Shown here: positions 1 through 64,000 of the stretch, piece by piece
Position numbering within the stretch: position 1 is the first letter of the stretch
Layout: each line of letters opens with the position of its first letter
Source of the DNA: Planctomycetota bacterium
GTDB lineage: Bacteria > Planctomycetota > Phycisphaerae > Sedimentisphaerales > Anaerobacaceae
NCBI GenBank assembly: GCA_019456145.1
Contig: VRUL01000018.1
Location: 1 to 64,000 of the forward strand
Length of the DNA: 64,000 nt
Direction: 5' to 3'
Made by a program: the position numbers and the translations under genes
Notes under the pieces: generated by a model
Told to the model about the DNA's origin: nothing
What the model saw: the letters and a program-made list of their open reading frames with translations, nothing else
Databases searched by the model: none

Positions 1-342
1 GACAACAGCCGCTCCGAACTCCCGGCTTTCCTCATCAGCACAATCTAATTTCTGATTCAGCGATACAACCTGCAGCCGCTTGCCTCTCCGGAAACCATCA
101 ATAGCCACATTCGTCGCGATTGAAAACAACCAGCTCTTAATTCGCCTGCCCCGAAACGTATCAGCCTTTTCATGAACACGTTTGAAAGTTTCCTGAAACA
201 AATCCTCTGCCTGTTCTCTACTGCCTGTCATTCGCGTCAAATATCCGAGCAAACTATCTCCGTGTCGGTGTACAAGTTCACCGAACGCTGTTCTGTCGCC
301 CTGCAGATGGGCGTCGATTAAGCTTTTGTCCGTGTTCACCAT
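1..342 (-). CDS. ECF-type RNA polymerase sigma factor, C-terminus beyond the window
   Basis: The reverse strand from an ATG at 342 reads 114 residues without a stop up to the window edge. Residues about 15-75 form a sigma70 region 2: a GDRTAFGELV start typical of ECF factors, then QAEDLFQETFKRVHEK and the RGRRIKSWLFSIATNVAIDGFR segment that carries the -10 recognition helix. Region 4 lies outside the window. The protein would direct core polymerase to a dedicated promoter set; no anti-sigma factor is visible. It shares orientation with blaI-blaR1 but is separated from them by almost 500 bp, so it is probably a separate unit. Confidence 0.85.
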   Translation of the reverse strand, partial: MVNTDKSLIDAHLQGDRTAFGELVHRHGDSLLGYLTRMTGSREQAEDLFQETFKRVHEKADTFRGRRIKSWLFSIATNVAIDGFRRGKRLQVVSLNQKLDCADEESREFGAAVV

Positions 343-828
343 TTGAGGCCATTTACTCCATCTACCAGTATAGACAGCTATTGTAGCCAATCGGTTGACA
401 AATAAATGTAAAATTATCGTAAAATTTGGCTTTCTCGAAGCGTTGCTGTATAGCCGTAACGACGCAACAACAGCCGTTGCTACGACGGTTCAAGAGATTC
501 TGCGCAAGCACTTGCTATCCAAGAGTTTAGGAAATGGGAGGAAATCTCATTTGTAGCTAAAAAAGCCACAAATTAACTCTAACAAGTTGGCACAAAGCTA
601 TTTGAGTCTGTCCAGGTTCATTAAGAGGATGATACGGCATGACACACATGGCCTCAATTCTCAGGCGATCGTACCGTTAAGAGCATTCTCTCGCAAAGTC
701 TTTCGATAAGCTGAGAGAAACAAAAAAAAAAGAAGACTTGGATTAGATAGGCTTTTTTGTTTTTGGTCAGGTTTCATGCACGGTCTAAATCAGTCAATGG
801 ACGTTGACGACGCTGACTCCAAACCGAC
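343..828. other. gene-free spacer
   Basis: No reading frame here looks coding on either strand. It holds the start region of the sigma factor gene and the downstream flank of the BlaR1-like gene, with a long A run near 721-733. I see no convincing terminator hairpin or promoter pair; a TTGACA at 393-398 has no good -10 partner. Confidence 0.5.
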
Positions 829-3800
829 TTACTTCAGTTTCATTGGGTCGATAACTTCTATATCCGAATCAATGCCCGGTACATCAATCTCGGCGATCAA
901 GTTCTTTATCTCTTCAATAGCTGATTTCGTACCGGCTATAATCAATGTATTTGTACGTTTGTCAGAAACTATCCTGAACTGCTCATCTGGGAAAAGTATC
1001 ATTAGTTTTTCTTCTGTGCTTTCACAATCCGCATATTTCAGAGCAATAATCTCAGTAACAGTGCTTTCGGCCGGAGTATCAGACTTCGGTTCTATGCATG
1101 GCGTGATTCTGAGGGAGATGCTGTCCTGTTCTGCGAGGACATCAAGCTCGGCGATCAAGGCTTCAATCAACTGGAGATCGGCTGGGCTGGCAATAACGAT
1201 TAACCTGTTAGCGTCCGGAACTGGTTGAATTCGTACGACTTGTGCAGGTTTGTCCTTTATGCCTTTCCAGCGGCGTTCGACGATTCTGTTCAATACATGA
1301 GCCAGTTCTTCGGCATTGGCGTATTTTAGTGCGAAGATGCGTATGGCCGATAGCGCTGGGGTAGCTTTGGTTGCTTCGGTCATCTCGCGATACTTGTCAA
1401 CTGTCTTGCCGGCCTTGTATGCTTCGAAGTGCCGTTTATAGTTGGGGGGTATTAGAGAGATGGAGATTTCTCGGGTCAGCGTTATGTCTTCTGCAGTATC
1501 GGATTCTTTGTGTTTTATGGTGAGGATGACTTTTGTTTTGTTTTGGCCGGTAATTTTGTGGGCGGCTTCGTCTGTAGACATGCCTTTTGTGGTTTGACCA
1601 TCGATGGCTACAATAACATCATCCGGCTGAAGGGGCGAGGCGGCAGCCGGTGTGCCCGGATATACATTATTGATTCTTATAAAGTTGTCGCTTTTTTCGA
1701 TAGCGACGCCGATGCCGTAGTATTTTTTTGACTTGGAAAATCCGACTGCCTTTTCCAGGTACTCTACAGCCTTTGCAAAGTCATCACGTTCGGCATACTT
1801 GGTGGCGATACCAAGCAACCCATGCCCACTTTCCGCCTCTTTCACCGAAGCTAACGCAGTACTAAGGTTCTCCAACTCCGTCTTCCTTTTCTCCAAATCC
1901 TCAAGCTGCCTTTGGACATCAATTTGCAATTGCTGTAATTCCGCAGTTTGTTGCTCCAAAGCCTTTTCTTGCTTTTTGTACCGGAGCCTGACCTCGTCCC
2001 GTTCGAGTTGGGGTTGAGGCCCGGTCTTGACCCATTCGAGAGACTGGAGTTCGACGGATTTTGCTTCAGGCATTTCTTTTTGAAATCGGGTCAGTTCCTC
2101 CTCCACGCCACCAAGCGAATCAAAATCGATGTCGTCAATCAGCCAATTTCCGTTTTCTTTTACCAAGCGGAAGATTAACTGCCGATGCACTTCTTTCCCA
2201 TGGTCTACTTTTTCCACCTTGTAGATGACCAGGGCCGTATTATTTTCGGTACTGTAGTCCGTGACTGAAAACACTTGTCCATCCAACAGCTCACGTAATT
2301 CATCTGCCTGCTCTTTGACAGCCTTTAGAGGGCTGATATGCTTGCCTTCGGTAGCCGCAGCCACAAAGTCTTCAACTATGCGTACAGGATCGTCATCAAT
2401 AGTATGTCTTTCCTTTGCGATAGTAACCTGGCTTTCTATACTTTTTTCCGGATTCATTATAGACGGTGTTATGACGAAGAACAGTTGGCTGTTGTTATTG
2501 TCCTGGCTTTTCAAACCACCGATGACGACAGGAGTTTGGCTGGGAACGGTAACGTCTGTGGTGCAGACGGAACTGGCTACGACAGGAACCTGAATCTCGC
2601 GTCCCTGGCTATCCTTGTGTGTTATAAGGCTGGTCTTTGACTGCGTAAATCGAAGCTCTGTGCGGATTGTGCTGCTATCTACAGTATGGCCCTTAAGTTT
2701 CAACTTAATTCCGTCAAATGTGTATTTAACTATCGGTTTTGGTTCAGTACCGATCTCCGTAGTTGATTCGTAGCCTGCTTTATAAGGAATCTCATGTACT
2801 ATGTCCATGCTCGCCTCCTCTCCTTCGAGGGCCAGTATCCACGGACTTGCCAGTAACTTCGCTTTTTTGGTTTTTTGGGATAAAGATTCCAGACGTTCGG
2901 CATACTCGTTGCCGAGCCAGGCAATCCGGCCCTTCAGAGGTTTTTCTTCATGCCTGCCTTCGATAATTTCCAAGTCGGCCGCCAGCTCATAGAGTCTACA
3001 ATCGAAGAGTATCTGGATTTTAGTGTCCGTTCCAGGCAGATGCGATGCTGGCTGCGCGGCAATTGAGCTGTTAATATTTTCCTCGTCGACAAGAAGCTCG
3101 CTGACATGAGTAGTGAGGCTGTCTGCTCGTAAGCCGCTGCCGGAGTCTGTAGCGGTAAGTGCAAGAGTTGTCGGTATCGCCAGCGCTATAATCAACAGAG
3201 CAGAAAGGACTACAGGTGCCCAACCGGGGCGGGCTTTTCCGGCAGATTCGTTGCCAACCAAGCGGGATATACGCGTGAAAAGATTACCTCCACTTGCTGC
3301 TATAACTAATTCGCCTTGAGCGGCCCGAATCTCTTCCATCGAAGTCAAAGCTCTTGCGTAACCCACCTTATCACCACATACACTCACCGCCAAGTCGTCG
3401 CAGCAGTTTTCACGCTCGATGCGCATCTTATGTGAAATCCACCATACAGCAGGATGATAAAAGCCAACTATCTCCACAACTGTTTGCAGCATGTTGACCA
3501 GATAATCATACCTGTAGATGTGAGCCAGCTCGTGTGCGAGTACAGCCTCTAATTGCCCCGAACTTAATCCGGTTAAAGCACAGGCAGGCAAAAGGATAAC
3601 CGGCCGAAGGCAGCCAACGACAGTGGGTATTTGCACAAGGGCGGACTTCATGAGCTTGACGGGCCGGGTGACTTTGAGCCGCTCGGCCAGAATCCCTAAC
3701 TTGTCTTTGAGAGACGCATTTATGTGCTTAAGATTCTTTCGTTTGAGGCGTTGCAAATGTGCCCAGCCGCCCATGTGCCATAAGGAAAGGGCAAAAACAC

Positions 3801-4221
3801 CGATGAACCAGCCGAAGACTATGCTAGGCAGGGCGGTCGTGCACAAGTTCTTCGCTCGCTGCCTGAAGGAAATCGCGGGGAACATCTGCATGTCTGCTTC
3901 ACCCCCCTGGAGTAGCACGTCGGCAACATAGACTTCGTGCAGTTGTCCTGTGACCATAACAGGAGAAGCAGGGATGGATTCCAGATCAGATGTCGAGTCC
4001 GGAGCAGGTACTACGCAAAACGTAACTACAGGCAGCAGGACAATCACGGCAAGCCCCAGACAAGTAATCACATAGCGGAGGTTCGCTGAGGATTTTCGTA
4101 ATACACTCAGGCAAACTACCAGAAGTAAGACCACGACGCCTCCCTGCCATAAAGAATGCAGCAGAGTCCAGCCCAGCTTTTGAACTACTTCTTGCGAAAG
4201 GATGTTTTCCAATATTTCCAT
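829..4221 (-). CDS. BlaR1-type M56 metallopeptidase sensor with mosaic tail (secretin-like, PDZ, coiled coil)
   Basis: 1130 residues, about twice a normal BlaR1. Residues 1-357 are the M56 module: membrane helices near 24-40, 52-70, 133-150 and 335-357, the zinc motif HELAH at 230-234, and a downstream ERENCCDD stretch that should supply the third ligand. In this family the peptidase domain senses a signal across the membrane and cleaves the partner BlaI repressor. No penicillin-binding sensor follows. Instead I see a secretin-barrel-like segment (about 400-590, with TPVVIGGL), an NTF2-like stretch (610-700), a coiled coil (740-795), a PDZ domain (835-915) and two secretin N-domain-like repeats (958-1027 and 1055-1113). 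The ATG lies one base after the blaI stop, so the two are translationally coupled. The signal sensed is unknown. Confidence 0.85.
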   Translation of the reverse strand: MEILENILSQEVVQKLGWTLLHSLWQGGVVVLLLVVCLSVLRKSSANLRYVITCLGLAVIVLLPVVTFCVVPAPDSTSDLESIPASPVMVTGQLHEVYVADVLLQGGEADMQMFPAISFRQRAKNLCTTALPSIVFGWFIGVFALSLWHMGGWAHLQRLKRKNLKHINASLKDKLGILAERLKVTRPVKLMKSALVQIPTVVGCLRPVILLPACALTGLSSGQLEAVLAHELAHIYRYDYLVNMLQTVVEIVGFYHPAVWWISHKMRIERENCCDDLAVSVCGDKVGYARALTSMEEIRAAQGELVIAASGGNLFTRISRLVGNESAGKARPGWAPVVLSALLIIALAIPTTLALTATDSGSGLRADSLTTHVSELLVDEENINSSIAAQPASHLPGTDTKIQILFDCRLYELAADLEIIEGRHEEKPLKGRIAWLGNEYAERLESLSQKTKKAKLLASPWILALEGEEASMDIVHEIPYKAGYESTTEIGTEPKPIVKYTFDGIKLKLKGHTVDSSTIRTELRFTQSKTSLITHKDSQGREIQVPVVASSVCTTDVTVPSQTPVVIGGLKSQDNNNSQLFFVITPSIMNPEKSIESQVTIAKERHTIDDDPVRIVEDFVAAATEGKHISPLKAVKEQADELRELLDGQVFSVTDYSTENNTALVIYKVEKVDHGKEVHRQLIFRLVKENGNWLIDDIDFDSLGGVEEELTRFQKEMPEAKSVELQSLEWVKTGPQPQLERDEVRLRYKKQEKALEQQTAELQQLQIDVQRQLEDLEKRKTELENLSTALASVKEAESGHGLLGIATKYAERDDFAKAVEYLEKAVGFSKSKKYYGIGVAIEKSDNFIRINNVYPGTPAAASPLQPDDVIVAIDGQTTKGMSTDEAAHKITGQNKTKVILTIKHKESDTAEDITLTREISISLIPPNYKRHFEAYKAGKTVDKYREMTEATKATPALSAIRIFALKYANAEELAHVLNRIVERRWKGIKDKPAQVVRIQPVPDANRLIVIASPADLQLIEALIAELDVLAEQDSISLRITPCIEPKSDTPAESTVTEIIALKYADCESTEEKLMILFPDEQFRIVSDKRTNTLIIAGTKSAIEEIKNLIAEIDVPGIDSDIEVIDPMKLK

Positions 4222-4222
4222 T

Positions 4223-4606
4223 TTATGCTCCCTTCAATTCATCAAGCATTTTTCTTATTCTTTCAAGCTCTTTTGCTGATACTTTTTTAGCTGAAAGTGC
4301 CCGCATAACCAACTTTTCCGCTGAACCGGAAAAGGCCCTTTCAAGCAGGTCACCCACTAACTGTTTTTGAGTCTTTTCTTCCGTGATTGCAGGCTTATAG
4401 ACATGCTGCCGCTGTGATTCGTCCCGGATTAGAATTCCCTTTTCGGTCATGATTTGCATAAGCTTGAGCGTGGTGGTATATCCGGTATCTCTGTCCTTAT
4501 TCATCGCTTTATTAACTTCTCGAACCGTAGTTGGCCCCTGGCCCCATAGGATTCTGAGAATTGTCAATTCTCTCTCTGTTGGTCGTGATGTCTTAGGTCT
4601 TGCCAT
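4223..4606 (-). CDS. blaI: BlaI/MecI/CopY-family transcriptional repressor
   Basis: 127 residues, the usual family length. The N-terminal winged helix (about 8-80) includes ELTILRILWGQGPTTVREV and the recognition region TTTLKLMQIMTEKG. The C-terminal third is the dimerisation helix pair. BlaI-type repressors bind dyad operators as dimers and are released when the partner M56 protease is activated. The gene is first in a two-gene operon with the BlaR1-like sensor directly behind it. Its promoter region carries two matching dyads, which fits autorepression. Confidence 0.92.
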   Translation of the reverse strand: MARPKTSRPTERELTILRILWGQGPTTVREVNKAMNKDRDTGYTTTLKLMQIMTEKGILIRDESQRQHVYKPAITEEKTQKQLVGDLLERAFSGSAEKLVMRALSAKKVSAKELERIRKMLDELKGA

Positions 4607-4650
4607 ATTAATTTTTCCTTCAATTACATGGTCTTTTAGTTTATATCGTC

Positions 4651-4694
4651 AATATATACGAACGGCTTCGTAGTTGTCAACGAAAAAATTCGTA
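4651..4694 (-). promoter_or_regulatory. blaI-blaR1 promoter with two dyad operators
   Basis: On the reverse strand TTGACA (4675-4680) is followed by an 18-base spacer and TATATT (4651-4656). The spacer is filled by the perfect inverted repeat TACGAACGGCTTCGTA (4657-4672). A second copy of the core, ACGAA-N4-TTCGT, lies at 4680-4693, overlapping the upstream edge of the -35. The two dyad centres are 22 bp apart, about two helical turns, so bound dimers would lie on the same face. BlaI family operators are dyads in this position; the core sequence here differs from the staphylococcal TACA-N2-TGTA. Confidence 0.8.
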
Positions 4695-5038
4695 TTTCTT
4701 GAAAATTTTTTAAAATATTTCCACTTTATTCTTTGTAAGAAACGTTCTGGTTGAGATTGGCGTGGAAAGAAACTGTTTTGGGCCTATCATAAGTCCCTTT
4801 TATTAAAAGACTTGTGGGTTCGCGTAGAGGGTGTCTAAAACCACCTCAAATCTTGGTTTTTTGCAGGTATCGATGCTTTCAGCACTAATCGAGTGATAAG
4901 AATCGCTTAAATCGCAGATATTACATCTTTTTGTTTCAGTTCGGTTGTAGTGTTTTCCATCGTGCAGTTTGCTGCAGGAAATGACTCCGATTTCGCAGGT
5001 AGTAACATTTTCCTCCAGCCAAAGACACGGGCATCATG
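4695..5038. other. gene-free spacer
   Basis: No coding frame is apparent. An imperfect AAGTC...GACTT hairpin near 4790-4812 has no T tract and is not a convincing terminator. It separates the blaI promoter from the 3' end of the dipeptidase gene. Confidence 0.4.
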
Positions 5039-6508
5039 TTACTTCTTTGATAATAGTATATCCATAGCTTCCATAGAAGACAGGTAAATGCCATTAGAAT
5101 AATTAGCCAGGGTTCGCATTGCTGTGGCCTTGTTCACCCGGTACAGCCTACAAGCAGATTCCTCAAGTGGACGCTGGATGCTAAGGGCATTGTTCTCGAT
5201 TTGCTCGGCCCGGGCCTTTATCCTTGTAATCGTCTTAGCAGAAGCGTCATGAACTTTGTTATAAAAGTTGGAGAATGTCCAAAACCCCTGGAGCGGATCG
5301 GCCCTGAAAGTACTGCCGACTTTTTCATTATAGAAGATTATCGACGGTCTTTCTGATTTTGAGGAAAAACCTGCCGGGAAATCAGAAATGCCGAAGTGAA
5401 AAGGAATATAAAATGAAGTACGGGGCGGGGCAAGGCAGGTCCAGTAAACGATGCCGATGTCCAGCGGCATGTTCCTGCGCAACTGGACAATGAAGCTTGT
5501 CTGCGTGCTGCCACTACAAATCGCGCAAACATTCTTGTCCGTATTCTTCGTCAGTGATAAGGATTGGAGTATCTTTGCATCATAGTCGTGGCGCAGAATC
5601 TGTTTGATCCGGGCTACGCCTACCTTGTGCTTCGGCGCGACAGAAAAAGGCAGGTTCGGCCCAGGCGGAATCGGTTTGGCTACAACATAGCTGAATCCAC
5701 TCCAGCGTCGGCCGAAGTTTGATAGACTTGAAGCCGACTTGGGATTTGCATAGACTCCGGCAAAATCGAATGGTCCATCCTTCTCTGGCTTATACCATCC
5801 TCTTGAAACAGCGTATTTGATGATATCCTTCGCAGCCAGGAAGTTGTCCGTGTCCGAAAGGTCAACCTGGTGTACCGTATATGTATTGGCTATCATTGCA
5901 ACCTGGTCATCTCTGACCCGCTGGGCCAGCCAGTGTTTTCCATTGACGACACAGAAAAGCCATCCTTCGTCTGGGTCACAGATGATGTAAGTCCGGCCGG
6001 AGTCGATATAGCCGAAGCGCTCCACTAATTGTCCAGCTAATAAGACACCTTCGCGTGCTGTCTTGGCCCGCTCAGCCACCAAGCGTCTCAGCATATAGCC
6101 TATTCCGCCTTCAGTGATTTGCGGCTTATCCTCCCGTGAGGGGCAATTGTCCGATGTGATGCTGACGCCCCATTCATTGATATAACTGTCGGAGAAAAGC
6201 ATTCCCGGCATTTCGGACCACATATAAGCCCAGGTTTGTTCGACCTGATTCAAATGGCCGCCGTTGAGGAGTTTCACTTTTTCTACAGATGAGTGTTTTC
6301 TGCGTGGTATCTTGTAATGATTTACAATTTGAGGGATAGTGTCGATTTCATTGTGCGCCATAATCACATATCCATCTACCGAAGCATCCTTGCCCGCCAC
6401 TATTGAAAAGCATCCCTTGCATGGTGCAGCCGGTAGCAGGAATATGTAGTTGAGTACAAACAAAGCAACAACCGGTAATATTCTGATGGATGATTTCTTT
6501 ACAACCAT
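5039..6508 (-). CDS. C69-like (PepD-type) dipeptidase, exported
   Basis: 489 residues. A hydrophobic signal segment (about 8-28) is followed by CFSIVAGKDASVDGYVIMAHNEID starting at Cys33. This matches the N-terminal-nucleophile pattern of peptidase family C69, where the cysteine becomes the catalytic N-terminus after processing. The GVSITSDNCPSRE, GYMLRRLVAERAKTAREG and PDEGWLF segments are typical of the family. It would hydrolyse dipeptides outside the cytoplasm. It lies 53 bp downstream of the symporter gene and on the same strand, so co-transcription is plausible. A choloylglycine-hydrolase-like Ntn enzyme is the main alternative. Confidence 0.8.
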   Translation of the reverse strand: MVVKKSSIRILPVVALFVLNYIFLLPAAPCKGCFSIVAGKDASVDGYVIMAHNEIDTIPQIVNHYKIPRRKHSSVEKVKLLNGGHLNQVEQTWAYMWSEMPGMLFSDSYINEWGVSITSDNCPSREDKPQITEGGIGYMLRRLVAERAKTAREGVLLAGQLVERFGYIDSGRTYIICDPDEGWLFCVVNGKHWLAQRVRDDQVAMIANTYTVHQVDLSDTDNFLAAKDIIKYAVSRGWYKPEKDGPFDFAGVYANPKSASSLSNFGRRWSGFSYVVAKPIPPGPNLPFSVAPKHKVGVARIKQILRHDYDAKILQSLSLTKNTDKNVCAICSGSTQTSFIVQLRRNMPLDIGIVYWTCLAPPRTSFYIPFHFGISDFPAGFSSKSERPSIIFYNEKVGSTFRADPLQGFWTFSNFYNKVHDASAKTITRIKARAEQIENNALSIQRPLEESACRLYRVNKATAMRTLANYSNGIYLSSMEAMDILLSKK

Positions 6509-6561
6509 ATTTATTTCCTTATCAAATCAGCTAAATGCATCGCCGAAAGGCGTCCTGTGGA

Positions 6562-7815
6562 CTACAATTCACGTTCGGTTGAAGCGACAACCACGGCACA
6601 GGAGGCATCACCTGTAACATTTACTACGCTGCGGCACATATCCAATATACGTTCCACGCCCCAAATGAGGGCTATGCCTTCCAGCGGCACGCCAATACTT
6701 TTTAAAACAATTGCCAAAGTTATTACTCCGGCGCCCGGTGTGCCGGCGGTACCTATAGAAGCCAATAGAGCAGTAAGAACTATGGTCAGTTGCTGCACCG
6801 GGGTAAGGCTCAAACCATATACCTGAGTAATAAAGACGGTTGATACTCCGTGGTAAAGAGCCGTGCCATCCATATTTATTGTAGCTCCCAACGGCAGTGC
6901 AAAGCTACATATTTCTTCAGAAACACCCAAATTTTTTTCAGTACATTCCATGGTTACAGGTAAAGAAGCTGAACTCGATGCGGAGCTAAAGGCAATCATT
7001 TGAGCCGGACGAATGCCTCTGAAGAAGGTACTGATTTTTTGCTTACTGAATATCTTTATTGCAGAAGAATAAACAATCGTGACATGAAGGATAAGCCCGA
7101 TGACCACTACTAAAGAGTACTTAAGAAGAAGAAGTAAAATGCCTAATCCAAAATCAGCAGTTACGGCCGAAATCAGGGCAAAAACTCCGTAGGGTGCAAT
7201 CTTCATAATTATATGGACCATTCGAATCACTACATCATTAATACCCTCGAAGAAGTTTATCACCGGCTTGCTTCGTTCGGAGGGAATTAAGTTGAGGCAA
7301 ATCCCGCTCATTAAAGCAAGAAAGATAATCTGCAGCATCTTTCCTTCGGTAAATGCTTTAACGGGATTTGTTGGGATAATATCCAAGAGGATATCCTTCA
7401 CGGTTGGTGTTTTCAGATCCGTCTTAATCTGTACACCTGACTCTTCGCTGCTATTTGTGATTAGTTTTGTCCGCGCTTCCTCTGAAAGACCCGCTCCAGG
7501 CTTGAGCGCATTTGCCAGAAACAAGCCAATGCTAATTGCAATGATTGTTGTGCACAAATAATAAGCCACGGTTTTGGCACCAATCCGACCGAGCTTCCTG
7601 ATGTCATTGAGACTTGTTATTCCTACCAATAAAGAAGCAAAGACCAGAGGTACAATAACCATACTAATTAATCTGATAAATGCCGAACCGATGGGTTTGA
7701 TATAATCGAAGACAAAATCTGAAAATCCCAACCGATTAGCCGATATGCCGAAAATAACTCCCGCTAACAATCCTATTAAGATTTTGGTATATAATGGAAG
7801 TTTTGGCAGTTTCAT
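6562..7815 (-). CDS. dicarboxylate/amino acid:cation symporter (DAACS family)
   Basis: 417 residues with about eight membrane segments plus re-entrant loops. The serine-rich loop SSASSSASLPVT and the following PLGATINMDGTA motif are diagnostic of the GltP/DctA family. These carriers import glutamate, aspartate or C4-dicarboxylates with H+ or Na+. It sits upstream of the C69 dipeptidase on the same strand, so uptake of amino acids released from peptides is a reasonable but unproven pairing. Confidence 0.92.
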   Translation of the reverse strand: MKLPKLPLYTKILIGLLAGVIFGISANRLGFSDFVFDYIKPIGSAFIRLISMVIVPLVFASLLVGITSLNDIRKLGRIGAKTVAYYLCTTIIAISIGLFLANALKPGAGLSEEARTKLITNSSEESGVQIKTDLKTPTVKDILLDIIPTNPVKAFTEGKMLQIIFLALMSGICLNLIPSERSKPVINFFEGINDVVIRMVHIIMKIAPYGVFALISAVTADFGLGILLLLLKYSLVVVIGLILHVTIVYSSAIKIFSKQKISTFFRGIRPAQMIAFSSASSSASLPVTMECTEKNLGVSEEICSFALPLGATINMDGTALYHGVSTVFITQVYGLSLTPVQQLTIVLTALLASIGTAGTPGAGVITLAIVLKSIGVPLEGIALIWGVERILDMCRSVVNVTGDASCAVVVASTEREL

Positions 7816-7939
7816 CGATACTCCTGACTATTATACTTTTGAAACTCAAGTGAATCATAATAAAGAAAGAGATAAAAGTCAAAGAAGAACCTCGGCATAC
7901 GAGATGTGAGCAGTCAGGGTGATGACAGGGAACAAGAAC

Positions 7940-7968
7940 TTGCGATTGTAGAGTATTTCAACTATTAT
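7940..7968 (+). promoter_or_regulatory. predicted promoter for the ASST-like gene
   Basis: TTGCGA (7940-7945), a 17-base spacer, then TATTAT (7963-7968), about 64 bases before the ATG at 8032. The call rests on consensus match alone. Confidence 0.4.
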
Positions 7969-8031
7969 TATAGCAGTAAAAGTTCTTACACGATTTACAT
8001 ATGAGCTGCAGCTTGGGAAGGAAGGTAAGTC

Positions 8032-9201
8032 ATGAACAGACAAAGCAGGAGAGCATTGACAGGAATAGCCCGTGGTATTTGGGCTTTAAGCGCGTCTCTA
8101 TTGATATTAGCGTGCTGTATGTCCTGTCAGGCTGCAACGGCTGATGATATACCACCCAGGGCAAAGAAGCGGGCGGGAGTAACCCTCCTGAAACATGACA
8201 AGTGCGATAGCAGCTACAGGCTCTATTCAAGCCGAGGTACTGAGGTTGCCCATATTATTGACCTGGACGGACGCCAAATCCACGAGTGGTCGTATCCGCA
8301 GGGTCATACATGGCACCTGGCTGAGATGCTGCCCAACGGTCATCTTGTCGCTATCGTCAAGGATGTGATGATCCTGGAGTTGGATTGGGACAGCAAACTC
8401 CTCTGGAAGGCAAAGCTGAGGGCCCACCACGACTTCGCCCGCTTGTCCAACGGCAACACGCTGGTGGTATCCCGGCGGCCCCTGCCGAATCCGTGGACAA
8501 ATTCCGGCAGGCTTACCTGCGATATCCTTGTCGAACTTACGCCTGAAAATAAAGTGGTTTGGGAATGGAAAATCGAAGAACACGCCAGGGAAATCGCTCA
8601 GCACGTATCGCTACAGATGCCACCATCGAAACTGTTCCCAGATTGGCCCCACCTCAATACGATCGAGGTTCTACCCGAAGGGCCTGCGGCGAAAAAAGAC
8701 CCACGATTCAAGGCAGGCAATCTCCTCTTTTGCGGGCGGCACATCGACACGATTGGAGTCATCGACAGGCAGACGGGAAAGGTCATTTGGGCCTGGGGGC
8801 CAGGAGAACTCCTTGGCCCACATATGCCGACCATGCTTCCAAACGGGCACTTGCTGATATATGACAACGGATCCAACAAGTCAACTCATGTGAGGGGGTA
8901 TACTCGAATTCTGGAACTCGACCCTGTTACCGAAAAGATTGTGTGGGAATATAAGGCCAAGCCGCCAAAACACTTTTTCTCCCGTGCAAGGGGCTCAAAC
9001 GAAAGGTTGCCCAATGGCAATACCCTGGTTGCCGAATCTGATCCCGGGCGGTTCTTTGAAGTTACACCGCAGGGCGAGATGGTATGGGAATTCTATAATC
9101 CCGACCTCCATAAAAACGGCAGCCGGATGGCATTATATCGAACTCTCAGCTATACACGAGACTTGGTCGACCGACTGGTGGAAAAGCATAAGAAAAAATA
9201 A
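8032..9201 (+). CDS. arylsulfotransferase (ASST)-like beta-propeller, exported
   Basis: 389 residues. The ATG is preceded by GGAAGGAAGG. An N-terminal hydrophobic segment ends in cysteine-rich ACCMSC, so a lipoprotein or cleaved signal peptide is likely. The body repeats blades such as HEWSYPQGHTWHLAEMLPNGH, LPNGNTL and KIVWEYK, the pattern of the ASST propeller, which moves sulfate between phenolic compounds in the periplasm. I could not confirm the active-site histidine, so an enzymatic role is tentative. It converges on the VOC gene with a 17 bp gap. Confidence 0.65.
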   Translation: MNRQSRRALTGIARGIWALSASLLILACCMSCQAATADDIPPRAKKRAGVTLLKHDKCDSSYRLYSSRGTEVAHIIDLDGRQIHEWSYPQGHTWHLAEMLPNGHLVAIVKDVMILELDWDSKLLWKAKLRAHHDFARLSNGNTLVVSRRPLPNPWTNSGRLTCDILVELTPENKVVWEWKIEEHAREIAQHVSLQMPPSKLFPDWPHLNTIEVLPEGPAAKKDPRFKAGNLLFCGRHIDTIGVIDRQTGKVIWAWGPGELLGPHMPTMLPNGHLLIYDNGSNKSTHVRGYTRILELDPVTEKIVWEYKAKPPKHFFSRARGSNERLPNGNTLVAESDPGRFFEVTPQGEMVWEFYNPDLHKNGSRMALYRTLSYTRDLVDRLVEKHKKK

Positions 9202-9218
9202 ATTGAGAGGAACTTCTA

Positions 9219-9755
9219 TTAGTTTGGCAGCATCGGCTTAGCCCGCTTCACGAACTGTATGGCAACGCCCCAGGGATCGCGCAACATAGCTAATTCATCC
9301 CCACTCGATGTTATGGTTACTTCCCCAACGGCAGTCGCACCGGCAGTAATCAGTTTCTTCCGAATACCCTTTACATCGTCTACCATGAATGCAATATGAA
9401 GCAAAAGCGGATCTCTTGAAGCGTAATCGGGCACGGCTTCGGGTGGATTGTGGTATATCTCAAGCATCATATTTCCTCCAGCGTCGGAAATAAAATGCAT
9501 ATTAACAGGAGGCGGCCCCTTCCTGACGAGCTTCATTCCCAGGTTCCGACCATACCATTTTGCCATGCTCACAGGGTCCTCGACATTTATTGCAACGTGT
9601 TCGAGACGTATCCTATTTTTCTGAATCGTATTATTGGCTCCTTCAGTCGAACCCACAGTCGGACCCACATGCATGTCACCGCAGCCGGCTACCAGCGTTA
9701 AGGGCAATATTGCAAACACACACAAAAGTAAACCGAGGCTAAATTTACGAATCAT
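9219..9755 (-). CDS. VOC-superfamily (glyoxalase/dioxygenase fold) lipoprotein
   Basis: 178 residues. A signal peptide ends in the lipobox LVAGC, so the mature protein is anchored by lipid at Cys25. Residues about 50-172 form one VOC module with metal-ligand candidates in LEHVAINVEDP, MLEIYHNP and LLHIAFMVDD, and the closing DPWGVAIQFV. VOC enzymes bind a divalent metal and act on small molecules as glyoxalases, dioxygenases or epimerases. An exported lipoprotein form is uncommon; the substrate cannot be read from sequence. Confidence 0.8.
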   Translation of the reverse strand: MIRKFSLGLLLCVFAILPLTLVAGCGDMHVGPTVGSTEGANNTIQKNRIRLEHVAINVEDPVSMAKWYGRNLGMKLVRKGPPPVNMHFISDAGGNMMLEIYHNPPEAVPDYASRDPLLLHIAFMVDDVKGIRKKLITAGATAVGEVTITSSGDELAMLRDPWGVAIQFVKRAKPMLPN

Positions 9756-9976
9756 CGAGCATTTCCTTCCAATTATATAGCCGAGTTAAAAGAACCTAAT
9801 ATGTAAATAAATACCAATTTTACATCGTTTAGTAAACAGAATAAAAACTCTATTTCTCTAAAGCTTTTGAACTGCTAAATGAGGATTGGCGGAATTAAAC
9901 CACCGATACACGGATTTCCAGTGCGCCAAAGGCTTTTGTAAGTTCTTGTGTTTATACGAGTAATAGTTATCAGAAG

Positions 9977-12900
9977 CTATTGCTGACTTTCCGTACTTGT
10001 CTTGATCGATAGATTGTCACCCTTGGCCAGGATGACGGGATTCCGAAAGAGTATGCGCAGCTTGCGCTCGTCGAGTTGATGGCTCACTCGAACATCTTGA
10101 CCGTTGAGCTTGGCGGTGACACGTGCGGGTCGTACGCCTTCGGCCAATTCTCCGTAAGGAGTCCCAAGGACAAACTGCATTTGGTTTATTTTAAGGGTTC
10201 CATATTTAAGTTCTATTTGATATGTCCGGCTTTGCCTGGAGATTTTCTGCGAGAAGCTTCCCCACCCTTGAGCAGTAATAAAGGCGGTCTTGAAATTTCC
10301 CGGTTTTATCCTCGGGGCAAAGGCCAGATATCCTTTGGGGCCATGATATTCGTAACCACAGGCAGCGATAAAGGCGCCATAGCTGGCCATTGCACGGGCA
10401 TAATGATCGGAGCATTCGATTTCGTTATAAGGATTACGCAGAGCAGCGTTGTAGCGGTCGTGGATGGCGCGGGCGATAGCCAGGCCCTCGGTAACCATGC
10501 CTTCCCAAATCATGTGCGAAGCCGCCTGCCATTCAAAACCAGTCATGCATTCATTGAAGTACATGTACTGCCAGTGTTTCTTGAAGTCCTCCCGCAAACC
10601 GCCCCTTGGCCAGGTACACATAAGTAAGCCGGCATCACCGGCCATGGCGTACCATCGGCCCCGCTTGAACTTCTCACGGAAAGGGCCGACATCAGGTACA
10701 AAATTGTACTTCCACAGAGCACGCAGGGCGCTTTTGATTTTCTGTTCGTCAAACAGCCGGCCGAGGCCCACCTGGAAGGCCCAGCTCTGGCCGAAAACCT
10801 GGTCTATGTAACAGCCTTTGCCGATGCCGATTGCATTGAGGTGATTTGTATCTTCTATCTGATAGAAGTATTCGCCATTGTAAAGTTTCAGAATATTGCG
10901 GCGCCCGCGTTCGGCGATATCCCGGCAGCGTTGGGCGAAGTCATCATCACCGACCTCGGTGGCCATGGCCTGGCCTGCCCGCAGGGCTGCGAGGTAAAGT
11001 GAAGTCAGGAACGAAATCTTACCGAACCAGGCGGCATCGAGCGTGTTCGGCTGTGAGCCTTCGACAATACCGTCGTCATTGCCGTCACGTTGAATCATGT
11101 AGTCGATGGCCTTTTTGACCTTTGGCCACATGCGTTTCAAAAAGGCATTGTCAGCCGTCATTTGATGTTCCCTATACGCGCCCAGTATACGGCCGCACTG
11201 TCCATCGTGGGCCGGGTGAGAACTTTGCTGGAGATTGGCCCGGTGACCGATGCCGCCGTCTGTGTGAAAAGCTATGCCAAAGTCCACCTGTTCGCGGTGA
11301 TTACGTTCAATCTCCGGAAATAGCCGACCTACCGCCTGGGCATAGTGCCAGACGTGGGTACAGGTTCCGTGGCAGCAACCGATACCCTCCCAAGACCAGA
11401 ACCGGCCGTTCTTAAAGCGGTAGCACGTGCTGGTGGCTAAAGTGGTTGTGTTGGCCATAGTTCGGTCGAGGAACCAATACGGCAGGGATGAGTCATACCA
11501 TGTATCGCACCACAGGCGAGTGGATGTGCTGAGCCGTTTGAAGTTTTTAGCCACGTATTGAGCTACGTCCTGGGCATTGGAGAAACGGCTGGCATAATGC
11601 CGACCGACATTGTTCATCCCGGCCACGGACAAATTCGGGAAATGCCACGTGACGACAAAGGTAACGGTTTGCTGTTGGCCGGGCCTTAACGAAATTTTTC
11701 GGCCGACAGAACCGAGCAGTTTTTCGCTTAATGGTTTGCTTGTCTTCTCGAGACGCTGCTGGAACCTGCCGGGCTGAGAAACGTAAGCTGAAGCCAGGTC
11801 TCCGGAGCTGCCATCGAGCAATGCCAATCCCATCGTGCCAAAGTCGTGTAGCTCATTTAGAACAAGTGTTTTTGTCGGCTTGTCGGAAAATACGATGTGG
11901 TCCACACCGATGTTGCCCCAGCCACCGGTTTCCTTGTCCACAATCTGGATTTGGGCCTGTTTCCCCTCCCATTGCGTCACGGTAAAGCTGCCCGGGTCCA
12001 TGCGATTGTTGTTCCGACCGGTTGCCGATGTCACTACCTCACCGTCAATAAGCAGGTTCATACAGGTTTTACCCTTGTGGGCGCCACCGCCTATGAGGAA
12101 ATTAATATACTTGCGCTGGATGACAAAAGGCTTACTGCTGAGCGTCCCGACGTGCTGGTCGCCGTCGCGTACATCCTCACCCTTTCTGACATTGTGGCTG
12201 TTGACAACGCGTTTACCTTTTCCGGCGACGTCGCCCTGGTAGCCGGGTATATTGGCCATTTTTATAGGCGAGTCACCGAAAGCTGTACCGGTGGCCGTCC
12301 AGCCATCGTAATTGTCTTTCTCGAAATCTTCAAATAATATGTCGGGCCGGGCCGATAAACCCTGCTCGCGAATAGGCTCGGCGGAGCAAGATAGAAATGT
12401 CATCCCCTGTTCGCGCATTATGCGATTTTGACGAATGCCTGAAACCTGCTCGCGGTGGTAGAGGCAAGTGGCATTTTCCAGCCAGCCGCTTATTTCAGCC
12501 GTGACCGTTTTGCCGGACTCATTCTTAACTGTGTAGCTCATTACTGTGGCCGGGAGGGATGAATCATTTGTATTAAGCGGGATAAAAGGTGAGTATGCTT
12601 CTAATTCAACGTGGACGGGACAGCCTTTATCCCTGTAGGTAACCCGGCCGATTGGATACCGGCCCTCGAACGAAATATTCTCAAAGCCGCTGTGGTCTAA
12701 TGGGCGGACCTTATCATCGATGCGGATTGCAAAGCCCTGATCAACTGGGGATTCCTGTGGGGCTGGAGATATGTAGTTCGCGCCATTGCGTGTCCCCACT
12801 GATTGCCCCTTATATTGCACCTGTCTTGGCAGGATTCCTTCGACAACACGGTTGAAAATATCCCACAACCATAATTTTCCGTCACCGCCGAGATAGAGGT

Positions 12901-13231
12901 GTCCAGTGAACAATCCGCCAATCGGCATGCCAATATGCTGCAAAGCAGCAGGATCAGTCACTATAGTAGGTTCACCCCGTGTAGTGAGCGAAGCGACCCA
13001 TTGGGGATTGAGTTTCTTATCGATAGGGATCGTTTTAAGGTATTCGTTTTCTTCGAAGGGGCCGGCCATGACCGGCAGCTTGGCGCTATTCAATACCGCC
13101 CCGGCGGCGCCGACCGCGGTCAATGCCATAAAATCCCGGCGATTGATTTTAGCACGTTCACATTTCACGTCTGGAAACTGCTTGTCGCAGCAGGATTCCT
13201 GGCCGGCCGGACGAATGTTTTTTTCTTCCAT
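9977..13231 (-). CDS. GH116-family glycoside hydrolase (GBA2-like), Tat-exported
   Basis: 1084 residues from the ATG at 13231, chosen because GGGAG lies just upstream; a GTG five codons earlier is possible. A Tat-type signal (INRRDFMALTAVGAAGAVL) starts the protein. The catalytic (alpha/alpha)6 region in the C-terminal half shows RDGNDDGIVEGSQPNTLDAAW, where GH116 carries its acid/base Asp, and ECMTGFEWQAASHMIWEG. GH116 includes human GBA2 and bacterial beta-glucosidases and xylosidases. The first half is interrupted by an inserted jelly-roll-like module (about 300-460, GGGAHKGKTCMNLLIDG...NIGVDHIVF) resembling sugar-binding domains of other planctomycete glycosidases. The neighbouring gene carries a ceramidase domain. 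Confidence 0.82.
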   Translation of the reverse strand: MEEKNIRPAGQESCCDKQFPDVKCERAKINRRDFMALTAVGAAGAVLNSAKLPVMAGPFEENEYLKTIPIDKKLNPQWVASLTTRGEPTIVTDPAALQHIGMPIGGLFTGHLYLGGDGKLWLWDIFNRVVEGILPRQVQYKGQSVGTRNGANYISPAPQESPVDQGFAIRIDDKVRPLDHSGFENISFEGRYPIGRVTYRDKGCPVHVELEAYSPFIPLNTNDSSLPATVMSYTVKNESGKTVTAEISGWLENATCLYHREQVSGIRQNRIMREQGMTFLSCSAEPIREQGLSARPDILFEDFEKDNYDGWTATGTAFGDSPIKMANIPGYQGDVAGKGKRVVNSHNVRKGEDVRDGDQHVGTLSSKPFVIQRKYINFLIGGGAHKGKTCMNLLIDGEVVTSATGRNNNRMDPGSFTVTQWEGKQAQIQIVDKETGGWGNIGVDHIVFSDKPTKTLVLNELHDFGTMGLALLDGSSGDLASAYVSQPGRFQQRLEKTSKPLSEKLLGSVGRKISLRPGQQQTVTFVVTWHFPNLSVAGMNNVGRHYASRFSNAQDVAQYVAKNFKRLSTSTRLWCDTWYDSSLPYWFLDRTMANTTTLATSTCYRFKNGRFWSWEGIGCCHGTCTHVWHYAQAVGRLFPEIERNHREQVDFGIAFHTDGGIGHRANLQQSSHPAHDGQCGRILGAYREHQMTADNAFLKRMWPKVKKAIDYMIQRDGNDDGIVEGSQPNTLDAAWFGKISFLTSLYLAALRAGQAMATEVGDDDFAQRCRDIAERGRRNILKLYNGEYFYQIEDTNHLNAIGIGKGCYIDQVFGQSWAFQVGLGRLFDEQKIKSALRALWKYNFVPDVGPFREKFKRGRWYAMAGDAGLLMCTWPRGGLREDFKKHWQYMYFNECMTGFEWQAASHMIWEGMVTEGLAIARAIHDRYNAALRNPYNEIECSDHYARAMASYGAFIAACGYEYHGPKGYLAFAPRIKPGNFKTAFITAQGWGSFSQKISRQSRTYQIELKYGTLKINQMQFVLGTPYGELAEGVRPARVTAKLNGQDVRVSHQLDERKLRILFRNPVILAKGDNLSIKTSTESQQ

Positions 13232-13261
13232 GTCACATTCTCCCACTTTCAGACAGGACCA

Positions 13262-13333
13262 ACAAAATAAAACAAGAGAAAATCCCGTCTGAAAAATTCA
13301 AACCCCATTTAGGAATTTCATTTCTAACGGGGT
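13262..13333. repeat. leader repeat, copy 1, plus CCCC/GGGG hairpin arm
   Basis: 13265-13305 aligns almost base for base with 16845-16893 upstream of the next gene, apart from a 9-base gap; both contain AAAACAAGA, AAAATCC and GTCTGAAAAATT. Next to it, 13320-13332 (ATTTCTAACGGGG) is identical to an arm of the hairpin at 22990-23053. The block sits between the GH116 start and the stop of the beta-helix gene. Confidence 0.55.
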
Positions 13334-13336
13334 AAA

Positions 13337-16300
13337 CTACCACAGCTCATTGATTGTCCTAACAGTCTCATTAACCAAAATTTGTCCCCCTTGCGACCCG
13401 ACTACAAATTTGTCGGCGCTGTAACCGCCTCCCTTTATGGCCTTTTCTGTCGGCAGATATCCATTAGTCTGACAGGACAATTGCACAAGTAACGTCAATA
13501 CCGCCTTGCTGCGGGCCTTGATACGGATGCCATAATCGATATACAATTCGAAAGGATTGGTCGCTATCGCAACATCTCCCAGTCGAATCACATGAAATTC
13601 TATGGGTTTAATGGGATCGGTCTCGTAAAAAGGCAAAACGGCAGGCTCATTCTCAGGCAGGTCCAAACTCACTACTTTATGTTTGAACGGTAGCTTCCAT
13701 TTGATGTCTGCCCTGGCCAGCCCGAAGACATCATCAACTGCATTGGCGATACACCGGGCAATCTCCTGCCGCCTCGATATACCTCTTCTTTTCAACATAA
13801 TCTCATCTGCTTTTTTACGATAAAGCAGATGCGGTGATAGATCCCCAGCCGGGGCGCATTGCGGAAAGATGAACAGGTCCTTGGAATATCGCTTTCTAAT
13901 CTCTTCCCTTACATCGTGCCAGAAATCGGCTGAGATCTCGCTTAAGTTTTCCGTCTCCTGGGAAGTACAAGCGATGTTGATTACAATCCCCGTTAGTTTT
14001 TCCTCCGGTCGCCAGAAGAACAGCATTTCTACTGCATGGTCTTCAGAGCCTTCGATATTTGAGAAGTTCTCTGCGTTTGTATTTCCATACATAACGGACT
14101 TACCATCGAAATAGTGTGCCCGCCGATTCATTCCAACCACGGCGTGCCCAAGCGCCCAGCTCATGCCCGCAGGTTTGCGGTTTTGCCAGGCCTGCGCCAC
14201 GGCCTCGGCGAGTCGTTCCACAAAGAATTTGCCGTATTCGGATGCCTTCATAACACCTTTATCCTTGCTTACATCATAAAGGCCTTTGAACGCATTGTCG
14301 ATGAAGCCCGGCGCAGTGTGGGTATGAGTGGCATTTAGAAACAGTTTACTGACATCAAAATCTGGAATTTGCGCTTTCACCAGGTCCCTGATGCGCTGCT
14401 GAATTTGCTTGCGGATAAATATTACATCGCACGAAACCATAATAGCCTGCTCCTTGTTTGACTCCCCGCCGCGGGTTTCCAGAGCCAATACAGTTGCCGT
14501 AAGGGGATCAAGAGTAGTCCGTGCGATCCGCTTATGCATTTGTCCAATTACGACCACGGGCTTTTTCGGGGTGATGTCCACAGAAGAGAAGCCGACGTAA
14601 AACGAATTTTCTTTCTTTCCTTCCGCCACAATACCTGGATTTGTTTCTTCTGACCTGGTTGTTTTCTTCACAAGGCCAATCTGCTCAAAAGGAATCTTTT
14701 TGAAGCCGAGCTTGAAGGCCGGTGAGTCGTCCTTGAGGCGGAAATCTCCGCTTGCCGCGTCGACAAAATGCGGGTCACCCTCGACGAAATTATCCTGGAC
14801 GGTGACCATTTCTTTAGTTGCACCCCAACGGATTGTCAGCCATTTTTCACCAACACAAATGTTACGTGCCACAAGGATGTTGCCCGGCGGCAGACCATCG
14901 TCCTTGTCATAATACTTTTTCAGGTCAGCCAGTTCAGGATAGCGTGTGCTGTAGGGCGGCTGTTTCCAGTTCATCCTCTCCAGCCGCTGTTTCATTGTCT
15001 TGTAAACCATGTTGTTCCAGACGGGAGATTTGCTCAAACCCCGACCGTCGATATCGATCGCCGGGTCGCAATCGATGAAGATGTTGTTCTCGACCTTGAA
15101 GTCCCTTCCGCCGCCCAGAAACACCGCCCGGTGAAGCTTCCACAGCACATTGCCATATATCTGCGTACCGCTGACACAGTCATCCATATAGATACCCATA
15201 GAGCCCATACCCACTCCGCCGGTATGATGAATGAAGTTATGGCGTAAAATGTTTCCACGAAACGTGTAGTCCCTGCCCGTGTAGATAGCACCTACATCGC
15301 CGGTCTCAAGACAAACATGGTGGATTTCGTTCAGTTCAATAAGGTGGTCATTGCCCCCGAAAAGGATGGCGCAATGAGGATGGTCATGGATAAGATTGTT
15401 GGAAACGCGAATACCCACGCCTGATATCGAAACCGCGGGCACGTAGCATCTGGACCATCGGGCTATGTGGTGAATGTGGTTGTTGTAGGCAAGGTGATCT
15501 GCCGGGGCCAGTGTTTTGCGGTCTCCGCCCCTCAAAGAGATTCCGCCATCGCCGGTTTGATAGATTTCACAGCCGACCACGCTGTGTCCCTTACCGCCAT
15601 TGACTGTAATACCGTAATTTCCAAGGTTACGCAGAGTACAGTTTATAATATTATTGCTGCTCCCGCCGGAGACCCGAACGCCAGTGCCTCGAGCACACTC
15701 TATCTCCAGACCTCTAATCGTAACATACGAGGTGTTGTTCAGATGGACCATCGGGCCTTCCACTATTGAAACCATGGTTCTACCCTGCTCGATGGGCGCC
15801 GGCGGCCAAAAATACAGGATGCCGCTTTTACGGTCCAAATACCACTCGCCCGGCTCATCCAGCTCTTCAAGGATATTTAGGAAATAAAATCGCCCACCTG
15901 TGCGGAAACCGTAGTTTCCGTGTGGCGGGCTGGTTTTGATAAGACGCTTCTTAAGGTCAATCGATGCAATATGTTCATAGGAATTCGCCCAATCGTAAGC
16001 CCAGTATCCATGGACCCAAATGTCGCTGGTGTCTTTCCATCGATTCGGGCGATCACCCTGGTATTTAAATCCTCCGCTAAGTTCGCCAAGTTTACGACCG
16101 TGACCATCATCTTTGGCGTCAGTAAAGCCGGCAATTTTTAAGAAGCTGTCATTGGGCCAGCGGGCGATGCTCATGGGTTTGTCCAGGAAGAACAGTTCCA
16201 GGGCGGCAGGTGAAGTTCCGCGACCAAAGCCTCGCGACCGCAATTGCCCGAAGTCATCGATGCCCTGCGCTCTAAGGTCGGTCTGATAAACCTTCCCATG

Positions 16301-16723
16301 GGCGGCAGGATCAAGCCGGTCCAATACGGCCTTGTCCTGCACCTTCTGCCAGCCGTTCAACTCTCGGCCGCCAATAATACGGACCTGTTCGCCCGGCATA
16401 GCCCGGTAGACAATCGGCGACTCTGATGTACCCGAATCCTCGGACGTCAATTCAAAGCCCCGGCCCACGTAGTATTGCCCGAAGCGAATCCAAACGGTGA
16501 CGCCTCCCTCAAGCAAAGCTTCGGCCTTCTTCAACTCGCCGATAGCATCCCTTGCACGCTGGAGAGTGGCAAATGCCTTAGCGACACTTGTGCCGGATGC
16601 CCCATCATCTCCATCAGGCGAGACATAAATACCCTTTTGAGCATATAATCCAACTGGTTTTAGCGCTATAAACAGCCAAAGACACGACAGCACTATGACA
16701 AATCGTTTAATCTTCGCTTGCAT
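13337..16723 (-). CDS. right-handed beta-helix protein fused to a neutral/alkaline ceramidase-type domain
   Basis: 1128 residues from the ATG at 16723, chosen because AGGAGG stands just upstream and a signal peptide (IKRFVIVLSCLWLFIALKPVGLYA) follows at once; an alternative start 21 codons upstream has neither. Residues about 30-690 are a parallel beta-helix (GIYVSPDGDDGASGTS, then repeats such as NNIINCTLRNLGNYGITVNG), the fold of polysaccharide lyases and some hydrolases. Residues about 710-1128 match the ceramidase N-terminal domain: FYVGFSSVDITP, TATVLALETRGG and the zinc-site region LNATHTHTAPG. The truncated Ig-like end seen in classical ceramidases is missing. The gene is upstream of the GH116 gene on the same strand. 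Confidence 0.82.
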   Translation of the reverse strand: MQAKIKRFVIVLSCLWLFIALKPVGLYAQKGIYVSPDGDDGASGTSVAKAFATLQRARDAIGELKKAEALLEGGVTVWIRFGQYYVGRGFELTSEDSGTSESPIVYRAMPGEQVRIIGGRELNGWQKVQDKAVLDRLDPAAHGKVYQTDLRAQGIDDFGQLRSRGFGRGTSPAALELFFLDKPMSIARWPNDSFLKIAGFTDAKDDGHGRKLGELSGGFKYQGDRPNRWKDTSDIWVHGYWAYDWANSYEHIASIDLKKRLIKTSPPHGNYGFRTGGRFYFLNILEELDEPGEWYLDRKSGILYFWPPAPIEQGRTMVSIVEGPMVHLNNTSYVTIRGLEIECARGTGVRVSGGSSNNIINCTLRNLGNYGITVNGGKGHSVVGCEIYQTGDGGISLRGGDRKTLAPADHLAYNNHIHHIARWSRCYVPAVSISGVGIRVSNNLIHDHPHCAILFGGNDHLIELNEIHHVCLETGDVGAIYTGRDYTFRGNILRHNFIHHTGGVGMGSMGIYMDDCVSGTQIYGNVLWKLHRAVFLGGGRDFKVENNIFIDCDPAIDIDGRGLSKSPVWNNMVYKTMKQRLERMNWKQPPYSTRYPELADLKKYYDKDDGLPPGNILVARNICVGEKWLTIRWGATKEMVTVQDNFVEGDPHFVDAASGDFRLKDDSPAFKLGFKKIPFEQIGLVKKTTRSEETNPGIVAEGKKENSFYVGFSSVDITPKKPVVVIGQMHKRIARTTLDPLTATVLALETRGGESNKEQAIMVSCDVIFIRKQIQQRIRDLVKAQIPDFDVSKLFLNATHTHTAPGFIDNAFKGLYDVSKDKGVMKASEYGKFFVERLAEAVAQAWQNRKPAGMSWALGHAVVGMNRRAHYFDGKSVMYGNTNAENFSNIEGSEDHAVEMLFFWRPEEKLTGIVINIACTSQETENLSEISADFWHDVREEIRKRYSKDLFIFPQCAPAGDLSPHLLYRKKADEIMLKRRGISRRQEIARCIANAVDDVFGLARADIKWKLPFKHKVVSLDLPENEPAVLPFYETDPIKPIEFHVIRLGDVAIATNPFELYIDYGIRIKARSKAVLTLLVQLSCQTNGYLPTEKAIKGGGYSADKFVVGSQGGQILVNETVRTINELW

Positions 16724-16844
16724 ACAGAATCCTCCTACCTGCTCTTTGCCGGAAACACCGAGGTCATTGTTAAATTTAATCGTCACATTTTCGCATCTAT
16801 GACCGGGCTGTGACAGTCAACCGCATCTGAAATAAACCGGATTA

Positions 16845-16893
16845 GCAAAACAAAACAAGATAAAATCCTGCAAGTCCTGTCTGAAAAATTGCA
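16845..16893. repeat. leader repeat, copy 2
   Basis: Matches 13265-13305 with one 9-base insertion. On the reverse strand it reads as a run of CAGGA/GGATTTT-like words (CAGACAGGACTTGCAGGATT), a type of low-complexity dispersed element. It lies about 120 bp upstream of the beta-helix/ceramidase start. Confidence 0.5.
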
Positions 16894-17003
16894 AATCAGC
16901 TATATTTTGACTATATTGGAAGTGCAATGCAAGGCAAAAATGAAGGATTGAAGCAAATACCGATGCCGGGAAAACCACCTTCTCGGCTCGGCGGGAACCG
17001 GTG

Positions 17004-18419
17004 ATGCTGATGAGAATGAGCAGCTTAGTCTTATTTTGTTTAATATTTGGGATTACACCGTTAAATGGCAAGGGCTTGGAGATATGTCCAAAGCACCCCT
17101 ATTACTTCCGCGACGGTGACCGGCACGTGGTACTCGTCGGTGTTTCCGACCGCGCTTTGTTCACCGTTTGGGAAAACGATAAGGGCTTTTCGTGGCGAAA
17201 GTATCTCAATGACCTCGCAGCCCACCATCTCAACTATGTCAGGCAGGACGTGCTCAGTTGGAGTGCACTGCTGTCGCCGGTGAATTATCCGGCACAGTTC
17301 TCCAATCCCGCCTGGCCGTTCGCGCGCACGGGGCCGGGTAAGGCCATAGACGGCAAACCAAAATTCGACCTGACAAAGTTTGACCAGTCGTATTTCGAGC
17401 AGCGTCTCAAGCCGTTTTTACGCGAGGCAGAAAAACGCGGCATTTACGTTGAGCTGACTTTATTCGAAGGCTTCAGGGCACGACGGGATTTCCAACAAAG
17501 CCTATACACCGAGCAGAACAATATCAATCGGCTCGGCCTGCAACCCCGCAAGGTGACCTCTGATACAGCACTTGATAACACACGCCTGATAGCTATTCAA
17601 CACGCCTACATTGACAAGGTCCTCGCCGAGACAACGCAATACCATAACGTCATTTACGAAATAGCTAATGAGAGTGGCGGCAGGCTGTGGGTCGCGCATC
17701 TCATTGACTACATCCACAATCACCCAACGCATCCCAGTCGCCTCGTTTCCGCCGGCGAGCAGACCACTTCCTTCGATCCTCGAACTGGCGATAATGATAT
17801 AGTAGTCAAGCATCGTGGAAAGGGAGGCTTGTATGCGACTGACGCCGATGTCCATAATCATCACACGGCCTTATTGGGCTTCCGTGTCGGCAAGCCGGTC
17901 TGCCACAACGAGTATTTCCTGTTCGCCAACCGCAGCACAGATGATGCGAACTTTCCACGTAAAATGATGTGGGCCGACTTTACAGCAGGCGGGCATTCCA
18001 ATTTCTTCGATTTTGCTTTCTGGCGCGGTAAGGGCCGAACGCTCGATGACGGTATGCCATCACGCTCGCCACCTTCTGAAATCCTCCGCGGCGGTCAGTA
18101 CCTGCTCGACTTCATCAATGAAAACAATGTCAAGTTTTGGACCATGTCGCCGCACGATGAGTTGGCCGCGGTCGAGGGAGACAGCAAAACCTATGTCTTT
18201 ACTCTCGCTGCGCCAGGCCAGGAGTACATTTGTTACGTGCTTGGTGATGGCCCTGTAACGATTACTCTAAAGCTGCCTGGTAGTTCCTTCACGGCCAGAT
18301 GGTATGACCCAAAGGCAGGGCGGTTCCTCGGCTCTGCGCACCCAGTACAGGGCAAAAGCCCGCGTCTCTTTCAGTCGCCAACTTTCAAGCAGGATATCGT
18401 ATTGTATTTACGGCGTTAA
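17004..18419 (+). CDS. exported TIM-barrel glycoside hydrolase with C-terminal collagen-binding-like domain
   Basis: 471 residues from ATG 17004; GTG 17001 and ATGs at 17010 and 17016 are alternatives. A short signal peptide precedes ICPKHPYYFRDGDRHVVLVG, the usual opening of DUF4038/GH140-like barrels. YVELTLFEGF and IYEIANESG resemble the strand ends that carry the catalytic Glu pair of clan GH-A; VCHNEY would hold the second Glu. The last 90 residues (AAVEGDSKTYVFTLAAPG...ARWYDPKAGRF) resemble the collagenase-type collagen-binding domain PF12904. The substrate is unknown. It overlaps the convergent oxidoreductase gene by 4 bp. Confidence 0.7.
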   Translation: MLMRMSSLVLFCLIFGITPLNGKGLEICPKHPYYFRDGDRHVVLVGVSDRALFTVWENDKGFSWRKYLNDLAAHHLNYVRQDVLSWSALLSPVNYPAQFSNPAWPFARTGPGKAIDGKPKFDLTKFDQSYFEQRLKPFLREAEKRGIYVELTLFEGFRARRDFQQSLYTEQNNINRLGLQPRKVTSDTALDNTRLIAIQHAYIDKVLAETTQYHNVIYEIANESGGRLWVAHLIDYIHNHPTHPSRLVSAGEQTTSFDPRTGDNDIVVKHRGKGGLYATDADVHNHHTALLGFRVGKPVCHNEYFLFANRSTDDANFPRKMMWADFTAGGHSNFFDFAFWRGKGRTLDDGMPSRSPPSEILRGGQYLLDFINENNVKFWTMSPHDELAAVEGDSKTYVFTLAAPGQEYICYVLGDGPVTITLKLPGSSFTARWYDPKAGRFLGSAHPVQGKSPRLFQSPTFKQDIVLYLRR

Positions 18420-19780
18420 AGACGCCACGGACTCCTCATCGGGCGTGAAAGCATCCGGTTGGCCTGCTCGTCATTTATAAATCGTTCCTTTTCCGGGTCC
18501 CATCGCAGTTTGCGCTTGAGCATCATGGCGATATTACCGAGGTGGCAAACGGATGTTGAACGGTGTCCGACCTCCACGGGTGCAGCCGTCCTGCTGCGTG
18601 TCTTAATACAATCGATAAGATTGCGGTGATGGTCATTGCTTTTGTAAAGGTGGATTTCATCAGCCCCGATAGTTGAATCCTTCACCGATTCGGGAGAGCT
18701 TGTGAGTTCGCCCTGATGAAGCTGAATCCAGCCTTCGGTACCTTCAAAACGCAGAGGTCCACCCTGGTCGGTTTTCATAACCACCTCTACGCCGTTGGCA
18801 TATCGGGCCCGGAAGTGTACCTTGGTGGCTGTGGTGAAAAGGCCATCGGCAGGATACTCTCCTCCCAGGTCTTCGACCTCTATGGGCCCGGTCAAGTCCG
18901 TTCCGTTTGCCCACTGGGCAACATCAATCCAATGTGCACCCAGATTTGTCGTCTGGCCCCCGGAATAATCAAGGCCGAACCGAAACGTATAAAGACACCG
19001 GGACGTATGATACGGTACCCAGGGGGCCGGCCCCAACCACATATCGTAATCCAGCCAGTCGGGGACAGGCTCCGGCTGCCAGTCTTTTGCTGGAGCTTCT
19101 TTATTGTTTTCTCCGATAGATGTTATAATTTTCCTGAGTCGGCCGATTCGTCCGTTGCGAACAAGTTCGCAGATAAAGCGAAATTTTTGGTCTGAGCGTC
19201 GTTGAGTTCCCGTCTGGAAAACAGTTCCGTAACGCTGCACAGCTTCAACCATCGCCCGCCCTTCGGTTATAGTCAGACTCAGCGGCTTTTCACAGTAAAT
19301 ATCCTTACCTGCCGCCGCTGCCATAACTACCGGTATCGCATGCCAGTGGTCGGGTGTGGTGATGCATACCGCGTCAATGTCATCCCGCGACAGGATATTA
19401 CGGAAATCATTGTATGCATCACAGCCTTTGTATCGGCCGGTTTGAGTTCTACTTGCGTAATAGTCCTCCACTATCTTGCGAGCAGGTTCTCGCCCGAACC
19501 ATGCTCCCTCCCAGCCTTTCTTATACCAGTGACCATATTCGTCGCTTGCCTTTACGACGTCACAGACCGCTACAACCTGCACATCGTCCTGATTCAAAAA
19601 CGCCCTCATATTATTGGTTCCCATACCACCGACCCCGATCGAGCCCATGGTAATCCGGCTGCTGGGCGCTGTAGTTCCGCCATTTCCCAACACGGATGAC
19701 GGAACAATAAATGGAAACGCCAGGGCGCCTCCGGCCCCTCGCAGAAAAGCTCGTCGACTTATAACACTACTTCCTGACAT
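18416..19780 (-). CDS. Gfo/Idh/MocA-family oxidoreductase, Tat-exported
   Basis: 454 residues from the ATG at 19780, chosen over an upstream TTG because GGAAAGGAAG precedes it. A Tat signal (SRRAFLRGAGGALAFPFIVP) leads into the Rossmann motif GSIGVGGMGTNNM. The conserved YCEKPLS segment supplies the lysine that positions substrate, and the GGQTTNLGAHWIDVAQW loop covers the active site. These enzymes oxidise or reduce sugar hydroxyls with a tightly bound NAD(P). With the ThuA-DUF1080 gene and the second oxidoreductase upstream on the same strand it fits the 3-keto-glycoside pathway. Confidence 0.88.
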   Translation of the reverse strand: MSGSSVISRRAFLRGAGGALAFPFIVPSSVLGNGGTTAPSSRITMGSIGVGGMGTNNMRAFLNQDDVQVVAVCDVVKASDEYGHWYKKGWEGAWFGREPARKIVEDYYASRTQTGRYKGCDAYNDFRNILSRDDIDAVCITTPDHWHAIPVVMAAAAGKDIYCEKPLSLTITEGRAMVEAVQRYGTVFQTGTQRRSDQKFRFICELVRNGRIGRLRKIITSIGENNKEAPAKDWQPEPVPDWLDYDMWLGPAPWVPYHTSRCLYTFRFGLDYSGGQTTNLGAHWIDVAQWANGTDLTGPIEVEDLGGEYPADGLFTTATKVHFRARYANGVEVVMKTDQGGPLRFEGTEGWIQLHQGELTSSPESVKDSTIGADEIHLYKSNDHHRNLIDCIKTRSRTAAPVEVGHRSTSVCHLGNIAMMLKRKLRWDPEKERFINDEQANRMLSRPMRSPWRL

Positions 19781-19818
19781 TTGCACTTCCTTTCCAGTCG
19801 CCAAAGTTGACCCTGTTT

Positions 19819-21381
19819 TCAGAACTGACGCAAGCGTATGTCCTTAAACTGCACAAGCATTGGAGGTCCCTGATGTACCTGCAGCGCGAGCCTGCCGCTG
19901 GGCACTCGTTTGGGGTCATTATCCTGGATCTCGCACATGACCACGCCGTTGATATTCAGCACGGTGTGTCCCTTGTTGGTTATAAGCGTATAATCATTCC
20001 ACTGTTCGGGCTTGACAAGCTTGAGCAGTTCGGCCGGGTCACCCACCGAACCAACAACTTCCTTCCTGCCGGTTTTGTCAATGCGGACCTTTTGGCCCCT
20101 TTCAGCGAGGATGTTGCGCAGCGTGTACTCCATCAGGACGCCGGTCCATCGGCCGTCGGCGCTAAAATCGGCCTGGGGACCTACGAGAGCTTCGGCGTGC
20201 ATCTCGGTTCTTTCTTTACTGTGGAAGTAAATTCCCGAATTGCCGCCCTCCATTCGGAACTTCAAACGTAGTTCAAAGTCTGTCAGATCACCGCCCGTCC
20301 AGATAAGGAAATTATTCTCTGAAATGCGATTCTTCTCAGTGGTCTGGCCCGTGATGGCTCCGTCTTTGACAAACCATAGTCTGGGATTGCCCTCCCAGCC
20401 GGAAAGGTCTTTACCGTTGAAAAGACTCTTGAAACCGGGCTCAATTTTGGGTGCAACCTCGGCACTTGGTGTAGTATCAGCAGGCAGGTCACTTGTCGCA
20501 AACTGTATTCCATCCAGATAGAACCGCAGGATTGTCGGATTCCACCAGATATCTGTGCGATGGCCAATCGCACAGTAAAAGACCCGACCTTTCCCGTACC
20601 GTTTCACCCAGGCCAGCGCGAAATCGTTGTCCTTACGGTGTATCCAGGGCACGGTCATATTTGTCGTTTTGGTATCCAGCGAGAGGAGCACGCGGAGTTT
20701 TTTTCGCGAGTATGGATCACGGAACTGAAATATCTCCTCGGTTAGCCGAAAGTCCTTACCCTCGAATGCGACCAGCAGCTGATGGCCTGGCCCTTCCAGT
20801 TTTACACCGACTTCCTCGTTCCACGGGTGGCCCCAGTATGCGGCACCGAGCATCTCATGGAACTCTGGCCAATGGGTGTTCCCGCCAATAGCGTGATGAT
20901 AGGCAACAACCCCGCCTCCATTAGAAATCCACTCGAGCAAGCTACGGCGCAGCAATTGCTCAACGGCATTGATATCGGGGCCATATTCCTTAAGTTTTTT
21001 CATATCCTCATCGGTTGGACGAATCCAGGGACCGTTGCTGTTGTTCATAATAATGGCGTCGAATTGCCTCAGATTCTTTGGTAGATACATTGTAATATCG
21101 TCGCTGACAATCGGCTCGAACGCGCCGGTCTTTTCGCCGAGCAGTTTCATCGCATATTCGGCTTGCGGGATGGAATATCCCTTATGGGGTGACTTGTCCA
21201 TAAAAGGCGTATTCCATATCAGCACGCGACGATGCTTTTTCGGCTTCACGCGGGCCCTGTCGGGTACTGCCTCTCGGATTCGCTCTGCCTGCTGCTTCGT
21301 AACTTGGGCTTTAACAAGTACAGGTGACATCAGCATTGCCACAATTAAAAAAACAGCTCCAAAAGAACGCTTGCTTAACAT
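19819..21381 (-). CDS. ThuA-like domain fused to DUF1080 (3-keto-disaccharide hydrolase) domain
   Basis: 520 residues with a signal peptide (about 1-25). The N-terminal ThuA/class-I-glutaminase-like domain (about 48-290) shows VLIWNTPF, GGGVVAYHHAIGG and GKGRVFYCAIGH. The C-terminal DUF1080 beta-sandwich (about 315-520) shows the typical GFKSLFNGKDLSGW opening and NSGIYFHSK. DUF1080 proteins cleave glycosides after C3 oxidation, by beta-elimination. ThuA-type proteins accompany sugar oxidoreductases in disaccharide use. It lies 38 bp after the gene at 19780 in genome order and 28 bp before the next oxidoreductase, so the three probably form one operon. Confidence 0.85.
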   Translation of the reverse strand: MLSKRSFGAVFLIVAMLMSPVLVKAQVTKQQAERIREAVPDRARVKPKKHRRVLIWNTPFMDKSPHKGYSIPQAEYAMKLLGEKTGAFEPIVSDDITMYLPKNLRQFDAIIMNNSNGPWIRPTDEDMKKLKEYGPDINAVEQLLRRSLLEWISNGGGVVAYHHAIGGNTHWPEFHEMLGAAYWGHPWNEEVGVKLEGPGHQLLVAFEGKDFRLTEEIFQFRDPYSRKKLRVLLSLDTKTTNMTVPWIHRKDNDFALAWVKRYGKGRVFYCAIGHRTDIWWNPTILRFYLDGIQFATSDLPADTTPSAEVAPKIEPGFKSLFNGKDLSGWEGNPRLWFVKDGAITGQTTEKNRISENNFLIWTGGDLTDFELRLKFRMEGGNSGIYFHSKERTEMHAEALVGPQADFSADGRWTGVLMEYTLRNILAERGQKVRIDKTGRKEVVGSVGDPAELLKLVKPEQWNDYTLITNKGHTVLNINGVVMCEIQDNDPKRVPSGRLALQVHQGPPMLVQFKDIRLRQF

Positions 21382-21409
21382 TACTGAAATCTCCTTTCAA
21401 TGATTTTGC

Positions 21410-22801
21410 TTACAACGACCAGCCTTGTCGGTATTTGCGGCTAAGAGCCTCGTTGGCCTGAGCAAAATTTACTATTTTCATGGCCAGTGGATCGAATTCA
21501 AGCCTTTGCTCAAATTGTGTTGCCACATTGCCCAAAAGCACAAACTGAGTCAGAGGACTGGAATAATCAAAGTTAGACATCGCTGGCTTCCCTCCTTTGC
21601 AGGCATCGAGCCATTCACGCTCATGGCCTCGCGAACGGGGCAGCGACGACGGAGGTCCCTGGAAGTCCTCAAACTTATCTTTCGGGAGCAAGCTAAAGGA
21701 AGTGTTGTGGCCCGTTGAGTGTATCATACCCTTTGTGCCCACGATAAGGCAGCCAGCATGGTCCTGCCATTTTTTCTCACCGGCGTCACCCCAATCGAGC
21801 CGTCGGCCCATTACCTTCTCGATAAGTCCTCGAGGCCCGGGAGCGTGGCCGCCGCCGTTATACCAGTTAATTCTGACCGGCGGCATATCTCCTCTTGCGG
21901 GGAAGTCATAGTGTATGATTTCCCGTTTTGGAAATGTCGCCTTATGGAAGCCGGATACTTCGGCCTGCACTCTAACCCGCCTTTCGCCTGAAACCGGCTC
22001 ATCGGCTTTCCAGAGCGAATCGAGCTTCAGAGCTTTGAAAGGCAGGTTCATTGTATGAGAGGCCCAGTTTCCCAATTGATTTGTGCCGAAGTCGCGCCAG
22101 CCGTGCCATCCGTTGAGCCAGCGGGAATTATACGGGCGGTATGCTGCCGGACCGAGCCAAAGGTCCCACTTCAGATAATCCGGCATATCGTGAACTTTGC
22201 TGGGATATGGCCGCTCGCCCGGTCCCCCACCTGTATTCCAGGCGTGCACGTCCCGGATTTCACCAAGCACGCCTGCCTGAATAATCTCGACAGCCCGACG
22301 AAAGCCCTGGCTCGCCGTACCCTGGTTGCCCATTTGTGTAGCTACCTTGTGCTTTGCCGCCAGTTGTCGCAGTACACGCGCCTCGTTCAGGTTGTGCGTT
22401 AGCGGCTTTTCACAAAAGACGTGTTTACCCATCTTAATTGCCGTGGCAGAGGCGACAGCATGAGTGTGGTCGGGTGTGGCGATAACGACTGCGTCGATTT
22501 GCTTGTCCATCTCATCAAGCATCTTGCGAAAGTCATGATACTTTTTGGCTTTCGGTATTTCCTTAAATGCACCGCTTGCCTTTCGTTCATTAACGTCACA
22601 CATCGCTACAACGTTTCCACCGGCCCTCGGGATTGCACCTACAAACCAGCTTCCGCGCCCACCAATGCCAATAAGCGCAATATTAAGCTTTTCATTTGCC
22701 TCGTAGCTGAAAGCCGCACGGCTGTCTTTCAGAATTAACAGACCTAATCCACCAAGAGCAGTATTGCTGAGAAAAGTACGACGATTGATTCGCCTCTTCA
22801 T
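21410..22801 (-). CDS. Gfo/Idh/MocA-family oxidoreductase, Tat-exported
   Basis: 463 residues. A Tat-type start (KRRINRRTFLSNTALGGLGLL) precedes the Rossmann motif ALIGIGGRGSWFVG. FCEKPLT carries the conserved lysine, and LGNWASHTMNLPF is the capping loop. It is the first gene of a probable three-gene operon with the ThuA-DUF1080 fusion and the second oxidoreductase. In the known pathway one oxidoreductase makes the 3-keto-glycoside and another reduces the released 3-keto-sugar; sequence alone does not assign which is which here. Confidence 0.88.
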   Translation of the reverse strand: MKRRINRRTFLSNTALGGLGLLILKDSRAAFSYEANEKLNIALIGIGGRGSWFVGAIPRAGGNVVAMCDVNERKASGAFKEIPKAKKYHDFRKMLDEMDKQIDAVVIATPDHTHAVASATAIKMGKHVFCEKPLTHNLNEARVLRQLAAKHKVATQMGNQGTASQGFRRAVEIIQAGVLGEIRDVHAWNTGGGPGERPYPSKVHDMPDYLKWDLWLGPAAYRPYNSRWLNGWHGWRDFGTNQLGNWASHTMNLPFKALKLDSLWKADEPVSGERRVRVQAEVSGFHKATFPKREIIHYDFPARGDMPPVRINWYNGGGHAPGPRGLIEKVMGRRLDWGDAGEKKWQDHAGCLIVGTKGMIHSTGHNTSFSLLPKDKFEDFQGPPSSLPRSRGHEREWLDACKGGKPAMSNFDYSSPLTQFVLLGNVATQFEQRLEFDPLAMKIVNFAQANEALSRKYRQGWSL

Positions 22802-22989
22802 AGTTCCTCACCCCTTTCTTGCCAAGATGGTTCTCATTTCGTGCCATTTCCGCCAGTGGCAGACCAGCCTTATACCTTGGAATTTTACCAGTTCTATCCG
22901 AGTAATGCAAGCCATTTAGTGACGGTTTTCGTCTTCTAAGCAACGTGTCAATCCATAAGTGTGGTAGTCGGTTTCCCCCGAAACGGCTT

Positions 22990-23053
22990 GCCCCGTTTGA
23001 AATCTTCGCTTTTTGTCCGGTATTCTTGTGTCGTCTGGAATTTCTAACGGGGC
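22990..23053. repeat. long-arm hairpin with GCCCCGTT/AACGGGGC ends
   Basis: Arms 22990-23003 and 23040-23053 pair over 14 bases with one mismatch, loop 36 bases. The right arm word ATTTCTAACGGGG recurs at 13320-13332. It is part of the 22802-23223 spacer, which otherwise holds no gene. It may be a small dispersed element; it ends exactly where the predicted promoter of the next gene begins. Confidence 0.5.
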
Positions 23054-23082
23054 TTGCACAAACAACAAAAATGTGCTAAACT
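23054..23082 (+). promoter_or_regulatory. predicted promoter for the PQQ-type propeller gene
   Basis: TTGCAC (23054-23059), a 17-base spacer and TAAACT (23077-23082), about 140 bases before the ATG. Consensus match only. Confidence 0.3.
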
Positions 23083-23223
23083 TCCAAATTATAGTTTCAT
23101 TAAAGCAGCTTTGTGAATCACATTGTAAGCTCAGGGTAAATACTGTTGCCGACTCATAGTGGGGAGGCCAAGCTAATTAGTCAAGGATGGGATTTATTTG
23201 AATCTTTCAGACAGGGGTGAGAT

Positions 23224-24465
23224 ATGAGTAAAATAAAATGTTTGGTAGTAATGGTCGTCTTTTCGTTAGGAATATCGGTATCGCTGGTTAGCGCAGCCAA
23301 TGATGCCGACGAGTGGCCTTGCTGGCAGGGACCTAACCATGATGCCAAGTCCCCTGCAACCGGCTTGCTGAAAGAATGGCCGACCGGGGGGCCCAAACTG
23401 CTGTGGCAAGTGAACGACATCGGTAAAGGTTTCTCAACCGTTTCTGTAAGTGCCGGCATGATTTACACAACAGGCGATGTTGGCGATAAACTCATGCTGT
23501 TTGCCTTCGACATGAACGGAAAACCAAAGTGGAAAATACCGGTCGACAAGTCCTGGACCAGGAGCCGGCCTGGCTCGCGATCGACCCCGACGGTTGATGG
23601 CGACAGAGTTTACCTTCTGTCCGGCAACGGAATTTTCGCCTGTTTAAATGCCAAAACCGGCAGGCAGAACTGGTCCAAGGACCTCAGAAGCTTTGGCGGA
23701 CGGCCCGGCGGCTGGGGATATGCCGAATCGGTCTTGATTTATAATGACCTCGCAATCGTCAAACCCGGCGGGGACAACTGTATCATGGCTTTTAATAAGA
23801 TAACCGGGGAGACAGTATGGCAAAGCAAGGGCTTCAAGGCCGGACCGGAATACGGCTCCTGTGTCCCCGTCACACACGACGGTGTGCCCATGATAACAAC
23901 AGGTACACGTGCAGGTGTTGTAGGCGTCTCGGCAAAGACCGGAGATCTCTTATGGAAGAACAGTTGGTGCACAAACAATACTGCAAATTGTCCCGACCCT
24001 GTATACGCCGATGGTTTCGTCTTCTGGTCCAACGGGTATGGCAAGGGCGGCATTTGCCTGAAGCTAAGCACGTCTGACGGTAAGGTATCAGCCCAGGAGG
24101 CCTGGACAACCAAAGACATGGTCTGCCATCATGGCGGTTATATCGTCCACGAAGGCCACCTCTACGGCAATCACAACGGCGGCTGGTCGTGCCTGGAACT
24201 AAAGACTGGCCGGAAAAAATGGTACGAAAAAGCTGTAGGCAAGGGCTCACTGTGCTTTGCAGATGGGATGCTGTACCTCTTCGGGGAAAACGGCGGCAAA
24301 GCAGCCCTGGCAACGTTCTCGCCTGATGGTATGGAGGTCAAAGGGACTGTAACCGTCAAAGGCAGTGGACCAAGCTGGGCCCATCCCGTCGTCATAGGTG
24401 GACGACTGTACCTGCGATATGCCGACAACCTTTATTGCTTCGACGTAAAAGCCAAAAAATCATAA
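23224..24465 (+). CDS. PQQ-binding-like beta-propeller protein, exported
   Basis: 413 residues starting with a cleavable signal peptide (about 1-23, ending VSAAND). The body is a chain of quinoprotein-type blades: KLLWQVNDIGKGFSTVSVS, LNAKTGRQNWSKDL, FNKITGETVWQSKG, SAKTGDLLWKN and LELKTGRKKWYEK. The DEWPCWQGPNHDAKSP opening is common in planctomycete members. Such proteins are usually assigned to outer-membrane assembly or to redox enzymes, but this one shows no dehydrogenase residues I can identify, so a scaffold or binding role is equally possible. It stands alone between divergent and convergent neighbours. Confidence 0.8.
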   Translation: MSKIKCLVVMVVFSLGISVSLVSAANDADEWPCWQGPNHDAKSPATGLLKEWPTGGPKLLWQVNDIGKGFSTVSVSAGMIYTTGDVGDKLMLFAFDMNGKPKWKIPVDKSWTRSRPGSRSTPTVDGDRVYLLSGNGIFACLNAKTGRQNWSKDLRSFGGRPGGWGYAESVLIYNDLAIVKPGGDNCIMAFNKITGETVWQSKGFKAGPEYGSCVPVTHDGVPMITTGTRAGVVGVSAKTGDLLWKNSWCTNNTANCPDPVYADGFVFWSNGYGKGGICLKLSTSDGKVSAQEAWTTKDMVCHHGGYIVHEGHLYGNHNGGWSCLELKTGRKKWYEKAVGKGSLCFADGMLYLFGENGGKAALATFSPDGMEVKGTVTVKGSGPSWAHPVVIGGRLYLRYADNLYCFDVKAKKS

Positions 24466-24535
24466 CGGTTGTCATAGAGTAAGTTACTGGATAGTGCAAA
24501 GCCTTTGAGTATCCGCAGTGTGATTTCGGCAAGAA

Positions 24536-26068
24536 TCATTTTCTTGCTACTGTAATGCCATGGTAACGATTTATCAGCCCGAAAAGACAGGCGACTAAGC
24601 ACAAAGCCGCTGTCCCCACCCCACCGATGGTTATCTTATCGAGGCTGCACTGAACCCAGTGCCATGATTGCGGCAGATGTTCGGTTACAAAATCATGCCG
24701 TATAAAAGTTGCCCAACCGATTACGGCGATACTTGCCCCTATCGATACAAGACCCTGCCACAAATGCAAGCGAACCCGTATTAAAGACAAAAGAAACAGA
24801 CCAAGCGTCCCTCCACCAAAGATTGCCGACATCTGCCACCAAACATCCAGCGCGCTCTTTGCATTAATCATCAAAAGGGCAAAACCGATTCCTAACAGAC
24901 CCCATACTACCGTCATCGAACGCAGAAACAGCATGCTGGCTTTCTCCCCGATATTCGGATTAATATACCGCTTAGTGAAATCCAGCAGTAGAACGGTCGC
25001 CGAGCAATTCAAGGCCGAGTCTACGGTACTCATCGCTGCCGCGAGAATTGCGGCGATGATTAATCCCTTCAGACCTGCGGGCAGTTCTGTAGCGATGAAA
25101 TACGGAAAAACCTGATCGCCTTTCGTTATATCGGCACCCAGCGCATGTTCCGGCGAAGAGTAAAAGGCAAAAAGAGTTGTCCCTATATAGAGGAAAACCG
25201 CCGTCAGGGGTATATATATCAGCATGGCAATCCAGACCGACCGCTTCGCCTCCCGCTCGGTGGCAACGGAACAGTATTTCTGCACATAATTCTGGTCCGC
25301 CAGCAGGTTCCGCAAATTCTCTGTAACGCCAAAAATAATCATCACCCATATCGTTCGGTTGGACAGATGTTCCTGAGCATTTAGAGAGAGCTTCCAACTT
25401 CCAAAGCTGAACTTGCCTTGTTCAATAGCAGTTTGTATCAAGGGTTCCGGCCCCGAGAAGACATAGTAGGACAAACCGGCTGCGCAGAACAGAACGCCTA
25501 TAATCATGACCGCTGATTGCATAACGTCCGTCCAAATCACCGCCTCCATCCCGCCCATCAGTGTATAAATGATGGTCACCACACCGATGACTATGATTAC
25601 AAAACGAATGTCCACACGAACAAACGTGCTCAGCAACAGGCTGGCTAAATAAAGAATTACAGCAACGCGGCAGACCATATAGAGCACAAAAGCTAACGCG
25701 GCATACACTCGCCCCCAGGAACCGAGTCTCTCTTCCAGAAACGAGTAAACAGAAATCAGCCGTGTTTTTCGATAATATGGCACCGCGTATTTACAAACCA
25801 GCCAGGCCACCGGCAGGATACAAAACGAGAAAATGATAGGATGCCAGTTTGATTCAAATGCCATACCCGGCGTGGCGATATACGAAATACTGCTGGTATA
25901 TGCGCTCATTACAGCTAATCCAGCCGCCCAGGCAGGAATCGAACGGCCGGCGACCATGAATTGCTCTGCCGTACGGCACTTACGTCTGCAGTACACACCC
26001 ATCCCAACCAGTACGCAGGCATAAAGAGCCAGAATACCGATATCAATTTTGTCGAGACTGCCCTGCAC
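24536..26068 (-). CDS. sodium:solute symporter (SSS family)
   Basis: 510 residues with about 13 membrane helices (for example DIGILALYACVLVGMGVY, VIIVIGVVTIIYTLMGG). GYRRKCRTAEQFMVAGRSIPAWAAG-like opening text and AAMSTVDSALNCSATVLLLDF are typical of the family. The start is a GTG at 26068, 27 bases after the stop of the upstream aldolase gene, so the two look like one operon. Family members co-import sugars, sialic acid, pantothenate or similar solutes with sodium. The aldolase partner suggests a sugar acid such as a nonulosonate, as inference. Confidence 0.88.
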   Translation of the reverse strand: MQGSLDKIDIGILALYACVLVGMGVYCRRKCRTAEQFMVAGRSIPAWAAGLAVMSAYTSSISYIATPGMAFESNWHPIIFSFCILPVAWLVCKYAVPYYRKTRLISVYSFLEERLGSWGRVYAALAFVLYMVCRVAVILYLASLLLSTFVRVDIRFVIIVIGVVTIIYTLMGGMEAVIWTDVMQSAVMIIGVLFCAAGLSYYVFSGPEPLIQTAIEQGKFSFGSWKLSLNAQEHLSNRTIWVMIIFGVTENLRNLLADQNYVQKYCSVATEREAKRSVWIAMLIYIPLTAVFLYIGTTLFAFYSSPEHALGADITKGDQVFPYFIATELPAGLKGLIIAAILAAAMSTVDSALNCSATVLLLDFTKRYINPNIGEKASMLFLRSMTVVWGLLGIGFALLMINAKSALDVWWQMSAIFGGGTLGLFLLSLIRVRLHLWQGLVSIGASIAVIGWATFIRHDFVTEHLPQSWHWVQCSLDKITIGGVGTAALCLVACLFGLINRYHGITVARK

Positions 26069-26095
26069 TTTTCTTTCGCCTTATCCAAACTCATA

Positions 26096-27031
26096 CTATT
26101 GTTTCTGCGAAATGCCCAGCTCTTCGATGTGTCGTCGAATCACGTTACGTTCGTTACTCCGGAAACGGTGAAACGGCTCTGCTAAAAAATCACTGCAAAT
26201 ACCCATACACCAAAGCGCACACTTTAGCCCCTTCAAATAACTCGATTCGTATTTACCCACACCGTAAATGGCAGTAATGATTTGCATCACCTTTTTATGA
26301 AGCGCTTCGACCGTCGACAAATCCTTTGAACGCGCCGCGTTATACAGGTCAACATAAAGATGCGGAACCAGATTGGCCCCTCCACAGACACCACCATGTC
26401 CGCCTAACAAAATCGCTTCGGCAAGAAGCTCCTCCTGCCCTATCAGAAGCGAGAAATCCGGCCGTTTCTTTAGCAGCGACAGCAACTGACGAAAATAAAA
26501 CATATCTCCGGAACTCTCCTTTATCCCCACAATGCCGGTGATATCAGCCGCGGCCCGCACGGTCTCTGGCTCGAAAACCAGCTTCGTATAGCTTGGCATG
26601 TTATAAAGGAACAATGGCAAAGGAAGTTCAGGCATTAGATGCGCAAGATATTCGAGCAGCTCCCCTTGACCAGCGGGGAAGTAATATGGCGGCGCCAGCA
26701 CGACAGCTTGTGCGCCGGCGTCTTTTGCTTTGCAGGCGATGTTTACCGACTCCACAAAGCATGTATCGGTTATTCCGACCAATACCGGAACACGCCCCTT
26801 AACCTGTGCGCAGACATGCTCAATCAGTTCGCATCGCAGGCGCTGGCTCAGGCTCGGCGCCTCACCCGTTGTCCCTAAGATGAACAAACCATTGACACCA
26901 CCTGCCAGAATGTGTTCGATCAGCCGCTCAAGACCGGCCACATCGAGGGTATCTCGGTCAAGAAGCGGCGTCACCATTGGTGGAATGATACCGCGCAGCG
27001 GCCTCGGTAATACGTTCGAGTTCGATTCCAT
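26096..27031 (-). CDS. DHDPS/N-acetylneuraminate lyase-family aldolase
   Basis: 311 residues, the normal size for this class-I aldolase family. The pyruvate-binding motif GTTGE is at 53-57, the tyrosine of YNMP at 143, and the Schiff-base lysine is Lys171 in GIVGIKESSGD. Substrate could be N-acetylneuraminate, dihydrodipicolinate precursors or a 2-keto-3-deoxy sugar acid. The downstream SSS symporter and the divergent sialidase-like gene favour a catabolic role on a sugar acid. It opens a probable two-gene operon. Confidence 0.9.
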   Translation of the reverse strand: MESNSNVLPRPLRGIIPPMVTPLLDRDTLDVAGLERLIEHILAGGVNGLFILGTTGEAPSLSQRLRCELIEHVCAQVKGRVPVLVGITDTCFVESVNIACKAKDAGAQAVVLAPPYYFPAGQGELLEYLAHLMPELPLPLFLYNMPSYTKLVFEPETVRAAADITGIVGIKESSGDMFYFRQLLSLLKKRPDFSLLIGQEELLAEAILLGGHGGVCGGANLVPHLYVDLYNAARSKDLSTVEALHKKVMQIITAIYGVGKYESSYLKGLKCALWCMGICSDFLAEPFHRFRSNERNVIRRHIEELGISQKQ

Positions 27032-27408
27032 GTTTTATAAGTTCTCCATTCTACGATTAAGTTTGCTACACAACATTAAAGTTTCAAAACAATTGCTCAA
27101 TCGTCAAAAGCCCATGCAATACCTTCAAACTCATTTTATCCCTTAAATTCAACGATTAACAGCACATTTTTAATGAATCCAGACATGAATCAGCAACCGA
27201 AATTGTTTTTCCTTGCAGCACTTTTCGACGGCAGGTAAAATGTATCCGACTTGTAATCAACCGAGGCCAATTTGGACTATCTGTCCCGGTATAGACATTA
27301 ATATACTCATCGGAGGAGTTGAAACCAACAATCGAAACATCACAAAGAAACGCAGGTTACAATGAACAGAAAAATGTTCTGTTAAATTATTACAGTCGGA
27401 GCAGTAAA
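27032..27408. other. divergent intergenic region
   Basis: Holds the promoters of the aldolase-symporter operon (minus) and the SUMF-sialidase gene (plus). I find no clear -35/-10 pair or dyad. A GGAGGAG at 27312-27318 touches a TTG at 27319, which would give a 30-residue N-terminal extension without signal character. Confidence 0.4.
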
Positions 27409-29574
27409 ATGAAACATTCGATGATGTTTGTCGTGCTCATCTTGGGAAACATATTGGCAGCAGTCCTTGGGGCTCCTTCCGGAGAAGCAACTGAGATGCC
27501 GACTGAGAAGCAATATTCAAACAGTATCGGTATGAAGTTTGTTCGCATCGAGCCGGGCACATTTGACATGGGCTATGGCGATGGCGGCCAATTGCCTCAA
27601 GAGGTCCTTGGTGCAAAAGAACACGGCGGCAGAAGCATCGGACTTTCTCAATTCGGAAAGAAGGGTGATTACGATGAGCATCCAACACACAAGGTTACGA
27701 TAACAAAGCCTTTCTATATGGGAGTTTATGAAGTTACCAACCGTCAATATGAACGCTTTGACCCGCTGCATATGCACTTGCGAGGCAAGAAAGGCTTCTC
27801 GATTGACAACGATGAGGCAGTAGTTTTTGTCAACTGGCACCAGGCAAAGGCCTTTTGTGACTGGCTAAGCAAAAAAGAGGGCTTACACTACCGGTTACCG
27901 ACTGAAGCCCAGTGGGAATATGCCTGCCGGGCCGGTACTAAGACTCAATTCTATACAGGGGACACACTGCCGGAACAGTTCCTTAAGAATCCGGACAACA
28001 GTTGGTATCCCTGCCCGGACAACAGCAGAGGCAGAGAAGAAGTCGTGCCTCTTGACGTCGGTAAGACAAAACCAAATCCCTGGGGTCTTTACGATATGCA
28101 CGGCAACGTCGAAGAATGGTGCTATGATTGGTACGGACCTTACACAGGTGACGACCAGAGTAATCCTGTGGGTCGTGCTGATGGAGTTTTTAAGGTCACC
28201 CGCGGCGGCAGCCATGGTACTGTTGCCTATTATCTGCGAAGCTGCAACCGCATGGGGACATTGTCGGATGACAAAAGCTTTATGATAGGTTTCAGGATTG
28301 TGCTGGGAAAAATGCCTGAGACAACACCGCTGCCTATTGCCCCCAAACCACTCTATCAGCAAAACGTCAAGCAAGAGGTGCCAAGCGGCATAACCAAAGA
28401 ACCAGACCCGGCCAAGCCCCATTTCCGTGGCCCGCGCAACTACGTCAAGATTGACAAAGATTCTATCGGCCCGCTGTTCTCCAGACACAATCACGACCCT
28501 GCCATTGTCGAATGTCCCAACGGCGACCTGATTACCATCTGGTATACATGTGTCACCGAAAGGGGGCGTGAGCTTGCCTTGGCCGCCAGCAGGCTCCGTT
28601 ATGGAACTGACCAATGGCAGCCCGCTTCCCCTTTCTGGGACGCGGCAGACCGCAACGACCATGCGCCCGCGATGTGGTACGACCGAAACAGGACGATATA
28701 TCATTTCGTAGGGCTCTCGACTGCCGCCACGTGGGGACCGCTGGCCATTGTGATGCGCACATCAGTCGACAACGGCGCGACCTGGTCACGAGCCAGGCTA
28801 ATTAGGCCCGAGCATCAGCGGCGCAACCAGGTCACCGAATCGGTTTTCCGCACGCGTGAGGGTTATATTATTCTGGCGTGTGATGCGACCCCAAGAGGTA
28901 GCGGCGGCACATCCATTCATATCAGTAAAGATAACGGCAAGACCTGGACCGACCCCGGCGGAACTATAGCAGGCATTCACGCAGGCGTCGCGCAGCTTGA
29001 TGACGGCAGGTTAATAGCATTAGGCCGAGGTGATAACATCAGACTCGGCGATGAGCAGCGAATGCCTATGAGCACCTCCGTTGATATGGGAAAGACCTGG
29101 AACTACAACCCATCGCAGTTTCCGCCTATTGGCGGCGGCCAGCGCCTCGTGCTCGTCAAACTCAACCAAGGCCCCCTTTTCCTGGCAACCTTTGCCAATG
29201 GAAAGCCCCCTGTGAAAGTAACCGATGTCTCGGGGAAAAAACGCCAGGTCAGAGGACTCTTCGGCGCTCTTTCTTACGACGGCGGACTTACTTGGCCGCA
29301 TATCCGACTGATTACCGATGACGGACCTAACCGGGAATACAAAACCACCGATGGAAGGAGCTTTACTATGGGGCTGAACAGCGCTGAACCGAAAGGCTAC
29401 CTCTCCGTCTGCCAGGCGAGAAACGGTGTAATACACTTGATAAGCAGTTGGAATCACTACCAATTCAATCTTAAATGGCTCCAGACATCACCGCCGGCAA
29501 AAACAAAAAAACATACTGTTGAGTTGTCAGGACAGAATTTTTTTAGTAAAATGGATGCACAAATTCTTAATTGA
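27409..29574 (+). CDS. SUMF (FGE-sulfatase) domain fused to sialidase-like Asp-box propeller, exported
   Basis: 721 residues from the ATG at 27409, which follows GGAG and starts a signal peptide (KHSMMFVVLILGNILAAVLG). Residues about 40-300 are a SUMF domain: MKFVRIEPGTFDMGY, YRLPTEAQWEYACRAG and WGLYDMHGNVEEW. The two cysteines that activate true formylglycine-generating enzymes are not in place; only one Cys is seen in LRSCNRMG. Residues about 355-705 form a sialidase-type propeller with four Asp boxes (SVDNGATW, SKDNGKTW, SVDMGKTW, SYDGGLTW). Exo-sialidases release terminal sialic acid, but the catalytic triad could not be fully placed. It is divergent from the aldolase-symporter pair. Confidence 0.82.
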   Translation: MKHSMMFVVLILGNILAAVLGAPSGEATEMPTEKQYSNSIGMKFVRIEPGTFDMGYGDGGQLPQEVLGAKEHGGRSIGLSQFGKKGDYDEHPTHKVTITKPFYMGVYEVTNRQYERFDPLHMHLRGKKGFSIDNDEAVVFVNWHQAKAFCDWLSKKEGLHYRLPTEAQWEYACRAGTKTQFYTGDTLPEQFLKNPDNSWYPCPDNSRGREEVVPLDVGKTKPNPWGLYDMHGNVEEWCYDWYGPYTGDDQSNPVGRADGVFKVTRGGSHGTVAYYLRSCNRMGTLSDDKSFMIGFRIVLGKMPETTPLPIAPKPLYQQNVKQEVPSGITKEPDPAKPHFRGPRNYVKIDKDSIGPLFSRHNHDPAIVECPNGDLITIWYTCVTERGRELALAASRLRYGTDQWQPASPFWDAADRNDHAPAMWYDRNRTIYHFVGLSTAATWGPLAIVMRTSVDNGATWSRARLIRPEHQRRNQVTESVFRTREGYIILACDATPRGSGGTSIHISKDNGKTWTDPGGTIAGIHAGVAQLDDGRLIALGRGDNIRLGDEQRMPMSTSVDMGKTWNYNPSQFPPIGGGQRLVLVKLNQGPLFLATFANGKPPVKVTDVSGKKRQVRGLFGALSYDGGLTWPHIRLITDDGPNREYKTTDGRSFTMGLNSAEPKGYLSVCQARNGVIHLISSWNHYQFNLKWLQTSPPAKTKKHTVELSGQNFFSKMDAQILN

Positions 29575-29639
29575 ATATTCAGAGGACATCTATAAAGTAA
29601 AAAATTTTGTGTTTTAAAATATAGAAAGGATTAGTTCCG

Positions 29640-32600
29640 ATGAAAAGAATAAACCGATTCTTTGGAGTCCCCAAAAGCACTCTTTCGCGTTTGGGGAATC
29701 CCTTTATGATGTCCGCTTGCCTGTTGGCAATGACATGCATCTTATTGGCCGCAAAAACTCAGCAGAAGACACAAGAGCAAACAGCCGGACAGATCCTGCG
29801 TACTACTGGCGTCAAGGGAGGTCTTGTTGTCCACATTGGATGCGGAGAGGGAAAACTCACGGCCGCGCTGCGCGCAAATGACAGTTATCTTATCCACGGG
29901 CTGGACACAGATGCGAAGAACATCGTACAGGCCCGCAAACACATCCAGTCACTCAAGCTCTACGGCAAGGTGTCAGTCGACCGCTTAAACGGCAGCAGTC
30001 TTCCGTACATAGATAATCTCGTCAACCTCATCGTTTCCGAACATCTCGGCGGGGTCCCAATGAAGGAAGTTTTGCGAGTTTTGGCTCCCAACGGCGTGGC
30101 CTACATCAAAAATGGCGGCAGATGGACCAAAACAATCAAGCCGCGTCCCAAAGAGATTGACGAATGGACACACTACATGCACGACGCCGGCGGCAATGCG
30201 GTGGCGCATGATTCAGTAGTCGGCCCGCCCCGGCACCTGCAATGGCAGGGAAGCCCGCGCTGGACGCGGCACCACGACCACATGTCAAGTTTCAGTGCTT
30301 GTGTCTCGACCGGCGGGCGATTGTTCTACATATTTGACGAAGGCCCGCGTGCATCTATCCTGCTGTCACCTAAGTGGACCCTCATCGCCCGCGACGCCTT
30401 TAATGGCACAATCCTCTGGAAACGGGGGATCGACGAGTGGTATACGCACATGATGCGCCTCAAGAGCGGCCCGGCCGTTCTGCCGCGGCGTCTCGTGGCA
30501 GTCGATGACCGTGTGTACGTGACCCTCGGGATCGAAGCGCAGGTTACGGCGCTCGAAGCAGCCACAGGCCAATCGGTGCGTACCTATAAGGGCACCGAAG
30601 ACACGCAGGAACTGGTCGTCTCCGACGGAGTGCTGTTCGTAGTAGCCGACAAGCCGCAGAAACAGGGCCAAAGCGACAAGCACAAACTCTGGGATGTGGC
30701 TCAACGACGTCTGATGGCCGTCCGGGCCCAGACAGGCAAAATACTGTGGCAGAAAGAATGGACGGTTCTTCCGATGACCTTAGCGGCCGACTCCAAGCGC
30801 GTATACTTTAATAACGGCCAGAAGGTTATCTGTTTGGACCGCACCAATGGGAGCGAGTTGTGGGCCTCCGAGCCGATACCACGATGGTCAAAACTCACTT
30901 CATACTATGGCGCCACGCTCGTGGTATATGAGGATGTGGTTCTCTACTCCGGCGGCGAGAAGATGATCCCGCACCGCGGCGGCAGCGACATGATGACGGC
31001 CCTTTCGGCCCGGGACGGCAAAATCCTGTGGAAGGCCGAGCATCCGCCTTCCGGGTACCAGTCGCCGGAAGATTTATTAGTTGTAAACGGGCTGGTGTGG
31101 ACTGGAGCGACGACAAGCGGCGGATATTCGGGAGTATTCACCGGTCGCGACCCGAAAACAGGCGATGTGAAAGTCGAGTTTCCACCCGACGTCGAGACCT
31201 ACTGGTTCCACCACCGCTGCCATCGCGGCAAGGCCACGGACGACTACCTGCTCATGTCCCGAACCGGTATCGAGTTCATCGATGTCAACAAGAAGAGTTG
31301 GGAAATCAATCACTGGATCCGCGGCGCATGCCTGTACGGGATAATGCCATGCAACGGCCTGATCTACGCTCCACCGCACCCGTGTGCCTGCTATCCCGAG
31401 GCCAAGCAAAACGGCTTCTCTGCCGTAGCATCTGCGGCGAGCCGGATTAGGCGCAAGGTTTCAGGAGGCGACAGACTCCAAAAAGGTCCCGCCTACGGTA
31501 AGGTCACCATAATCGAAGCGTCAGGAGAGGCCGATTGGGCAACATACCGACACGATGCGGCACGTAGCGGACGGACAAAGTCGCCAATTCCCACTGAACT
31601 AAAGCCCTTGTGGCAAGCTCGTCTCGGTGGGCGATTAAGCAGCGTCGTCGTCGCCAATGGCAAGCTTTTCGTGGCGTCTGTGGAAGACCACACAGTTCAC
31701 GCACTGGATGCAAAAAACGGCGAGCCGGTATGGCATTACACAGCAGGGGGGCGTGTCGATTCACCGCCGACGATCTATCAGGGTATGGCAATTTTCGGAT
31801 GCGCCGACGGATACGTTTATTCTCTCAGGGCCTCTGACGGCGAACTTGTGTGGCGCTTCCGAGCAGCACCGGATGACCAGCGTCTGATCGCCTTCGAGCA
31901 GGTCGAATCAGTCTGGCCGGTACACGGTAGTGTCCTCGTACAGAACGGTCTGGTTTACTGCGTCGCCGGGCGATCAATGTTTCTCGATGGCGGGCTACGC
32001 CTGCTGCAACTGGACCCGAAAACAGGACGTAAGGTTTCCGAGAAGGTTCTTGACGACCGCGACCCGGAAACCGGTAAGAGTCTGCAAACACGAATTCAGA
32101 TTCTCAACATGCCCGTGGCCCTGCCGGACATCCTCTCCAGCGACGGCAAATACGTCTATATGCGCTCTCAGAAGTTCGACATGAACGGCAAACGCCTGGA
32201 TCTCGGACCCCACTCAGGCGATCCACCGAAACAGGGTTCTGTACAGCGGGGCGAGGGGGTCCATCTGTTCTGTCCCAGCGGCTTTCTGGATGACTCATAC
32301 TGGCACCGTACCTACTGGGTCTACGGGCGCAGCTTCGCCGGTGGCCACGCTGGCTACTATCAGGCGGGCAAGTTTGCCCCTGCCGGCCGTCTTCTGGTGT
32401 TCGATGACTCTACTGTCTATGGTTTCGGGCGCAAAGCAAAGTACTACCGTTGGATCACTCCCATTGAGCACCACCTTTTCGCCGACGACAAGGACACGCC
32501 CCGCAGTCCCGCACCAGCGCGCAAGGCCGCTAAAAGTCCCGGCGGACCGTGGATTTCTATCGAAAACTCAAAGAGCTTAAATCCTGCCGGCAAGCCTCTG

Positions 32601-33548
32601 GTTGTGGAGGCGTGGGTGAAGGCCGAGAAGCGTAACGGTGTGGTCCTGGCCCGCGGTGGCCCCTCACATGGCTATGCCCTGCTCATACGGGCCGGCCAGC
32701 CGCAGTTCGTGGTCCGCGCAAACCAGAAGGTGAGCGTCGTCAGCGCGAAGCGGAAAGTAGTAGGCAAGTGGGTACATCTGGCAGGTATGCTGACGGCTGA
32801 CAAAAAACTCAAAATCTACGTAGATGGAAAACTCTCCGCAACATCCGACGCGAAAATGCTGATCGCCTCCGACCCGGCCCAGGCTCTGCAGATTGGCGCC
32901 GATGGCGAGACCGCCGTGGGTGACTACACTTCCCCCTTGCCTTTCACGGGATTGATAGACGAAGTCCGCGTCTATTACGGCACGGTGACCGATGCCGAAA
33001 TCGCCAGCCACAGTACTGCACCCGGCAAGGCCGTGGCCAAGGATGCCAGGCTCGTCTTGTGCATGACTTTCGATAAAGGAAAGGCCACAGATGAATCCGG
33101 CAGCGAAAACCACGGCAAGGCAGGTGAACTAAAGACCGAAAAAGGGCGGTTTGGCAGTGCGATAAGGTTCACCGGTGCCGGCGCCAATAGGCGTTCGTCC
33201 CCGTCATTCCAGCACCGCTGGACCCGGGACCTGCCGATGTTCGTCCACGCGATGCTCCTCGCGGACAAAACACTTTTCATCGCCGGCCCACCGGACTTGA
33301 TCGATGAAGACCAGATCTCCAAAAACCTCGACGCTCCGGGCGTTGACAGTAAGCTTCGCGAACAGAACGCGGCACTTGACGGACAAAAGGGCGCTTTACT
33401 GCGTGTTGTTTCGGCCTCGGATGGTAAGAAACTCGCCGAATACAAACTCGAAAGTCTGCCGGTTTGGGACAGTATGGCCGCATCGAATGGCCGACTGTAT
33501 CTTGCGATGAAAAACGGCAAGGTGCTGTGTTTTGCCGGGAAAGAGTAG
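29640..33548 (+). CDS. exported fusion: methyltransferase-like domain, PQQ-type propeller, LamG-like domain
   Basis: 1302 residues. A hydrophobic N-terminal segment (about 20-40) suggests export. Residues 55-160 look like a class-I SAM methyltransferase: LVVHIGCGEGKLTAAL is motif I, GLDTDAKNIVQARKHI motif II. Then a long quinoprotein-type propeller (about 180-950) with WDAFNGTILWKRG-, SARDGKILWKAE-, DAKNGEPVWHY- and RASDGELVWRF-like blades. Residues about 985-1170 are a concanavalin-like LamG module (PLVVEAWVKAEKRNGVVLARGG, KIYVDGKLSAT). Closing blades return after it. A methyltransferase fold outside the cytoplasm would lack SAM, so this domain may be only structural. It follows the SUMF-sialidase gene by 65 bp. 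Confidence 0.78.
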   Translation: MKRINRFFGVPKSTLSRLGNPFMMSACLLAMTCILLAAKTQQKTQEQTAGQILRTTGVKGGLVVHIGCGEGKLTAALRANDSYLIHGLDTDAKNIVQARKHIQSLKLYGKVSVDRLNGSSLPYIDNLVNLIVSEHLGGVPMKEVLRVLAPNGVAYIKNGGRWTKTIKPRPKEIDEWTHYMHDAGGNAVAHDSVVGPPRHLQWQGSPRWTRHHDHMSSFSACVSTGGRLFYIFDEGPRASILLSPKWTLIARDAFNGTILWKRGIDEWYTHMMRLKSGPAVLPRRLVAVDDRVYVTLGIEAQVTALEAATGQSVRTYKGTEDTQELVVSDGVLFVVADKPQKQGQSDKHKLWDVAQRRLMAVRAQTGKILWQKEWTVLPMTLAADSKRVYFNNGQKVICLDRTNGSELWASEPIPRWSKLTSYYGATLVVYEDVVLYSGGEKMIPHRGGSDMMTALSARDGKILWKAEHPPSGYQSPEDLLVVNGLVWTGATTSGGYSGVFTGRDPKTGDVKVEFPPDVETYWFHHRCHRGKATDDYLLMSRTGIEFIDVNKKSWEINHWIRGACLYGIMPCNGLIYAPPHPCACYPEAKQNGFSAVASAASRIRRKVSGGDRLQKGPAYGKVTIIEASGEADWATYRHDAARSGRTKSPIPTELKPLWQARLGGRLSSVVVANGKLFVASVEDHTVHALDAKNGEPVWHYTAGGRVDSPPTIYQGMAIFGCADGYVYSLRASDGELVWRFRAAPDDQRLIAFEQVESVWPVHGSVLVQNGLVYCVAGRSMFLDGGLRLLQLDPKTGRKVSEKVLDDRDPETGKSLQTRIQILNMPVALPDILSSDGKYVYMRSQKFDMNGKRLDLGPHSGDPPKQGSVQRGEGVHLFCPSGFLDDSYWHRTYWVYGRSFAGGHAGYYQAGKFAPAGRLLVFDDSTVYGFGRKAKYYRWITPIEHHLFADDKDTPRSPAPARKAAKSPGGPWISIENSKSLNPAGKPLVVEAWVKAEKRNGVVLARGGPSHGYALLIRAGQPQFVVRANQKVSVVSAKRKVVGKWVHLAGMLTADKKLKIYVDGKLSATSDAKMLIASDPAQALQIGADGETAVGDYTSPLPFTGLIDEVRVYYGTVTDAEIASHSTAPGKAVAKDARLVLCMTFDKGKATDESGSENHGKAGELKTEKGRFGSAIRFTGAGANRRSSPSFQHRWTRDLPMFVHAMLLADKTLFIAGPPDLIDEDQISKNLDAPGVDSKLREQNAALDGQKGALLRVVSASDGKKLAEYKLESLPVWDSMAASNGRLYLAMKNGKVLCFAGKE

Positions 33549-33559
33549 TAGAGGGACTG

Positions 33560-33649
33560 CCACCCATTTTTGTCTTTTAAAATAGGTGGCTGTACCAGAT
33601 CGAAAAATTCAGGGACAGCCATAAAAGACGTTGGTAGTCCCGAATTTTA
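33560..33649. repeat. two consecutive imperfect hairpins
   Basis: GCCACCCATTTT (33560-33571) pairs with AAAATAGGTGGC (33580-33591) with one mismatch. A second pair, AAAATTC-A-GGGAC near 33606 and GTCCC-GAATTTT near 33638-33649, follows. Neither has a T tract. The remainder of the 33549-33846 gap has no recognisable gene. The arrangement resembles the ends of small REP-like or IS200-type elements, though no transposase is present. Confidence 0.45.
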
Positions 33650-33846
33650 CTTGTCTGCATCAACAATGCGCCTTCAAGCCTGAGCCCACCGTACTTCTGA
33701 CGGGTGCTTAACTCGGAAAACCGCTCAAAAAAGTTGTACCGTGCGGCGATTCCAGTTAGTATAATGTTTCCAATACCCGGCAAGTTCATTTGCAAAATAA
33801 CAACAAATATTTGAGCATATTTTTTTAACATAGGAGGATCTCAGTT

Positions 33847-35016
33847 ATGTCAAAAAGAGCTTTTTCATTAAGTCTTCTTCTTTTAACAATCCTTTGCTTA
33901 CTTCTTCATGCGGATGTTTTCTCACAGCAGCGACCAAAGAAGAAAATCGTCGAGTATGGCTGGGACGTCCCTTACCCGGATTTTGTGCGGGACAACATTC
34001 GCCAAATGGAAAAACGCCCCTTTGAGGGCATCATCTTTCGTACCAGGGGCTTTGACCACATCTTTGACACACGTCCCTGGAAGCAGGACAAACTTCAGCC
34101 GCAGCTCGATACGCTTGCCCAAATCAAATGGAAGAAATTCACAGACAATTTTCTCACGCTATATGCCGCCAGCAAGTGGAATATGGACTGGTTCAATGAT
34201 GAGCACTGGAATGTCATCGTCGAAAATATGAAGTTGTTCTCTCTGGCAGTTCGTCGCGGCAACTGTGTTGGAGTCTGCTTTGATCCCGAACCGTATGGCA
34301 CTGATCCCTGGGTATATCCCGGTTCCTATAAGGACAAGTCGTTTGACCAGGTTTCCAGTCAGGTTCGCCGCCGCGGCCGGCAGTTCATTACCGCCCTGCA
34401 GGAACACATGCCCGAGATAAGGGTATTGAGCTTCTTTCAACTGGGCCTTTTTGGCCATGTCGTTGACGAACCCGACCTGAAGATCCGCCGGCAAAAGCTG
34501 CTAAAGCAGTGGATGCCTTTGCTGCCTGCTTTTTGTATCGGCATGCTCGAAGGCGCAGCGCCCGGCACCATTCTCATCGATGGCAACGAGTCGGCTTACT
34601 ATTATGAAAATCCTCATAAATTTTACCAGGCTTACCATCTCATTCGCCAGCGTGCCCAGACGCTGGTCCCGCAAGAGCTGCGAAAAAAGTATAACAGCCA
34701 GGTGCAGGCGGGCATGGCACTATACATTGACCAGGCCTTAGGAAAGCGAATAGTAAAAACCATAAGTCAATCCATGACCAGCGAGCAGCAGCTAAAATTT
34801 TTCGAACATAATGTGTATTACGCTCTTACCACCTCAGATGAATACGTCTGGTGCTATAGTGAAAGGATGAATTGGTGGCTGCCGCCGGAGAAACTCAAAA
34901 AGGACCGCATTCTGCCGCCGGGTGTAGAGCAGGCCCTCATCTCCGCTCGGCAAAAGCACGAGCAGGGCAAACCCCTGGGTTACGACATCAAAGATATGAT
35001 TGAAGCCGCCCGGTAA
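33847..35016 (+). CDS. exported protein of unknown function, possibly TIM-barrel glycosidase-like
   Basis: 389 residues. AGGAGG precedes the ATG and a signal peptide (FSLSLLLLTILCLLLHADVFS) follows. I do not recognise the family with certainty. Segments such as KKIVEYGWDVPYPDFVRDNI, RPFEGIIFRTRG, GNCVGVCFDPEPYG and TILIDGNESAYYYENP look like strand-loop units of a (beta/alpha)8 barrel, with acidic residues at loop ends where glycosidases carry their catalytic pair. The C-terminal segment YALTTSDEYVWCYSERMNWW is tryptophan/tyrosine-rich like a sugar cleft. It converges with the DUF362 gene, 26 bp apart. Confidence 0.6.
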   Translation: MSKRAFSLSLLLLTILCLLLHADVFSQQRPKKKIVEYGWDVPYPDFVRDNIRQMEKRPFEGIIFRTRGFDHIFDTRPWKQDKLQPQLDTLAQIKWKKFTDNFLTLYAASKWNMDWFNDEHWNVIVENMKLFSLAVRRGNCVGVCFDPEPYGTDPWVYPGSYKDKSFDQVSSQVRRRGRQFITALQEHMPEIRVLSFFQLGLFGHVVDEPDLKIRRQKLLKQWMPLLPAFCIGMLEGAAPGTILIDGNESAYYYENPHKFYQAYHLIRQRAQTLVPQELRKKYNSQVQAGMALYIDQALGKRIVKTISQSMTSEQQLKFFEHNVYYALTTSDEYVWCYSERMNWWLPPEKLKKDRILPPGVEQALISARQKHEQGKPLGYDIKDMIEAAR

Positions 35017-35042
35017 AAAGAAATAAGGATTAATACTACCCC

Positions 35043-37166
35043 TTAGGGTGGAGGAGGGGGGGGCGGCGGAGGCGGTGGATTGCTGGTAATCGTGAGGCTC
35101 CAGACTGTACCCTTGGTCTTGCCCCAACTGTTGATTTCATCAATACGCCAGTAAAACGTAGTACCGCCAGTCAAAGAGCCGGGATTGAAAGTTGTATCAG
35201 TCTGATTGGAGAAGAAAAACATCAGATTAGAGGTGCCAATATAAACGTCATGTGATATGGCGCCTGAACCTGGCGTCCAGCTCAAGGTGGGGATTGTATT
35301 TACGTCTATCGCACCATCGAAAGGATCTGGATTGCCGGCCTTTTCAGGCAGTGGCGGTATCACAGTAGCTGTCAGCCAGTTTTCGATAAAAATACCCACG
35401 TCTTTACCATCCGCCACACCGTCTCCAAAAGGCGGCGGCGCCACGTCAACTGATGATTCATTTTGAGACAAGTATCGAGTAAGTATCGACAAATCTTTGA
35501 AATTCACTTTTCCATCGCCACTGAAGTCAACATCTGGAACCGGCGGTCCCTGCCACAACTGGATACCATCGCCGGTCCCTAAGTTGCGTGAATACTTCTT
35601 GTCGATCGGATTATTCCAGTGCTCATGCACGCCAAGACCGGCCAGTCGTGTTCCGTCTCTTTCCGGGTCGTAAAATGTCCCCGAGGGAGGATTACCCGCC
35701 AATGCCGCTTCGTGCAGGTAATCATCGGTTCCCGCATGGGCGGGACCGCCGGCTTCGGGCCATTCGGTGATGAGAAAGTCAAAGGCCACAGAGTCGATTG
35801 CCACCAGGTCCTGTGATGCGAAAATGCTCGAACACCAGTCATTATTGAAGGGTTCCATCTGCCATTTCAGAGGCAGCCTGTCAGGGGCGGTATGCTTACC
35901 GGTATACAACCCGTCAATCAAGCAAAGGACCGTCTTGCCGCCCACATCACGATGCCCCATCAGGTCGACCATGTTTCTATAGCTGCCGCTTGCCGGGATC
36001 CTAAAGGGAGAATCCAAATGCATATTATAATATCCGCCGGCTGTAGGTCCTCTAAGAGAACCATAATGGTTCTTCGCGCAAACGGTGATCCCCGCCTGGT
36101 CGTAATGGCCCTTGAGAGAGGCCAGATTGATGAAGTACTCCGCATCCACGTATGATTGCAGCACATAATCCTGGGTCCTTCCGTCACCCCTCGAAGTGCT
36201 CCAGTAAAACGGAACGTTGGATGTTTGGATTTTGGTTCGGTTATAGTTACCGTGATAATCCAGATAACGAACATTCGGAAAATCAGGTTGAACCATATCA
36301 TAGAACTCATGGCACCACATGCAAATCGGGTCACCAACTGTAATATCAGCCTCGGCTACACCGACAACGTTAACCAGTTGATCCAGAAGCGCATGAATGA
36401 TATGCGGCGAGCATATCGCATAGTCCGGCGTATGATTGACAAGATTATAATTGCTGTTCGACAAGGCAATCATATCCACAAAATTAACCTTGATCATGAA
36501 ATCCTCACCGGGCCGATATCCCACATTCCCCCTGCCCTGCTTTTGATTAAAATATCGGAAAATACGGTCCCAGGCCTCACAGAGATCCCTTTCACCGGCT
36601 ACCGCACAGACCGCTTGCAGCATCATCGAATCAACTACATTCTGGTCCGTATGTTCGTCCTGCCACCAGTACTCTCCCGTACCAGGCCCCTCCCAGTCCG
36701 TTGCATTCGGGTCATGCACCCACACCACTCGGCCGGGATGAATCCCCCCGGCAATTCCTATAGGCTCATTGACAGGATGCGGGTCCGCGGCCACTGCTTC
36801 TTTCTCGGCGGTCAAGGTCAGTGAAACAAATACACAGCCGATACTCACCACTAAACACAAAATACCGATGAGGTAGCGTGAACGTGAAAACGAGGTTTTG
36901 GCCTTACGAAAGGCTGCCGCCGAAAATCCCAAACCAAACAGCCAGATAATAAAACCCGAAGCAAGAGGAAAGGCAGCCCGCTGACAAGGATAGGTCGCCC
37001 GCGAAGGCTTCGGCACCACGCGAATCAAAAACCAGATTAGTGACAGCAAACCTACAACAGGAAACAACCATATCAGCCAGGGATATTTCCTAAACCCTCT
37101 GGTGCTCTTACCTGTCTTTAGACAAACTGAGGAAGCCTCTTTCCTCTTACTAAATGGCATTTCCAC
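35043..37166 (-). CDS. membrane-anchored DUF362 protein with dockerin-like module and poly-proline tail
   Basis: 707 residues. About three membrane helices occur in the first 140 residues (WLIWLFPVVGLLSLIWFLI, SGFIIWLFGLGFSAAAF, YLIGILCLVVSIGCVFVSL). A DUF362 domain follows (about 150-510, with FMIKVNFVDM and AKNHYGSLRGPTAGG); its biochemical role is not established. Then a dockerin-type calcium pair (DVDFSGDGKVNFKDLS and GDGVADGKDVGIFIENW, about 545-600), a fibronectin-III-like domain, and a tail of eleven prolines directly before the stop. Dockerins bind cohesins in other bacteria; no cohesin is in the window. The C run behind the tail is a place where a sequencing slip could hide, but the neighbour leaves only 26 bp. 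Confidence 0.75.
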   Translation of the reverse strand: MEMPFSKRKEASSVCLKTGKSTRGFRKYPWLIWLFPVVGLLSLIWFLIRVVPKPSRATYPCQRAAFPLASGFIIWLFGLGFSAAAFRKAKTSFSRSRYLIGILCLVVSIGCVFVSLTLTAEKEAVAADPHPVNEPIGIAGGIHPGRVVWVHDPNATDWEGPGTGEYWWQDEHTDQNVVDSMMLQAVCAVAGERDLCEAWDRIFRYFNQKQGRGNVGYRPGEDFMIKVNFVDMIALSNSNYNLVNHTPDYAICSPHIIHALLDQLVNVVGVAEADITVGDPICMWCHEFYDMVQPDFPNVRYLDYHGNYNRTKIQTSNVPFYWSTSRGDGRTQDYVLQSYVDAEYFINLASLKGHYDQAGITVCAKNHYGSLRGPTAGGYYNMHLDSPFRIPASGSYRNMVDLMGHRDVGGKTVLCLIDGLYTGKHTAPDRLPLKWQMEPFNNDWCSSIFASQDLVAIDSVAFDFLITEWPEAGGPAHAGTDDYLHEAALAGNPPSGTFYDPERDGTRLAGLGVHEHWNNPIDKKYSRNLGTGDGIQLWQGPPVPDVDFSGDGKVNFKDLSILTRYLSQNESSVDVAPPPFGDGVADGKDVGIFIENWLTATVIPPLPEKAGNPDPFDGAIDVNTIPTLSWTPGSGAISHDVYIGTSNLMFFFSNQTDTTFNPGSLTGGTTFYWRIDEINSWGKTKGTVWSLTITSNPPPPPPPPPPP

Positions 37167-37283
37167 GCCTCCTTAACCTTCGGCTGTAACAGCAAAGGAT
37201 GGACGCAGGTTTCGACATATCCTATCTGCATGCTCGACCATACTTTACCTTTAAATCACAACTGAGGTCTCTTTAATGTAATG

Positions 37284-37325
37284 TTAGACAACGTCTAATA
37301 TACCAAATTCACCCTTAAAATACAA
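37284..37325 (-). promoter_or_regulatory. predicted promoter of the DUF362 gene with a start-site dyad
   Basis: Reverse strand TTGTAT (37320-37325), a 17-base spacer ending in TGG (extended -10), and TATATT (37297-37302). The perfect inverted repeat TTAGAC-AAC-GTCTAA (37284-37298) overlaps the -10 end and the expected start site, a place where a repressor would block initiation. About 120 bases upstream of the ATG at 37166. Confidence 0.45.
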
Positions 37326-37401
37326 CTGTGGTGTTGACAGTGTAGACCGCGTAGTTGGCCTGGAGTCCTGGCTGCGGCGCGACAGGTTAAATAATAAAAA
37401 A

Positions 37402-37473
37402 AGCGGGCGATGGGATTCGAACCCACGACATTCAGCTTGGGAAGCTGACATTCTACCACTGAATTACGCCCGC
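37402..37473 (-). tRNA. tRNA-Gly, anticodon CCC
   Basis: Folds into a full cloverleaf on the reverse strand: acceptor GCGGGCG/CGCCCGC, D arm ATTC...GAAT, anticodon stem TCAGC/GCTGA with loop TTCCCAA, and T arm GTGGG-TTCGAAT-CCCAT. Discriminator base is U; CCA is not encoded (TTT follows). It resembles the bacterial glycine CCC isoacceptor. Confidence 0.95.
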
Positions 37474-37538
37474 CTAATTTCTTGTTTTGTAATACTATAA
37501 GCCAAATCAATAGTTTTGTCAATAGAGAGCTTTTCCCT

Positions 37539-38330
37539 TTAACTTACCAGTCTTTTCCTGAGTCTTACTATTGCAAAGAAACCAACAACCAGGATAAAAA
37601 CAGCGATGTAGAGCAAATCTAATAATAAGATCGGCCTGTAATTGCGTGTGCATACGGCTCTGACCAATCTGACCGAGTGAGTCAGGGGAACAATTTCAGC
37701 CAGGGGTCTGATGTAGCCCGGTAAACTCGCGATTGGAAAAACCACGCCCGAAAAGAAAAACATCGGGGAGATAAAACCGGTAAAATAGAAATTGAAGTGA
37801 TTCATAGTTTTGACAAAAGAAGTAACCAGCAATGATATCGCCGCAAACATTACTGCCGTAAGAAAGCCCACCAATGGTGCGAGCAAGCTATAAGGCAAGT
37901 CAACAATCCTGAATACCGAGAGTACACATAAAACGGCAAAGGAGAAAAACAATCCCTTGGAGCCGGCCCATATTATTTCACCGACAATAAGGTTGTTGAC
38001 AGTCATAGGAGCAGCGAGCATACCATCGTAGACCTTTTCATACTCCATGCGAAAGAAAGTGCCAAAAGAACATTCGAACGCCGCAGTGAACATTGCGGTC
38101 GTAACCAGCAGGCCCGTACCGAGAAACTCTATATATTTGACTCCACCCATAGGCTCAGTAATGTATTTCCCTAATCCAAGCCCAACAGCAGTCAGGAAAA
38201 TCAGTGGTTCTAAAAATGGGGGGAAACCATTACTCACCATGTTGTTTGTATAGACCCGCATGTGTCGATACCAGACGCTGTAGAGTCTTCGATATAGCGG
38301 CGGATACTTGGGCGGGTTACTGCCTGTCAT
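37539..38330 (-). CDS. ABC-2 type transporter permease (NodJ/DrrB-like)
   Basis: 263 residues with six membrane helices (FLTAVGLGLGKYI, LLVTTAMFTAAFECSFGTF, GLFFSFAVLCVLSVF, LLAPLVGFLTAVMFAAISLLV, ISPMFFFSGVVFPI, LLYIAVFILVVGFFAIV). SPMFFFSGVVFPIASLPGY is the signature of the ABC-2 family, which exports lipids, drugs or polysaccharide precursors. The start lies inside the upstream ATPase gene (14 bp overlap), so the two are coupled and form one exporter. Confidence 0.9.
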   Translation of the reverse strand: MTGSNPPKYPPLYRRLYSVWYRHMRVYTNNMVSNGFPPFLEPLIFLTAVGLGLGKYITEPMGGVKYIEFLGTGLLVTTAMFTAAFECSFGTFFRMEYEKVYDGMLAAPMTVNNLIVGEIIWAGSKGLFFSFAVLCVLSVFRIVDLPYSLLAPLVGFLTAVMFAAISLLVTSFVKTMNHFNFYFTGFISPMFFFSGVVFPIASLPGYIRPLAEIVPLTHSVRLVRAVCTRNYRPILLLDLLYIAVFILVVGFFAIVRLRKRLVS

Positions 38331-39261
38331 TAAGCTGTCTCCCTGTTGCTTTCAAAAACACGTCCTCAAGATTTGTCTCTCTTATAAGATAATTACCACC
38401 CTTCAAATAGGAATCTGCGAGGCTTTTAAGTGCATCCATATCATCAGAGTAGTAACGTAAAAAGTTAGGGGCATCGTCAATTCTGACACGGCTTAAGAGT
38501 GCGTCATCGCCAATTTGGTTCATTGAATCAGTCTCGAGAACTTCAATAACATATTTTTCTATACTTTTGTCTAACAAATCTCCGGGTTTACCCTCCATTA
38601 TCATTCTACCCTTGTGCATTATAAGCAGCCGGCCGCAAAGCTGGAACGCCTCTTCCATGTAGTGAGTCGTCAGCAAAACTGTCGTTTCCTGTTTCTGTAA
38701 TTGACGGATTTTGTCCCAGATCAGGTGACGCACTTGCGGGTCCAGGCCGGTAGTAGGTTCATCAAGAATCAGCAGTCTTGGAGAATTCAAAAGAGACCTG
38801 GCTATCACTAATCTTCTCTTCATACCACCAGAAAGATTTTTGATTTTCGAATCAGATTTTTCAGACAGTTCGAGGAAATCGAGCAAATATTCGATGCGTT
38901 TTTTGGCGACTCTAAATGGTATATTGTAAAACTTCGCATATATCATCAGGTTCTGAATAACGTTAAGTTCGGCATCGAGATTGTTTTCCTGTTGCACAAC
39001 ACCGGAGAGGTATTTTATGGCAAGCTCATTTTTAGCAGGGTCGTATCCGAAGATATCCATCTGGCCGTTGCAGTTTTTATCCCTGGTACATTTGCCATAG
39101 AGCATCTTCATCACCGTGGTCTTGCCTGCCCCATTTGGACCCAAAAATCCAAAACAACTGCCGGATTCGACTGTGAAACTCAGGTCCTGCACCGCCTGGA
39201 TTTTGCCGAAGCTTTTGCTGATATTTCTAACGCTAATTACTGTCTTTTCCATATAATCCAT
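38317..39261 (-). CDS. ABC transporter ATP-binding protein (NodI/DrrA-like)
   Basis: 314 residues. Walker A GPNGAGKTT, signature LSGGMKRRL, Walker B LLILDEP and the H-loop LTTHYMEEA are all intact, so it should hydrolyse ATP. The C-terminal extension after about residue 225 is of the DrrA/NodI type. It pairs with the overlapping permease gene. The cargo cannot be told from sequence; no glycosyltransferase or resistance gene lies next to it. Confidence 0.93.
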   Translation of the reverse strand: MDYMEKTVISVRNISKSFGKIQAVQDLSFTVESGSCFGFLGPNGAGKTTVMKMLYGKCTRDKNCNGQMDIFGYDPAKNELAIKYLSGVVQQENNLDAELNVIQNLMIYAKFYNIPFRVAKKRIEYLLDFLELSEKSDSKIKNLSGGMKRRLVIARSLLNSPRLLILDEPTTGLDPQVRHLIWDKIRQLQKQETTVLLTTHYMEEAFQLCGRLLIMHKGRMIMEGKPGDLLDKSIEKYVIEVLETDSMNQIGDDALLSRVRIDDAPNFLRYYSDDMDALKSLADSYLKGGNYLIRETNLEDVFLKATGRQLNDRQ

Positions 39262-39437
39262 TAGATAACATCAAAAATAGAAGAATTCAAGAGTTATGAT
39301 GGCGCACACAAACCAACAGATTCCTGAATATCGTTTTTTTCATAGGGGGTATTTTGGGATTATTTCCCCTGGTAAAAAAACTAATCCCGGCATTGACTGC
39401 GAATTGGCCCCAAAGCAGGACTGTTAATAATAAGATG

Positions 39438-40919
39438 CTACCATTGCGGTTGCAGCTTAAAGTTCATCTCCAGCATACCCTTCTTTGATTCGCGCTTGCC
39501 GGTATCGAACGGATCATCTGTATCTGCTATCCATTTCTTCAAACGTGTTTCCATCTCTTTCTGAATCTTTGCGAATTTTGGATTCCCCGCAAGATTTCTC
39601 ATTTCGTAAGGATCATTCTTGCGATCAAACAACAAAGGTTCATGATCTTTCTCATTATGCCAGCGGGCGTAGACCCACCGATGTGTACGAACACCTCGCC
39701 AAGAACCGACCCACTGCTCACGATCGGGCCAGCCGAGCCCCATATTCATCAGATAAACTGAATCAGGCCCCTGCTGATCGTCCTTTCCTGTTACAACATG
39801 AGCCAGATTATGACCTTGCACACCGCTGGGTATCCCAACACCGCAAAGGGACAGCAAAGTGGGCATGATATCCACACTACTAAACATCGCTCGGGTACGT
39901 TGCCCGGCCTTAACTCTTCGGGGGTAACGCATGATAAAAGGTAAGTGTATGGACTCTTCGTATGGTGTGGATTTCGAGGCCCGCATGGTGGGGTGCAACC
40001 ATTTGTCGTACGGCTTGCCGTAACCATGACTGCTCAAATGATCACCGTGATCTGAAGTAAAACATACTATCGTATCGTCGGCGATACCGAGCCGGTCAAG
40101 AGCGTCCATTAATCGGCCCATCTGTGCGTCAAGAGCCGTAACATTGCCGTAGTATTGTGCAATCTCCCGGCGAGCAAACTCAGCCATCTGCACCGGAACG
40201 TTGGGTGGCAGATCGACCTTCGCAGGGTCATAAATATTAAATTCTTTAGGATATTGGTCATAAGGCCAATGTGGCGGCTCCCAGCTCATTACTATCGCGA
40301 AAGGAGAATCCCCGGGTTTCTTTACGTTATCTTCCATGAGCTTGATAGCGTGGTCGGTTTCTTCCTCAGGTGCAAACTTTTCACTTCTGATCGGCCCGAC
40401 TTCGTTGCGGTAATAGGTTGCTCCATAGTGTCTATTAGGACAATTATTGGCAAACATGTAATCGAAGCCGTAACGTTTTTCCTCCGTGTAAGGGCCACTG
40501 CCCAAATGCCACTTACCCACATATGCACTGTAGTATCCGGCTGTTCTCAGAGCCTGTGGCAAAGTGACTTGTTTATCCCACAACACATATTCATTGTCCG
40601 GCACTCCATTGGCAAAGCCGTATTTGCCGGTCAGTATGTTTGCTCTGTATGGTGAACACAAAGGATGGTTTGCAAAGGCATTATCGAAAACCAGGCCTTG
40701 CGAGGCCAGCCGGTCCAAGTTCGGCGTGCGGACTATCTGGTTTCCGCTTGAACCCATTGCGCTATAGCGAAGTTGGTCTGCAAAGACAAAAAGAATATTC
40801 GGTCTTTTCGCATCCGTTCCAGCCTGCGACAATGAGCTTCTTGCCGGCTGGCCAGATACACCCAAAAGCACCCCTGCAAATACCCCGCCTGACCTGCCAA
40901 GAAAATCTCGTCGTTCCAT
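39438..40919 (-). CDS. S1-family sulfatase, Tat-exported
   Basis: 493 residues. A Tat-type start (ERRDFLGRSGGVFAGVLLG) is followed by PNILFVFADQLR with the first metal Asp pair. The activation motif CSPYR (CxPxR) carries the cysteine that must become formylglycine, followed by LTGKYG. Further metal and substrate residues lie in GKWHLG and CFTSDHGDHLSSHG. It removes sulfate esters, most likely from a sulfated sugar given the neighbours. The activating enzyme is not in the window, since the only SUMF protein here lacks the catalytic cysteines. Confidence 0.93.
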   Translation of the reverse strand: MERRDFLGRSGGVFAGVLLGVSGQPARSSLSQAGTDAKRPNILFVFADQLRYSAMGSSGNQIVRTPNLDRLASQGLVFDNAFANHPLCSPYRANILTGKYGFANGVPDNEYVLWDKQVTLPQALRTAGYYSAYVGKWHLGSGPYTEEKRYGFDYMFANNCPNRHYGATYYRNEVGPIRSEKFAPEEETDHAIKLMEDNVKKPGDSPFAIVMSWEPPHWPYDQYPKEFNIYDPAKVDLPPNVPVQMAEFARREIAQYYGNVTALDAQMGRLMDALDRLGIADDTIVCFTSDHGDHLSSHGYGKPYDKWLHPTMRASKSTPYEESIHLPFIMRYPRRVKAGQRTRAMFSSVDIMPTLLSLCGVGIPSGVQGHNLAHVVTGKDDQQGPDSVYLMNMGLGWPDREQWVGSWRGVRTHRWVYARWHNEKDHEPLLFDRKNDPYEMRNLAGNPKFAKIQKEMETRLKKWIADTDDPFDTGKRESKKGMLEMNFKLQPQW

Positions 40920-41100
40920 AATCGCCCTCGTTTTAAAAAAGAGTTGTTATTTGACTAAGATTTTTGAATTTATCAAGCATCGCGACTCTTGTACCCTTCC
41001 ATCAAAGGGCACGAAATTGAATTCGCACCCATTATACCACTACAATAACTATTTTCATAGTGTTAGATATTCCTCACTAAGGCCAAGCAATCTCACCCCC

Positions 41101-41129
41101 TGTCATCCTGAGCGCAACGAAGAATCTCA
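41101..41129. repeat. dispersed element, TGTCATCCTGAGCG type
   Basis: TGTCATCCTGAGCGCA followed by ACGAAGAATCTCA. A second, interrupted copy is at 62628-62677. It sits just downstream of the SGNH gene in the 40920-41150 gap, which has no gene. Confidence 0.55.
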
Positions 41130-41150
41130 TCGTTAGGCGGTTGCGGGAGG

Positions 41151-42641
41151 TCATCGGATCCGGCGTCGGCCGGTCGTTGTATCCCCCAGCAGCTGGCACA
41201 TCCCCCGGCCAAGGGCGTCACCGACTAACACATAGGTTTCGGCATTTCGATTATAGTGATAACCCTGGTTTCTGGGGGAGAGTGATTCGTCTATCCAAAA
41301 ATCCCGGATTTCAACGGTTAAAACATTACCGGCAAATTCAGGGTATTTGCCCTTGTCTCCACTTACGGCAAGTTGAGCATTGGCAACGGTCAAGTGAGGA
41401 CCTGTCATTTTCCACCCACCAAATCCGATGGTGCCTATTATAAAGGGGGCTTTCGGCGCCTTGAATTCGGTGCGGTAAGCCTTTATAAGATTAACTAAGT
41501 TTAACTCGTAGCGACTGGCATGTGCCGGATTTCCATCCTTGTGTCCCTGCCACCAGACAAATCCGGCTATTTCATAACCCTGGTCCTTATACTGCGGGAA
41601 ATGGGTGGCGAAGTTATTTAATACATCATGAATTCCTTTAACAAAATCATCGTACTGCTTGCCGGCATACCAGTTCACCTCTTTTTTTGGCTGACCTTCG
41701 ATCCATGAAGAAGGTGTATCCTTGTAACCGGCATACGTCCTGCCATCGAATGTAAATCTCTCGCTCCCCGGCGGTAGGATATCCCATCCCAAACTTCTAT
41801 TGCCCTGAGAGGCTTTGATAATAATGACCGGTTCGTCGTGGTAATATCCCATAATGTGGCCGAACTGCAGTTCCGGTCCTATTGTGCTGGCACCGGAGCC
41901 ACAACCTACAGTTAACCACTTATTTGCCGTTGCAGTGACCACACCCTTATACCAAACATCGTTTCGCACGATCCAGTTACCCTTGTCATCGACAAGGTGG
42001 GGGAATTTCTTGTCCGTTTTTACTACCGTATCCAGGGTGCCGGGGATGTCCGTTCTCCAGACCCAGCCTAATCCATTGGCCGCTTTAGTTAAGAAGGTGA
42101 TCTTGAAGGGGTATTTTTTTCCAGCGGTAAACTTAAATTCGGTATGCACAGCTTCTTTGCCGGGTTCTTTTCTATAGACTTCCACACCGTCAACTTCCAT
42201 AATGTTGTACGATGAATTGCTATAGCCGGGGTTGAATTTGTAAATACCCGCGGTTTTCATTTTTATGAAACCCCGGACGACCGCGGTACCGCCGCCGGGA
42301 AACCGAGTCGGTTTTACTCCGCCAAATGCCGGCAGCTTTTTTGTTTCTATCGGGGTCATCTTGTCATAGTCGGCTGTTGGTGAGTACTCCCCTGGATAGA
42401 TTGAAACTACCGGATCCAAAAATTGTTTTCCCCACCGCCAAGACCCACCACTTACCTGGCCTATTCCGACCATATTGGATTGGCCGGACAGGATGTACAC
42501 CTTAACAGGTTTATCGGTGACAGGTGGTTTTGTGTCAGGATCGGGTAACTGAGCCGGGAGTTCCTTAGCAGCGGCAGGATGAACAAGCAACACCATCGCC
42601 GGAATAGCGAAACATAATATACTCCTAATGCTTCTTTTCAT
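41151..42641 (-). CDS. sialate O-acetylesterase-type SGNH hydrolase, exported
   Basis: 496 residues. Signal peptide (about 1-25), then LPDPDTKPPVTDKPVKVYILSGQSNMVGIG, where Ser of GQSNM is the block-I nucleophile of the SGNH fold. WWQGHKDG and NAQLAVSG are further family blocks, and YHYNRNAETY near the end should hold the catalytic His region. Between blocks is a PA14-like inserted module (about 100-200: GTAVVRGFIKMKTAGIYKF). It would remove acetyl groups from sialic acid or other sugars. It is the shortest of three neighbouring paralogues (41-47 kb). Confidence 0.82.
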   Translation of the reverse strand: MKRSIRSILCFAIPAMVLLVHPAAAKELPAQLPDPDTKPPVTDKPVKVYILSGQSNMVGIGQVSGGSWRWGKQFLDPVVSIYPGEYSPTADYDKMTPIETKKLPAFGGVKPTRFPGGGTAVVRGFIKMKTAGIYKFNPGYSNSSYNIMEVDGVEVYRKEPGKEAVHTEFKFTAGKKYPFKITFLTKAANGLGWVWRTDIPGTLDTVVKTDKKFPHLVDDKGNWIVRNDVWYKGVVTATANKWLTVGCGSGASTIGPELQFGHIMGYYHDEPVIIIKASQGNRSLGWDILPPGSERFTFDGRTYAGYKDTPSSWIEGQPKKEVNWYAGKQYDDFVKGIHDVLNNFATHFPQYKDQGYEIAGFVWWQGHKDGNPAHASRYELNLVNLIKAYRTEFKAPKAPFIIGTIGFGGWKMTGPHLTVANAQLAVSGDKGKYPEFAGNVLTVEIRDFWIDESLSPRNQGYHYNRNAETYVLVGDALGRGMCQLLGDTTTGRRRIR

Positions 42642-42696
42642 TCTTCAATGCCTTAATTGCTTATACACATTTAGCTTTTCACCCAAACGAGAATCC

Positions 42697-44724
42697 TCAT
42701 TGCCGAAGGTCAGGAGTTGCATTTGGATCCCACAGCTTTCCGATTTCCGCCAATGTCTTAATACTTGATTCTATTATTTTACCATTTTTATCAGGGCCGA
42801 CATTAAGCAGGAAATTCGAATTTCTACTGTACGCTTTATCCATATGCCCCATGACGCCCTTTGCACTTGACGCACGAAATCCCTCGCCCCAAAACCATTT
42901 CTGTTCCAGTTTCCAGCATGTTTCGCCAGGTGCCTTATTGGTCTCTGGGAAGTGCCTCATTTCCTTTACCGCAATGTCCGCATACGGCGTTCCTTTCTTG
43001 GCCCAATCCCACCAATTCGTACTGACAAGAACGTTTGGACGGGTGCTCTTAAAGAAATCTGCTGCTTGCTCAGCAGACATTACTTCCGGATCAAGACCAT
43101 CGTTCCAGATGTAGAAAACATCCGGATACTTTTCGATAAGCTCGGCGATTTGTTTCATTTGGAATTCGTTCTGTTCTTTGAGGGTATGCTTTGCAGGATC
43201 GCATTCGGGCGGCAGAACCTTATGTTTCTTTGGATCACCAAATCCCGGGTTACGCCAGCAATAGTAAAGCCCCACCTTTAATCCCCGGCTTTTGAATGAC
43301 TTGATAAACTGTGCCACGAGGTCCTTCTGGTACGTACAATCAGGGTGCATGACATCATATGTCGTATACTTGCTGTCCCACAGGCAAAAGCCTGCGACAT
43401 GTTTTGCCGTAAGTACTCCATACTTCATACCGGCAGCAACCGCGGCGTCGGCCCAGGCGTCCGTGTCGACCTTGCCGCCCGGATTAAAGTCGGAAGGTTT
43501 CGGGTAGCCTGCGACCCATTGAACACCCTTGTATGTTGCCATATTATAATGAAGGAACATACCGAATTTTAGTTTCATGAAGTCATCCTGTAATTCAGTC
43601 TGTTCCTCGTTGAAAGCCTTTTTCTTTGGTTTCGTCAGCATCTGGACCATCCCGCGGCCAAGGGCGTCACCGACTTCCATGTAGGTTTCGGCATTATTGT
43701 TATAGTGATAGCCCGCACCGCTTGGGGAGACTGACTTGTCTCTCCAAAAATCCCGGGCTTCCATGGTTTTAACATTACCGGCAAACTCCGGGTATTTGCC
43801 TTTTTCACCGCTCACTGCAAGCTGGGCATTGGCAACCGTCAGACCGGGGCCTTTCAGGTCCCATCCGCCAAACGCGATGGTGGCCAGCACAAACTTTGCA
43901 TCGGGAGCGTTGAAGTCCTTGCGAAGGGTTTTGATCAAGTGCACGAGGTTCTGCTCGTAGCGGCTGGCATGGGCCGGATTCTGATCTTTGTGCCCCTGCC
44001 ACCAGACGAATCCAGCGACCTCGTAACTCTTGGCGCCCGGATAATACTTGCCAATGTCTGCCAGGACCTTCTTGGCGCTGGCGATATCATCGTCATACTG
44101 CTTGCCGGCATACCAGTTCACCTTTAACGCGTCAATTTCACTAAGAGAGGCATTTTCAGGCCATTTAAGAGTAGAGTTTCCGTACTCGGCATAGGTGAAG
44201 CCGTCATATGTAAATCTCTCGCTCCCCGGCGGAAGTAGGTCCCACCCGAGACTTCTGTTACCGATACAGGATTTGAGCACCAGTACGGGTTCCTCGAGCA
44301 CATGACCCATGATGTGGCCAAACTGCAGCTCAGGCCCCACGTTGCCTTTGACGGTCAACCACTCATTTCGCAGCGTTGCCATGCTGCCTCTTCTGTGCAT
44401 GACCTGAACGTATCTGACATCTTTTCTTTGTGTCCAGTTGTCATGGTCGTCGACGAGATGCGCATACTTGCCTTTTTTCTTGGTCAGATATTCCAGCGTG
44501 CCGTTCTTTTCTTCCGGCCCGACCTTGCCAAAGCCGAGCATGTTGGATTGGCCCATCAGGATGAACACCTTCACCGGCTTGTCGATGGTGGCCGGTTTGG
44601 TATCCGGATCCGGTAATTGTTGCTTCGGATCTGTATTAATCTTCTCGGCAGCCGATACGCTGAAGGCGACCATTATCATCGCTGCCATAAGGCACAATAT
44701 AAAGAATATCTTCTTCCTGTTCAT
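42697..44724 (-). CDS. SGNH acetylesterase-type domain fused to GH29 alpha-L-fucosidase domain
   Basis: 675 residues, signal peptide (about 1-25). Residues 30-375 repeat the paralogue core (VKVFILMGQSNMLGFG, GFVWWQGHKDQNP, GAGYHYNNNAETYM) but lack the PA14-like insert. Residues about 385-675 are a GH29 fucosidase: KFGMFLHYNMATYKG, GVLTAKHVAGFCLWDS, GLYYCWRN, and FYIWNDGLD, where the Asp aligned with the usual GH29 nucleophile region stands; then SNFLLNVGPDKNGKI. The GH29 part is complete but lacks the C-terminal beta domain of larger fucosidases. It would deacetylate and defucosylate the same glycan. Confidence 0.82.
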   Translation of the reverse strand: MNRKKIFFILCLMAAMIMVAFSVSAAEKINTDPKQQLPDPDTKPATIDKPVKVFILMGQSNMLGFGKVGPEEKNGTLEYLTKKKGKYAHLVDDHDNWTQRKDVRYVQVMHRRGSMATLRNEWLTVKGNVGPELQFGHIMGHVLEEPVLVLKSCIGNRSLGWDLLPPGSERFTYDGFTYAEYGNSTLKWPENASLSEIDALKVNWYAGKQYDDDIASAKKVLADIGKYYPGAKSYEVAGFVWWQGHKDQNPAHASRYEQNLVHLIKTLRKDFNAPDAKFVLATIAFGGWDLKGPGLTVANAQLAVSGEKGKYPEFAGNVKTMEARDFWRDKSVSPSGAGYHYNNNAETYMEVGDALGRGMVQMLTKPKKKAFNEEQTELQDDFMKLKFGMFLHYNMATYKGVQWVAGYPKPSDFNPGGKVDTDAWADAAVAAGMKYGVLTAKHVAGFCLWDSKYTTYDVMHPDCTYQKDLVAQFIKSFKSRGLKVGLYYCWRNPGFGDPKKHKVLPPECDPAKHTLKEQNEFQMKQIAELIEKYPDVFYIWNDGLDPEVMSAEQAADFFKSTRPNVLVSTNWWDWAKKGTPYADIAVKEMRHFPETNKAPGETCWKLEQKWFWGEGFRASSAKGVMGHMDKAYSRNSNFLLNVGPDKNGKIIESSIKTLAEIGKLWDPNATPDLRQ

Positions 44725-44810
44725 AGCTTTGTTTCCTTTCGTTAATATGGCATTGACTTCAAATTGCTTTCGGAAACTTCATCTAACAGCAAGCGGGCGG
44801 CCATGGCCTG

Positions 44811-47240
44811 TCACTGGCTTTCCGCACGATCCAGCGGCGGGGTCTTCGCCTCTTCCATCCACAGGGTAAGATGCCCGCGCGGAGGGATGGTCCCCCGTGG
44901 ATTGTTGTATCTCAGGAAGCTGGTAGCCGCGATGGTCACCTTGCCGCCCTTAAATTCGTCACGGAAGTCGTTGTAGATGAAACCGCCGCGTGGCTGTCCA
45001 CCCTGCCGCTTGCCGACACCAGCGGAAGACTGGGCCAGCAGTTTGCCGTTGACGTAGATCGAATAACCCTCGCCTGCATTGACGTGGGCGCTGCCGCCAA
45101 CCACGATTCGGTATCGGTGGCCCTCTTTGAGCGGCGGGATTTCAAAGGTGCCGCGCACCAGAATAACTTCATTTTCCCACAGGGTCTTCGGGATCTCGCC
45201 GCACCCGCAGAATGGTGCGTTGCAAGAGCCACTCAGCGGTGCCGGCTTGCCGTCGAGCTGCCCGAAGGGCGGCAGACCGCTCTTCCAGCCTGCCTTCTTG
45301 GCATCGAAGTCGGGCGCGAACCAGTTCTCCATTCCTTCGGGATAGGTCACTTTGCGGAAACGCCCTCCCTTCTCCTTAGGCTTTGTCTCTTTCGGGTCAA
45401 AGCTGAAGTAAGCCCACTTCATGTTCCGGAGATCCTGCCCAAATACGTGCCAGTCATAGTCGTGCACCCCGGCCGCGCGATAGAATGAAGTCAGACGGTA
45501 TATCGCCCCCCGCAGGAACTGTGAGACTCGCGCCGGCTTCTCCCCGCTGGCCTCACTCAACAGTGCCGCTTTGTACCTGGGGTTGGCGATATAGCTCGGT
45601 GCCATACCATCCATAATAATCGGGGCCAGCGCCGCTTTCGCGGCTGCTTCATCCTGCTCTGCCGGTTCGGGATTTGCCTGCTGCACAACGGTTTGCGGCC
45701 TGGCAGCTTGCCCAAGAGCTTCCGCGTTTCCGCCAAGGAGCCTGACCATCGCCCGGCCCAAAGCATCGCCCACCAGAAGGTACGTCTCGGCATTGCGGTT
45801 GTAGTGATAGTCCTGGCTCACCGGGGACTCATCGATCTCGCGCCAGAAATCGCGGGTGTCCACGGAGGCCACGGTGCCGGCGAACTCCGGATGTTTCTTC
45901 GGATCGCCGATGGCCAACTGTGCTTCCAGGATCCGCAGATATTTATCGCCCATATTGTAACCGCCGAAACCGACTGTGGCGACCACAGCCGGCATCTTGG
46001 GCGCCTTGAATTCCTTGCGTACATCGTTGATCAGGTTGGCCATGTTCTGCTCGTACTCGGTAATCAACTCCGGTGAGAAGCCATCCTTGTGTCCCTGCCA
46101 CCACGCAAATCCGGCGATCTCGTAACCCTGGCCCTTGTAGCCCGGCACGATGTCTTTAATATTGCCCAGAGTCTTGCGAACCCCTTCGATCATCAGGCGA
46201 TAACTCTTACCCTCCCACTCGTTGTCGGGTTGGGTCCTGCCGCTTGACGGCGGCCGATAATCAAATCCTAAACTTCGATTGCCATTAGATGTCTTAATGA
46301 TAAGGACCTGTTCGTCATGAGCATACCCCATGATATGGCCGAACTGCACTTCAGGTCCTATTGTGGTTTTACCTGGCCGTGGCGGCACGGTTAACCACCC
46401 TCCACTGAAACTAAGTTCTGCCTCATAAAAATATACATCATTTCTTACGGTCCATCCGCCTTTGTCGTCGATGAGATGCTGGAACTTCTTGTCGCGCTTC
46501 GTCACGATTTCCAGATCGCCTTTGCCAAGCAGATCCATCTGGCTCATCCAGATCGCCGTCGATCCGCCCTTGAAGTAGGTGATCTTGACGGCATAGCGCT
46601 TCCCGGCTTCGAGCGCGACCTTCTGTCTGACTGCTTGCTCGCCCACATTCTTGCGGTAGACTTCCCGTCCATCCAACTCCATAACGTTGTATGAACTGTC
46701 GCCATAGCCCGCGCTCACGATGTACGTGCCGAATTCGGGGACGTCTATGTACCCTCGCACGACAGTTGTGTGCGGGCCGGAAATGGCAGGAAGCGTTCCC
46801 TGGACAACCCCAAGCGCAACCGTCTGCGTCTTTGCTGGCTTGGCATTATCGTAGTCCGTGGCCGGGTCGTAGGCGCCCTTATAGATTGAGACCGTCGCCC
46901 CTTTGTCAGCTTTCGGGCCGGCCGACAGGTAGACACCGTGGGGACTGATCTTGTAGTTCCCCACCGGGTAGATATACATGGGGCCCTTGGCCGCGGCAGG
47001 ATCGGCGGTCAGGTAGATACCGGTATAGCGGCATCTGGCACCGCTGATATTACCCATCCCCACCATGTTGGACTGGCCCGCCAGGATGTACACCTTAACC
47101 GGTTTATTGGTGACAGGTGGTTTTGTGTCGGGATCGGGTAACTGTGCTGGTATCTCCCTGGTAGCGGCGGCAGGGACCAGCAACGCCATCGCCACGACGG
47201 CCAGCGCCAATACGGTTCTGGTTCGGTTTTTTGTAGTCAT
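44811..47240 (-). CDS. large sialate O-acetylesterase-type SGNH hydrolase with PA14-like and C-terminal jelly-roll modules
   Basis: 809 residues, signal peptide (about 1-27). VKVYILAGQSNMVGMG holds the nucleophile; a PA14-like module (about 150-260, TTVVRGYIDVPEFGTYIVSAGYG) and the GFAWWQGHKDG and YHYNRNAETYLLVGDALGRAMV blocks follow. The C-terminal 280 residues are extra: an Ala-rich linker and a jelly-roll-like part (FEIPPLKEGHRYRIVVGGSAHVNAGEGYSIYVNGKLL). Nucleotide-level identity to the 41151-42641 gene around the nucleophile shows recent duplication. First gene of the minus-strand trio. Confidence 0.8.
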   Translation of the reverse strand: MTTKNRTRTVLALAVVAMALLVPAAATREIPAQLPDPDTKPPVTNKPVKVYILAGQSNMVGMGNISGARCRYTGIYLTADPAAAKGPMYIYPVGNYKISPHGVYLSAGPKADKGATVSIYKGAYDPATDYDNAKPAKTQTVALGVVQGTLPAISGPHTTVVRGYIDVPEFGTYIVSAGYGDSSYNVMELDGREVYRKNVGEQAVRQKVALEAGKRYAVKITYFKGGSTAIWMSQMDLLGKGDLEIVTKRDKKFQHLIDDKGGWTVRNDVYFYEAELSFSGGWLTVPPRPGKTTIGPEVQFGHIMGYAHDEQVLIIKTSNGNRSLGFDYRPPSSGRTQPDNEWEGKSYRLMIEGVRKTLGNIKDIVPGYKGQGYEIAGFAWWQGHKDGFSPELITEYEQNMANLINDVRKEFKAPKMPAVVATVGFGGYNMGDKYLRILEAQLAIGDPKKHPEFAGTVASVDTRDFWREIDESPVSQDYHYNRNAETYLLVGDALGRAMVRLLGGNAEALGQAARPQTVVQQANPEPAEQDEAAAKAALAPIIMDGMAPSYIANPRYKAALLSEASGEKPARVSQFLRGAIYRLTSFYRAAGVHDYDWHVFGQDLRNMKWAYFSFDPKETKPKEKGGRFRKVTYPEGMENWFAPDFDAKKAGWKSGLPPFGQLDGKPAPLSGSCNAPFCGCGEIPKTLWENEVILVRGTFEIPPLKEGHRYRIVVGGSAHVNAGEGYSIYVNGKLLAQSSAGVGKRQGGQPRGGFIYNDFRDEFKGGKVTIAATSFLRYNNPRGTIPPRGHLTLWMEEAKTPPLDRAESQ

Positions 47241-47684
47241 GCCATTCCCCGTCCTTCCATGTTAACTGTAATTCTGACTCCTTGAGAAAACATCATGGCT
47301 TATCATTCTATCACACATTGCGATGTTGTCAAGCACGGCAAACGTACGGGCGACCCCATGTGGTCGCCCCTCTCAGCATTTTTTCATATTTTCATTTTGA
47401 TTTTTAATATTATTAGCCCCCCACCCTTGTGCTGGGGGGTTTTCTTTTTATATAACCCCCACCCCTGTGCCGGGGGGAATTTTATTTGAACTTTGACAAG
47501 GTCTATGCTATTCTCTGCCCATAATGGCTTGATTGACATCCAGGAAACGATTACTTCTTCGACATAAGAGCAACAGAGCCCCAAACGTAAGTGCGGGGTT
47601 AAAAAACTTACTTAGCCCCTCAATTTATTGAGCGGGTTAATAACCTGAATACTGGCAACCGGCAACTGTTTTTACTATCAACAT
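47241..47684. other. gene-free region with several stem-loops
   Basis: No coding frame is convincing. Stem-loops occur at 47417-47439, 47595-47619 (GGGGTTA/TAGCCCC) and 47619-47632 (CTCAA-TTTA-TTGAG). The pairing GTAAGT (47587-47592) with ACTTAC (47606-47611) competes with the second stem. The region divides the minus-strand esterase trio from the plus-strand ATPase cassette and marks the start of AT-richer DNA. Confidence 0.45.
47417..47450 (+). terminator. GC stem-loop followed by a T tract
   Basis: CCCCCCA (47417-47423) pairs with TGGGGGG (47433-47439), loop of nine bases, followed by TTTTCTTTTT. Shape fits a factor-independent terminator in plus orientation, although no plus-strand gene ends here. 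Confidence 0.4.
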
Positions 47685-47713
47685 TTGACAGGTCGGGAAC
47701 GGCTAAATACTAT
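47685..47713 (+). promoter_or_regulatory. strong predicted promoter of the ATPase-S24 cassette
   Basis: TTGACA (47685-47690), a 17-base spacer, TACTAT (47708-47713). It is the best plus-strand promoter in the divergent region and would give a leader of about 120 bases before the small gene. Confidence 0.5.
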
Positions 47714-47772
47714 ATACTAACGACTATCTACGAACTATTTGACGGGAATTGGTGCCTCGCCAGAACACGTTG

Positions 47773-47793
47773 GTGATGACATCACTGTATAAG
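47773..47793 (+). promoter_or_regulatory. 13-bp perfect dyad and a second -10-like box upstream of the cassette
   Basis: GTGATG-A-CATCAC (47773-47785) is a perfect inverted repeat. TATAAG (47788-47793) lies just beyond it but has no good -35. The dyad is a candidate operator in the leader of a cassette that encodes a LexA-like module. Confidence 0.4.
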
Positions 47794-47839
47794 CTTAGTT
47801 CGAGAGAGTTATAGTTTCTTTTAACAAAAGGAGTCAAAT

Positions 47840-48103
47840 ATGCTAAATGAAATATTTGTAGGCGATGTTGATTTGGGTAATGGAACCGGTTTGGAACTTG
47901 TTATTTTTCCCCTCAAAGATACAGAGCTAAAGGGAATGTGGGACAAAGATACAGATTTATTTTTGCTTTGTCTAATGCAAAATAGCACTTGTTGTACATT
48001 CAGACCTTCAGGCCATTTTTCCAGATATGTAGAAAAACTTAGAATACCTGAAGGAGATGCTAAATGTTTAGCTAAATGGCTAAGCGAAGAAAGCTGGATG
48101 TAA
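47840..48103 (+). CDS. small protein of unknown function, first gene of the ATPase-S24 cassette
   Basis: 87 residues; AAGGAG stands 7 bases before the ATG. No signal peptide, no known motif. The middle is hydrophobic and cysteine-bearing (LFLLCLMQNSTCCTF), the ends acidic. It lies 29 bp upstream of the big ATPase gene with the same AT-rich composition, so it is probably its operon partner, such as an inhibitor, sensor or adaptor; this is inference from position. Confidence 0.6.
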   Translation: MLNEIFVGDVDLGNGTGLELVIFPLKDTELKGMWDKDTDLFLLCLMQNSTCCTFRPSGHFSRYVEKLRIPEGDAKCLAKWLSEESWM

Positions 48104-48132
48104 ATTGTATGTAGAACAAGCAAGATGAAATA

Positions 48133-51100
48133 ATGATAAAAAGAATTAAAAGGATATCACAAGTTGGCGTATTTAGTGACGCCAATTGTGCGCCGCTTGG
48201 TTTTGATAAATCAACGATTATTTACGGCCTTAATACGTATGGTAAGTCAACTCTATGCGATATCTTTCAATCGTTGTCACAAGATAATCCCGAGTTAATT
48301 AAGAACAGAAAAACGATTCCACAAAATGCTCAGCCTCAAATAGTTGAGATATCAGTTAGCGCAGATTTAGAATCAACCGAAGAATCTATCATATTTAAAA
48401 ATGGTCGATGGCAAGCAAATACAACGAATGAGCATCTGGAAGTATTTGGGCAATCATTTATTCATGATAATGTATTTACTGGACTCAGCTTTGAGCGACC
48501 CAATAAGGTGAATTTTACAAACTTCATACTTGGGGCAGAGGGTGTCAGGCTTGCAAATACAATTGAACAACTAAAGAAGGATAGACGTGAAAAGAACAAA
48601 GAGCTTGTCAACAGCATACCTGCTTTCGTCAAGGGGAAGACGCCTAATGAAATAGAGGCTTTTATTGCTTTAGAAGTTGAAGAGCAACTAGATCAAATCA
48701 AAAATGGCATTACCTCAAAACAAGAAATACTATTTGAAGAGCGAAAGCTATTAACTAACGTTGCTGGGATTATAGAGAAAAAGGAGCCCTCAAGGATATC
48801 GTTCAATGGTTACCGAATTAAGAAATTGGTAAAATATATTAACAAGTTTTTGGAGGATAGCTTCGAATCTCTACAAAAAGATGCTCTTGAGAAAATAAAG
48901 ATGCATCTAGCGAAGAATACAAAGGATTCAACCTTAGCTAATAGTTGGCTCAAACAAGGAATTGATATTCAAAAAGATAGTAGCAATAACTGTCCTTTCT
49001 GTAGTCAAGACTTAACAACTGTTGAAGATTTAATATCAGCTTATCGTTCATACTTTAGTGATGAATATGAGAAATTCACTACTATTTGCATCGGTGGCTT
49101 ACAGAGATGTATGGAATCATTGGAAAGCATTGAGTTGAATGTATACAAATCATTACTTGTTAATCTTTCAATACTCAAGGACTATAGCAGTATGATTACT
49201 GGCGATGAGTTTGCGGGTACTCTTTTAGAATATGACAAATCGGTGAATCGATTTCAGAAATTAGAGACAAAAACAAAGGGGGGGTTCTTGGATTTGATCA
49301 AATCACTCAGATCCACCATTAAGCAGAAGACAATGGCTCCTCACATGTCAGCAACACCGCTTGACTTTAATGCGACAAATTTCAGAGCACAGCTCATACG
49401 TGAATACTACACTGAGCTACGTAGTGCCCAGAATCTGACTGCACAACTTATAAAGCAAATTTTTATCTTCAAGGAAGATCTTCGGACCGATAAAAAAACA
49501 CAATATATACAGCAACTAGAGGAAGAAATTGCTCAGTTGAAGAAGAAGGAGGCTCGGCTCGAACAGGATGGAGATTGTGAAAAATACAAGAAAATTGAGG
49601 GTGAAATAGTTGTGCTGAAAAATGAACTAACAACCACTCAAACAAAAATGGAGGATTCGCAAAGAGAGTATGTTGAGACCTATTTCGAAATGACTAATAA
49701 AATATTCGAGAAATTAGGAAGCAATGATTTTAAATTGAAGAAAGAGACAAACGACAAAGGTAATAGGAAAATATACGGTGTTTCTGTGGTATATAAAGAT
49801 ATGCCTATCCCTAAAGATAAAATATCTGTAGTTTTCAGCGAATCGGACAGAAGAGCTTTAGCACTATCTATATTCCTTGCGAAAGTACAACTTAAATCCA
49901 CGGAAGAACTTGATAAAAGCATTATAATGCTAGATGATCCGAGTACTAGTTTTGATGATAACCGTATAACAAGTATAATTCAATTGATTAGTAAGCTGTC
50001 GAAAGATACAGCCCAAATGATAATTCTTACTCATTATCCTAATTTTATCAAAAGATACTATGAGTTGAGAAACTCGGCTAAGCTTTTCAAGATAAAAAAA
50101 TTCGAACATACATGCTTGATTGACGAGATGGACAAGGAACAACTTTGCCAGAATGTCCACGAAAAGCGTTGTGACAAAATCATACAATTTATTAATCGTC
50201 AAACACAAGACGATCCAAGAATGAAAATCCGAGTATTCTTTGAAAACCATATCAGAATAATGTTTCGAAAGCAAATCTTGGAATTAGATTTGGTCGCTGA
50301 ACAACTAAGACCAGTACTTATAGGCCTTAAAGATAATCAGGTTATTAGTGCGTCAACATTTGCTGAATTGGACAAATATCGGAAAGCTCTGAATCCTGAA
50401 CATCACCCGCAGTATAACACTGTCAATTCAGAAGATGTTCGTCAGCAGGCTACTGAGATAATGGAATTTCTATTCAATATTGATTTTGATAAAAAGGCCT
50501 TTAGGGTTGAGTTAAGGGATTTGAAAAAGCTTAGAGCAAAAGAATTGAGAGGCAATGTCATTAAAGATAGTATAGGCAAAGCTAACGCTGCGTTAAACAT
50601 AATATTTAACGATGGCATCAGTATATCCATGATTGGGCGAGCCGCAGCAAGGCCTGAATCATGGGTTATTGATGAGTCCGTACAAGAAGCCAATGTCGTT
50701 ATACGGAAGTTTGCTTGTGTTCATGTGACCGGCAATACCTTTGACCCAATCGCGAGATGCGGGCAGTGTATTTTATTGTCAGATTCAGATGATATGCCGG
50801 CCGATGGTGATTTGGTTGTTGGGGAATCCAGGGAGCAGGAAAAGTACCTTAGGCGGATTTCATTTAATGATGACAGTGCTTTTCTTTACTCGATTAATCC
50901 CCTTAAGATAACGGCTCCTTTGCAAGTTGACAGAAAAACACTTTCACTGCACAGAGTTGTAGGTGTTCTTTATGACCCATGCAGACACTGTGATATGGAA
51001 ATTATAAATGGTAATGAGTGGCATCCATGCAAAAATATTGATCCTTCTTATTTTGAAAATAAGAAAATAATTGCTGTTGAAGGAGACAGCATAGAACCCA

Positions 51101-51369
51101 TAGCCCGTAAAGGCCAAAAGGTTCTTGTAGAGGTAGGCATGGCTCCCAAATGCTGTAAGATTGAGTCGGGTGGATTAGCTGTAATTGAGACTGAAGAAGG
51201 ATCTGTTGGTAACGAAATAAAAAGGGTCTATCCTAAGAAAGATAACTGGATACTTTTTAGTGCAAACCCGCTTGAGCCATATACTCCGGACATTATTCCA
51301 ATCGAAAAAATTAAAAAGGTTTGGCCTCTGAAAGGTGTGATATTCGAAGTTGCTGAAAACCAATTTTGA
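48133..51369 (+). CDS. RloC/PrrC-like (AAA_13) ATPase with two C-terminal LexA/S24-peptidase-like domains
   Basis: 1078 residues. Walker A GLNTYGKST is at 32-40; an extended coiled-coil middle holds the zinc-hook-like CPFC (Cys287, Cys290) and a second coil (450-515). The signature-like region is near 568-583, Walker B IIMLDDP at 597-603, and the switch His of LTHYP at 634. R750-x6-H757 (RKALNPEH) resembles a HEPN ribonuclease motif. Residues 861-948 and 980-1070 are two LexA/S24-like units. The second keeps the Ser986/Lys1030 dyad (EGDSIEP, EIKRV); the first has Thr869 and Arg907 instead. Cys950, Cys953 and Cys966 lie between them. AAA_13 relatives RloC and PrrC are tRNA-cleaving phage-defence enzymes. 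The S24 fusion suggests that damage or stress releases the ATPase by self-cleavage. The combination is one I do not recall being described. Confidence 0.8.
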   Translation: MIKRIKRISQVGVFSDANCAPLGFDKSTIIYGLNTYGKSTLCDIFQSLSQDNPELIKNRKTIPQNAQPQIVEISVSADLESTEESIIFKNGRWQANTTNEHLEVFGQSFIHDNVFTGLSFERPNKVNFTNFILGAEGVRLANTIEQLKKDRREKNKELVNSIPAFVKGKTPNEIEAFIALEVEEQLDQIKNGITSKQEILFEERKLLTNVAGIIEKKEPSRISFNGYRIKKLVKYINKFLEDSFESLQKDALEKIKMHLAKNTKDSTLANSWLKQGIDIQKDSSNNCPFCSQDLTTVEDLISAYRSYFSDEYEKFTTICIGGLQRCMESLESIELNVYKSLLVNLSILKDYSSMITGDEFAGTLLEYDKSVNRFQKLETKTKGGFLDLIKSLRSTIKQKTMAPHMSATPLDFNATNFRAQLIREYYTELRSAQNLTAQLIKQIFIFKEDLRTDKKTQYIQQLEEEIAQLKKKEARLEQDGDCEKYKKIEGEIVVLKNELTTTQTKMEDSQREYVETYFEMTNKIFEKLGSNDFKLKKETNDKGNRKIYGVSVVYKDMPIPKDKISVVFSESDRRALALSIFLAKVQLKSTEELDKSIIMLDDPSTSFDDNRITSIIQLISKLSKDTAQMIILTHYPNFIKRYYELRNSAKLFKIKKFEHTCLIDEMDKEQLCQNVHEKRCDKIIQFINRQTQDDPRMKIRVFFENHIRIMFRKQILELDLVAEQLRPVLIGLKDNQVISASTFAELDKYRKALNPEHHPQYNTVNSEDVRQQATEIMEFLFNIDFDKKAFRVELRDLKKLRAKELRGNVIKDSIGKANAALNIIFNDGISISMIGRAAARPESWVIDESVQEANVVIRKFACVHVTGNTFDPIARCGQCILLSDSDDMPADGDLVVGESREQEKYLRRISFNDDSAFLYSINPLKITAPLQVDRKTLSLHRVVGVLYDPCRHCDMEIINGNEWHPCKNIDPSYFENKKIIAVEGDSIEPIARKGQKVLVEVGMAPKCCKIESGGLAVIETEEGSVGNEIKRVYPKKDNWILFSANPLEPYTPDIIPIEKIKKVWPLKGVIFEVAENQF

Positions 51370-51540
51370 TTACTGCGGGTGATAATTAAAGGTGTCCGGC
51401 CATAGTTCTTTCAACTCACGACTATCCAACTCCGCACTTGCCGCCAATAACAAAATCCGTGAAATCTGCGGTAAAACTTTTTTCGAGTATCTAGCATCCA
51501 GCATCGAGCAAATTATTTTCTTAAAAATGTTAGATTTTTA

Positions 51541-51569
51541 TTGAACATTCCGGGGGAGTTTGGTATAAT
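51541..51569 (+). promoter_or_regulatory. orphan consensus promoter
   Basis: TTGAAC (51541-51546), a 17-base spacer ending in TGG, and a perfect TATAAT (51564-51569), so an extended -10. No protein gene follows on this strand for more than 6 kb. It may start a non-coding transcript or be chance in AT-rich DNA. Confidence 0.4.
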
Positions 51570-52328
51570 ACAAACAGTAATATAGAATTGAGAATTTAGA
51601 ATGTAAAACCGAGCAATAAGAAGTCTGTAGTCTTGAATCTTGAGTATATAGTCTAAGATTCTGCGGAGAACCGCAAGTCGTAGTATCAGCAGATACACGA
51701 ATCCCAGCATGCAGTAGCTTGCCCCAGCAGGTTTTAGGCAGGGGGCAGGGAGCCATTTTGTAAATTAATCGTCAGTGAATACTCAATAATCAATAGAAAA
51801 TCGTAAACTTGTGCCTTAGGTACTTGTGCCTGTGAAAGTGGGTATAATAAATCAAAAAGGTGTATTAATGACTAATAAAACACTTTTTTTGTCATTTTTT
51901 GCTCTCTTTTGTACATTTTATGCATCTTTACGACTAACAAGAACCGTTTTTACCCGGCCAAAAACCTCTATAATCTCTGTTAATCCTGTTATCTTGTCTA
52001 ATTTTTCTTCGTGTTCTTCGTGTCCTTTGTGGCTAAACAATCCGCCTGCCCCTGCAATTCTTAGGCAGGGGTCAAATCAGCGTAATCCGCGATTAATGAA
52101 CTATTTACCTGCTTATAAGGCACCCTTTTCCCCTCCTTACTCCTTACTTCTTACTCCTTACTCCTTATTTTTACGTGCCTTCGGCCCCTTTACATCTGTA
52201 GAGAAGCCTTTACAAATCAGCTCTCTTAATTATGCAAAACGAACCCAATTTCCGAAAAAGTCAAATGAACGTAAATAATGTATTAACAAAGGATTATGTA
52301 CAAATAGACACTTGGTCAAGTGGGAAAA

Positions 52329-52412
52329 ACGAACCCAAAACGAACCCAAACGAACCCAAAACAAAGCCAATTAAAGCCAATAAAATGCCAAAACAAACCC
52401 AATACGAACCCA
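52329..52412. repeat. short direct repeats, CGAACCCAA unit
   Basis: CGAACCC occurs at 52330-52336, 52341-52347 and 52351-52357, again near 52243 and 52407, with degenerate copies (AAAGCCAAT) between. Translated in one frame it gives NEPKTNPNEPKTKPIKAN. Spacing is too short and irregular for a CRISPR array. Confidence 0.6.
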
Positions 52413-52553
52413 ACTTGTCGCGGCGTAGCCTCTGGCGTAGCCGGAAACAAACCCAATCTTTTATCTTTAATCCAATAAAAATGACCTGCTCTCCGAAAAG
52501 TCGTGCCGGTTTTGGAGAGCAGGCCAAAATGAGTTCCATATTTAAAAAAGAGT

Positions 52554-55500
52554 TCAGCCGATCTTGGCCCCCCGGCCAATCAGGATCTTTCGGAGCTTTT
52601 CAAGAGTCAGCAAAGATAAATCTGAGCTCAATCCCTCGCCCACCAATATCTCATCACAGGTGGCCGGCGTGGGATTTTGCGATAGTTTATCAAGGTAAGC
52701 AGCGCTTTTACCCTTCTTTGCCGTTGCTGCTACAGCCTCTGCCAGAGCTAATTGCCGGATCACAGGGTGTGGATCTTCAAGCGCCTCGATGGCGGTATCC
52801 AACACCTTCTCTTTTTTCAGACTCGCCAGCCGGGCAAGAATCGCCCTTCGGACTTTCCAGTCACGGTCTTTTCTCAAAAGAGAAATCAAATATTGGACAT
52901 CCTTATTATTACCCCGGTCAAACAGCGCTTCTGCAAGAACAACCCTCAGTACAGCGTGGGACCGGCCGGCGACTTTCTTATCTTTCAATAGTCTCCGCGC
53001 AGCAGCATAGAAATCGTCTCCCGGCTCATAGCCCCGCAGATGCTGCACTACCGTGGCCAGCAACTCCGGCCTATCAAGAAATGATTCTTTACTCAGGACA
53101 TTTTGGTAAAGGTAGGAAGCCGCCTTTTTATAGCCGGCCAGGACCCAAACTGCCAGCGTCTGAACATCCTTATCACCATCGGAAGCGAGCTTATGAATAC
53201 CAGAATACGCATCTTCTCCATTGTATCCGGCAAGCGCCTTGAGAGCTATCAGGCTGATTGCCTTTTTGAGGTTAAGCTTCTCTTTGCCCACAGATACTGG
53301 ATAATCCTTATCCAGCGCCTGGATGAAGATTTTCTGGACTTTTATTTTCACCGTCGGCTCAGCTTCAGCTAATCGGGCAAGGCCCAAGCCTGCCTCTAAA
53401 ACGGCAAAATACTGCTGATTGAAATCGGCCTTGAGCAGGATATTTGAGAGAGCAGGAATAAGGCTGTTCATCTTTCGTGCCTTTGTCCCTGCCTTTATAG
53501 CTAAAGCAGCAACCTTCTGGTCTTTATCTGTTACAAGGGCCGCAATCAGGCGCTCGGCTTCTTTTCCCAGCTTCTTATCCGCCAGGGCATGGGCGGTCAG
53601 CATTCGAACAGTAGCGTCTTTATCTTTAGCCGTTTGCCTTAGAATATCCAGAGGAACCGGTTGTTTAAGAGTATAGACAGCTACCAGCGCCTGAGAACGG
53701 ATGTGTTCGTTCTCGCCCTCGGTGGCCAACTTTATCGCCTTTGTGATATGTACTTCATCAATCTTTACCTTTTGCTGAGTAAGAGTGGTAAGGAAGTTTA
53801 ATCCCACCGCCACCTCAGCTCCATTCTTGCTGCTCAACAATTTCTTCAGAATCCCGTTTGCCTTTGCTTCATCTATTTTCTGTCCATAGTAGACTTGGCT
53901 AAGGGTGCTATACAGATCTTTATCCCTTACAGACAAGCCTTTATGGCCTTGCTGTAGATATTCGCTTTCTTCTTTATCTGCATAAAGCAAGAGGCCAAGT
54001 CCTTCTCTCTTTTGCTGCAAGGGCGAATCATACCACGCTCGATAACCTCCGGAAAAGCGTGAAGTTGAAAGTGCCCTTGATGATCTCGCCGCTTCCGAGC
54101 TTTTCACAGGTGCTAAAGCCGGTTGGAACGTTGAGACTCCAAAACTACGGCTGCCACGGGCATTCAGCCGTGAGCCTAAAGACATCGGTTGACGGCGGAG
54201 TGCAAGGCCATCTTTGGCCTCGCCTAACATTAATCCAGCTCCATTTACATAATCTCCCGGATAGCCGCCTGGAGGTCCAAACACACCGGTGAAGCTTACT
54301 CCTTCTGGCATCGGTACGGGAATGGCAATGGTCCTGGGAAGTGTGGTATCGCTTCCTTCGGGAATAACTTCATCAACAGCAACAAAAGATGTGTACTGGG
54401 ACATAAGATTATACTCAAGGGCAAGATTAGTAACATCTTCCTCTATGCTCTTCATCCTGCCGCCAAGTTGCTCCAGCATCAGGTATTTTATCTTTTCTCT
54501 GGCCCATACTGAGGCCAGGGAACCGTTATCGGGATTCCAATCTGGAAGCGAAATCCATATCCTTTCTTCATAAGGCTCGCCATTAATCCTTCCTCTAAGG
54601 GAAACCGTTGCCTCTCCCACCGCATCGTAACGTGCAAAGAGAATAAGCGGCTGAGCCGAGTAAAGGTCTGGAATAGGATTTGGATAGACATCGGTAACAG
54701 CAAGACCTCCCCAGTTGATCTCGACATCGGTAAGATAAGGCTTGGAAATCCTAGAAATCATATCGGTTATTACCGGCTGTGGGTCCTGGTCCTGTCGAAT
54801 ATACTGGGATGTGCCGCGGCCAACCTGGGCCATACGCTCTAATAAAGAGCGATTCGGTGAAGAACCTACACCGAAGGAAAAGAGTCGAGTAGTGCCTACT
54901 TTTTCTTTTATCGCCGCCAGAATCTGATCGTCGTTGCCGATGAAGCCGTCTGTCATAAAAAAGACAATCCGTTGACGCTCGGGTACGCGCGGATAGTCAA
55001 GACAGGCCTTTATGCCTTCAATCATCCTGGTACCGCCACTTCCGTAGAGGGCCTGAATATAATCCAGGGCCTCTTCCTTATGAAGGCGGGTTGCAGGAAC
55101 CGGCTTGGGTGAAAATGCACTCGCATTTGAAGAGAAACGAATTATCTGGAAGGTATCATCAGGACTGATTCCCTGAATACAATGGTACATTGCCTCTTTG
55201 ACCTTCTGTATAGGATAGCCGCTCATCGAGCCGGAGCAATCCACCACGAAGAATATTTCCTTTGGTTCGAGATTCTGGGTCACGCTTTCGGTGCTCGGCT
55301 GAATCATCAACAAGAGATATCCCCCCTGTTGCGAATAATGGGTAAGATAAGCGCTGCGGGGTTTATCTTCAGCAACGCTGTATTCAAGGGTAAAGTCCTT
55401 ATTGGGAATGGTATCCTGCGCCATTATGCTCACTGTGGCTTTTCCTATGTCCTCGTCCGTTAGCTCTATATCGTGTGATTTTGAATTCAAATCCTCAATA

Positions 55501-56243
55501 GACAGGCCGGCATCCAGCTTAACAGTGAGGCTGATGTCGTGTCCGCTTCTTCGGCCGGGCTTAAGCACGGGCGGAGTGATACGGGAGGCATCGGGCACTG
55601 TATTTGTATCGTGTGCCCAGCCGATGCCTTTTTTTCCAGTCGGAGCACCCGGAATGAATCGCGGGCCAACAACCATAGGAAAAACATATCTATAAACACC
55701 GCGGTCATATTTGAGTGCCTGCACGTAACGGATAGTAATCACAATCTCTTCGCCGGGCTGAATATTCGCAACAGACTGGGTAAAGATATTTGGTCTTTCT
55801 TGTTCGAGCAGAGCCGTACGCTTGCCTGCGGCCCTTGCTTGTTCATAGATCCGCCTGGCCTCCACGCGCTTATGAATCTCTCCGTAGATATTGCGCTTGC
55901 CCACCACCATTATCATCTCGTTGACGGCGGAATTTTCCGGCAGTGGAAAAACATAGACCGCCTCAATCTTTTCATTATGAGGATTGTGGAAATGCTGTTT
56001 TACCTCTACCTGGGCCAGGAACCCGGAAATCTGGGCATAAACAGATGTATGTTTAAGTGGAAATTCCAAAATCACCTCGCCCTCCTCATTCACCGCCCGC
56101 AAAGCACCTTGAGTTACCTGGGGCTCATCGGATGGAGCAACTTCCGCTGTGTCTATACTCCAGGCGTGTGAGATGAAGACTATTGCCAACAAAATAGTCA
56201 TTACACCTACGATTCTCATCTTTTTTGTCATACGATTGTTCAT
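52554..56243 (-). CDS. VIT and VWA domain protein with C-terminal HEAT-like repeats, exported
   Basis: 1229 residues. AGGAGA precedes the ATG and a signal peptide (RIVGVMTILLAIVFISHAW) follows. The VIT domain (about 45-180) shows VEVKQHFHNPHNEKIEAVYVFPLPENSAVNEM, and the VWA domain (about 335-510) has the intact MIDAS start DCSGSMSG. An extracellular linker follows, then about ten HEAT/Armadillo-like helical repeats from 780 to the end (LKLATEGENEHIRSQALVAVYTL, ALEDPHPVIRQLALAEAV). The architecture resembles inter-alpha-trypsin-inhibitor-like proteins and suggests a large metal-dependent adhesion or scaffold protein. The function is unknown. Confidence 0.88.
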   Translation of the reverse strand: MNNRMTKKMRIVGVMTILLAIVFISHAWSIDTAEVAPSDEPQVTQGALRAVNEEGEVILEFPLKHTSVYAQISGFLAQVEVKQHFHNPHNEKIEAVYVFPLPENSAVNEMIMVVGKRNIYGEIHKRVEARRIYEQARAAGKRTALLEQERPNIFTQSVANIQPGEEIVITIRYVQALKYDRGVYRYVFPMVVGPRFIPGAPTGKKGIGWAHDTNTVPDASRITPPVLKPGRRSGHDISLTVKLDAGLSIEDLNSKSHDIELTDEDIGKATVSIMAQDTIPNKDFTLEYSVAEDKPRSAYLTHYSQQGGYLLLMIQPSTESVTQNLEPKEIFFVVDCSGSMSGYPIQKVKEAMYHCIQGISPDDTFQIIRFSSNASAFSPKPVPATRLHKEEALDYIQALYGSGGTRMIEGIKACLDYPRVPERQRIVFFMTDGFIGNDDQILAAIKEKVGTTRLFSFGVGSSPNRSLLERMAQVGRGTSQYIRQDQDPQPVITDMISRISKPYLTDVEINWGGLAVTDVYPNPIPDLYSAQPLILFARYDAVGEATVSLRGRINGEPYEERIWISLPDWNPDNGSLASVWAREKIKYLMLEQLGGRMKSIEEDVTNLALEYNLMSQYTSFVAVDEVIPEGSDTTLPRTIAIPVPMPEGVSFTGVFGPPGGYPGDYVNGAGLMLGEAKDGLALRRQPMSLGSRLNARGSRSFGVSTFQPALAPVKSSEAARSSRALSTSRFSGGYRAWYDSPLQQKREGLGLLLYADKEESEYLQQGHKGLSVRDKDLYSTLSQVYYGQKIDEAKANGILKKLLSSKNGAEVAVGLNFLTTLTQQKVKIDEVHITKAIKLATEGENEHIRSQALVAVYTLKQPVPLDILRQTAKDKDATVRMLTAHALADKKLGKEAERLIAALVTDKDQKVAALAIKAGTKARKMNSLIPALSNILLKADFNQQYFAVLEAGLGLARLAEAEPTVKIKVQKIFIQALDKDYPVSVGKEKLNLKKAISLIALKALAGYNGEDAYSGIHKLASDGDKDVQTLAVWVLAGYKKAASYLYQNVLSKESFLDRPELLATVVQHLRGYEPGDDFYAAARRLLKDKKVAGRSHAVLRVVLAEALFDRGNNKDVQYLISLLRKDRDWKVRRAILARLASLKKEKVLDTAIEALEDPHPVIRQLALAEAVAATAKKGKSAAYLDKLSQNPTPATCDEILVGEGLSSDLSLLTLEKLRKILIGRGAKIG

Positions 56244-56310
56244 CTTTTTTCTCCTATAAAAGCTTGATTGCAGTTTACTTTGGACTCAAAATCCGGGCTA
56301 AACAAAGCCA

Positions 56311-56339
56311 TCTATATATTAGACGTCTCAATTGTCCAA
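56311..56339 (-). promoter_or_regulatory. predicted promoter of the VIT/VWA gene with internal palindrome
   Basis: Reverse strand TTGGAC (56334-56339), a 17-base spacer and TATAGA (56311-56316). The palindrome AGACGTCT (56321-56328) fills the spacer. The rest of the 56340-56617 gap shows no gene or clear element. Confidence 0.35.
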
Positions 56340-56617
56340 TGGTTGACGACAACAGTACGTTTTTATTGAACTTTTCCTTCATCTTACCCTAATTACATTT
56401 ACAACAACCACTTAGGCAAAGTAAAAGTTATGTAAAATAACAACCTAACCTTATGTTGGATTGCGATTACTCTCTTGAAAAACCTTCTGCGATGCCGGTT
56501 TCCATTAGATATTATGCGCGCAGGAGATATATTACTCGCGCTTTTGTCCGGCAGCGATGTGTTGTGAATATTGTATAAGATGTTGAGTAACTAAAGAATC
56601 CGAGCGGCTTCAGGAGT

Positions 56618-58117
56618 CTACCAGATTTTAATCCTGTTTTCAGGCTTCTTGAGCCCTGCGGCAATGGCCTTTTCCCGAAGTTGCTCACCGGCAGGGAAAG
56701 GGCTATGAAAAAACAGGACTTGAGCCACCTTGGGGCGTTGGTTTAATGCCTCCAGAGCTTTGGCCCATTTTTTGGGATGCTTTTGTCTAAGGTCTGGAGC
56801 TAAATCAAGACAAATTGCCATATAAGCGGCAAAGGCAAGTTTTTGGTCGTCGCCTCCATTGATTATGGTTCCCTCAATCTCGGATTTCATATCTGAACGC
56901 AGCCGAGAAGCCTGCTCGGTGAAGTCGGCCAGCGGCTCTATATTTGCCGGCTTTTCCAGGCGTATGCGATAGATGATTTGGCCATCAACATTTTCTCTTC
57001 GTCCTCCATGGTCGATGATGACGCGCTCGGCCAAGTCGATGATCCGGTCGGCAAAACTGGTGATTGTTTCATCCATGGGCATATCATCACGGGTAGTATT
57101 GCGGTAGCGGTCGACAATCTGCCATCCCTGTGACATCATCCAGCGATAACCTTTGACTACCCCGATGATGGTGCCTGACGTGGCGGCATTATTGTCTGCG
57201 TCCCAGCCAAAGTTAAAGGCTGTTCTCAAAGTCTCGGCGAGGTCTCCCCTGCCGTAAAGCAAAGCTGCAATTGTGGAGGCGGTGTTGAGCTCGTATCCGT
57301 TTTTGTCCCGCATGGCGCCGTTATGACGGCTATATTTGGTTTTCACAAGCTGCCTTGCAGTCCGCCAGTTGTCTGGATGCAAACGGTGCCACCGGCGAAC
57401 GTCGTTGACAATTTGCCGAATAGCGCACTTTGTGTCGACCGCATTTAAGCCTGCATCAATAATCTTATCGATATCGTCTGTTGTGAAAGCGGTTGCTATC
57501 ATCGTCGTGAACAATTGTGTCGTCTGGGCGGGCTCTGCATCGATAGTAACACGGGTATAATTTAAACCGATTTTTGCCGCAGTCCGGGGCATCCCGGGAG
57601 CAAGAAGGCCGAACGTTTCGCAAATGAATTGACCGGAAATATTAAAGTCAGCCCAGGGGTTTAATACGATGTTGCCCGTTAGCGGTGGTTCAAATCCAAT
57701 ATCCATCAACTGGCGCGCATATTGATTGGAACACCAGATACGTTTGTTGATTCGCTCTTTCCATAATTGCACAATCAGATGAGGCGGCAGCATAATCGTG
57801 TTATGGCGTTGCATTGCGACGATATAGACCCATTCCAGGTCTGTGTCGTCATCTGTTCGAGCACCCTCCGGGAGGCCGGGAGTATATTTTTCCACATTAC
57901 CCGGCTGGTTAATGTATTTCATTTCGTGTGGGATTCCATTGAGATTACCCAGGATCTGGCCGAGAAGGCCCCCTCGAATCTTGTCGCGAAGTACCTCGGC
58001 TGATAACTCCATCGATGCGTTGGAGCTATCCAGGCCGTAGATAACTCCTTGTTCTGTAAGGGAACTGATGGCCAGAATTGTTAGAATTGATACTATATAT
58101 TTTCTTCTGATTTTCAC
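56618..58117 (-). CDS. ADP-ribosylglycohydrolase-fold protein, exported
   Basis: 499 residues. A signal peptide (IRRKYIVSILTILAISSL) precedes the fold: RDKIRGGLLGQILGNLNG, then the first metal loop TDDDTDLEW and the second loop GWDADNNAATSGTIIG, which together bind two Mg2+ ions in this family. A mature enzyme would sit outside the cytoplasm, where ADP-ribose adducts are not expected, so the substrate may be a different N- or O-glycoside. This is inference. It is divergent from the sugar-isomerase-like gene. Confidence 0.85.
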   Translation of the reverse strand: MKIRRKYIVSILTILAISSLTEQGVIYGLDSSNASMELSAEVLRDKIRGGLLGQILGNLNGIPHEMKYINQPGNVEKYTPGLPEGARTDDDTDLEWVYIVAMQRHNTIMLPPHLIVQLWKERINKRIWCSNQYARQLMDIGFEPPLTGNIVLNPWADFNISGQFICETFGLLAPGMPRTAAKIGLNYTRVTIDAEPAQTTQLFTTMIATAFTTDDIDKIIDAGLNAVDTKCAIRQIVNDVRRWHRLHPDNWRTARQLVKTKYSRHNGAMRDKNGYELNTASTIAALLYGRGDLAETLRTAFNFGWDADNNAATSGTIIGVVKGYRWMMSQGWQIVDRYRNTTRDDMPMDETITSFADRIIDLAERVIIDHGGRRENVDGQIIYRIRLEKPANIEPLADFTEQASRLRSDMKSEIEGTIINGGDDQKLAFAAYMAICLDLAPDLRQKHPKKWAKALEALNQRPKVAQVLFFHSPFPAGEQLREKAIAAGLKKPENRIKIW

Positions 58118-58318
58118 CTTCGGTCTCCTATGATTGCTGCAGCTAATTCTATATCAACTTTTCACATTATTTAATTCTACCAATTCGGCGTTTTTACGCA
58201 ATCTTTTTTGGTGACTTAATAACTGTTTCAGGATAGGATTGATTATCAGATTCTTCTGTGTCTACAGTGTTGTCTTTGAGCAATTAGGGTGAGTAAGTAT
58301 AAAATGTATTGCCGGGAA

Positions 58319-59236
58319 ATGGATCGTCGTGATTTTTTTAAACGTATGATTGGCTTGGCGGCTGCCGGGCTGGCGCCGACAACACTTTTTGGTAGCGGCA
58401 GTTTTTTCCGGCTTAGATACATCGTCGCATCAAGTATGTATGGCCGGTTGAGCCTCGCTGATGTCTTACCGGAGGTTCGCAAGGCTGGAGCCGAGTATGT
58501 CGACATCTGGCCCGAAAGTCATGCTAACCATCGAGAACAGCTTGAAGCAATGGGGCATCAGCAGTTCGAGGCGATGCTAAAGCAACATCGCGTCAAGCTC
58601 GGTATCCTGACACATTATGACCTGGGCCCATTTAACCTGCAGAAAGAATTGCGTGTATCCAGGAGACTTGGAGGCTCGATGGTCATCTGCGGCAGCAGGG
58701 GGCCGGGAAATCTTAAAGGAGATGCTTTGAAGGCCGCAATCAAAGAATTCCTCGAGAAGATGAAACCTCATATCGCCGCTGCTGAGAAAACCGGCAACGC
58801 CATCGGGATAGAAAACCACGGTAACAGCCTGATTCACTCACCGGACTCAATTCGATGGTTTGCGGAGTTGGCCCCTTCCAGGCATATTGGTATCGCACTG
58901 GCTCCGTACCATTTGCCGCAGGACCCGAAGTTGATTGCGAGGCTGATTAAAGACCTTGGCAAGTGCCTCATACATTTCTATGCCTGGGAATATGGAATGG
59001 GCTGCCATAAAAAACTGCCTAAGAAGCAGGAGCTGATGCAGTTACCGGGGCGCGGCAAACTGGATTTTATTCCTATCGTTGCTGCGCTGAAGGAAATCAA
59101 CTACAAAGGCTGGACCGAGGTTTTTATGCATCCGGTTCCACGAGGAATACCCATTATGCCAACAACGGCAGAGGTTACCGCAGAGATCAATCGTGCCCGG
59201 GACTACCTTGAGAGATGTCTGCGGAAATCGCTTTGA
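58319..59236 (+). CDS. xylose-isomerase-like TIM-barrel (sugar phosphate isomerase/epimerase family), Tat-exported
   Basis: 305 residues from ATG 58319, which directly gives MDRRDFFKRMIGLAAAG, a Tat signal; ATG 58304 (better AGGGTGAG spacing) and GTG 58289 remain possible. The barrel shows VRKAGAEYVDIWPESH, AIGIENHGNS, HIGIALAPYHLP and GWTEVFMHP, with the metal-binding Glu of IENHG and the closing Glu in WTEVF as expected for the AP-endonuclease-2/xylose-isomerase-like superfamily. Such proteins accompany 3-keto-sugar pathways. It is first in a plus-strand run with the propeller and sulfatase genes. Confidence 0.8.
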   Translation: MDRRDFFKRMIGLAAAGLAPTTLFGSGSFFRLRYIVASSMYGRLSLADVLPEVRKAGAEYVDIWPESHANHREQLEAMGHQQFEAMLKQHRVKLGILTHYDLGPFNLQKELRVSRRLGGSMVICGSRGPGNLKGDALKAAIKEFLEKMKPHIAAAEKTGNAIGIENHGNSLIHSPDSIRWFAELAPSRHIGIALAPYHLPQDPKLIARLIKDLGKCLIHFYAWEYGMGCHKKLPKKQELMQLPGRGKLDFIPIVAALKEINYKGWTEVFMHPVPRGIPIMPTTAEVTAEINRARDYLERCLRKSL

Positions 59237-59357
59237 AAAATCTGAGGTTCAGCATTCGGCAGGAAAGATACATATAAGTGTGAGAGATGTACCTGGTTTG
59301 ACTTGGTTTGTAACAATAATGTATGAGAAATCAGATATTACCGTAAGGAAAATACAG

Positions 59358-60947
59358 ATGGTAAACGCAAAGATTGTGCTGAAATCACTCTTTTTTGCCT
59401 TACTTTGGGCGGCCCCAGTCCAGGCAAAGCCTCCACTGGCCATCGGCGACCAAAGGCAGGTTTTCATCGATGGACGCTTTGTGCAGGAGCCCCGCGGCGT
59501 GGAACTTTTCGTTCACAAACCCCGTAAGACCGGACAAATAGTCATTGCATGTGAACGCCCGTGGGAGCAAAGGATGGGCCAGTACCACTCAGTACTATAC
59601 GAAAACAAAACCTATCACATGTGGTACACCGTATATGGCGGAGCCGACAGCAACGCCGTGCCGGTAAGGAGCATAGCATACGCAAGGTCGAGTGACGGCA
59701 TACATTGGCAAAAGCCCGACCTGGGCCTTGTGGAAATCTACGGCACACGTAAAAACAACATCGTACTGGGCCACGGTTTCGGCGGCATTAAGGGTTCTAC
59801 TCACGGCTGTATGGTCTTCCTGGACCCTCATGCACCTTCGGACCAGAGATTTCGCCTTGTCTCAAATCCGCAGGAGCTTGGCAAATACCTGCATATATTC
59901 TCTTCCGGCGACGGGGTACACTGGAAGCTGACGCACCGCGATATTTTGAAGTTCCGCGGCGAAAAACATCACCTCGATTCACAGAACGTAATATTCTGGG
60001 ATGAACGCATTAACAGGTACGTTGCCTATGTGCGGCGCAATCTCCGTCCTTTTGGTTCGCCGGGCCGGAGTGTGGCACGGTGCGAATCCAAAAACCTGTC
60101 CCGGTTCCCCGATGTCGAAGATTGCTCTGTTGTGCTGGGATTTGATGGTGATGACCCGGTCAATAAGGAAAAAATCCAGGTAGCTGATTTTTATACAAAT
60201 GGAACCTTCAAGTATCCGTGGGCGCAGGACGCCTACTACATGTTTCCATCCGAGTATTTTCATTACACGATGTTTCTAAAAGACTTCCGCAAGGGCCAAC
60301 CGGTTAACGCCGGCTCATTAGATGCGCGGTTCGCTGCGAGCCGGGACGGCATCTCCTGGCAAAGATACAACAGGCGTGCCTTTGTGGAGCTGGGTATGCA
60401 AGATCAATGGGATTCCAAGAGCATCTATATGGCCTATGGAGTTGTACCGGGTGTCAGTGAAAACGAGATGTTTATGTACTACTACGGCAGCAATACGCTA
60501 CACGGCTGGGACAGGGAAGACCAAAACAGAGAACGAAACAAGCGCATACTGCGTCGGGTTGGTGGAGCGCCGGAGACTGAGGTACATAGCATCAGCCGTT
60601 TGGTCATTCGCCGAGATGGGTTTGTCTCGATTAAGGCCGATTATACCGGTGGCCAGTTCCTGACCCCTGTTTTGATTTTTAAGGGTGACAGACTGGTGCT
60701 GAATGTCGATACATCTGGAGTTGGCCAGGTACAGGTTGAGATCCTGGACGAGGACAAGAAGCCAATCCCTCGATACACACTCGAAGACTGTGACCAAATC
60801 TATACGGCCAATGAGATCAATCGCGTTGTGAAATGGAACGGCAAAAGCACTGTGGGCGAGTTGGCCGGCAGACCGATTCGGCTGCGTTTTGTTTTGCGGG
60901 ATACGGATTTGTACGCATTTCAATTTCAACGCCAATCACAGAACTGA
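59358..60947 (+). CDS. GH32/GH43-like five-bladed propeller, exported
   Basis: 529 residues from the ATG at 59358, which follows AAGGAAAA and starts a signal peptide (IVLKSLFFALLWAAPVQA); an earlier start would overlap the upstream gene. Blades such as GQYHSVLYENKTYHMWYTVYG, SIAYARSSDGIHWQKP and FAASRDGISWQRY are typical of furanosidase-type propellers. Acidic residues in the QVFIDGRFV and DAYYMFPSE segments are candidate catalytic residues, but I could not assign a GH number. A C-terminal beta-sandwich starts near 460. Neighbours are the isomerase-like gene and a sulfatase. Confidence 0.7.
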   Translation: MVNAKIVLKSLFFALLWAAPVQAKPPLAIGDQRQVFIDGRFVQEPRGVELFVHKPRKTGQIVIACERPWEQRMGQYHSVLYENKTYHMWYTVYGGADSNAVPVRSIAYARSSDGIHWQKPDLGLVEIYGTRKNNIVLGHGFGGIKGSTHGCMVFLDPHAPSDQRFRLVSNPQELGKYLHIFSSGDGVHWKLTHRDILKFRGEKHHLDSQNVIFWDERINRYVAYVRRNLRPFGSPGRSVARCESKNLSRFPDVEDCSVVLGFDGDDPVNKEKIQVADFYTNGTFKYPWAQDAYYMFPSEYFHYTMFLKDFRKGQPVNAGSLDARFAASRDGISWQRYNRRAFVELGMQDQWDSKSIYMAYGVVPGVSENEMFMYYYGSNTLHGWDREDQNRERNKRILRRVGGAPETEVHSISRLVIRRDGFVSIKADYTGGQFLTPVLIFKGDRLVLNVDTSGVGQVQVEILDEDKKPIPRYTLEDCDQIYTANEINRVVKWNGKSTVGELAGRPIRLRFVLRDTDLYAFQFQRQSQN

Positions 60948-61017
60948 TGAGTACCGAATGAGCAAATATGTTTCGGATAGGCTCTAAGCCTGTATGAGAC
61001 GAAGCAAGGATATTATA

Positions 61018-62496
61018 ATGGTAGATCCTGACATATCACAATCCGCAGGCCAGCACCTGTCCATAAGTCGCCGTGACTTCGTGAAGCAAGCCGGTGCTGT
61101 AGTTGCCGGCAGCGCATTGGGCTGGGGACTGGGCTGCCATGTAAGTGCTCCGATATCTACGCGCCTCAAGCGCCCAAATCTCCTTTTTGTATATGCCGAC
61201 CAGATGCGTGAAATGGCAATGTCATGCAGCGGCAATCCCAACTTGTCTACGCCAAATATGGACCGTCTCGCTGCTGAAGGTGTTCGGTTTAGCCGTATGT
61301 ATACACCCTCACCGTTATGTTCCCCCGCTCGCAGCTCGCTGATGACCGGCCTCTACCCGCATAATGCGGGCGTATCGAACAACAATATGCGCCTCCGGGA
61401 TGATGTCCGGTGCATAGCGGAAATCACCTCGGCGGCCGGCTACAAAACCGGCCATATCGGCAAGTGGCACCTTTACGGAAATTTCAGCCCGGGGCGTTTG
61501 GCTGAGTATGCGTTCGTGCCGCCCGAGCATCACAGAGGTTTTCAGTACTGGGCAGGCTTCGAACATGGGCACAAATATTTCCAATCCAGATATTACACAG
61601 ACTCCGATACGCCTATTCAGCTCCCGCCGGGCGCATACGAACCCGACGTTCAGACAGACCTTGCCATCAAGTTCATTGAAAACAATGCCGCAGTCCCCTG
61701 GCATCTGGATCTTTCGTGGGGACCGCCGCATTTTCCACTTGAACAGGTCAAGCCGGAAGATTTGGCTCGACACAAGCCGGAGAATATCGAGCTGCGGCTA
61801 AACGTTCCAACACGGTTTCATCAGCAAGCTCGCAGAGACCTTTGCTATTACTACGCCATGATCGAGAACCTCGACTGGAATCTGGGACGTCTGTTGAACA
61901 CACTGGATAAGCTTGGACTATCACAAGATGTCATTGTTGTATTTATGGCCGACCACGGCGACATGATGCTCTCTCACGGGCAACACTACAAGCGCCGTCC
62001 CCAGGAGGAAAGTAGCCGTGTCCCTTTTATCATACGCTACCCAGGAACGATCGGCGGCGGGCGAATATGCGAAGATATGAGCAGCCTCGTGGACGTAGTG
62101 CCTACTATCGTCGAACTGATGAAGCTCGATGTATCTGAGTTTGATGGTGTCAGCCTTGCTGCCTGGCTGCAGGAGAGGAACCGCTATCCGCGACACAAGT
62201 GCATTTTTATGGAATGCCCGAAACTGGGCTGCCGCGATTACGATCCCGGCTTGTTCGCCAAATCACCCTGGCGGGCCGTACGCACCGATACTCACAAAGC
62301 TGCTTTTCTCAAGACTGACCAGTCACACGCGAAACTGGTCCAACTATTCGACCTTTCTGCAGATCCCTTTGAGATGAAGAACCTTGCTGAATCCCCCCGA
62401 CACCGCCGGATTAGCCGCCAGCTTGCGCAGCATCTTACAGATTGGATCCGTCGAACTTCTGACAAGGACTTTGCCGAGTTGAGATTCGTAGAATAG
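61018..62496 (+). CDS. S1-family sulfatase, Tat-exported
   Basis: 492 residues from ATG 61018, chosen because AAGGA is 8 bases upstream; ATG 60994 is an alternative. A Tat signal (SRRDFVKQAGAVVAGSALG) leads into PNLLFVYADQMRE, the activation site CSPAR (formylglycine precursor) and LMTGLYPHNAG. GKWHLYG and FMADHGDMMLSHG supply further active-site residues. It removes sulfate from a sugar-type substrate. Together with 39438-40919 it makes two sulfatases in the window, both dependent on a formylglycine generator encoded elsewhere. Confidence 0.93.
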   Translation: MVDPDISQSAGQHLSISRRDFVKQAGAVVAGSALGWGLGCHVSAPISTRLKRPNLLFVYADQMREMAMSCSGNPNLSTPNMDRLAAEGVRFSRMYTPSPLCSPARSSLMTGLYPHNAGVSNNNMRLRDDVRCIAEITSAAGYKTGHIGKWHLYGNFSPGRLAEYAFVPPEHHRGFQYWAGFEHGHKYFQSRYYTDSDTPIQLPPGAYEPDVQTDLAIKFIENNAAVPWHLDLSWGPPHFPLEQVKPEDLARHKPENIELRLNVPTRFHQQARRDLCYYYAMIENLDWNLGRLLNTLDKLGLSQDVIVVFMADHGDMMLSHGQHYKRRPQEESSRVPFIIRYPGTIGGGRICEDMSSLVDVVPTIVELMKLDVSEFDGVSLAAWLQERNRYPRHKCIFMECPKLGCRDYDPGLFAKSPWRAVRTDTHKAAFLKTDQSHAKLVQLFDLSADPFEMKNLAESPRHRRISRQLAQHLTDWIRRTSDKDFAELRFVE

Positions 62497-62820
62497 TAAC
62501 TGCTGCACCGAGAACAATTCTGCTGCGGCATTCGGGCATTGTTTGTTCTTCGATAGACTCCCAATCCGATTCCAACTTGACATCAGCACCAGTTTCCAAA
62601 TAAACATCAAGCTGCGCTTAGGTTTTTGTCATTCTGAGCGCATACTTACGTGCCTATAAGGCACCGAAGAATCTCAAAAAATTAATCAATAATCAATCAT
62701 CATTAATCATTTATATAGCCTGCCCCTTGAGTTTACACTGAGCCTTGTCGAAGTAGTCGAAGGGTATTGCGCGGGTTTGTATTTCTTATAGCGTATTGAG
62801 TGGGCTGTATGTTTTAGTGG
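62497..62820. repeat. repeat-rich spacer with interrupted dispersed element
   Basis: TGTCATTCTGAGCGCA at 62628-62643 and ACCGAAGAATCTCA at 62664-62677 are the two halves of the element at 41101-41129, here separated by TACTTACGTGCCTATAAGGC, which contains the hairpin GTGCCT-ATA-AGGCAC (62650-62664). A further phrase, CTGAGCCTTGTCGAAG, lies near 62740. No gene is present. Confidence 0.55.
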
Positions 62821-63504
62821 CTATTGTAAATCCAACCAAAAATGCCGTAATGTGAAATGCGTAGGAAGCACTTTGGGACGACTAAACTTATGCTCCAATC
62901 TGCTTACGCCTTTCTTTTTCCAGCCTTTGGGGCTCAATTTAATTGCAGGTATATCACTATTGCATGCTTCTTCATTCACCTCAGTTAAAATATCCTCTTC
63001 TTCCATGCTCTGGATATATCCAATCATCGTTCCTGATGAAGATGCTCTGCCATATTTACACTCTGGCTTGACGAATCTTAACACGCCGTGTAATACGTAA
63101 TTCTGATTGAATACCCAATCGCTTCGTATTGGCGTACCTAATCTTTTACATTCAATATAATAGTGTTTTGCACTCTTCCTTGGGTTAGGCTCCAAATGAT
63201 CAATATACCCCCATTGAAAATCCGGGCGTTTCTTTCGCGCCACATCAAGAAGTTCTTCCCCTTCGAGCGGCTGATTTATACATTCATAAACAGGAGGTGA
63301 GTCTATCCCACTATCTTCGCCGCCTAACTCCCGAACAGCGTCAAGCATACACAAATACAGTTCGTAGTTCAGTTTATCTTCGTTTTCCTTTGTTAAACCA
63401 CGTTTTGTATTTCTCAATATCTCAAGTGCTGACACAATCACTTTTAATATTCTGGTTTCAAAACTGGCCCAGGAATCAATTTCGCTTAGATGTGGCCTGG
63501 TCAA
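62821..63504 (-). CDS. PD-(D/E)xK-like protein, possible nuclease
   Basis: 227 residues, start TTG at 63504 overlapping the upstream stop by four bases with AGGGGG seven bases before it. KKRPDFQWG followed by YYIECKRLG gives Asp...Glu-x-Lys, the spacing of the PD-(D/E)xK nuclease core, within a beta-strand context. Surrounding text (LNYELYLCMLDAVRELG and ALEILRNTKRG) is helical. It could be a restriction or repair nuclease subunit. No methylase is visible in the window; the partner gene upstream is cut by the window edge. Confidence 0.55.
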   Translation of the reverse strand: MTRPHLSEIDSWASFETRILKVIVSALEILRNTKRGLTKENEDKLNYELYLCMLDAVRELGGEDSGIDSPPVYECINQPLEGEELLDVARKKRPDFQWGYIDHLEPNPRKSAKHYYIECKRLGTPIRSDWVFNQNYVLHGVLRFVKPECKYGRASSSGTMIGYIQSMEEEDILTEVNEEACNSDIPAIKLSPKGWKKKGVSRLEHKFSRPKVLPTHFTLRHFWLDLQ

Positions 63505-64000
63505 ACTTGCCCCCTACGACTTTCCTGTAAATGTATTGCCTGTAGCAATGTTGCTTCGGCGTCTTCACGCGCCATACTTCGCGTCCATAGCCGTCTTTCA
63601 TTGCGTTTGATAATCATGATGTCAGTATCAGAAACAGCACGCACTTCCCCATCAATATATACTCTTTTGCTAACCGGCGCACGTTTCGTTTTGTCAAGCT
63701 TCCTTAAGACTTTGTGCCATTGCGCCGTTTCAGACTCTTTCACAGGCCCAAGAGGTTTCTTTTTGTCTTGCGTTGAACATACCATTGCAACCATTGGTAT
63801 GTTTTTGCCGGGCCGAATTAACTGCCAGCGAAATTCACCATCGGGCCCAAGTTCCCGATTCCAAATCCCCAGGAATGTTCTTATATACCCTTCGAATCCC
63901 TTTTGCCAATCTCGACGAGTTGGAACATCTTTAATAACACCACAATTGCTGGCAGGTCTATTCGCTTCAACCGGTTTTACGGCCTTGCTCTTAACATTAT
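63501..64000 (-). CDS. hypothetical protein, N-terminus beyond the window, coupled to the PD-(D/E)xK-like gene
   Basis: The reverse strand is open from the right edge to TGA at 63501-63503, 165 visible residues. The ATG at 63794 is internal: the frame continues upstream without a stop. Segments include GYIRTFLGIWNRELGPDGEF, KRVYIDGEVRAVSDTDIMII and RRLWTRSMAREDAEATLLQAI. I do not recognise the family. The 4-base overlap with the downstream gene argues for translational coupling and joint function. Confidence 0.55.
   Translation of the reverse strand, partial: NVKSKAVKPVEANRPASNCGVIKDVPTRRDWQKGFEGYIRTFLGIWNRELGPDGEFRWQLIRPGKNIPMVAMVCSTQDKKKPLGPVKESETAQWHKVLRKLDKTKRAPVSKRVYIDGEVRAVSDTDIMIIKRNERRLWTRSMAREDAEATLLQAIHLQESRRGQV

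Follow-up and report, generated by a model that had tools for sequence, protein, structure and literature searches.

A candidate RloC-type ATPase-nuclease with a tandem S24 tail in a planctomycete

Whether a Rad50-like ATPase may carry its own LexA-type switch is the question raised by a gene in the 64,000-nucleotide stretch of planctomycete DNA analyzed here (the window). A sequence-only reading had described this gene as an ATPase with RloC/PrrC-like architecture joined to two S24 modules, and had suggested that the ATPase is held or released by autoproteolysis. The open reading frame is complete from ATG to stop with 1078 codons on the forward strand, and all motifs of the proposed ATPase layout, i.e. 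Walker A, coiled coils, CPFC, Walker B and the switch histidine (H634), could be located in it. The gene and its head comprise the following features:

48133..51369, forward strand: whole gene, 1078 amino acids, predicted RloC-type ATPase-nuclease head plus tandem S24 tail
48133..50478, forward strand: head, residues 1-782, PDC-S06 / AAA_13 Rad50-like ATPase with a nuclease-like end
48226..48249, forward strand: Walker A GLNTYGKS, residues 32-39, from motif alignment
48991..49002, forward strand: CPFC hook motif, residues 287-290, between coiled-coil helices (invariant in the alignment, helices from the model)
49834..49869, forward strand: ABC signature FSESDRRALALS, residues 568-579, from motif alignment
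49921..49941, forward strand: Walker B IIMLDDP, residues 597-603, from motif alignment
50230..50403, forward strand: putative anticodon-nuclease triad R700-x3-E704-x52-H757, by match to the published RloC motif (PMC2610378)

The AAA_13 and Peptidase_S24 assignments both hold above the curated Pfam cut-offs, the former at residues 11-668 (E 2e-32, 113 bits versus a cut-off of 36) and the latter at residues 977-1057 (E 1.1e-7, 32 bits versus 23.3); a further Peptidase_S24 stretch appeared in the same protein only at the loose limit applied. A full-length AlphaFold2 model (mean pLDDT 65.9, 8 aligned rows) resembles Rad50, SMC and Lamassu LmuB, with 127 PDB matches at E<=0.001, and places the CX2C hook within a coiled-coil insert, with long helices on either side.

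The head is covered over residues 1-782 by the PADLOC candidate defence family PDC-S06 (model PDLC04895, positions 1-778 of 784, E 3.7e-190), and the LmuB profile gives a far weaker match (E 2.9e-18). RloC proteins are defined by three features, namely ATPase motifs like those of Rad50, a hook of the CX2C form and a C-proximal R-X3-E-X36-52-H, and their activity is abolished by alanine at any of the three R/E/H residues (PMC2610378). The window protein has all Rad50-type ABC ATPase motifs and the hook, and a nuclease-like domain with an R-E-H triad is located at about residues 690-782 between ATPase and tail. This domain had been absent from the sequence-only reading. R700, E704 and H757 are all invariant in the PDC-S06 alignment (four members), and viral PDC-S06 relatives have equivalents of the triad with X = 52-54. 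An HSR domain match at 704-782 lies under its cut-off, overlaps the nuclease-like domain and was taken as chance. Judged by published sequence markers alone, the head is of the RloC type, in line with the architecture recognized earlier, and tRNA cleavage is its putative activity.

In Planctomycetota we ran about 1,560 genome searches, in which some genomes appear more than once; the survey also took in plasmids, phage records and a single pattern-based scan across a genome collection. The other members of PDC-S06 that we examined match no further than residue 782 and have no S24 tail. None of the 40 plasmid records with PDC-S06-type matches covers 80% of the query, frames of this type in three other Planctomycetota measure 745-856 amino acids and five viral PDC-S06 ORFs 763-786 amino acids, and plain PDC-S06 genes without the tail are present on viral contigs. 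A PDC-S06 head together with this tail was met only once across the survey.

With RloC (PMC2610378, PMC3874168) the window protein shares the Rad50-like ATPase, the CX2C hook and the R-X3-E-X52-H near the end of the head, as well as the occurrence as a single, sporadic and mobile gene, whereas published descriptions of RloC proteins include no S24 tail and tRNA cleavage by the window protein is only predicted. The likeness to PDC-S06 extends over residues 1-782, but the examined members of that family stop at about this point. PrrC also combines an ABC ATPase with a C-terminal R-E-H anticodon-nuclease site; however, it has no hook and is tied to a type I restriction system, and by reading of ORFs none lies beside the window gene. 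Lamassu LmuB is an SMC-like ATPase and its structures are resembled by our model, but in the window gene the nuclease-like site and the tail are part of the same chain. In Lamassu, LmuB shares one operon with the effector LmuA (and LmuC); read from the ORFs, the one ORF adjacent to the window gene is an orphan of 87 amino acids.

The two S24 modules claimed for the C-terminus are both present according to profiles and fold, but they turned out to be unequal, the first one apparently dead and the second one intact:

50629..50982, forward strand: S24 copy 1, residues about 833-950, with AAA-R840 instead of an A-G scissile bond, T869 replacing Ser and R907 replacing Lys
50983..51360, forward strand: S24 copy 2, residues about 951-1076, catalytic S986 and K1030 intact

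Profiles of copy 1 and copy 2 (12 proteins) match each other with 98.4% probability (E 8.7e-15), and the host's own LexA is matched by both in profile comparison. The AlphaFold2 model of the tail is weak (pLDDT 56.5, S24 parts about 60-85, only 3 aligned rows), and so are its best PDB neighbours (best E 0.004, probability 1.0), which are LexA C-domains, lambda repressor, UmuD' and signal peptidase. A sequence search of solved structures using the tail profile gave no match. Fourteen tails were aligned (median pairwise identity 20%), and not one of them has lost the catalytic Ser or Lys of copy 2. The Lys of copy 1 is replaced by Arg in all 14, and its nucleophile position is occupied by Thr (7), Ser (4), Ala (2) or Asn (1). 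The conservation of Ser and Lys supports a predicted catalytic role of copy 2, and as both residues are invariant, proteolysis by this copy is plausible.

Self-cleavage of S24 proteins combines an Ala-Gly (or Cys-Gly) bond with a Ser-Lys dyad (PMC8565304, PMC3834820). Aligned with LexA and UmuD of the host, copy 1 retains the cleavage-loop sequence (GR-AA, AA-x) and copy 2 has no cleavage loop of its own. The position of the scissile Gly is taken by Arg, Lys, Leu, Phe, His, Gln, Ala or Ser (A839-R840 in the window protein), an Ala-Gly or Cys-Gly bond is found at the canonical place in none of the 14 tails, and there is no obvious alternative conserved cleavage site in them. On visual inspection, A-G is present in each of the three further S24 proteins detected in the host (LexA, UmuD and a repressor), which indicates that the comparison is able to detect the motif. 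Since the Gly is absent from all 14 tails and the copy that follows A-A-x has lost its catalytic Lys in all of them, plain LexA-style autoproteolysis at the canonical site, as proposed in the sequence-only reading, is not supported and was rejected. By its residues, the tail is a conserved tandem of a dead and a live S24 copy and not a plain self-cleaving LexA switch. It has the S24 fold, the Ser-Lys dyad in copy 2 and the GR-AA loop sequence before copy 1 in common with LexA and UmuD, but differs from them as a tandem with a dead first copy that lacks the Ala-Gly bond and a DNA-binding domain and is fused to an ATPase-nuclease.

A fusion unique to this one gene is ruled out by the same tandem tail in 13 other proteins. 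Longer-type ATPases with this tail occur in further Planctomycetota (G436, G312, G888 and G461), and longer ATPases on alphaproteobacterial and gammaproteobacterial plasmids end in it as well, with carriers from Rhizobium, Sphingomonas, Phyllobacterium (gene split), Mesorhizobium, Methylorubrum, Bradyrhizobium, Croceicoccus and Pseudomonas veronii. The pattern-based scan yielded only G312 and G013, and the proteobacterial examples come from plasmids only; neither a pattern search of IMG/VR nor tblastn against phage records found a carrier. The longer carriers tested have no close family in NCBIfam or PADLOC, and the longer S24-tailed relatives match the LmuB profiles of PADLOC weakly. In most longer heads a script detected the pattern R-x3-E ... 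N-x-x-H ahead of the tail. It was not picked up in G013, Rhizobium and G888, and in the latter two heads R-x3-E and an HH pair are visible by eye. Some carriers of the tail lie near defence-type genes. These neighbours are anecdotal individual cases: a carrier on a Methylorubrum plasmid lies near Shedu, and AbiEii and VapC genes are located near the carrier on a Bradyrhizobium plasmid. On a Pseudomonas veronii plasmid (L043:2589-8687) the S24-tailed ATPase is found behind a SLATT protein and a reverse transcriptase, and the three possibly form one defence operon.

The closest counterpart of the tail is found in G013, a relative from the same family:

50478..51398, forward strand: block common to genome G013 at 86% DNA identity, located there behind a different ATPase

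The G013 protein (1279 amino acids, L016:5200-9039) has a tail that is 80% identical at the protein level, and its head is an otherwise different Rad50-like ATPase. The DNA similarity sets in at base 50478 and ends 29 bases past the stop codon, and there is no DNA match between the window and G013 outside these limits. Such sharp limits with nothing matching outside indicate that the tail travelled as a unit between two heads of different kinds, and the best explanation is that it originated in another Rad50-like family and then joined the PDC-S06 head. A dN/dS of about 0.23 between both tails indicates purifying selection. The copy-2 half (50983-51369) has a dS of 0.17 against G013 and copy 1 a dS of 0.75; the low value hints at a second, later exchange that may have replaced the copy-2 half. 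The S24-tailed ATPase of G013 lacks the Arg of the nuclease triad, and given this loss its nuclease may be dead.

The head has a GC content of 36% and the tail one of 40%, compared with 49% in the window. Searches of the four further genomes of the genus (54-88% complete) did not recover the gene, and it is missing from nearly all relatives searched. The adjoining VIT-domain gene is conserved at 82-86% in two genomes of the genus, with different genes downstream of it there. A horizontally acquired, mobile gene would be the best explanation, and the low GC content, the sporadic occurrence and the plasmid-borne relatives of the tail agree with the earlier view of a variable gene rather than a uniform housekeeping one. 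The neighbours in the window are sugar-acetylesterase-like and VIT-domain genes, so read from their ORFs and not from profiles, and on this reading the gene lies outside any defence island. The defence role assumed at the outset is backed by the candidate defence family of the head, but not by the neighbourhood. Directly upstream we found

47840..48103, forward strand: small orphan ORF of 87 amino acids with a strong AAAGGAG ribosome site, separated from the ATPase gene by 29 bases

No relatives of this ORF were detected in 60 other genomes, the compared loci or family libraries, and for this reason it was dropped as a conserved partner; lacking a relative in the 60 genomes, it could be a fast-evolving operon partner or spurious. 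An interspersed element with coding-like frames (KPNTNPNKANTKPIKANKMPKQTQ-type text) is located at 51826-53242 on the forward strand beside the insertion. The same element occurs at L017:8961-9470 and L067:7757-8263; it is intergenic in several related genomes and also stands beside the VIT gene. The host has its own LexA and UmuD, which makes an SOS system likely. At L031:1205-2405, umuD and the beginning of a umuC-like gene come after lexA, and the palindrome ATGTCTAAATAGACAT upstream of lexA may be its LexA box. Control of the window gene by a LexA-box-like site was rejected, as this palindrome fits the window no better than expected by chance (the nearest site, at 47525, has 2 mismatches).

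Taken together, we tentatively favour a mobile, single-protein defence ATPase of the RloC tRNase type, with the S24 tail as a regulatory lock run by copy 2, and give this reading a little less than an even chance. The Rad50-like head would sense abnormal DNA such as breaks or phage DNA, and the nuclease domain would cut tRNA, stopping translation and in turn phage growth. Copy 1 would be a pseudo-peptidase in which the cleavage-loop sequence of LexA (AA-x) is preserved at the junction of nuclease and tail, and the Ser-Lys dyad of the lock would come from copy 2. In response to damage, signalled most likely by RecA bound to single-stranded DNA as with LexA and UmuD, copy 2 might cut at or close to the loop preceding copy 1 (around 837-840), either in cis or within the partner chain of a dimer. 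This cut would separate the nuclease from the tail, by which the nuclease would be freed or destabilised. We infer both the proteolytic mode of action and the trigger by DNA damage or RecA, the RecA filament from the behaviour of S24 proteins and the response of RloC to DNA breaks. In its natural host, RloC is switched on by inducers of DNA breaks even without its restriction system (PMC3874168). The missing scissile bond, the lack of a LexA-box-like site above chance and of a defence island, and the G013 head without the catalytic Arg count against the lock. A broader idea, which we regard as doubtful, is that the S24 tandem acts as a transferable proteolytic safety catch on nucleases of the RloC type and on longer Rad50-like ones. 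Such a catch would join the RecA damage signal directly to translation shut-off without transcription or LexA, with copy 2 cutting at a non-canonical site ahead of copy 1. As only one PDC-S06 head with the tail is known from the survey, the module could be genuine and the window gene may still be a unique product of recombination.

The tail might do without proteolysis. As a sensor or docking platform, an S24 pseudo-dimer would bind RecA filaments or an S24 repressor and signal by conformational change, with Ser and Lys kept for structure or ligand binding. A scissile Gly that is never present, a first copy that is dead in all tails and a second one without its own loop fit this reading, but the invariance of the copy-2 dyad in 14 of 14 tails at such low identity argues for catalysis, and we consider it rather unlikely. 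A dyad without its own cleavage loop is also reminiscent of signal-peptidase-like enzymes that cut other proteins, and signal peptidase is among the structural neighbours of the tail model. Copy 2 could accordingly act in trans on LexA, a prophage repressor or a phage protein, making the tail a second effector instead of a self-switch; however, S24 enzymes are mostly self-cleaving and no conserved neighbour gene was seen as a possible substrate, so that this appears unlikely.

The remaining explanations concern the gene as a whole. A recombination accident, in which a PDC-S06 gene captured a tail that plays no part, would account for the single head-tail pair, the sharp DNA break and the loss of the catalytic Arg in the nearest relative of the tail. 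Yet the frame is intact across 1078 codons, and the selection seen in the comparison with G013 together with the kept dyad makes an accident quite improbable. Finally, the Rad50/SMC fold, the LexA-type tail and the SbcCD genes that adjoin some plasmid carriers could point to a housekeeping DNA-repair ATPase under an SOS-type tail. Against this stand the absence from nearly all relatives, the low-GC insert, the nuclease-like triad and the plasmid-borne relatives, and we regard it as very unlikely.

In the open-access literature we found no account of S24-tailed RloC or Rad50-like nucleases, and the claim of a new layout holds to this extent; the head itself is of a known kind (PDC-S06 / RloC type), and it is the addition of the S24 tail that is a new variant. 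RloC-type anticodon nucleases fire after DNA breaks, and how they are silenced in healthy cells is not settled. A dead S24 copy ahead of a live one would, if true, be unusual and would mean that the LexA peptidase fold is reused for control outside transcription repressors. The S24 tail that moved between two Rad50-like heads is a testable candidate for the post-translational coupling of a damage signal to an abortive-infection tRNase.
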